From the IMG/VR virus record IMGVR_UViG_3300042691_012631, positions 1-34,353 of that record: 34,353 nt of DNA. One strand, written 5' to 3'. This document shows positions 1 through 34,353 of this stretch, piece by piece. The notes beneath the pieces are model-generated. The model did not search any database and was not told the DNA's origin. It was given only the letters and a program-made list of their open reading frames with translations. The DNA is from a virus. Position 1 is the first letter of the stretch. Every line of letters starts with the position of its first letter. Both the position numbers and the translations under genes were made by a program.

Positions 1-71
1 TTAAATTTCTCTACAGGAGAAATTAGAGTTAGGGTAAAACTATCAACAAAGGAAATTAATAGGAAAAGCCA

Positions 72-533
72 ATGAGGGGTAGAAAGCCAAAACCTACAGA
101 TCTAAAAGTAGTGCAAGGAACTTTTACAAAAAAAGATGAGAGAAGAAGAAACAGAGAGCCAGTAGTGAGCAAGAATCTAGATCAAGCGCCTGAGTGGTTT
201 ACTGAGAGCCAAAAGGCTTCATGGGATTATGCAATCTCCAATGCGCCTGCTGGTTTGCTCAAGCGCTTAGACAAATCAGTTCTTACTGCTTGGGTGGTTG
301 CAGAAGATCTACACAGATTTGCATCTGAGCAACTACAAACAGAAGGAGTAGTTTTTGTTTCCCCTAAAGGCTATCAGATTCAATCCCCTTATGTGGGCAT
401 CCTAAATACACAGGCTGCAATGATGATGAAATGCGCATCTGAAATGGGCTTTACTCCTACAAGCAGATCCCGCATTGTATTGGCTGAAGAAGAAATACAG
501 GATGATCCTTGGGCTAAATTAGCTAATGGTTGA
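72..533 (+). CDS. terS: Terminase small subunit, P27 family
   Basis: This is the DNA-recognition subunit of the packaging motor; it binds the packaging site and recruits the large subunit. The N-terminus GRKPKPT plus a basic stretch (residues 2-28), and the motif around residues 117-136 ending in SEMGFTPTSRSR, match the P27 small-terminase family. At 153 residues the length is normal. The ATG at 72 follows an AGGAAAA ribosome site. Its end overlaps the large-subunit start by 8 bases, as is usual for this pair. Family assignment is from recognised motifs, not a search. Confidence 0.9.
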   Translation: MRGRKPKPTDLKVVQGTFTKKDERRRNREPVVSKNLDQAPEWFTESQKASWDYAISNAPAGLLKRLDKSVLTAWVVAEDLHRFASEQLQTEGVVFVSPKGYQIQSPYVGILNTQAAMMMKCASEMGFTPTSRSRIVLAEEEIQDDPWAKLANG

Positions 534-2205
534 TTATCAAAAAGTAGCATCTGATTATGCAACAGATGTGTTGCAAAATAAGGTCTTAAGTAACAAATAT
601 GTTAAGTTAGCCTGTAGAAGGCAGCTTGATGATTTGATGAATGAGGGAACTTCGGGTTTTCCCTATGTATATGATGCATCTAAAGGCATTAGGGTTTGTC
701 AGTTTGTAGAGCAACTCCCGCATATTAAGGGCAAGCTGGCAGGAGAGAAGATCAAGCTAGAGCCTTGGCAGATCTTTATCCTTATGACTGCTTTCTCTTG
801 GGTGCATAAGGACACAGGCTATAGGAGATTCAGAAGGGTTTATATTGAAGTTCCTAGGGGCAATGGCAAGTCCGCCATGAGTTCAGCCATTGGGCTTTAT
901 ATGCTCTGTGGGGATAATGAAGGTGGCGCTGAAGTCTATAGCTTTGCAACTACTAGGGATCAGGCTAAGATTGTTTTTGGTGATGCGCAACAGATGGCTA
1001 GGAAAACTGCTGGCTTGAGAACACACTTTGGGATTGAGATTAATGCGCACAATATAAATCAGCTAAAAACAGCATCTAAATTTGAAGCCTTGAGTGCTGA
1101 AGGCTCTACTTTGGATGGTCTAAACACACACTTTGCAATCATTGATGAGCTTCATGCCCATAAGACTAGGGCTGTTTATGATGTTGTAGAAACTTCTATA
1201 GGTAAAAGAACTCAGTCTATGCTGTGGGTTATCACTACAGCAGGCACAAACAGGGCAGGAATTTGCTATGAGGTCAGGGGCTTTGTTCGCAAAGTATTAG
1301 AAAAAACTGGGTCAGATGATACCCAATTTGGGATTATTTATGGGCTAGATGAGAAGGATGATGATTGGACTACAGAGGAAGCGCTAAAAAAGGCTAATCC
1401 TAATTGGGGGATCTCTGTAATGCCTGAAGTTCTACTTCCTTTGCAAGCAAAAGCCATGAGTATGCCTAGTGCTGCCAATAACTTTAGGACTAAGCATTTA
1501 AATGAATGGGTGAATGCGGATGTAAGCTGGATGGATATGAGAGCTTGGGATGCCTGCGCAGATCCTACTCTTTCTGTAGAAGATTTTGAAGGAGAGCCAT
1601 GCTTTCTAGCTTTGGACTTAGCTTCTAAAACTGATATTGCTGCGCAGATCAAACTTTTTGAGAGGGGTGGTCATTATTATGCATTTGGTGATTACTATCT
1701 TCCTAGGGAAACTGTAGATAAAGGTGAGAACTCTCAATATTCAGGATGGGAATCTCTTGGATTACTTACTGTTACTGATGGCGCAATCATTGACTTTATG
1801 GTTATAGAGAATAAAATTCTAGAAGATTGCAAGCGCTTTTCAGTAATTGAAGTTCCCTATGATCCATTTCAGGCTACTCAATTATCTATGAGGTTGCTCA
1901 ATCAGGGAATAAATATGGTTGAGGTTCGCCCTACTGTGTTGAATTTTTCTGAGCCAATGAAGCAATTAGAAGCATTGGTTTTAGATAAGAAGTTTCATCA
2001 CAATGGCGATCCAGTTCTTACTTGGATGGTGAGCAATGTAGTATGTCATATGGATGCAAAGGACAATATCTATCCAAGGAAGGAAAGGCATGAGAATAAG
2101 ATTGATGGAGTGGTAGCTTTGATTATGGCATTGAGCAGGGCTATTGCAAATAGTAATGAGGTAGGAACTCTTGATGATTTCCTAGCTAATCCAATAAGGC
2201 TCTAA
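526..2205 (+). CDS. terL: Terminase large subunit, HK97/phage terminase_1 type
   Basis: This is the packaging ATPase and nuclease that translocates DNA into the prohead and cuts concatemers. Walker A is at residues 111-116 (RGNGKS) and Walker B at about 205-208 (IIDE). The C-terminal RNase H-like nuclease has candidate metal-binding aspartates D364 (LALDLAS), D446 (PYDPF) and D527 (KIDGVVAL). At 559 residues it is full length and looks intact. It is followed one base later by the portal gene. Confidence 0.95.
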   Translation: MVDYQKVASDYATDVLQNKVLSNKYVKLACRRQLDDLMNEGTSGFPYVYDASKGIRVCQFVEQLPHIKGKLAGEKIKLEPWQIFILMTAFSWVHKDTGYRRFRRVYIEVPRGNGKSAMSSAIGLYMLCGDNEGGAEVYSFATTRDQAKIVFGDAQQMARKTAGLRTHFGIEINAHNINQLKTASKFEALSAEGSTLDGLNTHFAIIDELHAHKTRAVYDVVETSIGKRTQSMLWVITTAGTNRAGICYEVRGFVRKVLEKTGSDDTQFGIIYGLDEKDDDWTTEEALKKANPNWGISVMPEVLLPLQAKAMSMPSAANNFRTKHLNEWVNADVSWMDMRAWDACADPTLSVEDFEGEPCFLALDLASKTDIAAQIKLFERGGHYYAFGDYYLPRETVDKGENSQYSGWESLGLLTVTDGAIIDFMVIENKILEDCKRFSVIEVPYDPFQATQLSMRLLNQGINMVEVRPTVLNFSEPMKQLEALVLDKKFHHNGDPVLTWMVSNVVCHMDAKDNIYPRKERHENKIDGVVALIMALSRAIANSNEVGTLDDFLANPIRL

Positions 2206-2206
2206 T

Positions 2207-3649
2207 ATGGCATGGTATTCAACTTTATTATTTGGCTTCGGCAGGGCTGGCAAAAGAGAAGCTGGCTTACAGCAAGCCAATGCAGGCTCATATCAGATAG
2301 CAAATGTAACAGTTAATGAAGATACTTCTCTAAAGCTCTCAGCAGTTTGGGCTTGCGTAAGGTTACTTTCAGAAACCATAGGCGGTTTGCCAATCAACTG
2401 CTACAAGATTGAAGCTGATGGCACTAGGGTTCTAGATAACAGCCATCCACTTGCTGAACTCTTTGCCAATAAACCAAATAAATATCAGAATCGCCTAGAG
2501 TTCTTTGAAACTATGACTATGCAGCTTGCCCTTCATGGAAATGCTTATGCGCATATTACTAGGGGAACTGGTAAGCGGATTGTGAGCCTGTTGCCTTTGA
2601 TGGCAGAGCAAATGGAAGTAGCTTTGCTAACAGATGGAACAGTTACCTATAGATATAACTCAGGAACAGATGTTTCAGTTTACAGCGCTGAGAGTATTTG
2701 GCATATTAAATTAATGAGCAATGGAATTGTAGGCTTATCTCCCCTTGCTTATGCTCGCAATGCTATTGGAATTGGCATTGCTGGAGATGATAGGGTTAAA
2801 ACTTTGGCATCCAATGGCTTTAAGCCTACTGGAGTTTTGACTATTGATAAGCTCTTAAAGCCTGAACAGAGAGAGCAGATCAGAGCAGCCTTCGCAGATT
2901 TGCAGCAAGGGTCAGGAGATCCGCTAAGAGTTCTAGAAGCTGGAATGACTTATCAGCAAGTTTCTATGAATCCTAAAGATGTTCAGCTTTTAGAAACCCG
3001 CAGATTCCAAATTGAAGATATTGCTAGGTTCTTTGGTGTGCCTTCTGTGTTGATCAATGACACAGCAGCCAGCACTACTTGGGGTTCAGGAATCCAACAG
3101 ATTGTTGAGGGCTTTTATAAGCTAGGCTTGCGCCCTTATCTTGAAAGATATGAATCAGCCATTCGCAATAGCCTGCTTTCTTTAGAAGATAAGCGAAACT
3201 TTGAATTTGAGTTTGATTTTGGCGCACTCTTGCGGGGAGATGAGCAATCCCGCTATCAAACTTACAAGGAAGCCATTATGTCAGGCTTCAAAACCATTAA
3301 TGAATGCAGGCAAAGAGAAGGTTTAGAGCCTATTTCAGGCGGTGATGTGGCATATTTGCAGGCACAAATGACACCTATAACCACTCTTTCTAACCCACAG
3401 CCAGCACAAACTGAGCAGATTTTGGGCGCAATGAGCAATATGGACAGGGAATTAAAGGCAGAAATTTCATCTCTAAAGAATGAAAAAGAGCCTGTTAAGG
3501 TGGATCTAAACCCAAATATCACAGTAGAAAGCACTCCAATTAACCTAACCTTGAAGCAAGAATCTGATGGAAAGCCATCAAAAAAGAAGATTAAGTTAGT
3601 TAGAGATGAAAAAGGTAATGTAACAGGCGCAGAAAGCACAGAGGAATAA
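2207..3649 (+). CDS. Portal protein, HK97 gp3 family
   Basis: This is the dodecameric portal at the capsid vertex, through which DNA enters and leaves. The early motif SAVWACVRLLSETIGGLP (residues about 45-62) and the RFQIEDIARFFGVPSVLI stretch (about 265-282) are hallmarks of the HK97-type portal family. At 480 residues the length is typical. The last ~40 residues are lysine-rich and look disordered. It sits in the usual place after the large terminase. Confidence 0.93.
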   Translation: MAWYSTLLFGFGRAGKREAGLQQANAGSYQIANVTVNEDTSLKLSAVWACVRLLSETIGGLPINCYKIEADGTRVLDNSHPLAELFANKPNKYQNRLEFFETMTMQLALHGNAYAHITRGTGKRIVSLLPLMAEQMEVALLTDGTVTYRYNSGTDVSVYSAESIWHIKLMSNGIVGLSPLAYARNAIGIGIAGDDRVKTLASNGFKPTGVLTIDKLLKPEQREQIRAAFADLQQGSGDPLRVLEAGMTYQQVSMNPKDVQLLETRRFQIEDIARFFGVPSVLINDTAASTTWGSGIQQIVEGFYKLGLRPYLERYESAIRNSLLSLEDKRNFEFEFDFGALLRGDEQSRYQTYKEAIMSGFKTINECRQREGLEPISGGDVAYLQAQMTPITTLSNPQPAQTEQILGAMSNMDRELKAEISSLKNEKEPVKVDLNPNITVESTPINLTLKQESDGKPSKKKIKLVRDEKGNVTGAESTEE

Positions 3650-3651
3650 TT

Positions 3652-4065
3652 ATGGCAATCACTACAGCAATTTGTAATTCATACAAGCAAGAAATCTTAG
3701 AGGGAGTTCATTCTTCTACTGATACTTATAAGATTGCTCTCTATACTTCTTCGGCTACTCTTAGCGCAAGCACTACAGCCTACTCATCTACTAATGAAGT
3801 AAGCGGAACTGGCTATGATGCTGGCGGTAAAACTCTTACAGGCTATGTAAGCGGATTAGCTACTGGAACTGCCTATATTACTTTTGATGATCCATCATGG
3901 ACTTCTTCAACAATCACAGCTAGAGGATGCTTGATTTATAACTCTAGCAAGTCTAATAAAGCTGTAGCTTGTTTTGACTTTGGCTCAGATGTTATCTCTG
4001 TAAGCGGAACTTTTACCATTGATCTTCCAGCAGCAGGGGCAAGCGCACTTATTAGAATTGCCTGA
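3652..4065 (+). CDS. Probable virion decoration/structural protein
   Basis: The protein has 137 residues, rich in Ser, Thr and Gly, with no charged catalytic clusters, and looks like a single beta-sandwich domain. The pattern YKIALYTSSATL ... TAYSSTNEVSGTGY ... FDDPSWTSSTITARG resembles a small protein I have seen in many phage genomes next to capsid genes, usually unnamed. It lies between portal and prohead protease, where HK97-type phages normally have nothing. A role as capsid decoration or head fibre is inference. The start ATG follows GAGGAATA. Confidence 0.65.
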   Translation: MAITTAICNSYKQEILEGVHSSTDTYKIALYTSSATLSASTTAYSSTNEVSGTGYDAGGKTLTGYVSGLATGTAYITFDDPSWTSSTITARGCLIYNSSKSNKAVACFDFGSDVISVSGTFTIDLPAAGASALIRIA

Positions 4066-5078
4066 TGGCGCTTTTTGATAGCGCATTAGGTGATTTTGAC
4101 AATCAGCCTAATAATTTTGATGATTGGACAGAGCCAACTGTTTTATTTGATGATGGCTATGGGCTTTTTGATTCTGCGCTAAATAATTTTGATGATGGTG
4201 GCATTAATAGCCCTACAGCTAGTCTAACTGGCATTCAAGCAACTGCTACAGCAGGCAATATTGCTGAAACTGTTTCTGATTCTATACAAATATCAGGGAT
4301 AACCCTTAATTCAACAGCAGAAACCATCTCTGCAAGCGGTATTCAGAATGCAAATCAAGCAATTACTGGGCTACAAAGTAGCTCACAGATAGGAGAAATA
4401 GCAGTAATTGTTGCTGATTCTGTGGCAATTACAGGGATTGAAGCGCAAAGTTTTGCGGAATCTATCACAGCAAATGGAGTTCAAAGCCCTACTTATGCCT
4501 TAAATGGTATAAATTTAAGCTCAGAATTAGGCAATATTTCTATAGAAATTGTAGATTCTATAGCTGTTTCAGGCATAGAAATGAACAGTTTTGCAGGGGA
4601 ATGTATAGCAAATGCTACACAAAACCCTGTTTTTGTATTAAATGGGATACAAATACAAGCTCAAGCTGGCAATATTGGAGAGCAAGTAGATGATGCAATA
4701 GTTATTAATGGGCAAGAGCTACTAAGCGCATTTGGCATAGTTGCTGCCAATGGGCAAGTTAATGCAACTACACAAATTACAGGATTACAAAGATCTACTC
4801 AGCTAGGAAGTGTAAGCGCAAGCGGAACAGAGATCCCATCAGATGTAGGCAGGGGCGGAGAGTTTGTAAGACCATTAGAAGCAAGAAGTGTAACTGCATT
4901 AATTACTTCTACATCTGCAAAGATTGATCTAAATCAAGTAAGTGCAAATGGTGAGATATACATTTCTGCAACTGCCAAGATTATTCCTATGAGTGCTGCA
5001 ATCAGAAATGATGAAATTGTGGCAGAAGGACAGCTAGGAATTGATGATGAAGAATTGCTATTGCTATTGGTGGCTTGA
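4065..5078 (+). CDS. Repeat-built structural protein with FD-rich N-terminus
   Basis: I do not recognise a named family. Residues 4-44 carry an aspartate/phenylalanine-rich motif (FDSALGDFD ... NNFDD, then LFDD ... FDSALNNFDD). Residues 54-237 consist of four 46-residue repeats, each made of two 23-residue halves of the type (S/T)GI-x(20), with a partial fifth to about 254. The regular beta-strand pattern suggests an elongated fibre or solenoid. The last ~80 residues are a different beta-rich domain ending in an acidic/leucine run. The gene starts in a TGATGG overlap with the preceding gene. A head-fibre or decoration role is inference; the FD motif recurs in the J-like tail tip protein. Confidence 0.6.
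   Translation: MALFDSALGDFDNQPNNFDDWTEPTVLFDDGYGLFDSALNNFDDGGINSPTASLTGIQATATAGNIAETVSDSIQISGITLNSTAETISASGIQNANQAITGLQSSSQIGEIAVIVADSVAITGIEAQSFAESITANGVQSPTYALNGINLSSELGNISIEIVDSIAVSGIEMNSFAGECIANATQNPVFVLNGIQIQAQAGNIGEQVDDAIVINGQELLSAFGIVAANGQVNATTQITGLQRSTQLGSVSASGTEIPSDVGRGGEFVRPLEARSVTALITSTSAKIDLNQVSANGEIYISATAKIIPMSAAIRNDEIVAEGQLGIDDEELLLLLVA
4224..4826 (+). repeat. Coding repeat, 138-bp period (46 residues), four units plus a partial fifth
   Basis: The encoded units start at residues 54, 100, 146, 192 and (partial) 238 of the gene at 4065. Each begins with L/I-(T/N)-G-(I/L) and has a second half starting (S/T/N)-G-(I/V/Q). Protein similarity is clear while the DNA has diverged, so this is an old expansion rather than a recent tandem duplication. 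Confidence 0.75.
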
Positions 5079-5116
5079 TAGTTTTGGTTTATTATATGCA
5101 AAGATAAGGAAGTTTT

Positions 5117-6286
5117 ATGCCTACACCAAGAGAGAATGAAACTGAATCAGAATTTGTTTCTAGATGCATGGGAGATGAGGAAGCTGTAGCTGATTTCCCT
5201 GATGAGGAACAGAGAGTTGCAGTTTGCTATGCAATTTGGCGCAGGCGGGATGAGAAAGCTACTTATAGAGGTGAGGAAATTGATTTAACTCCTACTGATT
5301 CTATGGCTGCTGAAGCCAAAAGAGGATTAGCTTGGAGAGATGAGTTTAATAGAGGTGGAACTGAGGTAGGTGTAGCTAGGGCTAGAGATCTTGCAAATAA
5401 AAGAGAGCTATCTCCTGAAACAGTTCGCAGAATGATTAGTTACTTTGCTCGGCATGAAGTAGATAAAGAAGCAGAGGGCTTTAGGCAGGGTGAAGAAGGT
5501 TATCCTAGCGCAGGCAGAATTGCATGGGCGCTATGGGGTGGAGATGTGGGGCAGACTTGGGCTAATGCCAAAGGAAGGCAGATGGATAGAATTGATGAAG
5601 AAAAGCAGGGGGGCAGACCAATGCTAGAAAAGAAAATGACTAACTTTAGCTCATGTCAGGTAAAGATGGGCGATCTAGGAGTTTTTGAAGGCTATGCATC
5701 TGTGTTTGATGGTGTAGATTCCTACAATGACACAATCTTAAAGGGCGCATATAAGGAAACTCTAGCAAATAGATCCCGCCCTGTAGCAATGTATTTCAAT
5801 CATGCCAGCTTCAGATCAGATATGCCTGCAACAATCGGCAAATGGACTGCAATGGAAGAAGATTCTAAAGGGCTGTATGTAAAAGGTCAGCTTTCTTTAG
5901 GGCATCCTACAGCAGATGCTATTTATGCATCTATGCGCAATGAAACCATTGATGGCTTATCCATTGGCTTTAAATTAAATCCTGATGGATATGATATGAG
6001 AGATGGCATCCGCTATCTTAAAAAGATTGATTTAGTAGAAGTTTCAGTAGTGGATAACCCTGCTGATAATGCAGCAAGGATTTCTCTTGATTCTGTTAAA
6101 GCAGATATTGAGAGCATTAAAAGTATTAGAGAAGCTGAGGAATTTCTGCGAGATGCAGCAAACCTTAGTAACTCAAGCGCAAAAGCATTGCTGGCGCAAA
6201 TTAAGTTGGTGCTTCGGGATGAGGTTAAAACTGAGTTAGAACAAGCAATGATCATTAATCGCTTAACCAATATTATCAAAGGATAA
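5117..6286 (+). CDS. Prohead protease (HK97 U35 family) with N-terminal extension
   Basis: This serine protease matures the capsid by removing the scaffold segment of the major capsid protein. The protease domain spans about residues 172-300, with candidate catalytic H229 (YFNHAS) and S282 (DGLSIGF). Residues 1-165 are an extra domain: first a Glu-rich segment with ESEFVSRCM, then SMAAEAKRGLAWR ... EVGVARARDLANKRELS ... GYPSAGRIAWALWGGD. I have seen such a domain joined to phage head proteases, but its function is unknown to me. A C-terminal helical segment (about 310-389) follows. The start has a good AAGGAAG site. Confidence 0.88.
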   Translation: MPTPRENETESEFVSRCMGDEEAVADFPDEEQRVAVCYAIWRRRDEKATYRGEEIDLTPTDSMAAEAKRGLAWRDEFNRGGTEVGVARARDLANKRELSPETVRRMISYFARHEVDKEAEGFRQGEEGYPSAGRIAWALWGGDVGQTWANAKGRQMDRIDEEKQGGRPMLEKKMTNFSSCQVKMGDLGVFEGYASVFDGVDSYNDTILKGAYKETLANRSRPVAMYFNHASFRSDMPATIGKWTAMEEDSKGLYVKGQLSLGHPTADAIYASMRNETIDGLSIGFKLNPDGYDMRDGIRYLKKIDLVEVSVVDNPADNAARISLDSVKADIESIKSIREAEEFLRDAANLSNSSAKALLAQIKLVLRDEVKTELEQAMIINRLTNIIKG

Positions 6287-6289
6287 ATT

Positions 6290-7435
6290 ATGTCAGACCA
6301 ATTAAACCAAGTAGTAGAAGCTATTGAGAAGAAGCAATCTGAGATTGATTCTATGCTCAAAAGCGCAGGCGCAGAGAGCAAATCTGCTGTAGAAGCTGCT
6401 GAGAAAGCTGCTAAAGAACTCAAAGCTATGGGTGATCGCCTATTAGAGATTGAGCAGAAGCAAGCTGAAGGCATCAAGAAGGGCTATGAAATGCCTAAGT
6501 CTTTGGGTGAATCTTTTGCAACTTCGGATGAGTTCAAAGCATTTGCAGAAGGTCGCACTTCTAAAGCTCGCCTTGAGATCAAGAATACCATTACTGGTCA
6601 ATCAGGCTCGCCTGCTGCTAATAGTGATACCATTGTTGCACCACAGCGCCAAGTAGGTATTGTTAGCGGTGCTTTCCGCACCTTGCGCATTCGGGATATT
6701 ATGCCTTCGGGAACTACTAGCTCTAACCTTGTAGAATATACAAGAGAGCTTGCATTTACCAATTCTGCTGCTGAAACAGCAGAAGGCGCAACTAAGCCTG
6801 AAGCAGCTTTGACATTTGAATTAGTCAGCGCACCAGTTAAGACTATTGCTCATTGGCTCAAGCTCTCTAAGCAAGTTATGGATGATGCCCCTGCATTGGC
6901 TTCTTATGTTGATACCCGCTTGCGCTATGGTGTAGATCTGCGCATTGATCAGCAGTTGCTAAATGGCAATGGTTCAGGTCAGAATATTGGCGGTCTAGCC
7001 AAGGCTGGCAATCACACAGCATTTACTCCTTCTTCAGGTGATAATGCTATTGATAGCATCAATCGGGCTATCTATGCTGTTGCTGCTGCTGATTACAATG
7101 CAACTGCAATCATTCTCAATCCTGCTGATTGGGGTGCTATTGAGAGAACCAAGACCAATGATGATGCATATGTATTTGGCGCACCACAGAAACTCGCACC
7201 TACTTTGTGGGGCTTGCCTGTAATTGCTACTAATACTATGACTGCTGGTAAGTTCATGGTTGGCGCATTTGATATGGCTGCTCAAGTATGGAATCGCCAA
7301 GGAACAGTAGTAGAGATGAGTGAAGCTGATGATACCAACTTCCAAAAGAATTTGGTTACAGTTCGGGCTGAAGCTCGCTTGGCATTGGCGATCTATCGCC
7401 CTGCTTCTATTCAGTATGGTAATTTAACTGTTTAA
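6290..7435 (+). CDS. Major capsid protein, HK97 fold
   Basis: This protein forms the icosahedral shell. Residues 1-65 form a charged coiled coil typical of the HK97 delta/scaffold domain, followed by a linker rich in Gly, Ser and Thr around residues 95-120. The capsid domain follows, with recognisable segments FRTLRIRDIMPSGTTSS, KTIAHWLKLSKQVMDDAP and LRIDQQLLNGNGSGQNIGG. At 381 residues it is typical. Cleavage between delta domain and shell domain by the upstream protease is expected from the family; the exact bond cannot be read here. A strong AAAGGA site precedes the ATG. Confidence 0.94.
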   Translation: MSDQLNQVVEAIEKKQSEIDSMLKSAGAESKSAVEAAEKAAKELKAMGDRLLEIEQKQAEGIKKGYEMPKSLGESFATSDEFKAFAEGRTSKARLEIKNTITGQSGSPAANSDTIVAPQRQVGIVSGAFRTLRIRDIMPSGTTSSNLVEYTRELAFTNSAAETAEGATKPEAALTFELVSAPVKTIAHWLKLSKQVMDDAPALASYVDTRLRYGVDLRIDQQLLNGNGSGQNIGGLAKAGNHTAFTPSSGDNAIDSINRAIYAVAAADYNATAIILNPADWGAIERTKTNDDAYVFGAPQKLAPTLWGLPVIATNTMTAGKFMVGAFDMAAQVWNRQGTVVEMSEADDTNFQKNLVTVRAEARLALAIYRPASIQYGNLTV

Positions 7436-7450
7436 TAGGGGTAGTTAATA

Positions 7451-7478
7451 GGGAAGGGGGAAACTCCTTCCCATTTTT
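7451..7478 (+). terminator. Intrinsic terminator after the capsid gene
   Basis: GGGAAGGGG (7451-7459), a GAAA loop, then CTCCTTCCC (7464-7472) form a 9-pair stem with one G-U, capped by a GNRA tetraloop and followed by ATTTTTA. It lies 15 bases after the capsid stop and 3 bases before the next start. It would partly end late transcription after the most heavily needed protein, lowering expression of downstream genes. Confidence 0.85.
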
Positions 7479-7481
7479 ATC

Positions 7482-7700
7482 ATGCTAGTTAAAGCCCAAA
7501 GAGATTTCATAAGCCCTACAATGGGAGATATAACCACAGGGCAGATTTTTGATTGTGATGATGGTATTGCTTATTTTTGGCTTGGCGCAGGATTGGTTGC
7601 AGAGTTCAAGCCTATGAAGTGGGAAGAATTGCAAACTAAACCTCATATTGAGAAAGCTGTTGAAACCAAAAAAGTGAGAAAGCGCAAAAATGGCAACTAA
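7482..7700 (+). CDS. Small head-region protein, unknown
   Basis: A 72-residue protein; I do not recognise the family. The N-terminal half (VKAQRDFISPTMGDITTGQIF) looks like a small beta domain, and the tail is basic (KKVRKRKNG). It lies between the capsid gene and the connector, a slot that often holds a short conserved head protein. No convincing Shine-Dalgarno site is visible because the terminator stem is directly upstream. It overlaps the next gene by 11 bases, so translation is probably coupled. Confidence 0.6.
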   Translation: MLVKAQRDFISPTMGDITTGQIFDCDDGIAYFWLGAGLVAEFKPMKWEELQTKPHIEKAVETKKVRKRKNGN

Positions 7701-8271
7701 GATAATTACTGCACCTTCTTTTGAGCCTTTGTCAGTTGCAGATGTTTCTGAGTATTTGCGCCTTGATGATAGCCCTACAGATACAGCATTAATCTCTGCG
7801 CTTATTACTGCTGCAAGGCAGCATTTAGAAAATTACCTAAACAGATTTATTGCAGAGCAAACTGTTGAGCTTGCTCTTACTGGATGGAAAGATAAGATTG
7901 ATCTTTCTGCGCCATTGCAATCAGTTACTTCTGTTAAATACTTAGATGAGAATGGGGCTGAACAAACCCTAAATGCTAATCAATATATTGTAGATACTTA
8001 TTCAGAGCCAGCCAGTATCTATCCTGCTTACAATGTTACTTATCCTAATTTGTATGATCAGGAGAATAATGTAAAGATCCGCTATGTGGTGGGCTTTACT
8101 TCAGGCTCAAGCCCTGATACAAATCCACTTCCTGATCCGCTAAAGTTTGCCATGATGCTAATCATTGGTGATCTATATGCCAATAGAGAAGCAGGCGGAG
8201 AGAAGGCTTATCAGGTGAATCCTACTGTTCAAAACTTACTGCAATTCTATCGCCTGAATATTGGAATGTGA
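7690..8271 (+). CDS. Head-tail connector, HK97 gp6 / phiE125 gp8-like
   Basis: This adaptor docks under the portal and begins the head-tail interface. The N-terminal helical motif PLSVADVSEYLRLDD ... ALISALITAARQHLENYLNR (residues about 12-54) is characteristic of the phage connector family, and the C-terminus has LPDPLKFAMMLIIGDLYANRE. 193 residues fits the longer phiE125 gp8 branch. Its stop overlaps the GTG start of the first sugar-cassette gene (GTGA). Confidence 0.88.
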   Translation: MATKIITAPSFEPLSVADVSEYLRLDDSPTDTALISALITAARQHLENYLNRFIAEQTVELALTGWKDKIDLSAPLQSVTSVKYLDENGAEQTLNANQYIVDTYSEPASIYPAYNVTYPNLYDQENNVKIRYVVGFTSGSSPDTNPLPDPLKFAMMLIIGDLYANREAGGEKAYQVNPTVQNLLQFYRLNIGM

Positions 8272-8822
8272 AAACAGCAGTTTGCATAGCTAGTGGCACT
8301 AGCCTAACTAAGGAAGATGTAGATTATTGCAGGGGCAAGGCTTCTGTTTATGTAATCAATAATACCTATTTGCTTGCGCCTTGGGCAGATGTTCTTTATG
8401 CCTGTGATGAGGAATGGTGGGATTATTACAATCCTGAATTTGCAGGCGCTAAGTGGACTATCAATGAGAATGCAGCCAAGAAATATAATTTAAATATAAT
8501 TTTGCATGATACTCAGGCAATATTCTGCGAAACAGAAATGATAGCTACTGGGGGGAATAGTGGCTTTCAGGCTATTAACCTTGCTTATCTGCATGGCTTT
8601 AGGCGCATTCTTTTGCTTGGTTATGATTACCAAAACTCAGGGCAGCATTGGCATGGAAAGCACAAAGGCGCTTTAAATAAAAGCCCTGATATGCGCAGAT
8701 GGATTAAGCATATGGAAAATGCTTATCCCCTTATGCAAAAGGCTGGATTAGAGGTTATAAACTGCTCTAGAGAAACTGCAATAAACTGCTTACCAAGATC
8801 AAATATAACCCAAGAGTTATGA
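8268..8822 (+). CDS. Rossmann-like DUF115/GT42-like protein, putative glycan enzyme
   Basis: First gene of a four-gene sugar cassette. The N-terminus AVCIASGTSLT (residues 3-13) resembles the nucleotide-binding opening of DUF115 (MAF/MptE-like) and GT42 sialyltransferase-like proteins. NSGFQAINLAYLHGFRRILLLGYDYQ (about 99-124) matches their second conserved block, and an HWHGKH cluster follows. Of 184 residues, it lacks a membrane segment. The start is GTG, overlapping the connector stop. A transferase role in modifying a surface glycan or virion protein is inference; the donor is unknown. Confidence 0.6.
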   Translation: MKTAVCIASGTSLTKEDVDYCRGKASVYVINNTYLLAPWADVLYACDEEWWDYYNPEFAGAKWTINENAAKKYNLNIILHDTQAIFCETEMIATGGNSGFQAINLAYLHGFRRILLLGYDYQNSGQHWHGKHKGALNKSPDMRRWIKHMENAYPLMQKAGLEVINCSRETAINCLPRSNITQEL

Positions 8823-9352
8823 AATTTATTAGTTACTATACCTATAAGTATAAAAATGAAGCTGCCAAATTAAAGCAGTCTTTAGAAGCATTAGGCTTGC
8901 AATACCATGTAGCAGTCATAGAAGATCAAGGCTCATGGGATGCCAATACCCATTACAAGCCAATATTTATCAAGCAACAGATACAGAATCAAAATGCTGT
9001 GGTGTGGCTAGATGCAGATTGCATGGTTTTAAGCCATCCACAATTATTCTTTGAGCTTGATTGTGATGTAGCCTTCCACAGATTTAGGGGCAAAGAACTT
9101 CTATCAGGAACAGTATTCTTTAAAAACACAGCTAGGACTATTGAGTTACTAGATAAGTGGATTGCAATTAATAAAGAAAATCCTGAGATCTTTGATCAAA
9201 AAAACCTAGATCAGGCATTAAAATCTATGACTGATATATCAATCCTAGAGCTTCCGCCTGAATACTGCTTTATCTTTGATCTATCTAAAGATTACTATCC
9301 TAGGGTAAACCCTATAATTGAGCATTATCAAGCAAGTAGGAAGTTTAGATGA
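8819..9352 (+). CDS. GT-A fold glycosyltransferase
   Basis: The protein has 177 residues. VVWLDADCMVL (about 61-71) contains a DxD motif, D65-A-D67, that would hold the metal and nucleotide-sugar; VAFHRF ... GTVFFKNTART (about 84-104) and a late FDQKNLDQAL block match GT-A transferases of the nucleotide-diphospho-sugar transferase type. It starts in an ATGA overlap and ends in another. The acceptor is unknown. No signal peptide, so it acts in the cytoplasm. Confidence 0.72.
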   Translation: MKFISYYTYKYKNEAAKLKQSLEALGLQYHVAVIEDQGSWDANTHYKPIFIKQQIQNQNAVVWLDADCMVLSHPQLFFELDCDVAFHRFRGKELLSGTVFFKNTARTIELLDKWIAINKENPEIFDQKNLDQALKSMTDISILELPPEYCFIFDLSKDYYPRVNPIIEHYQASRKFR

Positions 9353-10191
9353 GAATTCTTACCATCTGTGGCATAGGAGATATTCATTGGGTAATGCTCA
9401 AGATGGAATCCTTTATAGAGAAAGAATGTAAAGGTGTAATTCCTGAGATTACAGTATGGAATTTTGATGGCAGACCAAGAGCAGATGGCTTTGTAAGTCG
9501 CATTCCTTTTGTAAAGTTTGCTGGCTATGACAATGAGCCAATGGGCAATAGGCAAAAGCGCCTATTCCATGAAATGTATATGGATGGATCTAAGGATATT
9601 GTTGCAGGCTTTAAAGGCTATGATTACTTTATCTGTGTAAATGGCAGCCTAAGAATTGGGCATAGCATGGATAATATCTTGCCCCAATACAAGGTGAACT
9701 GGAATTACCCCATCAATGTGGATGATTGCACTAGCCCATATAGTGAGCCTTATATAATTTTCTACTTCTCTAATCATGGGATGTTTACAGATTGGATCTC
9801 CAAAATGACTTCTGAAAAGATCAGGAGTTTTATGCAACAGATTAAAGGCTATAAGCTGATCCTTACTGGAAGCTCATGGGATGCGCCATTTAACCAAGAG
9901 CTAGAAGATAATGGAGTTATCAATCTTTGCGGAAAGACAGATTTAACTCAGCTATTTGGTTTGATTAAGGGCGCTTCTGCCTTTGTGGGTTGGTGTGGCG
10001 GGAATACCATAGTAAGCCAGCATTTAAATACACCCACTCTAATGCTTTGGTCTAATTACTTCTCCCATAGGGCTTTTCAAACTAACTGGGTTGATCCTGA
10101 TAGGCTAGGCAAGGTCTATATCCCTATGGATGTAGAAACAGCTACAAATGATTCCCTAATGAAGAATTTGGGGGTGCTTCTTGGAAAGTAA
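9349..10191 (+). CDS. GT-B fold glycosyltransferase, GT9 (heptosyltransferase)-like
   Basis: A 280-residue protein that starts MRILTICGIGDIHWV, like the GT9 N-terminal strand and glycine loop. The C-terminal donor-binding domain shows LCGKTDLTQLFGLIKGASAF, then VGWCGGNTIVSQHLNTPTLMLW (together about residues 193-236), close in order and spacing to the GT9 G-x-H/N-x2-A-A-L-x-T-P-T-x-x-L-x block. The usual acidic residue of the GDSGPMH motif is replaced (WCGGNTI). It overlaps both neighbours. Probably a sugar transferase; specificity unknown. Confidence 0.68.
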   Translation: MRILTICGIGDIHWVMLKMESFIEKECKGVIPEITVWNFDGRPRADGFVSRIPFVKFAGYDNEPMGNRQKRLFHEMYMDGSKDIVAGFKGYDYFICVNGSLRIGHSMDNILPQYKVNWNYPINVDDCTSPYSEPYIIFYFSNHGMFTDWISKMTSEKIRSFMQQIKGYKLILTGSSWDAPFNQELEDNGVINLCGKTDLTQLFGLIKGASAFVGWCGGNTIVSQHLNTPTLMLWSNYFSHRAFQTNWVDPDRLGKVYIPMDVETATNDSLMKNLGVLLGK

Positions 10192-10768
10192 GTTGCTTTG
10201 GCTTCCTAAGTTCGGCATAGGCTATTATCCTGTAGAAGATCAGCCCTATGATGAAGCCTATTGGCAAAAATACCTAGTCATGGAGAACACAGATATAGGG
10301 AAAACCCTTAATAAAGCTAGGGTAGATTTGGTTAAGCAATTTTGGATGAAAGAGATCCTAGATATAGGTATTGGGTCAGGCGCATTTGTAAAAGCCCTAG
10401 ATTATGCTTATGGCTTTGATATAAACCCATCAGCAGTTGCTTGGCTAAAAGAGGTAGGCAAGTATAAAGATCCTTATCCTGTAGATGCCATGAGCTTTTG
10501 GGATAGCCTAGAGCATATTCATAACCCAACTCATTTATTGAGCTATATCAAGAAATATGCTTTTATCTCCTGCCCTGTTTATGAAGATAAGGCGCACATT
10601 TTAAGAAGCAAGCATTTCCGCCCTGATGAGCATTGCTGGTATTGGACTAAGGAAGGATTGCAAAGATTTATGAGTAATTTTGGCTTTAGTCTTTTAGAAT
10701 ATAACCTAATGGAAACTGAAATAGGTAGAGAAGATATAGGAACTTTTGTATTTGTGAGAGATGAATGA
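10181..10768 (+). CDS. SAM-dependent methyltransferase
   Basis: Class I methyltransferase fold: motif I ILDIGIGSGAF (residues 59-69, D-x-G-x-G-x-G), the acidic strand YGFDINPSAV (about 76-85) and SFWDSLEHIHNP (about 106-117, motif II with a His-rich loop as in Methyltransf_23-type enzymes). It likely O-methylates a sugar placed by the three preceding genes, or a virion protein; this is inferred from position. The start is uncertain: TTG at 10181 (after GGGGGTG) or TTG at 10193 (after GGAAAG). Its stop overlaps the head-closure start (ATGA). Confidence 0.72.
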   Translation: MESKLLWLPKFGIGYYPVEDQPYDEAYWQKYLVMENTDIGKTLNKARVDLVKQFWMKEILDIGIGSGAFVKALDYAYGFDINPSAVAWLKEVGKYKDPYPVDAMSFWDSLEHIHNPTHLLSYIKKYAFISCPVYEDKAHILRSKHFRPDEHCWYWTKEGLQRFMSNFGFSLLEYNLMETEIGREDIGTFVFVRDE

Positions 10769-11079
10769 AAGCAGGCAAATTAGATCGCAGAGTTCAAATT
10801 AAAGTAAAGACAGCTAGCAGGGATGCTTATGGCGCTGAGATCCTTACTTATTCAGTTTTGGCTACAGTATGGGCTGAAGTAGTTCCCACTAGCGGTAGGG
10901 AATACTTTGCAGCAGCGCAATTTATTCCTGAAGCAACTCTAAAAATTAGAATGCGCTTTAGGGAAGATTTTGATGAAACTGCGCTAATCTCCTATGATGG
11001 GGTGGACTATAACATTCTCTACATTGCAGAGATCGGCAGAGCAGATGGGCTAGAGGTCTTAGTTAAGAAGCCAGTATGA
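10765..11079 (+). CDS. Head closure / head-tail joining protein (Phage_H_T_join)
   Basis: This 104-residue stopper protein closes the connector after packaging. KLDRRVQIKVKTASRDAYG (residues 4-22) and WAEVVPTSGREYF (about 36-48) are the hallmark segments of the SPP1 gp16/HK97 head-closure family. It lies directly after the methyltransferase and directly before the gp10-like gene, showing that the sugar cassette interrupts an otherwise standard connector-to-stopper order. Confidence 0.88.
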   Translation: MKAGKLDRRVQIKVKTASRDAYGAEILTYSVLATVWAEVVPTSGREYFAAAQFIPEATLKIRMRFREDFDETALISYDGVDYNILYIAEIGRADGLEVLVKKPV

Positions 11080-11558
11080 TTAATGTAAAAATCCAAGGCT
11101 TAGAGCAAGTTAAGAAAGCTCTTAATCAGCTTCCTGTAGAAATCCAGCAGAGAGCCTTAAGATCAGCAGTTTCCGCATCAGCTAAAGTAGTTGTAGATGC
11201 TGCCATTCAAAAAGCACCCGCAGGTGAAACTGGCAATCTTAAAAAATCAATCTACAGATATAGAAGTAGAAGTGAATCAGGAACAGGCAGAGAAACCTAT
11301 TTGATAGGTGTTCGCAAGGGCAAGAAAGCCTATGCTGATACAGCAAGAAACAGAAGGTTAAATAGGGTAGGCAAGAAATATACAGTTCAAGGAGAAGCCT
11401 ATTATTGGCGCTTTTTGGAGTTCGGAACTGTTAAAATGCAAGCAAAGCCCTTTATGCGCCCTGCTTTTGAAGGATCTAGAGGGAAGATCTTAGAGGTAAT
11501 GAAAGAAAGATTAGGCAAGGCAATTCAAACTCAAGCAAATAAATTGGCTAAAAAATGA
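11076..11558 (+). CDS. Tail completion / neck protein, HK97 gp10 family
   Basis: A 160-residue protein with IQGLEQVKKALNQLP at the start, APAGETGNLKKSI (about 48-60) and YYWRFLEFGT ... KPFMRPAFE in the second half. These three blocks define the HK97 gp10 family, which joins head and tail. Strongly basic overall. It overlaps both neighbours by 4 bases. Confidence 0.9.
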   Translation: MINVKIQGLEQVKKALNQLPVEIQQRALRSAVSASAKVVVDAAIQKAPAGETGNLKKSIYRYRSRSESGTGRETYLIGVRKGKKAYADTARNRRLNRVGKKYTVQGEAYYWRFLEFGTVKMQAKPFMRPAFEGSRGKILEVMKERLGKAIQTQANKLAKK

Positions 11559-11902
11559 CTATAGAAACTTCAATTTATTCCGCCCTACAGGGATTAGCTA
11601 ATGGCAGGGTCTATCCATTGCAAGCGCCTGAGAAAGTTACTTTCCCATGCATTGTATATTTTCGGATTAACTCAGCACCTATTAATACCTTGGATGGCGC
11701 ATCTACTCTTGATTTAGTTCGCATTCAGGTGGATACTTATGCAAAGACTTATTCAGCCTGCAAAGTGCTTGCTGAATCTGTTAGGTCATCTTTAGAAGGA
11801 AGCGCAGTAAAGGCAACTTTACAGACTGATCAAGATATTTTTGAGCCTGATTTATCTGTTTACAGAGTATCTCAGGATTATTATGTATGGCAAACTAGGT
11901 AG
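11555..11902 (+). CDS. Tail terminator protein (DUF3168-like)
   Basis: A 115-residue protein with the N-terminal SIYSALQGLANGRVYPLQAP, the strand FPCIVYF, and LVRIQVDTYAKTYSACKVLAESVRSSL. This arrangement is the DUF3168/lambda gpU-like tail terminator pattern. It caps the tail tube and sets the head-proximal end. It precedes the tail tube gene, as expected. Confidence 0.85.
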   Translation: MTIETSIYSALQGLANGRVYPLQAPEKVTFPCIVYFRINSAPINTLDGASTLDLVRIQVDTYAKTYSACKVLAESVRSSLEGSAVKATLQTDQDIFEPDLSVYRVSQDYYVWQTR

Positions 11903-11910
11903 GAGTTAAT

Positions 11911-12333
11911 ATGAGTTCAAATGCTTTAGAAGCACAAGGAATGTTAATCAAGATTGGTAATGGCGCTTCTCCTGAAGTGTTCTCTACTATTTCTGAAATT
12001 AAGACCTTTAGTGGTCCAACAGGGTCAGCAGCAGTTATTGATGTTACTGATCTAAGCTCTACTGCTAAAGAAAAGCGCATGGGTCTAGCTGATGAAGGAC
12101 AGTTGAGTTTCACTATCAACTATATTCCTGATAACACTCAGCACGCACTACTTCGCACTCAGCGAGCAAGCCGAGAGGAAACCAATTTTAAGATGGTCTT
12201 TACTGATGATAGCCCTTCTACTACTTGGAGTTTCTCTGCATTTGTAACTGGCTTTGCTGTATCAGGCGCAGTTGATAATGTGGTAGAAGCTACTGTAACT
12301 TTAGAAATTACTGGATCAATCACACAGAGCTAA
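11911..12333 (+). CDS. Major tail tube protein
   Basis: A 140-residue protein of mixed beta composition, with FSTISEIKTFSGPTGSAAVIDVTDLSS (read in pieces: residues about 25-51), EGQLSFTINYIPDN and a C-terminal VVEATVTLEITGSI strand. This matches tail tube proteins of the lambda gpV/TIGR02126 type. It polymerises around the tape measure. A good AGGAGTTAAT site precedes the ATG, in keeping with high expression. Confidence 0.88.
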   Translation: MSSNALEAQGMLIKIGNGASPEVFSTISEIKTFSGPTGSAAVIDVTDLSSTAKEKRMGLADEGQLSFTINYIPDNTQHALLRTQRASREETNFKMVFTDDSPSTTWSFSAFVTGFAVSGAVDNVVEATVTLEITGSITQS

Positions 12334-12335
12334 GA

Positions 12336-12683
12336 ATGGCAATCTTAAATAGAGAAGCAATATTAGGCGCATTAGATTTAAAAAAAGAGTTAGTTAAAGT
12401 TCCTGAGTGGGGCGGTGAAGTTTACATCAGCATGATGACTGGTGAAGCTAGAGATGCTTGGGAACAGGGATTGGTAGGCGGTAAAGGTGCAAACCTAGAG
12501 AATATTAGAGCTAGGCTTGTTTCCTTTACTGCTGTGGATGAGCAAGGCAAGCGCATTTTTAATAATGAAGATGCTGTAGAGCTTGGCAAGAAATCCGCAA
12601 CTGCTCTTGAGAGATGTGTAAAGGTGGCGCAGAAGTTAAATAGATTAACTGAGGAAGAATTAGATAATCTAGTAAAAAACTAA
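12336..12683 (+). CDS. Tail assembly chaperone (gpG-like, 0-frame product)
   Basis: A 115-residue protein in the slot of lambda G, between tail tube and tape measure. It helps load the tape measure and recruit tube subunits but is not in the virion. The 0-frame ends at TAA 12681-12683, immediately after a slippery heptamer. The sequence contains VPEWGGEVYISMMTGEARDAWE, typical of this chaperone family. Confidence 0.85.
   Translation: MAILNREAILGALDLKKELVKVPEWGGEVYISMMTGEARDAWEQGLVGGKGANLENIRARLVSFTAVDEQGKRIFNNEDAVELGKKSATALERCVKVAQKLNRLTEEELDNLVKN
12674..12680 (+). promoter_or_regulatory. -1 ribosomal frameshift site A AAA AAC
   Basis: In the chaperone frame the codons are GTA AAA AAC TAA, so the heptamer A AAA AAC (12674-12680) is in the exact X XXY YYZ register and is followed at once by a stop codon. 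Slipping back one base continues at CTA 12680 and opens a 67-codon extension. This is the same device as lambda G/GT. Confidence 0.9.
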
Positions 12684-12883
12684 AAGCCCATCCCCAAAGA
12701 CAGTTCTACTTTAGTTTAGCTCTGAAATTGGGAATGCCAGTTGGGGAGATGTTAAGAAGGATGGATAGTGCTGAGATAACTGAATGGATGGCATACTTTA
12801 AGTTAGAAACACTTCCAAAACAGAAAGCATCAGATGTAATAAAAGCCAAATTTGCTCACAGGGTTAAGAGGAAAGAAAAATAA
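12680..12883 (+). CDS. Frameshift extension (T domain) of the tail assembly chaperone
   Basis: Read in the -1 frame from 12680, this gives 67 residues to TAA 12881-12883 and no Met start is needed. It contains FYFSLALKLGMPVGEMLRR and EITEWMAYFKLE, the pattern of gpT-like domains of lambdoid and HK97-type phages. The fused product would be about 182 residues. In lambda, the T part contacts the tube protein while G contacts the tape measure. The stop overlaps the tape measure ATG (TAATG). It has no start of its own, so simple gene callers miss it. Confidence 0.88.
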   Translation, partial: LKAHPQRQFYFSLALKLGMPVGEMLRRMDSAEITEWMAYFKLETLPKQKASDVIKAKFAHRVKRKEK

Positions 12884-14760
12884 TGGCATCATTAGGGCAA
12901 TTAGTAGTTTCTCTTACTGCTGAAACTGCGCAATTCAAAGAAGCGCTTTCTAAAGCAGCCTATGAAACTGATAGGGCTATGAAGAAGATTGAATCTTCTA
13001 CTAGCTTTGTTTCTACTGCCTTCAAAACTCTCTTAACTGCTGGAGTAGTGGCGCAAGTTACTAGCGGTGTTAATTCAATCATTGATTCTATGGCTCGCCT
13101 AGATGATATGGCTGAAGCTACAGGCGCATCTGTTGAGAATCTTTCTGCTCTAGCAAATCAGGCAAAGATAAGTGGTTTAGAAATTGGCTCTCTAGAGGGC
13201 GCTTTAGTAAAATTTAATAAATCTCTGTTCTCTGTAACTGAGGAATCTAGCAAGGTTGAGAAAGCGCTTAATGCTATTGGCTTATCTGCTGGTCAGCTTC
13301 GCAGCATGGATACAGCAGAAGCTACTTTGCTTATTGCTAAAGCTCTTGATGGATTTGCAGATAGCGCAAATAAAGCTGCCATTATTCAAACCATCTTTGG
13401 AAAATCAGCTAGGGAAGTAGCGCCATTCTTAAAAGATTTGGCTGAAACTGGAACTCTTAATGCTACTGTAAGCAAAGAGCAAGCAGCGCAGGCTGAAGCG
13501 CTACAGAAATCAATTAAAAGGCTTGGCTTGGAGTTTGATCTATTTACTAAGAGCATTGTAAGTAGTGCAATTCCAGCGCTTCTAGAGTTCTTTAAAACTT
13601 TAAATGCAATCATTCAGCCTTATGCAATTCTAGGTAATAACCTACAAGAATTAGAAACTGCATTAGCAAAAGTTAATGCAACTATTGAAAAGAATAACTC
13701 TTTAGGGAAAGAGAACTCTAAGAGCAATTTAGAACTGCAAAAAGGTTTGCAAACCCGCATTTCTTTCTTGAAAGAGCAAAAGCGCATTGAGGAAGAAATA
13801 GCTAATAATGCTGCTAAACCTAAGAAGCAAGCGCAATTTGATCCTAAAGACTATTCTAAAGGATTAGCTTCAATTAATGAAAGCAATATGAAGTTCCTTA
13901 CTTCTGTTAGAGATATGACTAACAGGATTAATATGGAGATGGAAAATGTATTTTCTTCTGAAACAGAGAAGAAGCTACAGGCTAATCTTTTAACCTTGCA
14001 AAAGATGGTTGAGGATGCAGCTACATCTATGGCTAAACAGCTAGATGAAAAGAATATTACTCCTGAACAGTATGCAGCAGGAGTTAAGGAACTATCTTTG
14101 AATTATGTAGCAGCTATTGAGGTAGCTACAAAGCTAAAAGAAACTCAGGATGAGTTGAACTCTAGCTATTCTTATGGCGCAGCAGTAGCGCTTTCACAGT
14201 ATATTAATCAATCACAGAATCTAGCTAATGCATCAGCAGGCATAGTAACCAATGGTTTAAGAAGCATGGAAGATGCTCTTTTTGGAGTGATTAGCGGAAC
14301 TATGAATGCATCTCAAGCATTCTCAAGCATGGTTAAGAGCATTCTTGCTGATATTGCAAAGCTAATGATTAGGCAATCCATAACTGCGCCTTTAGCTGGC
14401 TTATTGTCTAGCTCATTGGGTAGCTTCTTTGGCGGATCTGTTCAGGCAGCGCCTACTTCTACTGGCTTAATGAGTTTTGATGGCGCTGGCTATGGTGGTG
14501 GCAGAGCCTTAGGCGGTGATGTAAATGCAGGAACTTCTTACTTAGTTGGTGAGAGAGGTGCTGAGATATTCACTCCAAATATGAATGGCTCAATCATTCC
14601 TAATGGCGCAATGGGGCAAACTAATAATGTTGTAGTTAATGTGAATATGGAAAATGGAACAGTTGATGCCAAAGATGGCAGCAAATTAGGTGTATTGATT
14701 GGCAATGTAGTCAAGCAAGAATTAGTCAAACAGAAAAGGGCAGGGGGCTTGTTAGCATAA
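12883..14760 (+). CDS. Tape measure protein
   Basis: A 625-residue, largely helical protein that sets tail length. The N-terminal region (LVVSLTAETAQFKEALSKA) and a long Ala/Lys/Glu-rich helical middle are typical. A hydrophobic segment (about 485-520) is followed by a C-terminal domain with SYLVGERGAEIFTPNMNGSIIPNG, a widespread tape-measure ending. At about 0.15 nm per residue the tail would be near 90-95 nm (family rule, not measured). The start follows TAATG coupling. Confidence 0.93.
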   Translation: MASLGQLVVSLTAETAQFKEALSKAAYETDRAMKKIESSTSFVSTAFKTLLTAGVVAQVTSGVNSIIDSMARLDDMAEATGASVENLSALANQAKISGLEIGSLEGALVKFNKSLFSVTEESSKVEKALNAIGLSAGQLRSMDTAEATLLIAKALDGFADSANKAAIIQTIFGKSAREVAPFLKDLAETGTLNATVSKEQAAQAEALQKSIKRLGLEFDLFTKSIVSSAIPALLEFFKTLNAIIQPYAILGNNLQELETALAKVNATIEKNNSLGKENSKSNLELQKGLQTRISFLKEQKRIEEEIANNAAKPKKQAQFDPKDYSKGLASINESNMKFLTSVRDMTNRINMEMENVFSSETEKKLQANLLTLQKMVEDAATSMAKQLDEKNITPEQYAAGVKELSLNYVAAIEVATKLKETQDELNSSYSYGAAVALSQYINQSQNLANASAGIVTNGLRSMEDALFGVISGTMNASQAFSSMVKSILADIAKLMIRQSITAPLAGLLSSSLGSFFGGSVQAAPTSTGLMSFDGAGYGGGRALGGDVNAGTSYLVGERGAEIFTPNMNGSIIPNGAMGQTNNVVVNVNMENGTVDAKDGSKLGVLIGNVVKQELVKQKRAGGLLA

Positions 14761-15098
14761 TGGCAACTTTTACATATCAGCCTTCTTATGGAATTGCAGT
14801 AAAGAAAGAGCCTAAAGTCTTAGCTGTTAAATTTGGTGATGGCTATGAGCAGAGGGCGCAATTTGGTATTAATCAGAATCCTAGGGTATGGGATCTGCAA
14901 TTTAATGGCAAAACAGAATCAGAAGCAGATGCTATAGATGCATTTTTTACTACTGAGAAAGGTGTTACCTACTTTAACTGGACTCCACCACAGGGCGCAG
15001 CAGGAAAATGGATTTGCAGATCTTGGGATATTTCTTTAGTAGAAGTTGATTGCTATAACATTGCAGCAACTTTTGAGGAAGTCTTTGATCTAGGCTAA
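14760..15098 (+). CDS. Minor tail protein, lambda gpM-like
   Basis: 112 residues with TYQPSYGIAVKKEPKVLAVKFGDGYEQR at the start (read in two pieces) and VTYFNWTPP in the middle, matching the Phage_min_tail (gpM) family. It forms part of the tail tip ring after the tape measure. It begins in a TAATG overlap. Confidence 0.9.
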   Translation: MATFTYQPSYGIAVKKEPKVLAVKFGDGYEQRAQFGINQNPRVWDLQFNGKTESEADAIDAFFTTEKGVTYFNWTPPQGAAGKWICRSWDISLVEVDCYNIAATFEEVFDLG

Positions 15099-15100
15099 TT

Positions 15101-15808
15101 ATGAGCTATCCATTAAAGATTTCTTCTGAGCTACAAAAGTTAGCGCCTAATGCAGTTATTGAGCTTTATGAGCTTGATGCTTCCACTTTTGGCGGTAGTG
15201 TTTATTATTTTCATGCTGGCACTAATGGGCTTACTCAAGCTGTAGTATGGCAAGGGCAAGAATATCAGCCTTATCCAGTTCAGATTACTGGCTTTGAGAT
15301 TTCTACAGGCGGTCAGATTCCTAGACCTAAAATGGTGGTTTCTAATTTATCAGGAATTATCACAGCATTAGTTTTAGCATATGATGATCTTTTGGGCGCT
15401 AAGATTACTAGAAAGCGCACTATGCAGAAATATCTAGATGCTGTTAATTTTGCAGGCGGTGTAAACCCTGATGCAGATCCTACAGCAGAATTTCCTGATG
15501 ATATTTACTATATTGAAAGAAAGACTTCTGAAAATAAATCAGCAGTAGAGTTTGAACTTTCTGCTTCTTTTGATGTGCAAGGTGTAAAACTTCCTAGAAG
15601 GCAAATCATTCAAAATATTTGCCCTTGGGTTTATAGGGGTGCTGAATGTGGATATGCAGGATCTAATTACTGGAATGCCAATGATCAGCCAGTAGGATCT
15701 TTAGGGCAGGATGTTTGTGGAAAAAGAATATCTTCCTGTGAGCTTAGATTTGGCACAAATGGAGAATTACCTTTTGGCGGATTTCCAGCAGCTTCACTCA
15801 TAAAATGA
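15101..15808 (+). CDS. Minor tail protein, lambda gpL-like
   Basis: 235 residues; tail tip hub protein. The N-terminus has ELQKLAPNAVIELYELDA and the C-terminal part carries four cysteines (NICPW, AECGYAG, DVCGK, SSCELRFG), as in lambda gpL, where they hold an iron-sulfur cluster. All four are present, so cluster binding is expected. Gene order M-L-K-I-J is kept. Confidence 0.9.
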   Translation: MSYPLKISSELQKLAPNAVIELYELDASTFGGSVYYFHAGTNGLTQAVVWQGQEYQPYPVQITGFEISTGGQIPRPKMVVSNLSGIITALVLAYDDLLGAKITRKRTMQKYLDAVNFAGGVNPDADPTAEFPDDIYYIERKTSENKSAVEFELSASFDVQGVKLPRRQIIQNICPWVYRGAECGYAGSNYWNANDQPVGSLGQDVCGKRISSCELRFGTNGELPFGGFPAASLIK

Positions 15809-16527
15809 TTCTTTCTGATGCGGTTAAAGTAAGATTTGTAGAGCAAGCCAAAGCGGAAAACCCTAGGGAAGCCTGCGGTTTAGTAATTATTAAGAATGGC
15901 AAGCAAGTCTATAAGCCATGCAAGAATCTTGCTAGAGGAACAGATCAATTTGTATTAGATCCTGAAGATTATGCAAATGCTGATGAAGAAGGAGAGATTG
16001 TTGCTGTAATTCATTCTCATCCAAATATTAGCGCAAAGCCATCTCAGGCTGATTTAGTTAGCTGTGAAGCAAGCGGATTGCCTTGGTTTATCTGTGGGCT
16101 GCCTAGTGAGCAATGGGAATATATAGAGCCTACAGGCTATGTAGCGCCTTTGGTAGGAAGGCAATGGGCGCATGGTGTATTAGACTGCTATTCAATCATT
16201 AAAGATTGGTATCTACAAAGCAGAAATATTGAGCTTTTAGACTTTGAAAGAAGGGATGAATGGTGGAAAATAGGGGAGAATCTCTATTTAGATAATTTTG
16301 AGAAGGCTGGATTTAGGAAAATAAGCAAGGATGAGCTTTCTGAGGGAGATGTAATTTTGATGTGCATCTATTCAGAAGTTCCTAATCATGGCGCTATTTA
16401 TTTGGGTGATGGGCTAATCCTACACCATGTGCAGAATAGATTATCTACTAGGGATGTGTATGGTGGATATTGGCTTAAAAATACTTATGGTTATCTAAGA
16501 TATGAAAAAGATTCAGCTTTTAGGTGA
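15805..16527 (+). CDS. Tail assembly protein, lambda gpK-like (JAMM + NlpC/P60)
   Basis: 240 residues with two enzyme-like domains. The N-terminal JAMM/Mov34 domain has E23 and the motif H70-S-H72-P ... S80-x-x-D83. The C-terminal NlpC/P60 cysteine peptidase has C128 (LDCYSII) and H195 (NHGAIYLGDG). All key residues are intact, so both metal and cysteine peptidase activities are plausible, for tail tip processing or local cell wall cutting. It overlaps L by 4 bases and I by 26 bases. Confidence 0.9.
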   Translation: MILSDAVKVRFVEQAKAENPREACGLVIIKNGKQVYKPCKNLARGTDQFVLDPEDYANADEEGEIVAVIHSHPNISAKPSQADLVSCEASGLPWFICGLPSEQWEYIEPTGYVAPLVGRQWAHGVLDCYSIIKDWYLQSRNIELLDFERRDEWWKIGENLYLDNFEKAGFRKISKDELSEGDVILMCIYSEVPNHGAIYLGDGLILHHVQNRLSTRDVYGGYWLKNTYGYLRYEKDSAFR

Positions 16528-17089
16528 ATTAGGCAAAAAGTTCGGCAAGAGCTTTAAGATGGATGTTAAGAATCCTGCTGAAGCTGTTCGGGCTTTGTGT
16601 GTTAATTTTCCTGAGTTTAGAAAAGAATTGCTTGAATCAGGAGATAAAGGCATTGGCTATAGGGTAATTGTAGGCAAGCAAGATCAAACTGTAGAAGAAT
16701 TAAATAATCCATCAGGCAAAAATACAATTAAATTTGTTCCAGTTCTACAAGGCGCAGGCGGTGGCGGTGGGTTAAATATTATTGCTGGAGTAGTTCTTTT
16801 GGTGGCAGCAGCAGCTTTAAATATTGTTGCACCTTTTAATCCTGTATCTCCTTATTTGATTAGCGCTGGAGTAGCCATGATTATTGGCGGAGTAATTCAA
16901 ATGCTCACTCCTGTTCCAAATCTAAATTCTGATACTTCTAACAATAGCCCTGATAATAAGCCATCCTATGCATTTAATGGTGGAGTAAATACTTCTGCCC
17001 AAGGGTATCCAGTTCCAGTAGGTTATGGAAGAATGGTTGTAGGAAGCGCTGTAATTAGTGCAGGAATTGTTGCAGAGGAATTGCCATGA
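16502..17089 (+). CDS. Tail assembly protein, lambda gpI-like
   Basis: 195 residues. It begins with a ubiquitin-like fold segment (IQLLGELGKKFGKSFKMDV), then a glycine run (QGAGGGGGLN, about 85) leading into two hydrophobic segments (residues about 89-110 and 117-135), and ends YPVPVGYGRMVVGSAVISAGI. This is the lambda gpI architecture. It acts before J joins the tip. The start lies inside K with no strong ribosome site, so coupled translation is likely. Confidence 0.88.
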   Translation: MKKIQLLGELGKKFGKSFKMDVKNPAEAVRALCVNFPEFRKELLESGDKGIGYRVIVGKQDQTVEELNNPSGKNTIKFVPVLQGAGGGGGLNIIAGVVLLVAAAALNIVAPFNPVSPYLISAGVAMIIGGVIQMLTPVPNLNSDTSNNSPDNKPSYAFNGGVNTSAQGYPVPVGYGRMVVGSAVISAGIVAEELP

Positions 17090-20000
17090 GCAAAAATAAA
17101 ATTATTGTTGGCGCTGGCGGTGGTGGCGGTGGCAAAGGCGGTGGCGGTGGTGGCGGTGGTAGAGTTGCTCAAGAAGCGCCTGATACCCTTAGAAGTATTG
17201 CCTATGCAAATGTTTTAGATTTAGTTGCTGAAGGTGAAATTGAAGGCTTGGCAGATGGCTTGAAATCTGTTTATTTCAATAATACCCCTTTGCAGAATGA
17301 TAATGGCACTTATAACTTTAGCGGTGCTTCTGTAGTTGCTACTAGAGGAACTCAAGATCAATCCTATATTCAAGGCTTCCCTGCTGTAGAAAATGAGCTT
17401 GGAGTAAATACTCAAGTAGAATTCTCAACTCCTATAGTTAGGCAGATTTCTAATGCTGATGTTGATGCAGTTAGGGTTACTATTAGCATTCCACAGCTTA
17501 CACAGCAAAACCTTACAAATGGTGATTTAAATGGTGCATCTGTTCAATATGCAATAGATGTTCAATCTAATGGTGGTGGTTATGTTCCGCAAATTTTAGG
17601 CAGCCAATGGCAAACCAATGCAATTAACAAAGTATCTAATACTTTAGCGCAAGCTAATCAATCTGTTTATCAGATGCAGATTCAAGTAACAGATACTAGC
17701 AATGCTGCTGTTTATGTAGCGCAATATAAATTGCAATCTAGCGGATCTTGGCTTACTGCTGGCTTAACCACTAAAACAGATACACAATCTCAAGAAGCTG
17801 GATATTATGATTCTGATGGTAATTGGAACACTTACACAGAAACAGTAACAGTTAAAACCTTTACAAGCCCATTCTTAGCTTTAGGCTTGTATGAGATGCG
17901 CATAGTGATTAGTTCAGGATCTCCTTATATTAGCGCTGTTAATGGCAATATTGGCACACCATATGCAACTATCAATGGTAAAACTACTTCAAAATATCAA
18001 AGATCTCACAGAATTGAGCTTACTGGAGATGCGCCTTGGGATATTAAGGTTAGAAGGATTACTGCTGATAGCACTTCCACAGCTTTGCAAAATAAGACTT
18101 TTTGGGATTCTTATACAGAAATTATTGATGGCAAATTCCGCTATCCAAATTCGGCAATAGTTGGAATTAGAATTGATGCTTCTCAGTTTGATAGTATTCC
18201 CACTAGAAGCTATGATCTTAAACTTTTAAAGGTAAAGATTCCTACTAATTACAATCCAGTTTCTAGATCATATACTGGCATTTGGGATGGCACATTTAAA
18301 ACAGCTTGGACTGATAACCCTGCATGGTGTTTTTATGATCTTTTAACCAATTCTAGATATGGCTTGGGCGGATTCATTCCTGAAGCGCAAGTAGATAAAT
18401 GGACTTTATATGAGATTGGGAAATACTGTGATGAGTTAGTTCCTGATGGCTTTGGTGGCACAGAGCCTAGATATACTTGTAATATCTATCTGCAAACTAG
18501 GGCAGAAGCATATAAAGTTATTAATGATATGGCTTCCATATTTAGAGGAATGCCTTACTGGTCTAGTGGATCTATTACTGTAGGATATGATGCGCCTGTA
18601 GATCCTGTTTATCAATTTACAAATGCCAATGTCATTGATGGAACTTTTACTTATCAGGGCAGCGCAATCAAAGCAAGGCACACAGTAGCCTTAGTTACTT
18701 GGAATGATCCTGATGATTTTTATAGGCAGAAGGTTGAATATGTTGAAGATGCTGATGGCATCTCTAGATATGGCATAGTTCAAACAGAAGTGCTTGCTGT
18801 AGGCTGCACATCTAGAGGTCAGGCAAACAGGGTAGGGCGCTGGATTCTATTTACAGAGCAATCTGAAACAGAAGTAGTAACCTTTAGAACTGGCTTAGAA
18901 GGGAATCAGATTCGCCCATCCAATGTCATACAAATTGCTGATGAAGCAAGGGCTGGCACTAGGATAGGCGGAAGAATTTCTAGCGCAACTACTACTGTAA
19001 TAACTGCTGATCAAAATGTAAGCGGAATCACAGGCATTGTCGGTGCTACTCTATCTGTGTTGCTGCCAAGTGGAGTATTGGAATCTAGAACTATTTCTTC
19101 TGTATCTACAAATGCAATGACAGTATCTAGCGCATTTAGCGCTACTCCTGCTGTTAATGCTATTTGGATGGTTCAAACTTCTAATCTTTCTTTGCAAACC
19201 TTTAGAGTTACTTCTATTACAGAAGAAGATGATGGGCTTACAGTTACAGCATTAGCACACAATCCTGATAAGTATGCAGAGGTTGAGCAAGGATTAAAGC
19301 TACAGCCTAGAGTAATTAGTTCTTTATCAATAGTTCCTGCTGCGCCTACAAATCTATCTGTATCTGAAGTTCTTTATGAAGAAGGCGCAGATATTAATGT
19401 GTTGGTTACTCTTTCATGGAGTCCAGTTCAAGGCGCTACATCTTATCAGGTATCTTATAAGGTAGATCAAAGAAACTTTGTAACCTTGCCTACAACTCAA
19501 TCTACTTCTATTGATATTAGAAATGCTTTAGATGGGCAGTATGAATTCAGAGTTTTTGCTATTAATTCCATTGGTAAAAGATCAGCGCCTACAGAATTAA
19601 CTGCGCAGATCTATGGAAAAACAGCCCCGCCTGCTGATGTAACTAACTTTGCAGTAAATATAATTGGCACTCAGGCGCATTTATCTTGGACACCAGTTGG
19701 AGATTTGGATTTAGCTTATTACAGAATTAGGCATTCAAATCTTACATCAGGCGCAACTTATTCTGATTCCATAGATATTATTGATAAGGTAGCTCGCCCT
19801 GCTAATACTGCTGTAGTTCCTGCAATGACAGGCACTTATTTTATTAAAGCCTATGATAAGTTAGACAATGCTTCTATCAATGCAGCTTCATCTGTGGCAA
19901 TCATTAATAATATTTCAGGCTTAAATGTCATTGAAACAATCACAGAATCTCCTTTATTTTTAGGGCAAAAGATAGAATGCTCTGTAGGTGATGATGGATT

Positions 20001-20712
20001 GGTATTAGATACTGCTGTAGATTTTGATGCTGTAGCAGGGAATTTTGATGATGTTGAAGGTTTATTTGATGGTGGTGGTGGCACTACATCCACAGAAGGA
20101 ACTTACTTCTTTGAGGATTATCTAGATCTTGGCAATGTATATACAAGCAGGCTCACAGTAAATATTGAGGTAGGCAGGCTAGACTATGTAAATACCTTTG
20201 ATTCTAAAGAAGGTCTATTTGATAGCACTATAGGGGATTTTGATGGAGATCCTGATAGCTTTGATGATACAAATGTAGAGTTATGGGTTTCTACAACTGA
20301 TGATGATCCAAATAGCTCTCCTGTTACTTGGACTGCTTATAGAAGATTCTTGGTTGGAGATTACACAGCAAGGGGATTCCGCTTTAAGGCTGTTTTAACT
20401 TCTACTGATGAAACTGCAAGCCCAATTATTAAATCACTCTCTATAAATGTAGATATGCCTGATAGGGTCATTGGCGGAGATGATTTAGTAAGCGGAACAG
20501 GCGCAGGCGGTTATTCTGTAACCTTCTCTCCAGCCTTTAGAGTAGCCCCTGCTATTGGTATCATGGCGCAGAATTTGGCGCAAGGTGATTTCTATGAAAT
20601 TCCCACAAAATCAGCTTCAGGCTTTACAATTAGATTCAAGAATTCAGGCGGAACTGTAGTCAGTCGCACCTTTGATTATGTAGCCAAAGGCTATGGAGAG
20701 CTTGTTACTTAG
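17086..20712 (+). CDS. Tail tip / host specificity protein, lambda gpJ-like
   Basis: 1208 residues; forms the tail tip and central fibre that contacts the host. Order: polyglycine N-terminus (about 9-25), the J core (RSIAYANVLDLVAEGEIEGL to about 740), two fibronectin type III-like domains (about 751-845 and 848-940), then an FD-rich region (about 979-1063) and a C-terminal beta domain (SVTFSPAFRVAPAIGI ... SRTFDYVAKGYG) shared with many phage fibres. The FD-rich part resembles the N-terminus of the gene at 4065. Full length, intact. Confidence 0.93.
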   Translation: MSKNKIIVGAGGGGGGKGGGGGGGGRVAQEAPDTLRSIAYANVLDLVAEGEIEGLADGLKSVYFNNTPLQNDNGTYNFSGASVVATRGTQDQSYIQGFPAVENELGVNTQVEFSTPIVRQISNADVDAVRVTISIPQLTQQNLTNGDLNGASVQYAIDVQSNGGGYVPQILGSQWQTNAINKVSNTLAQANQSVYQMQIQVTDTSNAAVYVAQYKLQSSGSWLTAGLTTKTDTQSQEAGYYDSDGNWNTYTETVTVKTFTSPFLALGLYEMRIVISSGSPYISAVNGNIGTPYATINGKTTSKYQRSHRIELTGDAPWDIKVRRITADSTSTALQNKTFWDSYTEIIDGKFRYPNSAIVGIRIDASQFDSIPTRSYDLKLLKVKIPTNYNPVSRSYTGIWDGTFKTAWTDNPAWCFYDLLTNSRYGLGGFIPEAQVDKWTLYEIGKYCDELVPDGFGGTEPRYTCNIYLQTRAEAYKVINDMASIFRGMPYWSSGSITVGYDAPVDPVYQFTNANVIDGTFTYQGSAIKARHTVALVTWNDPDDFYRQKVEYVEDADGISRYGIVQTEVLAVGCTSRGQANRVGRWILFTEQSETEVVTFRTGLEGNQIRPSNVIQIADEARAGTRIGGRISSATTTVITADQNVSGITGIVGATLSVLLPSGVLESRTISSVSTNAMTVSSAFSATPAVNAIWMVQTSNLSLQTFRVTSITEEDDGLTVTALAHNPDKYAEVEQGLKLQPRVISSLSIVPAAPTNLSVSEVLYEEGADINVLVTLSWSPVQGATSYQVSYKVDQRNFVTLPTTQSTSIDIRNALDGQYEFRVFAINSIGKRSAPTELTAQIYGKTAPPADVTNFAVNIIGTQAHLSWTPVGDLDLAYYRIRHSNLTSGATYSDSIDIIDKVARPANTAVVPAMTGTYFIKAYDKLDNASINAASSVAIINNISGLNVIETITESPLFLGQKIECSVGDDGLVLDTAVDFDAVAGNFDDVEGLFDGGGGTTSTEGTYFFEDYLDLGNVYTSRLTVNIEVGRLDYVNTFDSKEGLFDSTIGDFDGDPDSFDDTNVELWVSTTDDDPNSSPVTWTAYRRFLVGDYTARGFRFKAVLTSTDETASPIIKSLSINVDMPDRVIGGDDLVSGTGAGGYSVTFSPAFRVAPAIGIMAQNLAQGDFYEIPTKSASGFTIRFKNSGGTVVSRTFDYVAKGYGELVT
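17110..17162 (+). repeat. GGT/GGC repeat encoding a polyglycine hinge
   Basis: A run of GGT and GGC codons interrupted by one lysine codon encodes about 15 glycines near the J N-terminus. Such glycine hinges are common at this point in J-like proteins. The mixed codons argue against simple slippage. Confidence 0.8.
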
Positions 20713-20720
20713 GAGAATAT

Positions 20721-21719
20721 ATGTCGCAGCATGATCTAACCATTGATAATCAAGGTTTTCCCGCATTCAGGGCAGATCTTAATAATGCGCTTCAGGCTTT
20801 AGGAAGCACTCAATCAGGCACTACAGCCCCTTCACCTACTTTTGCTAATCAGCTTTGGTATGACACCACAAATAATCAGCTAAAGATCCGCAATGAAGAT
20901 AATGATGCTTGGATTGTTATAGTTACATTAAATCAATCTACTGATGTTACAACTGGAATAGGCTCTAAGACACTTCCAACAGGGGATTTAGTAGGAACTA
21001 CAGATACACAAACTTTAAGTAATAAAACTGTTACTTTTGCTGATGGCTCTGCTGCAACTCCAGCAATTTCTCCTGCAAGTGATTCTAATACTGGTATTTT
21101 CTTCCCTGCTGCCGATACTATTGGATTTGCAGAAGGTGGCGCAGAAGCCATGCGCATTGATTCTAGTGGAAATGTTGGAATTGGAACTGCCGCACCACAG
21201 CAAAGATTAGGTGTAAAACCAGCATCAAATGTTCCACAACTTTATTTAATGCAAGACAATGTGGCAAATGATGGCTGGAAGCTATTTGCTGATTCATCTA
21301 ATGGAGATTTAAGGTTTTATCGCACAACAGAGGGTGCTAACACAGAATATGCTAGAGTAACTTTTGCAGGTCTTTTCCAATTCAACTCAGGCTATGGCTC
21401 AGTAGCTACTGCCTATGGATGCAGAGCATGGGTAAATTTTAATGGAACTGGAACTCCAGCAATTAGAGCTAGTGGTAATGTGAGTTCTATTACTGATAAT
21501 GGTGCTGGTGATTACACAGTAAACTTTACTAACGCTATGCCTGATGCAAATTATTCTGTTTCTGGCGTTTGCGTTGGAAGTACAACCAATGCTTTTTCAA
21601 TGATTTGCGGTGCTGGTGGTAGTGTTCTTAATACAGGAAGTGTACGCTTTGGAGTTATTGCATCTTCCACAGGAACGCAACAAGATTATAGCCATATTTC
21701 TTTATCAATATTCCGCTAG
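20721..21719 (+). CDS. Tail fibre protein with probable receptor-binding tip
   Basis: 332 residues. The N-terminal ~60 residues (DNQGFPAFRADLNNALQAL, then PTFANQLWYDTTNNQLKIR) are a typical short fibre base. The middle has FADGSAATPAISPASDSNTGIFF and SSGNVGIGTAAPQQRLGV, common phage fibre repeats. The C-terminal ~110 residues (CRAWVNFNGTGTPAIRA ... ISLSIFR) match a fibre-end domain found in many environmental phages and are the likely receptor-binding part. The start has a GGAGAATAT site. Confidence 0.82.
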   Translation: MSQHDLTIDNQGFPAFRADLNNALQALGSTQSGTTAPSPTFANQLWYDTTNNQLKIRNEDNDAWIVIVTLNQSTDVTTGIGSKTLPTGDLVGTTDTQTLSNKTVTFADGSAATPAISPASDSNTGIFFPAADTIGFAEGGAEAMRIDSSGNVGIGTAAPQQRLGVKPASNVPQLYLMQDNVANDGWKLFADSSNGDLRFYRTTEGANTEYARVTFAGLFQFNSGYGSVATAYGCRAWVNFNGTGTPAIRASGNVSSITDNGAGDYTVNFTNAMPDANYSVSGVCVGSTTNAFSMICGAGGSVLNTGSVRFGVIASSTGTQQDYSHISLSIFR

Positions 21720-21727
21720 GATAAATT

Positions 21728-22039
21728 ATGAATCAAAGAATTATTTACCCTTTAGATGATGGTGGTGTAGCTATTATTGTGCCTGCCCCTGAAGCTAGGA
21801 AGCAAATTTTAGTTTCTGAAGCTGTTACTGAAAAAATTATTATTCCTGCTACAGAAAATTCTCCTGAAAAAGAAGAAGAAAAAGTAATTTCTCCAGCAGT
21901 TTACAGAGATCAAACTGATGATGAGTTTATTGAGTGGATTGCTAAAAAAGATGTTCCTGATGGAAAACCTTATAAGATTATTAATATTTCTGATATTCCT
22001 GCGGATAGGACTTTTAGAAATGCTTGGGAGTATGCATAA
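21728..22039 (+). CDS. Fibre-linked small protein, unknown
   Basis: 103 residues; I do not recognise a named family. Beta-rich N-terminus (IIYPLDDGGVAIIVPAPEA), a charged Pro/Glu linker, then YRDQTDDEFIEWIAKKDVPDGKPYKII. Similar proteins sit directly downstream of tail fibres, so a role in fibre assembly is possible. It overlaps the next gene (TAATG). Confidence 0.65.
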   Translation: MNQRIIYPLDDGGVAIIVPAPEARKQILVSEAVTEKIIIPATENSPEKEEEKVISPAVYRDQTDDEFIEWIAKKDVPDGKPYKIINISDIPADRTFRNAWEYA

Positions 22040-22263
22040 TGATTAAGATTAATCTAGAAAAAGCTAAAGAGATTACTAAAGATCGCCTAAGAGCAGAAAG
22101 ACAGCCTTTATTACAAGCTCAAGATGTAGCATTTCAAAGAGCTTTAGAATCAGGCGCAGATACTTTTGATATTGTTGCTGAGAAGCAAAGACTTAGGGAT
22201 ATTACAAAACTTGCTGATAAAGCTAAGACCTTAGATGAACTCAAAGCAATTTCTGTGGAGTAA
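22039..22263 (+). CDS. Small helical protein, fibre-assembly-like tail
   Basis: 74 residues from ATG 22039 (chosen because it overlaps the previous stop as TAATG; a TTG at 22024 would add five residues but lies inside the upstream gene). The pattern INLEKAKEITKDRLRAERQPLL ... KQRLRDI is like the C-terminal helical part of phage fibre-assembly proteins (read in pieces). Function unknown. Confidence 0.65.
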   Translation: MIKINLEKAKEITKDRLRAERQPLLQAQDVAFQRALESGADTFDIVAEKQRLRDITKLADKAKTLDELKAISVE

Positions 22264-22265
22264 TC

Positions 22266-22436
22266 ATGCTAATTCTTGATTGGATAATGGACAAACTAGG
22301 CTATACCAAAAAACTTAGCTTCTCAGATCTTATTATGAGATGGGAATTTGAAGAAGAAAAGCCAAAGCGCAAGCCTGCTGTTAAAAAGCCAGCTAAGAAA
22401 ACAGCAACTAAAAAAACAGTCCGCAAGAAGGTGTAA
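22266..22436 (+). CDS. Lys-rich basic miniprotein
   Basis: 56 residues, too short for most gene callers. The N-terminal half is amphipathic (LILDWIMDKLGYTKKL); the C-terminal half is a histone-H1-like basic tail (KPKRKPAVKKPAKKTATKKT in part). It could bind nucleic acid or membranes. Start at 22266, three bases after the previous stop; stop at 22434-22436, two bases before the next start. Codon use matches the neighbours. Confidence 0.6.
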   Translation: MLILDWIMDKLGYTKKLSFSDLIMRWEFEEEKPKRKPAVKKPAKKTATKKTVRKKV

Positions 22437-22438
22437 TC

Positions 22439-22651
22439 ATGGCAGATGATTTCTTAGATCCATATAAGTATGGCAAGCTAGTAGCGCAATTTGAGCAGAT
22501 GGAAAAAAAAGTAGATGCAATGGAATCTGATATTAAAAAGCTACTTGCTATGGCTGAAAGATCTAAGGGATCTCTTTGGGCGCTTATGGGTGTAGCATCT
22601 GTAGGTGGCGGAATGATTACTTATCTTGCAGATCTATTTATTAAAAAATGA
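22439..22651 (+). CDS. Coiled-coil plus TM protein, XhlA-like lysis accessory
   Basis: 70 residues. Residues 15-45 form a coiled coil (AQFEQMEKKVDAMESDIKKL) and residues about 46-67 a single hydrophobic segment (LWALMGVASVGGGMITYLADL). This layout resembles XhlA-type proteins that work with holins. It lies two genes before the holin. Assignment by architecture only. Confidence 0.55.
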   Translation: MADDFLDPYKYGKLVAQFEQMEKKVDAMESDIKKLLAMAERSKGSLWALMGVASVGGGMITYLADLFIKK

Positions 22652-23376
22652 GCTTTGTAAATGAATCTCTAACCAAATGGAATAAATCAGAGCCATTTGA
22701 ATTACAAGTAGCTAGAGGACAAATTAGAGGTCATTCAGTAGTTAATATCTTTGGATTTAATACATCTGTAGGCACTTCTTTTATTACTCCTTGGGAATTA
22801 AATACTCAATATCCTTTTCTATCTTCTGCGCAACAATTATCTATAGTTTCTACTTCTACTTCTGATACAGGCAAGATTGTCATTATTTCAGGCTTAGATG
22901 CCAGTTATAACCCAATTACAGAAACTAAGACTGTTAATGGAACTACTCCAGTAACTACTACAAATGCTTTTTTGCGCATTAACTCTATGGCTGCTGGAGA
23001 TGGCACTATTATCGGCAATATTACTGCTTCCTATAATGGAACAGTCTATGCTCAGATTACAGATGGTGTAGGTAGGACACAAATGGCGCAATATACTGTT
23101 CCTGCTGGACACACCTTCTATCTTTATAGAATCAATGGCTGGTCAGCTACAGCAAATAATAATCAATATATTACTTTTAGAAATAGGGCAACTACTTTAA
23201 CTGCTACTTTTGATGTGGCGCAGGCTACATTTACTAGCTCACAATTTGAAGTGCAGCGCAGGCTTCCTTTTGCCTATGGTGAAAAGTCTAATATCCAGTT
23301 GCAATGCAAATCTAGCAATTCTACAAATGATGTAGCTCTAGCAGCAGAAGGCATCCTAATTAAGAATTTGGAGTAA
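22648..23376 (+). CDS. Virion structural protein, beta-rich
   Basis: 242 residues. The segments GQIRGHSVVNIFGFNTSVGT, TSTSDTGKIVIISGLDA and TTTNAFLRINSM are like a structural protein I have seen in many aquatic phages, usually unnamed. Beta-sandwich composition throughout, no enzyme motif. It sits inside the lysis block, an odd place for a structural gene. Head fibre or decoration is a guess. It overlaps the previous gene by 4 bases. Confidence 0.62.
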   Translation: MSFVNESLTKWNKSEPFELQVARGQIRGHSVVNIFGFNTSVGTSFITPWELNTQYPFLSSAQQLSIVSTSTSDTGKIVIISGLDASYNPITETKTVNGTTPVTTTNAFLRINSMAAGDGTIIGNITASYNGTVYAQITDGVGRTQMAQYTVPAGHTFYLYRINGWSATANNNQYITFRNRATTLTATFDVAQATFTSSQFEVQRRLPFAYGEKSNIQLQCKSSNSTNDVALAAEGILIKNLE

Positions 23377-23378
23377 GT

Positions 23379-23750
23379 ATGATCTTAGAAACCATCATTG
23401 GCGCATTAGTTCCTGTAGGCATAGAAGGCATTAAGCAAATTATTGGCAAATTTACTGGCGGAGTTCGCCCTACTACTATTGCAGAGCAGATTGAGCTAGA
23501 TAAATCTGAGATCTCTAGGCTTGAAGCTCTTGCCAAATTAGATAATCCTTTTGGGCAGCCTAGCCAATGGGTAATAGATCTAAGGGCTTCTGCTAGGTAT
23601 ATTGGCGCTTTAGTAGTGATTGCTTTGGGGATTACTACTATTTATCTGCCTGTAGATCCATATATCCAGCGCATAGGCTTAGAAGCTGCCAATATTGCAT
23701 TTGGCTTCCTTTTTGGCAGTCGCATTATGGCTAATCTTGCTAAGAAATGA
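23379..23750 (+). CDS. Holin, GTA-type three-helix family
   Basis: 123 residues. Hydrophobic segments at about 1-20, 72-92 and 98-117, with the conserved middle DNPFGQPSQWVIDLRASARYIGA, fit the GTA_holin_3TM family. It would open the inner membrane for the endolysin encoded immediately downstream (4-base overlap). Confidence 0.75.
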   Translation: MILETIIGALVPVGIEGIKQIIGKFTGGVRPTTIAEQIELDKSEISRLEALAKLDNPFGQPSQWVIDLRASARYIGALVVIALGITTIYLPVDPYIQRIGLEAANIAFGFLFGSRIMANLAKK

Positions 23751-24343
23751 ACTCAGAGCATTTAATTGCTTTAGGCATTCATGCTAACTGGTATGATGCA
23801 TTGCAAGAAACCTTTGATAGGTATGAAATTAACACCATAAAAAGGCAGGCTCATTTCATAGGACAATGCGCCCATGAATCTAATTGGTTCAAAACTCTAG
23901 AAGAAAATTTAAACTACTCTGCGCAGGGCTTAATGAGCATTTGGGGATCTAGATTCCCTACCCTAGAGATTGCTCAACAATATGCTAGAAACCCTGAAAA
24001 GATAGCCAATAAGGTCTATGGTGGCAGATTTGGCAATACAGAAGATGGGGATGGCTGGAAATACAGGGGTAGGGGAATTATTCAGCTTACCTTTAAAGAG
24101 AACTACAAAAGGACAGGAGATGCCTTAGGAGTTGATTTAGTGGCTATGCCTGAGCTTTTAATCACTCCCAAATACTCAGCCTTATCTGCTGGTCATTTTT
24201 GGTCTAAAAAGGGCTTAAATTCGCTTGCAGATGTGGATGATTATCAAGAGATAACCAAGCGCATAAATGGTGGGCAAACTGGACTAATGGATAGGATCTA
24301 TAAAACCAAGAAAACAGAAGAAGTATTACTTAGAGAAATTTAA
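23747..24343 (+). CDS. Endolysin, GH19 (chitinase class I-like) lysozyme
   Basis: 198 residues. Cuts the peptidoglycan glycan strand at the end of infection. CAHESNWFKTLEENLNY contains the candidate catalytic glutamate E44; DGWKYRGRGIIQLTFKENY is the conserved GH19 substrate block, and ITKRINGG the third motif. No signal peptide is seen, so release depends on the holin. Its 3' end overlaps the convergent gene by 18 bases. Confidence 0.9.
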   Translation: MNSEHLIALGIHANWYDALQETFDRYEINTIKRQAHFIGQCAHESNWFKTLEENLNYSAQGLMSIWGSRFPTLEIAQQYARNPEKIANKVYGGRFGNTEDGDGWKYRGRGIIQLTFKENYKRTGDALGVDLVAMPELLITPKYSALSAGHFWSKKGLNSLADVDDYQEITKRINGGQTGLMDRIYKTKKTEEVLLREI

Positions 24344-24766
24344 AGATCTGTAGATCTTGCCATCCTGCCATTGCTTATCTATGCCAGCTTCCTGATAAAG
24401 CTGAATTACCTTCTCAGGGTAAACCATTATAGGCTTCTTCTCTGCAAAGCAGAATACATATACTAGAGAGAATTCTTTGGTGTTATACCACTCAAGAAAT
24501 AGCGGAATCTTATCTATTTCTTCTTTCTTGAAATTGCCAGTTCCTTTTACATTCACCACATACATTCCATTAGGAGTTTCTAGGATGTAGTCAGGAATAT
24601 TTCTAAGTAATGGATTGAGCTTAAAGTAATTTGGGATAGCGCTTACTTTTTCTTCAAATCCTAATCTCCAGTATTTGTAGTTTTTTTGTGTGCAGTATTT
24701 CTCAAAAAGTATTTCGCCATGATTGACTACTTTTTGTCTTTCTAAGAATGTGTGTGCTGCTTTCAT
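24326..24766 (-). CDS. PD-(D/E)XK nuclease-like protein with altered active site
   Basis: 146 residues from ATG 24766. E18 in a helix, D59 in NIPDYIL and a strand YVVNVKG (N72, K74) follow the PD-(D/E)XK layout, but Asn stands where Asp/Glu is expected. It may be inactive or structural. Twenty open codons upstream of the ATG read like protein (about 24826-24767 on this strand) but have no start; they would join an ATG at 24836 if one AG pair were removed from the AGAGAGA run (minus strand) at 24819-24825. See findings. Confidence 0.6.
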   Translation of the reverse strand: MKAAHTFLERQKVVNHGEILFEKYCTQKNYKYWRLGFEEKVSAIPNYFKLNPLLRNIPDYILETPNGMYVVNVKGTGNFKKEEIDKIPLFLEWYNTKEFSLVYVFCFAEKKPIMVYPEKVIQLYQEAGIDKQWQDGKIYRSLNFSK

Positions 24767-24830
24767 GCCAGTTTGATAAGCGGAGAACTGGTCAAAACCC
24801 TGTGAAGGATAGAGCTTATCTCTCTAGATT

Positions 24831-24983
24831 TCATGGCGCTAAATTAGCTTCTTCTTTAGCTTTAATCAAAGGCTCTGCAAGCTCAATAATAATTACTTGA
24901 TCTGTTAGCGCTATTTTGATTGCTTCAAGAGTTTGCCCTTGCCTAATAAACTTTTGCACCAATTCCCTGATTTCCTGTTCCAT
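24831..24983 (-). CDS. Small helical protein, unknown
   Basis: 50 residues, all-helical and charged (MEQEIRELVQKFIRQGQTL ... LIKAKEEANLAP). No family recognised. It has a clear AAGGA ribosome site 6 bases before the ATG. Its stop overlaps an ATG (ATGA at 24836-24833) that could be the start of the next gene downstream if a 2-base indel is corrected. Confidence 0.65.
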   Translation of the reverse strand: MEQEIRELVQKFIRQGQTLEAIKIALTDQVIIIELAEPLIKAKEEANLAP

Positions 24984-24991
24984 AACTATCC

Positions 24992-25267
24992 TTAAAATGG
25001 AATATCTTCTGAAAGATCATCAATGCCATCTTTCTTAGGCTTTGGCATCTCATCATCTCCCCTAGGCTTGAAGTTATCCTTCTGCTTTGGCTCAGAGAAA
25101 TTAAGCCAGCCATCCCAACTTACAGGCAGAGATTCAATCTTGGCTGCTAGTCCGCCTTGGCGGGTATCCATTACAACTCCACACTTAACCCATCTAGTCT
25201 TATCTTCGCCTGTGGTTTGATCTTTGTAAGTTCCGCTTTTTGCTATCAATTCATACTTAATTGCCAT
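24992..25267 (-). CDS. SSB-like single-stranded DNA-binding protein
   Basis: 91 residues. A compact beta-rich core (AIKYELIAKSGTYKD ... RWVKCGVVMDT ... SWDGWLNFSEP) is followed by a disordered Lys/Asp stretch and the acidic tip DLSEDIPF. The tip matches the conserved DDDIPF end of bacterial SSB proteins, which docks partner enzymes. It is shorter than SSB, so the OB fold is minimal or different. It follows the exonuclease with 11 bases overlap and has an AAGGAAACTAA site. Part of a recombination module. Confidence 0.65.
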   Translation of the reverse strand: MAIKYELIAKSGTYKDQTTGEDKTRWVKCGVVMDTRQGGLAAKIESLPVSWDGWLNFSEPKQKDNFKPRGDDEMPKPKKDGIDDLSEDIPF

Positions 25268-25916
25268 TTAGTTTCCTTTTTAACTGTGAAAGTGTTGCAT
25301 CTACTTCATTCAAAAATTGCTTAACTTCTGCTTCCATTTCCTGAATATATGCATCATCCCAATTCAGGCGCACTACAAACAGTTGAAGATCTTCAGGCAG
25401 CCTAGGATCAAAAGATGCAAAATCACACCATTTGCGCCCTGTGCAAGCCATCTGAGCCATCATCTGAGGGATATATTTAGAAGGCGGTTTGCCATCCTGT
25501 AAATATTCTAAGTGAGTAGTTGTATTTGGGCATTTAATCTCCAGTAACCCATCTTCCGCTACTAAGCCATCAGGAGAGCAGCCAAACCATTCAATAGTAG
25601 GATGATCCACAAATGGCACTTGCTCAACAAATAGCCCTTTATGAGTTTCATAAGCAATCCTAGCAAATGGTTCTTGCTCAGTTCCCCATTGCATTGCAGA
25701 GTTAGTAAAAGAATCTGCTGGCTTGCCAGTTAATCTCTCAGCTACAAGATCCATCCTGTAATTCTTGCGCCCTGCTGATTCTCCTGATTTGATCTTAGAT
25801 AACACATCTGCAACTCTAGAAGCTGTAACCTTGCCTGCTCTAAGCGCCTTCCATGCATCAGAGCCTTGCTCAATCTTTGTTGCTTCTACTCTATCTTCAG
25901 TAGTGAAGGTGGTCAT
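25257..25916 (-). CDS. YqaJ/lambda exonuclease-family recombinase nuclease
   Basis: 219 residues. 5'-3' exonuclease that makes single-stranded ends for annealing. Key residues: E80-Q-E82 (WGTEQEPFAR), D116 in GCSPDGLV and E126-x-K128 in LLEIKCP, the complete PD-(D/E)XK site of the YqaJ family; the C-terminal QMMAQMACTGR block is also conserved. It works with the DUF1071 annealing protein four genes upstream. Confidence 0.92.
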   Translation of the reverse strand: MTTFTTEDRVEATKIEQGSDAWKALRAGKVTASRVADVLSKIKSGESAGRKNYRMDLVAERLTGKPADSFTNSAMQWGTEQEPFARIAYETHKGLFVEQVPFVDHPTIEWFGCSPDGLVAEDGLLEIKCPNTTTHLEYLQDGKPPSKYIPQMMAQMACTGRKWCDFASFDPRLPEDLQLFVVRLNWDDAYIQEMEAEVKQFLNEVDATLSQLKRKLNGN

Positions 25917-26086
25917 TTAGTTTCCTGTTTGAGTTTAATTAGTTCCTGTAACTGTTTGCAAAACTGCTCTCCCGCCTGCGCTGCTTTCAAAGCATCATCC
26001 CAATGCTTAGTAAGGCAAAATCTATAGACACTATTCACAGCAAGCTTAGTATCTAAATACAGTTCAGCATAATCTTCTTCTTTCAT
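25913..26086 (-). CDS. Small protein before the exonuclease, unknown
   Basis: 57 residues (KEEDYAELYLDTKLAVNSVY ... QLQELIKLKQETK). Helical, no recognised domain. It overlaps the exonuclease start by ATGA and the preceding gene by 4 bases, so it is translated as part of the chain. Confidence 0.65.
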   Translation of the reverse strand: MKEEDYAELYLDTKLAVNSVYRFCLTKHWDDALKAAQAGEQFCKQLQELIKLKQETK

Positions 26087-26283
26087 TCTCTATCTTCCTG
26101 ATCTATTTGTGGTTCATTGAGTTGAATCAGTTGGGTTTCCCCATCCTTTTCAAATTGTTTTTGTAGCTCTTTGCTCATAGCTTCAACTGCTGCCTTCCAT
26201 CCAAGGGCAAAGAAATCTTCAGGATTCTCTACTGGGGTATCTAGCTTATTGAATGCTTCTAAGCAAAGTCTATTATCTATCAT
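26083..26283 (-). CDS. Small acidic protein, unknown
   Basis: 66 residues. ENPEDFFALGWKAAVEAMSKEL is reminiscent of short phage proteins with a W-x-A-x3-M helix that I cannot name. The C-terminal third is Gln/Glu/Asp-rich. It overlaps its neighbours at both ends. Confidence 0.65.
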   Translation of the reverse strand: MIDNRLCLEAFNKLDTPVENPEDFFALGWKAAVEAMSKELQKQFEKDGETQLIQLNEPQIDQEDRE

Positions 26284-26485
26284 TTTTTCGCTTCCATTTA
26301 AAAGGATAAATTTCTAAAGGTTTCTCAGCATTAAGATCATCCAAGGTTCTACTCATCAATTCTCTAAACTGTTTCCATTTGGCTTGATAGTAAGGCTGCT
26401 CACTAGCAGGAATGTAGTTATACAGCTTGCGCCATCTGATAGTAATATCTGTGGTGCTAGGTGTGTAAATGTAATCATCTTTCAT
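26273..26485 (-). CDS. Small basic/aromatic protein, unknown
   Basis: 70 residues from ATG 26485, chosen because AGGAG stands 8 bases upstream; the longer TTG start at 26524 lies inside the preceding zinc-ribbon gene. Rich in Trp, Tyr and Lys (RWRKLYNYIPAS, YYQAKWKQF, YPFKWKRKN). No family recognised. Confidence 0.65.
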   Translation of the reverse strand: MKDDYIYTPSTTDITIRWRKLYNYIPASEQPYYQAKWKQFRELMSRTLDDLNAEKPLEIYPFKWKRKNDR

Positions 26486-26639
26486 TTGTCTTACTCCTAT
26501 ATCTTTGTTGAGATTGTCTAGCAAGGCAGAATTCGCATTTCCATCTTCTGATCTTGCTTCCTGTTTCTACTAATTTAAAGCCATCTTCATTGCGCATTGC
26601 TTGGCAACTACTACAAAACTTCTTTTTTATTCCATCCAT
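26475..26639 (-). CDS. Zinc-ribbon miniprotein
   Basis: 54 residues, missed by length filters. C9-x2-C12 (FCSSC) and C35-x2-C38 (CEFC) spaced by 22 residues form a complete zinc-ribbon pair, followed by a basic tail (RQSQQRYRSK). It overlaps the zinc protein upstream by 29 bases and the next gene by 11. Nucleic acid binding is likely by family; the partner is unknown. Confidence 0.7.
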   Translation of the reverse strand: MDGIKKKFCSSCQAMRNEDGFKLVETGSKIRRWKCEFCLARQSQQRYRSKTNER

Positions 26640-26805
26640 CTTTCAAGTAACCCCATTCACTAGCATCAATAACAGCGCTTAATTTTCCACATACATCACA
26701 GGAATCAATCCAGCATCTATATTCATGGTGCTTTGGTTTTTGAGTTCCCCATTTAGTTCCGCAATCATGGCACACATTATCAGGCTGCTCATCAGCTAGT
26801 CGCAT
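26611..26805 (-). CDS. Zinc-ribbon protein
   Basis: 64 residues. C12-x2-C15 (CHDCG) and C36-x2-C39 (CDVCG) with an extra Cys at about 31 and two His at 26-27. It starts in an overlap with the annealing-protein stop. It is the first of two adjacent zinc-ribbon genes. Role unknown; could assist recombination or transcription. Confidence 0.7.
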   Translation of the reverse strand: MRLADEQPDNVCHDCGTKWGTQKPKHHEYRCWIDSCDVCGKLSAVIDASEWGYLKDGWNKKEVL

Positions 26806-27334
26806 TCATCTGCCCCTTCTTAATGTCATAAGCATCTTTTAGGGTATTTGCAAGACTTTTAAATTTCTTGAGTTTTGTGTAACCTTCAGAGAAGGCAGTT
26901 CGCAACTCGGCAGGGGTAGAGCTTGCCTGAATTTTGCCAATGTAGATTGTGGCTTCTTCTTGCGGATCTTCTTGCTCATCAGGCGGTAGATCTTCATTCT
27001 GATAGATGAATAGCCCAATGCCAAAGCTGGCAATGCATTTAGTCAGGCAGCGCATCTGAGCATCAGAGATCTTCCTAGCATCAGGCTGCTTGATTGCATT
27101 ATTCCTGTGATCCATTACTGGTAGATGCATCCGCATAGTTTTCCCAAATGCAGTTACATTGCAAAAGACCATGCATGAATCATTGTAGAATTTTGGATCA
27201 GGAAACTCCCAAGTAGCGCTAGGGTCATGCATAAGAAGTTCATCAACAGCATAAGCCCATGAAAGGTAATTAAGAGATCCCTTCTTCTTTATCTTGCCAG
27301 TTACATCAATGGCTCTAAGATCTTTGTAGTTCAT
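26792..27334 (-). CDS. Single-strand annealing protein, DUF1071 family
   Basis: 180 residues. Pairs complementary single strands made by the exonuclease. NYLSWAYAVDELLMHDP (about 22-38) and PVMDHRNNAIKQPDARKISDAQMRCLTKCIASFGIGLFIY (about 72-111, read in pieces) define DUF1071. It ends with a charged helical tail. It begins by ATGA overlap with the preceding gene. Confidence 0.85.
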   Translation of the reverse strand: MNYKDLRAIDVTGKIKKKGSLNYLSWAYAVDELLMHDPSATWEFPDPKFYNDSCMVFCNVTAFGKTMRMHLPVMDHRNNAIKQPDARKISDAQMRCLTKCIASFGIGLFIYQNEDLPPDEQEDPQEEATIYIGKIQASSTPAELRTAFSEGYTKLKKFKSLANTLKDAYDIKKGQMNATS

Positions 27335-27630
27335 AGATCACCATTCGCTTCTTCTTCATCAGCCTGAGATACAGCTTTGCCTTCCCAATAATCATAGACA
27401 GAAGATTGAATAATTAAGCCTAGCATTGCCTTATCATTTTTTTCTAATGCTTCTTCAATGGTATCTCTATGCTTGTATAAGCATTCCTCATAAAGTGCTT
27501 CCATAAAATTATCAAAGTTATGAGGGTTCATTTCGCCATGCATCAATTCCGCTATGCGCTGATCCATGCGAGCTTCCGCATCTCCAGCTTCTCTATATGG
27601 TGATTCAAGCCATGCATCATATTTATTCAT
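27331..27630 (-). CDS. Acidic helical protein, unknown
   Basis: 99 residues, acidic (EEALEKND, QADEEEANGDL). No family recognised. It has an AAGGAAACAAAATG start, the recurrent initiation signature of the early operons, and begins MNKYDAWL. Confidence 0.68.
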   Translation of the reverse strand: MNKYDAWLESPYREAGDAEARMDQRIAELMHGEMNPHNFDNFMEALYEECLYKHRDTIEEALEKNDKAMLGLIIQSSVYDYWEGKAVSQADEEEANGDL

Positions 27631-27640
27631 TTTGTTTCCT

Positions 27641-27724
27641 TCACTTAGTTAGATACCACACATACTGCGCAAAACAGAAAAAAGCTAAAGTTAAAATTAC
27701 CATATGCCAATTCTTGAGTTTCAT
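27641..27724 (-). CDS. 27-residue membrane miniprotein
   Basis: MKLKNWHMV followed by a hydrophobic run (ILTLAFFCFAQYVWYL) and TK. A single TM helix with a basic N-terminus. The start AAAAGGAAACAATATG is one of the best ribosome sites in the window, which argues for real translation despite its size. It fills the gap between two larger genes. Confidence 0.6.
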   Translation of the reverse strand: MKLKNWHMVILTLAFFCFAQYVWYLTK

Positions 27725-27740
27725 ATTGTTTCCTTTTCAA

Positions 27741-28046
27741 TTAATAAACTGCCAACATCTTATCTACTAAATAAAAATCTCCAGTAATAGTGCTAAATGG
27801 AGTTGCTCTATCTGTATCAAATCCTTCAAACTTTCTGCCTGATTTCAGCATTCCGCCATTGTGTTCATAGCCTAAAGAATCAATGATTTCAAAATAGCAA
27901 TCATAGGTAACAAAACCAATCAATGCGCCATACTTACTAAAAAGCGGAGTATGTTTAGTAAAGTAATAGCTAGGCTCTTTGATGAATCCGCCATGAGCCA
28001 AAACCTTAATTGCTTCTTTAAATTTGTAAGTTTTCATATTGTTCAT
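27741..28046 (-). CDS. Early protein, unknown
   Basis: 101 residues (VLAHGGFIKEPSYYFTKH ... GDFYLVDKMLAVY). No family recognised. Two start codons, 28046 and 28037, each follow an AACAATATGAA block; the first has the better AAGGAAAC site. Confidence 0.68.
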   Translation of the reverse strand: MNNMKTYKFKEAIKVLAHGGFIKEPSYYFTKHTPLFSKYGALIGFVTYDCYFEIIDSLGYEHNGGMLKSGRKFEGFDTDRATPFSTITGDFYLVDKMLAVY

Positions 28047-28060
28047 ATTGTTTCCTTAAT

Positions 28061-28076
28061 GCGCCCCGAAGGGCGC
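28061..28076. repeat. GC-rich hairpin between early genes
   Basis: GCGCCC, CGAA, GGGCGC on the + strand; on the transcribed minus strand the loop is TTCG, closed by C-G, the very stable UUCG type. No T tract follows on either side, so it is not a classic terminator. It may protect or separate the two messages. Confidence 0.7.
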
Positions 28077-28082
28077 TGTTGA

Positions 28083-28370
28083 TTAGCGGTCAATGCGGTT
28101 AGTAATATCAAAGCGATCTACTTCTTCTTGCTTTTGTCTTTCTTGGTCAATAACCATTTGCATAGCAGCAGACCATTGCCATAAGGCACATTCATTAACA
28201 GCTTTTAAGCCTAGCCATCCACCAATAAGACCATCCTCTAATTCTTTATAAAGTTTGTCAGTATCAAAGGCTGGAGTGCCATCAGAGTGCCTGCCAATAT
28301 GCCAATTTGAATTGCGCAAAATAGCATTTTTAATTGCTACAGCAGCTTTTATGATAATTTGATCTTGCAT
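28083..28370 (-). CDS. First gene of the leftward early operon, unknown
   Basis: 95 residues (IIIKAAVAIKNAILRNSNWH ... QWSAAMQMVIDQERQKQEE). No family recognised. The start follows GAAGGGAAATCAAA. Being promoter-proximal, it is probably among the first proteins made. Confidence 0.68.
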   Translation of the reverse strand: MQDQIIIKAAVAIKNAILRNSNWHIGRHSDGTPAFDTDKLYKELEDGLIGGWLGLKAVNECALWQWSAAMQMVIDQERQKQEEVDRFDITNRIDR

Positions 28371-28413
28371 TTTGATTTCCCTTCACAGAAATAAGCAACA
28401 TTGCTTAAGTAGA

Positions 28414-28443
28414 ATCATACATCAAATGTAGATAAATCTACAA
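28414..28443 (-). promoter_or_regulatory. Leftward early promoter with embedded operator
   Basis: On the minus strand, TTGTAG (28443-28438) and TATGAT (28419-28414) are 18 bases apart and lie 44 bases before the first leftward gene. The spacer contains the palindrome TGTAGAT-AA-ATCTACA (28427-28442), so a dimeric regulator bound there would block the polymerase. Predicted by eye. Confidence 0.55.
28427..28442. promoter_or_regulatory. Palindromic operator TGTAGAT-AA-ATCTACA
   Basis: Perfect 7-base arms with a 2-base centre. The half-site word TCTACA (or TCTAC) recurs at 28485-28490, 28506-28510 and 28515-28520 between this operator and the regulator gene, a cluster typical of a Cro/CI-type control region. 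The adjacent YdaS-like protein is the obvious binder (inference). Confidence 0.6.
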
Positions 28444-28531
28444 TTATTTACCTAGGATTTACCCTAATACTGTAACCCTATGAATCTACAAGAAATAGGC
28501 TAGAATCTACTTATTCTACAAAGGAGAGAGC

Positions 28532-28729
28532 ATGGAAGCGGTGCAACAAACCCAATTTGATAAGGCTTTGGCAGTATTTGGCTCAATTAAGGGCATGGCA
28601 GAAAAAGTAGGGGTAAAGTATGTCAGTTGCTATGCATGGTATATGCGGGGCGGAAAGATCCCTAAAAAGCACCATAATGCGGTCTTACAGGCTTCAGAAG
28701 GCAAATTGACAGCCCAAGACCTTGAGTAG
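28532..28729 (+). CDS. YdaS/Cro-like HTH regulator
   Basis: 65 residues. FDKALAVFGSIKGMAEKVGV (residues 8-27), then YVSCYAWYMRGGKIPKKHH fits the YdaS/Cro helix-turn-helix pattern (alpha2-turn-alpha3 followed by I-P). It is divergent from the leftward operon, with a strong AAAGGAGAGAG site. It probably controls both early promoters through the TCTACA words. No CI-type partner is seen nearby. Confidence 0.8.
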   Translation: MEAVQQTQFDKALAVFGSIKGMAEKVGVKYVSCYAWYMRGGKIPKKHHNAVLQASEGKLTAQDLE

Positions 28730-29033
28730 CCTAAATCAGCGCACAATAGCCCTTTTAGAAGGTCAGGGCTATTTGTGTGATGTAGTTGAATCCTACAATG
28801 CCTTTACAAAGCGCAAGAAGGACTTATTCGGCATTTTTGATATTTTGGCAGTAGGCAATGGGGAAACTGTTGCTGTTCAGATTACCAGCAAAGCCAATAT
28901 GTCAGCTAGGATCAAGAAAATTCAAGAAAGTGAGTTTCTGCCTGAAATCATTAGGTCAGGATGGCGCATCAAGGTTATTGGGTGGTTTAAGCAAAAGAAT
29001 GGGCGGTATGATTGCAAAGAGTTTGAGTTTTGA
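28722..29033 (+). CDS. PD-(D/E)XK-fold protein, possibly degenerate
   Basis: 103 residues. RKKDLFGIFDILAVGNGETVAVQITS has the strand order of PD-(D/E)XK nucleases (D40; Q53-x-T55 in place of E-x-K). Similar small proteins are common in phages but I know of no proven function. The start is TTG 28722, overlapping the regulator stop; no ATG exists near it. The 3' end contains the promoter of the downstream RNA. Confidence 0.65.
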   Translation: MSSLNQRTIALLEGQGYLCDVVESYNAFTKRKKDLFGIFDILAVGNGETVAVQITSKANMSARIKKIQESEFLPEIIRSGWRIKVIGWFKQKNGRYDCKEFEF

Positions 29034-29041
29034 GATATACT
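29012..29041 (+). promoter_or_regulatory. Predicted promoter for the structured RNA
   Basis: TTGCAA (29012-29017), an 18-base spacer, and TATACT (29036-29041). Transcription would begin near 29048, just where the paired region starts. It overlaps the end of the preceding coding region. Confidence 0.5.
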
Positions 29042-29048
29042 TTTAATT

Positions 29049-29174
29049 GCAGAGTGGAATCTGTTTAGAAACCTAGCAAAAGCCTTTTAGGGCTATCTTT
29101 GAGTGTTTAATTAAAGTTGCTAGGGTCTTTATTTAAACAATTCCATCTTAGAGATAGCTTTAAAGGGCTTTTTC
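29049..29174 (+). ncRNA. Predicted bistable structured RNA, about 125 nt
   Basis: Two long helices compete. Helix A: 29055-29079 with 29117-29145 (20 Watson-Crick pairs: TGGAAT/ATTCCA, TGTTTA/TAAACA, CCTAGCAA/TTGCTAGG). Helix B: 29078-29103 with 29147-29172 (26 unbroken pairs, five of them G-U). The strands alternate A5-B5-A3-B3 with almost no linker, so both cannot form fully. The G-U pairs would be A-C mismatches on the other strand, so the RNA is read rightward. Helix B ends in GGGC then TTTTT, like an intrinsic terminator; A would prevent it. I match it to no known RNA family. Confidence 0.65.
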
Positions 29175-29187
29175 TATTTCTGCGGAA

Positions 29188-29243
29188 GGGAAAGAGAAAA
29201 CACCAGTTTTCTTGATCTAGAGAATTGATGTTTTCTTTTTCTT
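29188..29243 (+). repeat. Long hairpin, 24 pairs
   Basis: 29188-29202 pairs with 29229-29243, and 29204-29212 pairs with 29219-29227, with one C-A mismatch (29203/29228) and a six-base loop TGATCT. Several G-U pairs again favour the + strand. The pyrimidine-rich 3' arm (TTTTCTTTTTCTTCTT) makes it terminator-like. Confidence 0.6.
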
Positions 29244-29258
29244 CTTCTTTTGGTCTTT

Positions 29259-29306
29259 CCTGAATTGACAGGGCATCTTTCCACTTCTGTGGGGGGGTAG
29301 GGGGGG
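29259..29306 (+). other. Small hairpins and G-quadruplex motif
   Basis: CCTG/CAGG (29259-29262 with 29269-29272) and CCAC/GTGG (29281-29284 with 29289-29292) are small hairpins. GGGGGGGTAGGGGGGG (29291-29306) contains four GGG tracts with loops of 1, 2 and 1 bases, a canonical G4 pattern, striking in AT-rich DNA. Together with the two preceding entries these account for the gene-free stretch 29034-29370. Confidence 0.65.
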
Positions 29307-29349
29307 TTTGTAGTTTTGGTTCTTATTTTTGTTTTAGTGCCAACTATAA

Positions 29350-29372
29350 ATACTACTTATACTTAGTAGTAT
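29350..29372 (+). repeat. Inverted repeat covering a start codon
   Basis: ATACTACT (29350-29357), loop TATACTT, AGTAGTAT (29365-29372). The 3' arm includes the first two bases of the ATG at 29371. It could be an operator or an RNA hairpin that hides the start. Confidence 0.55.
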
Positions 29373-29535
29373 GAATAAATCTCCAAAACTGAAATCTTGC
29401 TCATGCGGATTAGATTTTGCAGATATGGACTTCATTAAAAGCAGGCAAAGAGGATACTGCTCTCACAAATGCCGATTAAAAGTAATCCTAGAAAAAATTA
29501 AAGCTAGGCAGCAAAAGCTAAGTAAAAACCCCTAG
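29371..29535 (+). CDS. Zinc-ribbon miniprotein
   Basis: 54 residues. CSCG (C10, C12) and YCSHKC (C30, C34) are a typical small phage zinc ribbon, followed by a basic helix (EKIKARQQKLSKN). No Shine-Dalgarno site is present and the ATG lies in a hairpin. A TATAAA box lies 21 bases upstream, so a short-leader or leaderless message is possible. The protein pattern, not the start signal, supports this call. Confidence 0.6.
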   Translation: MNKSPKLKSCSCGLDFADMDFIKSRQRGYCSHKCRLKVILEKIKARQQKLSKNP

Positions 29536-29545
29536 AAAATATTTC

Positions 29546-29559
29546 TCTACATTTGTAGA
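29546..29559. promoter_or_regulatory. Second palindrome of the TCTACA/TGTAGA family
   Basis: TCTACA-TT-TGTAGA, with a further TGTAGA at 29576-29581, just before the rightward early gene at 29607. The arms are the same as in the operator at 28427 but in the opposite order. It suggests that the same regulator controls the rightward operon. An A/T-rich box TTAATAT (29569-29575) is a possible -10. Confidence 0.5.
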
Positions 29560-29606
29560 TCTTTAATGTTAATATTGTAGAAGATCAACAAAGTGAAGGA
29601 GAAAGT

Positions 29607-29918
29607 ATGAGCATCAGCAAAACTGTTTTGATTATCCTGCTGTTCTTTATTGCAACTCAGGTCAATGCCCAAGCCATTGCAAGAATGCCCAATACAGGCG
29701 GTGGCTACTTAGTTCTTACAGCAGAGCCTTGCATTCATAAAGGCAAAGATTATGCGCCATTAAAAAGAGCCTATGCATATACAGCAAGGGGATATACCTT
29801 TGAAGCCTGCTATGGGATTGAGGATGATACTGTAGTTACAGTTTTTAAAGATAGTGGTGAGCAAAGGCGATACCCTGTAATTAACTTTGAAGTTATGAGC
29901 AAGGGAACTGCAATATGA
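29607..29918 (+). CDS. Secreted small protein
   Basis: 103 residues. Residues 1-20 are a clear Sec signal peptide (short polar start, VLIILLFFIATQV, then NAQA cleavage site). The mature ~83 residues have two cysteines (AEPCIHKG, FEACYGI) that could form one disulfide in the periplasm. No family recognised with certainty. An early, exported phage protein suggests envelope change or superinfection exclusion (inference). GAAGGAG site 6 bases before ATG. Confidence 0.72.
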   Translation: MSISKTVLIILLFFIATQVNAQAIARMPNTGGGYLVLTAEPCIHKGKDYAPLKRAYAYTARGYTFEACYGIEDDTVVTVFKDSGEQRRYPVINFEVMSKGTAI

Positions 29919-30175
29919 ATTACTTAATAGCTGGCTTTCTTTTGATTACATTTAATGCAGGCGGTTGGTGGTGGTTTGGATTCTTTTGCTTTGTGATGCT
30001 AGAGCTTTTTGCATTAATTGTAGAAACTAAGAAAGGCTTAAAAGAAATTAAGGCAAGCAAGAAACCTCAGCTTTTAAAAGCAAATGGTGAGCCTTACACA
30101 GAAGCAGATCTAGAATTTATTTGGAAGCATGGTTATCAATCAGCATTAGAGATGGTTCAACAAACTAAACAATAG
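29915..30175 (+). CDS. Small membrane protein
   Basis: 86 residues. One long hydrophobic region (residues 1-38: LIAGFLLITF ... WWWFGFFCFVMLELFALIV, with a GGWWW break, so two short TM helices), then a soluble Lys/Glu tail. It overlaps the secreted protein gene (ATGA), so they are co-expressed and may act together. Function unknown. Confidence 0.65.
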   Translation: MNYLIAGFLLITFNAGGWWWFGFFCFVMLELFALIVETKKGLKEIKASKKPQLLKANGEPYTEADLEFIWKHGYQSALEMVQQTKQ

Positions 30176-30183
30176 GAAACAAT

Positions 30184-30432
30184 ATGAATAAATATTTAAT
30201 AGTAAATGATCAGGTTGTAGTCATTCATCAGCCTGAGTATGAGCAAAGGACTTGGAGAGATTCTGTATGTGATTTTATTGAGCTTTGCTATCACACAAAC
30301 AAAGCCAAGGCGATCTACAAGCAAAAGCAAAAGATCAAAGCAAAAGCAGAGCAAATTGTAGCTTCTGTTCCTGCGCAAAATTATTCTCAATATGATTTCC
30401 CATCAGTATTTAGGAAGGAAAGATCATGCTAA
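30184..30432 (+). CDS. Early protein, unknown
   Basis: 82 residues, basic in the middle (KAKAIYKQKQKIKAKAEQIV). No family recognised. The start TAGGAAACAATATGAATAAATAT is nearly the same as that of the gene at 27630 on the other strand. Confidence 0.65.
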   Translation: MNKYLIVNDQVVVIHQPEYEQRTWRDSVCDFIELCYHTNKAKAIYKQKQKIKAKAEQIVASVPAQNYSQYDFPSVFRKERSC

Positions 30433-30587
30433 TTCCAATTCCTTTTATGGGCTTGATTGAAGATGATGAATCTCAGCCAATGACAGATGAGCAGATAATT
30501 AATCTAGCATTTAAATACAAAATGACTAGCCTTATAGATCAAATTAAATTCGCAAGAGAGATAGAGAAGCATCATGGCATACATTAA
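30426..30587 (+). CDS. Small protein, unknown
   Basis: 53 residues. MTDEQIINLAFKY ... IKFAREIEKHHG resembles a short element found in many phage early regions (D-E-x-I ... F-A-R-x-I-E). Role unknown. It overlaps the previous gene by 7 bases and the next by 14. Confidence 0.6.
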   Translation: MLIPIPFMGLIEDDESQPMTDEQIINLAFKYKMTSLIDQIKFAREIEKHHGIH

Positions 30588-30813
30588 ATGGGCTGGCACT
30601 TTTCTCTGTTTGCTTGGGATAGCTTTTACTAGCTTTAATGTATATCCAGCAAATATCTTTCTAAGCCTTGTAGGTAGCGCACTATGGACTTATGCAGGCT
30701 ATCTTCAGGATGATATTCCTTTGATCTTGGTAGAGATGGTTGCTGTTCTACTTTACTTTGCTGGAGTTGTAACCTACATCACAATTCAGCTAGGCAAATG
30801 GGGACTTGTATGA
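30574..30813 (+). CDS. Small integral membrane protein
   Basis: 79 residues with hydrophobic segments at about 4-20, 27-44 and 50-72. No soluble domain. No family recognised. It is one of a cluster of early membrane or exported proteins (29607, 29915, 32066). Confidence 0.62.
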   Translation: MAYIKWAGTFLCLLGIAFTSFNVYPANIFLSLVGSALWTYAGYLQDDIPLILVEMVAVLLYFAGVVTYITIQLGKWGLV

Positions 30814-30971
30814 ATGCTTATGAATTAGCAGATGAATTGCAAAAACTGGATGCAAAACTGCATTTAATAGACTTGTTTAAATCAGCAGATATGCTTCGGC
30901 AGCAAGCAGATAAAATTAAAGAATTAGAAAAGCAGCTTGATGAATTTACTTGGTATTGGGCAATTAAATGA
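30810..30971 (+). CDS. Small coiled-coil protein, paralog A
   Basis: 53 residues: AYELADELQKL ... KSADMLRQQADKIKELEKQL, one or two helices ending TWYWAIK. It is a paralog of the protein at 31027 (same ELADxL ... A-x-M-L-R-x-Q-A order). This small family is common in phages, function unknown. It starts in an ATGA overlap. Confidence 0.65.
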   Translation: MNAYELADELQKLDAKLHLIDLFKSADMLRQQADKIKELEKQLDEFTWYWAIK

Positions 30972-31030
30972 CTTATAAAAAATGCCTTAATCTACTTAAA
31001 GCCTTATTTATGAATCAGGAATACAAATGA
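30968..31030 (+). CDS. 20-residue micro-ORF between the paralogs
   Basis: MTYKKCLNLLKALFMNQEYK. Its ATG overlaps the stop of the preceding gene and its stop overlaps the ATG of the next, each as ATGA, so it may serve to hand ribosomes on. Too short to judge by composition. Confidence 0.4.
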   Translation: MTYKKCLNLLKALFMNQEYK

Positions 31031-31215
31031 AAGAAGAAGCATTTAAGCTGGCAGATAAATTAGAAAATGAGTGTGAGCCATATGTTCAGCTAGATCAGCT
31101 TACATTTCAAAAAGCAGCAAAGATGTTAAGAGAGCAAGCAAATCTTATTCAAACCCTTAAATCACAATTAATTTATGACAGACTTGTTTCAAGACTTGAT
31201 GGAAAAAACCACTAA
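31027..31215 (+). CDS. Small coiled-coil protein, paralog B
   Basis: 62 residues: EAFKLADKLENECEPYVQLD then QKAAKMLREQANLIQTLKSQL. Paralog of the gene at 30810. It overlaps the replication-like gene by 41 bases. Confidence 0.65.
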   Translation: MKEEAFKLADKLENECEPYVQLDQLTFQKAAKMLREQANLIQTLKSQLIYDRLVSRLDGKNH

Positions 31216-31606
31216 TGAAAAACACTATAGCGGAGATTTTGAAGTTTTTTGGCTGGCTTATCCAAGAAAACAGGGCAAGCAGATGGCTAGAAAGGCTTGG
31301 CTTAAACTTAATTCCGCCCAAAGAAAGAAGGCGCAAGAGGAGATTTTGAATCATATAAAATATTGGGAGTTGCATGAAACAGCCCAATGCTTTATCCCGC
31401 ATTGTTCTACTTGGCTAAATCAGGCTAGGTATGAGGATATTTTAGACTTTACTCCACCTAAGAAAAAAGAATCTAAAGAATGGATGCTAAGTAATGAAGG
31501 TATTGAGCAGAAGGCTAAAGAGCTTGGCATCTTGGGAAATGGTTATGATACTTATCAAACCCTTAAAATCAAATGCATGAAGGCTTTAGGCATGAGTGTG
31601 CAGTAA
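31175..31606 (+). CDS. Replication-initiation-like protein (lambda O/DnaT-type C-terminal domain)
   Basis: 143 residues. FEVFWLAYPRKQGKQMARKAW (about 22-42) and CFIPHCSTWLNQARYED (about 72-88) match a domain found at the C-terminus of many phage replication-initiation and helicase-loading proteins. The N-terminal DNA-binding half of lambda O is missing, so it may recruit a host helicase only. It is the sole replication protein candidate in the window. Confidence 0.65.
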   Translation: MTDLFQDLMEKTTNEKHYSGDFEVFWLAYPRKQGKQMARKAWLKLNSAQRKKAQEEILNHIKYWELHETAQCFIPHCSTWLNQARYEDILDFTPPKKKESKEWMLSNEGIEQKAKELGILGNGYDTYQTLKIKCMKALGMSVQ

Positions 31607-31752
31607 GGCAGCTATGCAAATGGCGGTCAGAATGGGGCTTGGAAAAGTTTAGAAAATATCTAGCGCAATATCATTTAGATCCTAAACTACTTCAAGATTT
31701 TGTAGATCAGTATTCAAAAGGAAACAGGGGCGAGCCTAACTCATGGAAATAG
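31573..31752 (+). CDS. Small protein of the early block (DUF7696-like)
   Basis: 59 residues in the frame between the replication-like gene and the next. ECAVRQLCKWRSEWG ... FVDQYSKGNRGEPNSWK has the R-x-L ... KGNRGEP-x-x-W ending of a small phage family. It starts at ATG 31573, inside the previous gene's end; its stop overlaps the next ATG. Confidence 0.6.
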   Translation: MHEGFRHECAVRQLCKWRSEWGLEKFRKYLAQYHLDPKLLQDFVDQYSKGNRGEPNSWK

Positions 31753-32069
31753 ATCCAAATAAAGCTGTAGAGTTTATTCTTAAAAACAGCAAAGACTTTT
31801 CAGAAGCCAAGGCGCAGAGAGTGTATATAGAGAACTTTCTAAGATCTAAGAAAAGCATTCTCATGGCAGAAGCTAAATCTTCTACTATCTCAGGCGCAGA
31901 AGCGGAAGCCTATGCGCATCCTGAATATGTAGCATTGATTGAAGGACTAAAAGAAGCTGTAGAGAAAGAAGAACTGCTGAAGTGGAAACTGATTGCAGCG
32001 CAAGCTCGCATAGAAATATGGCGCACTACAGAAGCCAGTAATCGCACTATTGATAGGGCTGTTAAGTGA
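31743..32069 (+). CDS. Helical early protein, unknown
   Basis: 108 residues: AKAQRVYIENFLRSKKSILM ... AEAEAYAHPEYVALIEGL ... AARIEIWRT-like end. Proteins with this A-Y-A-x-P-E-Y motif occur in many phage early regions; no function is known to me. Confidence 0.68.
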   Translation: MEIDPNKAVEFILKNSKDFSEAKAQRVYIENFLRSKKSILMAEAKSSTISGAEAEAYAHPEYVALIEGLKEAVEKEELLKWKLIAAQARIEIWRTTEASNRTIDRAVK

Positions 32070-32143
32070 GTGATTTACCTTATTACTTTGGCATCCTAAT
32101 CTTTGCTATAGTAGGGTTTTCCTTATGGATTACCTTTAAATGA
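32066..32143 (+). CDS. 25-residue membrane miniprotein
   Basis: A hydrophobic helix (YFGILIFAIVGFSLWITF) with GTG start overlapping the previous stop (GTGA) and stop overlapping the next ATG (ATGA). Perfect fit in the coupled gene chain supports translation. Confidence 0.55.
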   Translation: MSDLPYYFGILIFAIVGFSLWITFK

Positions 32144-32430
32144 ACTACAGAAATAAAGATCTACTTAGAGCAGTAAGCCAGCTTCCTTGCCAAATCTGTG
32201 GAAAAGAAGGAGAAACACAGGCAAGCCATTCAAACCAATTAGAGGATGGCAAAGGCATGGGAATCAAAGCGCATGATTGCTACATTGCAGCCATCTGCTT
32301 TACTTGCCATGCAGAGATAGATCAGGGCAAAACCTATACAAAGGATGTTAGAAAAGCTGTATGGGATAAGGCGCATAAGCGCACCATTGGAGAACTCTTT
32401 AAAAGCAATAAGCTAAAGGTCTTACTATAA
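32140..32430 (+). CDS. HNH-like zinc protein (YbcO/DUF1364-like)
   Basis: 96 residues. CQICGKEGETQASHSNQ (about 17-33) and ICFTCHAEIDQG (about 52-63) have the C-x2-C ... H ... C-x2-C-H spacing of YbcO-like nuclease-fold proteins that lie at the end of lambdoid early operons. Possibly a structure-specific nuclease. It overlaps the convergent SprT-like gene by 6 bases. Confidence 0.68.
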   Translation: MNYRNKDLLRAVSQLPCQICGKEGETQASHSNQLEDGKGMGIKAHDCYIAAICFTCHAEIDQGKTYTKDVRKAVWDKAHKRTIGELFKSNKLKVLL

Positions 32431-32778
32431 CTCTAGGGGATCTAGCCCAAATTCATCTGCAACAGCCTTGCAGCGCATTTTAAAGACCTTATCATGGTGA
32501 TTCCATCTCTCTCTCTTATGCGCCCATCTACTCATATGGACTGCTTCATGGCAAAGGCTTCTTAGGACAGTCATGTAATGCCCACAGAGAGCCTTAGAGA
32601 TTTGAATCTTATGAGCATATTCTTCGCCTTCATCATAGGTATAGTAAGCATATGCGCTAGGATCTTCTATGACTTCAAATTTAATTTCCTCAGGCAATGG
32701 CATCTTCCATCTTGTAAATGGATGGCAGCAATAAATAGTTGCATACATATTCCTAAGAATTGCTGGAGTTATTTTCAT
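32425..32778 (-). CDS. SprT-like zinc metalloprotease domain
   Basis: 117 residues. H77-E78-A-V-H81 (LCHEAVHMSRW) with a later H94/H95 gives a complete zinc site. SprT/Spartan-like proteins degrade DNA-protein crosslinks; a phage version could act on DNA-bound proteins, but the substrate is unknown. It overlaps the metallophosphoesterase gene by ATGA, so the two are made together. Confidence 0.75.
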   Translation of the reverse strand: MKITPAILRNMYATIYCCHPFTRWKMPLPEEIKFEVIEDPSAYAYYTYDEGEEYAHKIQISKALCGHYMTVLRSLCHEAVHMSRWAHKRERWNHHDKVFKMRCKAVADEFGLDPLEL

Positions 32779-33806
32779 AGCTGTAGAATTTCGCCCCTGA
32801 ACTGAACAGAGTTCTCATCATTAACCAAGATCATCTCAGGCATGATTAACTTACCATCCTGCCATGAAGCCATTATATAGCCCTGCCGCCAATCCTTTGC
32901 AGAGTCCTCGCAGTAAATAAAGGCATCTGAGTTTACATCAGCTAGAGTTCCTGTTTGAACTCCCCAAAAGGTTTTCTGATCAAATGTAGAAATAGGGCTG
33001 CAAGTTAGCACATGGGTATGCCCAGTAAAGATATTGCAGAAGCTTGCCTGCACATTGTTATATCCAGCATACCTTCCGCCCTTATGCCTGTGTTTTATTA
33101 CAGTATCATCATTGATCCAAAAAGACCAACAAGTTTCCCAATTAGGGAAGTGATCTTTAAGAGAGAATCCATCTACACCTGAATAGGCGCTGGCATGAGA
33201 TACAAGATATGATTCATAGCGCATATCATGGTTGCCCATAGTCCATATTAATCTACATCCAGCAGGCTTAACCTTCTCAATAATATCTAGATGGAACTTA
33301 CAGTAGTTCAACTCATCTAAGACTGTAGGCTTGGCATCATAGTTAATAGATGGGAATCTACTAAGAACAGCGCCATCAAAAGCATCTCCATTGCAGATAA
33401 TAGCTACAGGCTTGAAATGCTCAATAAACTTTACAAGCGCCTTAAATCCTGTGGTTGTGTAATCTGTGAAATGAGCATCAGAAAAAATAAGAACTCTGCC
33501 AGTATCTAAGCTCATTCCCCTTCTTACTGATCCTGTAGTTTGCTCTATTCTTTCTTTATTAGCTTTAGCCAGTTGCTCTTGCTTTATTCTTTTTTGCTCT
33601 CTTTGCTTGGCATTATGAATATCTCTTTGATTCTCTGTAGTTTCTAGATTAATTTTATGCCTGATCTCTAGTGTTCTTCGCCTATTCTGAACTGCTCTAG
33701 CACTCATTCCACTAGCTTTAGCCATTAGGGTAGGACTAGGATTCTCTTTCCATTTGGCTATAAATTCTTCATCTGTTAGGTAGTAACCTTTGCCATTTCT
33801 ATTCAT
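32775..33806 (-). CDS. HTH-metallophosphoesterase fusion
   Basis: 343 residues. Residues 11-50 look like a helix-turn-helix (EEFIAKWKENPSPTLMAKA ... SARAVQNRRR), 55-90 a charged coiled coil, and 105-340 a calcineurin-like phosphoesterase with D110-x-H112 (FSDAHF), D141 (CNGDAFDG), N192-H193 (GNHD) and GHTH. The metal site is complete. It could be a nuclease or phosphatase brought to DNA by the HTH. AAGGAA site before ATG. Confidence 0.8.
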   Translation of the reverse strand: MNRNGKGYYLTDEEFIAKWKENPSPTLMAKASGMSARAVQNRRRTLEIRHKINLETTENQRDIHNAKQREQKRIKQEQLAKANKERIEQTTGSVRRGMSLDTGRVLIFSDAHFTDYTTTGFKALVKFIEHFKPVAIICNGDAFDGAVLSRFPSINYDAKPTVLDELNYCKFHLDIIEKVKPAGCRLIWTMGNHDMRYESYLVSHASAYSGVDGFSLKDHFPNWETCWSFWINDDTVIKHRHKGGRYAGYNNVQASFCNIFTGHTHVLTCSPISTFDQKTFWGVQTGTLADVNSDAFIYCEDSAKDWRQGYIMASWQDGKLIMPEMILVNDENSVQFRGEILQL

Positions 33807-33822
33807 GCTGTTCCTTAGTGGA

Positions 33823-33828
33823 TATAAT
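33823..33828 (+). promoter_or_regulatory. Possible -10 box (TATAAT) for the HNH/terminase end
   Basis: A perfect TATAAT in the divergent gap before the HNH gene. No good -35 is seen 16-18 bases upstream, so this is weak. Position fits a late promoter that would lead into HNH and terminase. Confidence 0.3.
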
Positions 33829-33894
33829 GAATTAGAAAGATAATAACTGTTTAATAAGAAAATTAAAAGTAATCAATCACTTAGGGATAACCAT

Positions 33895-34293
33895 ATGGCT
33901 TTGCGCCCCAAAACAATTTGCAACTGGGCAGGATGTGGCAAGACCATAGACCAAGGAAGGTATTGCCAAAAGCATGAGGAACTCTTTCAGGCGCAGGAGA
34001 ATAAGCGCAAGTCTATAAGGAATGCAGACTATAGCAGGATGTATTCATGGAATTGGCGCAAGTATTCCTCTACATTCCTTAAGGCGCATCCCCTTTGCTT
34101 GATCTGTTTAGAAGATGGAAAGATCATCCCATCATCAGAGGTAGATCACATCATTCCGCACAAAGGAGATAAGGATTTATTTTGGGCAGAGGATAACCAT
34201 CAGGCGCTTTGTAAGCCTTGCCATAGTAGAAAGACAGCGCAAGAGGATGGCGGGTTTGGTCATAAGGCAAAAGCTATGGAAAATAATAATTGA
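33895..34293 (+). CDS. HNH endonuclease
   Basis: 132 residues. Two zinc pairs (CNWAGCGK ... C-x3-H at the start; CLICLEDG and CKPCH later) and the HNH core EVDHIIPHKGD ... DNHQALCKPCHSRKT. HNH enzymes next to terminase take part in cos cleavage and packaging in HK97-like phages. On a circular map it would lie 131 bases before the small terminase. Confidence 0.88.
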   Translation: MALRPKTICNWAGCGKTIDQGRYCQKHEELFQAQENKRKSIRNADYSRMYSWNWRKYSSTFLKAHPLCLICLEDGKIIPSSEVDHIIPHKGDKDLFWAEDNHQALCKPCHSRKTAQEDGGFGHKAKAMENNN

Positions 34294-34353
34294 TAGCTTG
34301 GGTCTATTGTAGAGTGGGGGGATATTTTGAAGTAGAATACAGACAGCGCACAA
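34294..34353. other. Right-end non-coding segment, possible packaging-site half
   Basis: 60 bases with TGTAGAG followed by a GGGGGG run. With bases 1-71, which hold CTCTACAGGAGAAA, it would form the HNH-terminase gap of a circular map. No direct terminal repeat between the two ends is visible. Confidence 0.35.

Follow-up and report, generated by a model that had tools for sequence, protein, structure and literature searches.

The stretch of DNA analysed here (the window) is a single viral contig of 34,353 bases, IMGVR_UViG_3300042691_012631, from a tailed freshwater phage with a lambda-like gene order. Its rightward genes include, in this order, one for a Cro/YdaS-like regulator and one for a conserved 103-aa protein, followed by the structured element which is the subject of this work, then by a second leader hairpin and, beyond some small genes, by a replication-initiation-like gene. 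The features are:

28532-28729, rightward: Cro/YdaS-like regulator
28722-29033, rightward: conserved 103-aa protein
29012-29041, + strand: promoter, TTGCAA (-35), 18 nt, TATACT (-10)
29049-29183, + strand: whole element, about 135 bases, closed by GCAGA/TCTGC
29049-29053, + strand: P1 5' strand, GCAGA, and probable transcript 5' end judged from the -10 spacing; partner 29179-29183, or 29060-29064 as hairpin H0
29054-29060, + strand: A1 5' arm, GTGGAAT, the loop of H0; partner 29140-29146, 7 bp
29062-29069, + strand: middle part of helix A in the window copy; partner 29132-29139, 8 bp
29072-29079, + strand: A2 5' arm, CCTAGCAA; partner 29117-29124, 8 bp
29078-29103, + strand: helix B 5' strand
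29104-29116, + strand: helix C 5' strand; partner 29127-29139, with one mismatch in the window copy
29117-29124, + strand: A2 3' arm, TTGCTAGG, within the helix C loop
29127-29139, + strand: helix C 3' strand, of which 29132-29139 doubles as partner of the middle part of helix A
29140-29146, + strand: A1 3' arm, ATTCCAT; in fold B a 7-nt bulge between C and B
29147-29172, + strand: helix B 3' strand
29169-29173, + strand: U5 tract after GGGC, terminator-like
29179-29183, + strand: P1 3' strand, TCTGC, the end of the element
29184-29245, + strand: second leader module, a strong GAAAAC/GTTTTC hairpin region
31175-31606, + strand: replication-initiation-like gene (phrog_270)

A preliminary description of the sequence had reported two mutually exclusive helices arranged as A5-B5-A3-B3, and both are present at those positions and in that order. 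Helix B is as it was given, an unbroken run of 26 pairs (29078-29103/29147-29172) including five G-U and ending in GGGC followed by TTTTT (29169-29173), and the promoter lies where it had been placed. Helix A, described as a helix of 20 pairs, is found as three stretches of 7, 8 and 8 bp. Other points require revision. Linkers of 0-1 nt separate A5 from B5 and A3 from B3 only, since between B5 and A3 there are 13 nt, which form the 5' strand of helix C. This helix, nested in B and excluded by A, had been overlooked, as had the closing stem P1, with which the element ends at 29183 and not at 29174.

The window element folds at -48.8 kcal/mol compared to -27.4 for shuffled sequences (z -6.6; 0 of 200 as good) and the A half on its own gives a z of -3.5. 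A single crossing pair of stems of such strength is common in shuffled sequences (220 of 500), so that the test is not significant on a single sequence and proof of the exclusive helices comes from the family rather than from the window sequence.

An RNA family with two conserved folds

The starting set consisted of loci encoding relatives of the neighbouring protein, at which homologues of the element were found at the same place. A second search used a pattern from the element 3' end, to which at least 119 viral-contig stretches conformed. Because portions of B3 and of the 3' strand of P1 are written into this pattern, their conservation is partly by design; A1, A2, C and B5 lie outside it. 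At least 98 distinct members were parsed, all located on viral contigs with the exception of one short MAG contig. The same pattern found only two matches in 84,980 cellular genomes. One is a genuine member of the family, from a Bacteroidota MAG contig of 3.5 kb, and is probably stray phage DNA; the other, in Anaerococcus (L278), failed to parse as a member and is likely to be due to chance.

The element belongs to an RNA family absent from Rfam, in agreement with the preliminary description, which had called it undescribed. The covariance models of Rfam 15 (4227 families, among them phage antisense RNAs and Betaproteobacteria-1) gave no match in the window at the gathering threshold. At E values up to 5 this search returned only weak hairpin look-alikes, chiefly plant and animal miRNA precursors, and it matched no aptamer family of the known riboswitch classes to the element. 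BLAST of the element region and of one relative against 50,697 phage records gave no match. The nearest matches of the neighbouring protein share 34-54% identity and occur in Xanthomonas, Stenotrophomonas, Methylophilales and environmental phages. Neither Pfam nor PHROG matches this 103-aa protein, whose motifs suggest a resemblance to PD-(D/E)XK nucleases. In Venkman, PBR31 and ctXG6705, its homologues are found close to Q-type antiterminator genes.

Covariation was computed on 58 aligned members. For B, C and P1 together, 96.9% of cells are paired and covariation is 0.282 (0.118 shuffled; at most 0.068 when slid), while for A1 and A2 it reaches 0.615 (0.228 shuffled; at most 0.249 when slid). 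H0 and A1 are 99.8% paired, with a covariation of 0.621 compared to 0.194 in shuffles. Taken individually, P1 and the H0 core are always paired (100%), A1 is paired in 404 of 405 cells with 6 of its 7 pairs changed on both sides, helix C is 97% paired (8/13 pairs changed on both sides) and helix B 96% paired (7/24). A2 is under-counted in the alignment, its 5' arm not always being aligned, and includes 5-10 bp in most members when parsed one by one. The U5 tract occurs in every member, including those reached via the neighbouring gene rather than the sequence pattern. The middle part of helix A (29062-29069) shows no covariation in the family and was rejected as a conserved helix, and local hairpins in B5 and B3 are compatible with the sequences with little evidence of their own.

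The bistability put forward in the preliminary description, which depended on pairing being kept in homologues, is thus upheld: both helices are conserved with compensatory changes. The element also has one of the features expected of a transcription attenuator, a conserved pair of exclusive helices with a U-tract at the end of the later one. The family provides a natural case in which evolution has kept two mutually exclusive folds simultaneously, and adds to what Rfam holds a structured RNA with strong covariation support which is common in freshwater phage contigs.

A fixed tertiary structure was considered as an alternative. Here the H0 loop (A1) would dock in the B/C bulge and A2 and C would form a kissing interaction with a partial B, generating a target for a protein or for polymerase, such as a put-like antitermination RNA or a host-factor binder. 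In favour of such a pseudoknot, all helices covary within the same sequences and the A1 arm lengths fit both loop and bulge, but A2 is incompatible with full-length B, because the 5' arm of A2 lies against the base of this helix, which is 24-26 bp long and carries C and the A2 3' arm at its top. A fixed protein-binding structure would moreover leave the hypervariable arms unexplained, and we regard this alternative as improbable. Nothing was found in support of an HK022 put-like antitermination RNA, which the preliminary description had mentioned as a possibility; what is conserved instead is two exclusive folds, a U-tract and hypervariable pairing arms.

In helices B and C, G-U pairs outnumber A-C by 393 to 28, indicating that the conserved RNA is the + strand. 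This asymmetry, together with a promoter at a fixed distance and the U-tract, makes it very improbable that the element functions at the DNA level, as a recombination, packaging or replication site whose inverted repeats act as single-stranded DNA, even if a unit of about 130 bp moving between unrelated flanks and the proximity of a replication gene would suit such a site.

Transcript start, second leader module and downstream genes

In 98 of 98 members, whatever the upstream gene, GCAGA is preceded at a distance of 6-9 nt by a -10 hexamer matching in at least four of its six positions (5-6/6 matches in 95); the -35 is weak in most members. Given this position, the RNA very probably begins at GCAGA, which supports the earlier suggestion of a transcription-switch layout opening a rightward transcript. 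Eighteen records contain both the element and a replication-initiation-like gene, and in each of them the gene is found 0.4-2.5 kb downstream with the same orientation; for elements close to the end of a contig, circular wrap is assumed.

Directly after TCTGC, with a spacing of 0-3 nt in nearly all members, there is a second leader module which can be of several kinds, and in phages without the element this module sits directly at the promoter. Both positions suggest read-through into a common transcript. The window type recurs in L075, L203, L242 and L270, either after the element or straight after the promoter, and Betaproteobacteria-1 RNA (RF02932) directly follows the element in L002, L068 and L093. 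The other kinds tested gave no match in Rfam.

Several observations concern these modules themselves. In the window (29184-29245), GAAAAC is able to pair with either of two GTTTTC copies, and in L075 a promoter-like site immediately precedes the GAAAAC/GTTTTC module. On the 3' side of the second module, at 29286-29310, there are two runs of seven G (TGTGGGGGGGTAGGGGGGGTTTG), which are also present in L075. In L022, L177, L214, L004 and others, the site taken elsewhere by Betaproteobacteria-1 RNA is occupied by other recurrent leader modules, at least three in number (CGCACTCCAGGCGAAA..., CACCCGAAACGACAGGGTG... and CTAGCCCGTACTCATTGG...); they have no Rfam match and are possible new RNA families.

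The element might also be a stand-alone small RNA, in which fold B would provide the terminator and a stable body and A1 and A2 would act only between molecules, by kissing, dimerisation or contact with a sister phage RNA, with no control of read-through. It has its own promoter, P1 closes both its ends and the U-tract lies at its end. The 7-nt A1 hairpin loop is complementary to the 7-nt bulge, a kissing-loop geometry, and the arms are hypervariable. The second structured module nevertheless argues against this reading, both by its close spacing and by its position at the promoter where the element is missing, and we think it unlikely.

Compensated change of the A arms

Between close pairs of members, which are not independent of one another, 69 of 130 differences fall in the 15 nt of A1, 9 in the 46 nt of B, 1 in the 26 nt of C and none in P1. 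On a tree built without the A arms, the changes per site are 10.7-11.1 for A1, 8.4 for the unpaired linker, 3.4-3.6 for C and 1.5-2.8 for B. The rate of change in A1 is about four times that in helix B, yet A1 pairs in 404/405 cells; compared to the unpaired linker, the A arms change only modestly more (about 1.3-2 fold). A1 has 18 states, with at least 33 changes on the tree. Among 20 parsed members reached via the gene neighbour or homology, A1 again differs most (0.49 per site compared to 0.25-0.28 in B).

Near-identical copies are often distinguished by compensated A1 swaps alone. L245 and L010 differ solely by three compensated A1 pairs and their flanks are 95-98% identical. L170 and L214 differ by one compensated pair and have 1.5-kb flanks without similarity, indicating that the element moves as a cassette. 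Two records are assembly chimeras which expose sympatric alleles. One of them, G019 (44,384 bases), overruns its own start and so carries the allele of a second strain, with an identical Cro-like protein, a nearly identical downstream RNA and different A1 and A2, and the other, G022 (35,746 bases), overruns one genome length in a similar way, with a different element subtype at the same place. Elements from the same sample all have different arms, in a set too small for this to carry weight. L270 is an apparent recombinant, with a 5' half like that of L188 and a 3' half like that of L170; its A1 is intact and its A2 has only 5 bp. Looking for possible trans targets, we searched the rest of the phage for further copies of the arms and found no 11-mer match of note.

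A second RNA type of unrelated sequence with the same P1/A/B/C layout was found in L017, L020, L032, L289 and L290, at the same site after the same gene. In L289 and L290 the matching A2 arms and their immediate flank differ (GGAAAGCAG/CTGCTTTCC and GAATAAGAG/CTCTTATTC), with one or two single-base differences outside them. The family covariance model detects no homology in this second type (one sub-threshold match elsewhere), so the link between the two types is one of layout.

Both arms change together with hardly any broken intermediates (404/405 cells paired), and in the second RNA type arms are replaced en bloc. Such changes could also have a mutational origin, with template switching rewriting the inverted arms of a switch acting purely in cis. 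We judge this quite unlikely, since B and C, which are longer inverted repeats of the same molecule, change far less. To judge from the sequences, fast and strictly compensated change in what would be antiterminator arms says that arm identity matters.

A putative leader switch and comparison with known systems

Folding was followed along the growing chain as equilibrium at each length, not as kinetics. The full-length RNA favours B (median -52.7 compared to -43.4 kcal/mol for forced A in 85 members), which is the optimum in nearly all members. As the chain grows, A2 and then A1 dominate at about nt 80-115 in the copies examined, and B later. With the A arms free, B exceeds 50% at a median distance of 7 nt ahead of the U-tract, and with the arms masked at 14 nt (4 and 16 nt for the window copy). 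In this model the element appears poised at the point where the terminator must form, with the A arms setting the timing.

A choice between terminator and antiterminator ahead of the replication genes is the simplest account, and we lean towards a two-state leader switch on the replication operon, in which B is the terminator, A the antiterminator and A also the specificity determinant. The element would be the 5' end of an early phage transcript. During passage of RNA polymerase, the A1 and A2 arms would pair first (fold A); once the last 25 nt emerge, helix B with its nested C could displace A. Helix B and U5 would constitute an intrinsic terminator. In fold B the RNA would thus end after about 125-135 nt, whereas in fold A transcription would proceed into the second leader module and on to the replication operon.

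A1 and A2 would be the addressable part of the switch, any agent masking them early leading to fold B. Termination and read-through are steps which we infer, as is an agent acting in trans, a part of this best explanation to which we give somewhat less than an even chance. The likeliest such agent would be another copy of the same RNA, for example released short RNA of the phage itself or of a sister phage, since the arms diversify fast yet remain complementary. Masking by copies would result in autoregulation or in competition between phages. As a more tentative proposal, the element may be a mobile RNA cassette for such competition: the short RNA in fold B would expose its A arms, capture those of a nascent sister RNA, force it into fold B and so propagate the "off" state, shutting down replication of a co-infecting phage with the same arms, and a compensated swap would found a new compatibility group. 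Tyrosine integrase (PF00589) was absent from all 14 records searched, which makes classical prophage or lysogenic immunity unlikely; it was not retained, and autoregulation or competition of co-infecting phages fits the element better. The paired arms, which change the fastest and yet hold their pairing, resemble RNA "keys"; if they are read in trans, they would provide apparently non-integrating phages with an RNA-only exclusion or copy-control system.

In plasmid attenuators of the pT181/pIP501 type, an antisense RNA from the opposite strand regulates the choice between terminator and antiterminator upstream of the replication initiator gene. The proposed switch resembles these in the position of this choice and in the diverging complementary segments which set specificity, but both complementary arms of the element are on the same strand, and a 2-kb scan found no reverse promoter. 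HK022 put, which acts on RNA polymerase with a fixed structure, is likewise a structured RNA close to the start of an early phage transcript; in contrast, the element has two exclusive folds and variable arms. Betaproteobacteria-1 RNA (RF02932) shares phages and site with the element but differs in sequence and structure and is a separate downstream module.

IsrK of prophage Gifsy-1 is a short RNA which turns on translation of its long form (PMC4825925). The likeness would lie in termination of a short RNA near its promoter, a read-through form and action of the short form on the long one in trans; a family of exclusive helices with arms that swap is not described there (PMC4825925). In P4, a separate processed RNA, CI RNA, pairs with seqA and seqC flanking it, which leads to premature termination ahead of the replication genes (PMC4825925). 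P4 and the element share an untranslated leader before phage replication genes (18/18 records holding the replication-initiation-like gene) and two short complementary segments, and would share premature termination and base-pairing specificity, both of which are putative in the element (PMC4825925). P4 is the CI-type case of a temperate element with an integrase, unlike the element-bearing phages, in which no tyrosine integrase was detected (14/14 records), and any trans action of the element is putative. The element also differs from P4 in that it interleaves both partners and the terminator in a single unit of about 135 nt (A5-B5-C5-A3-B3).
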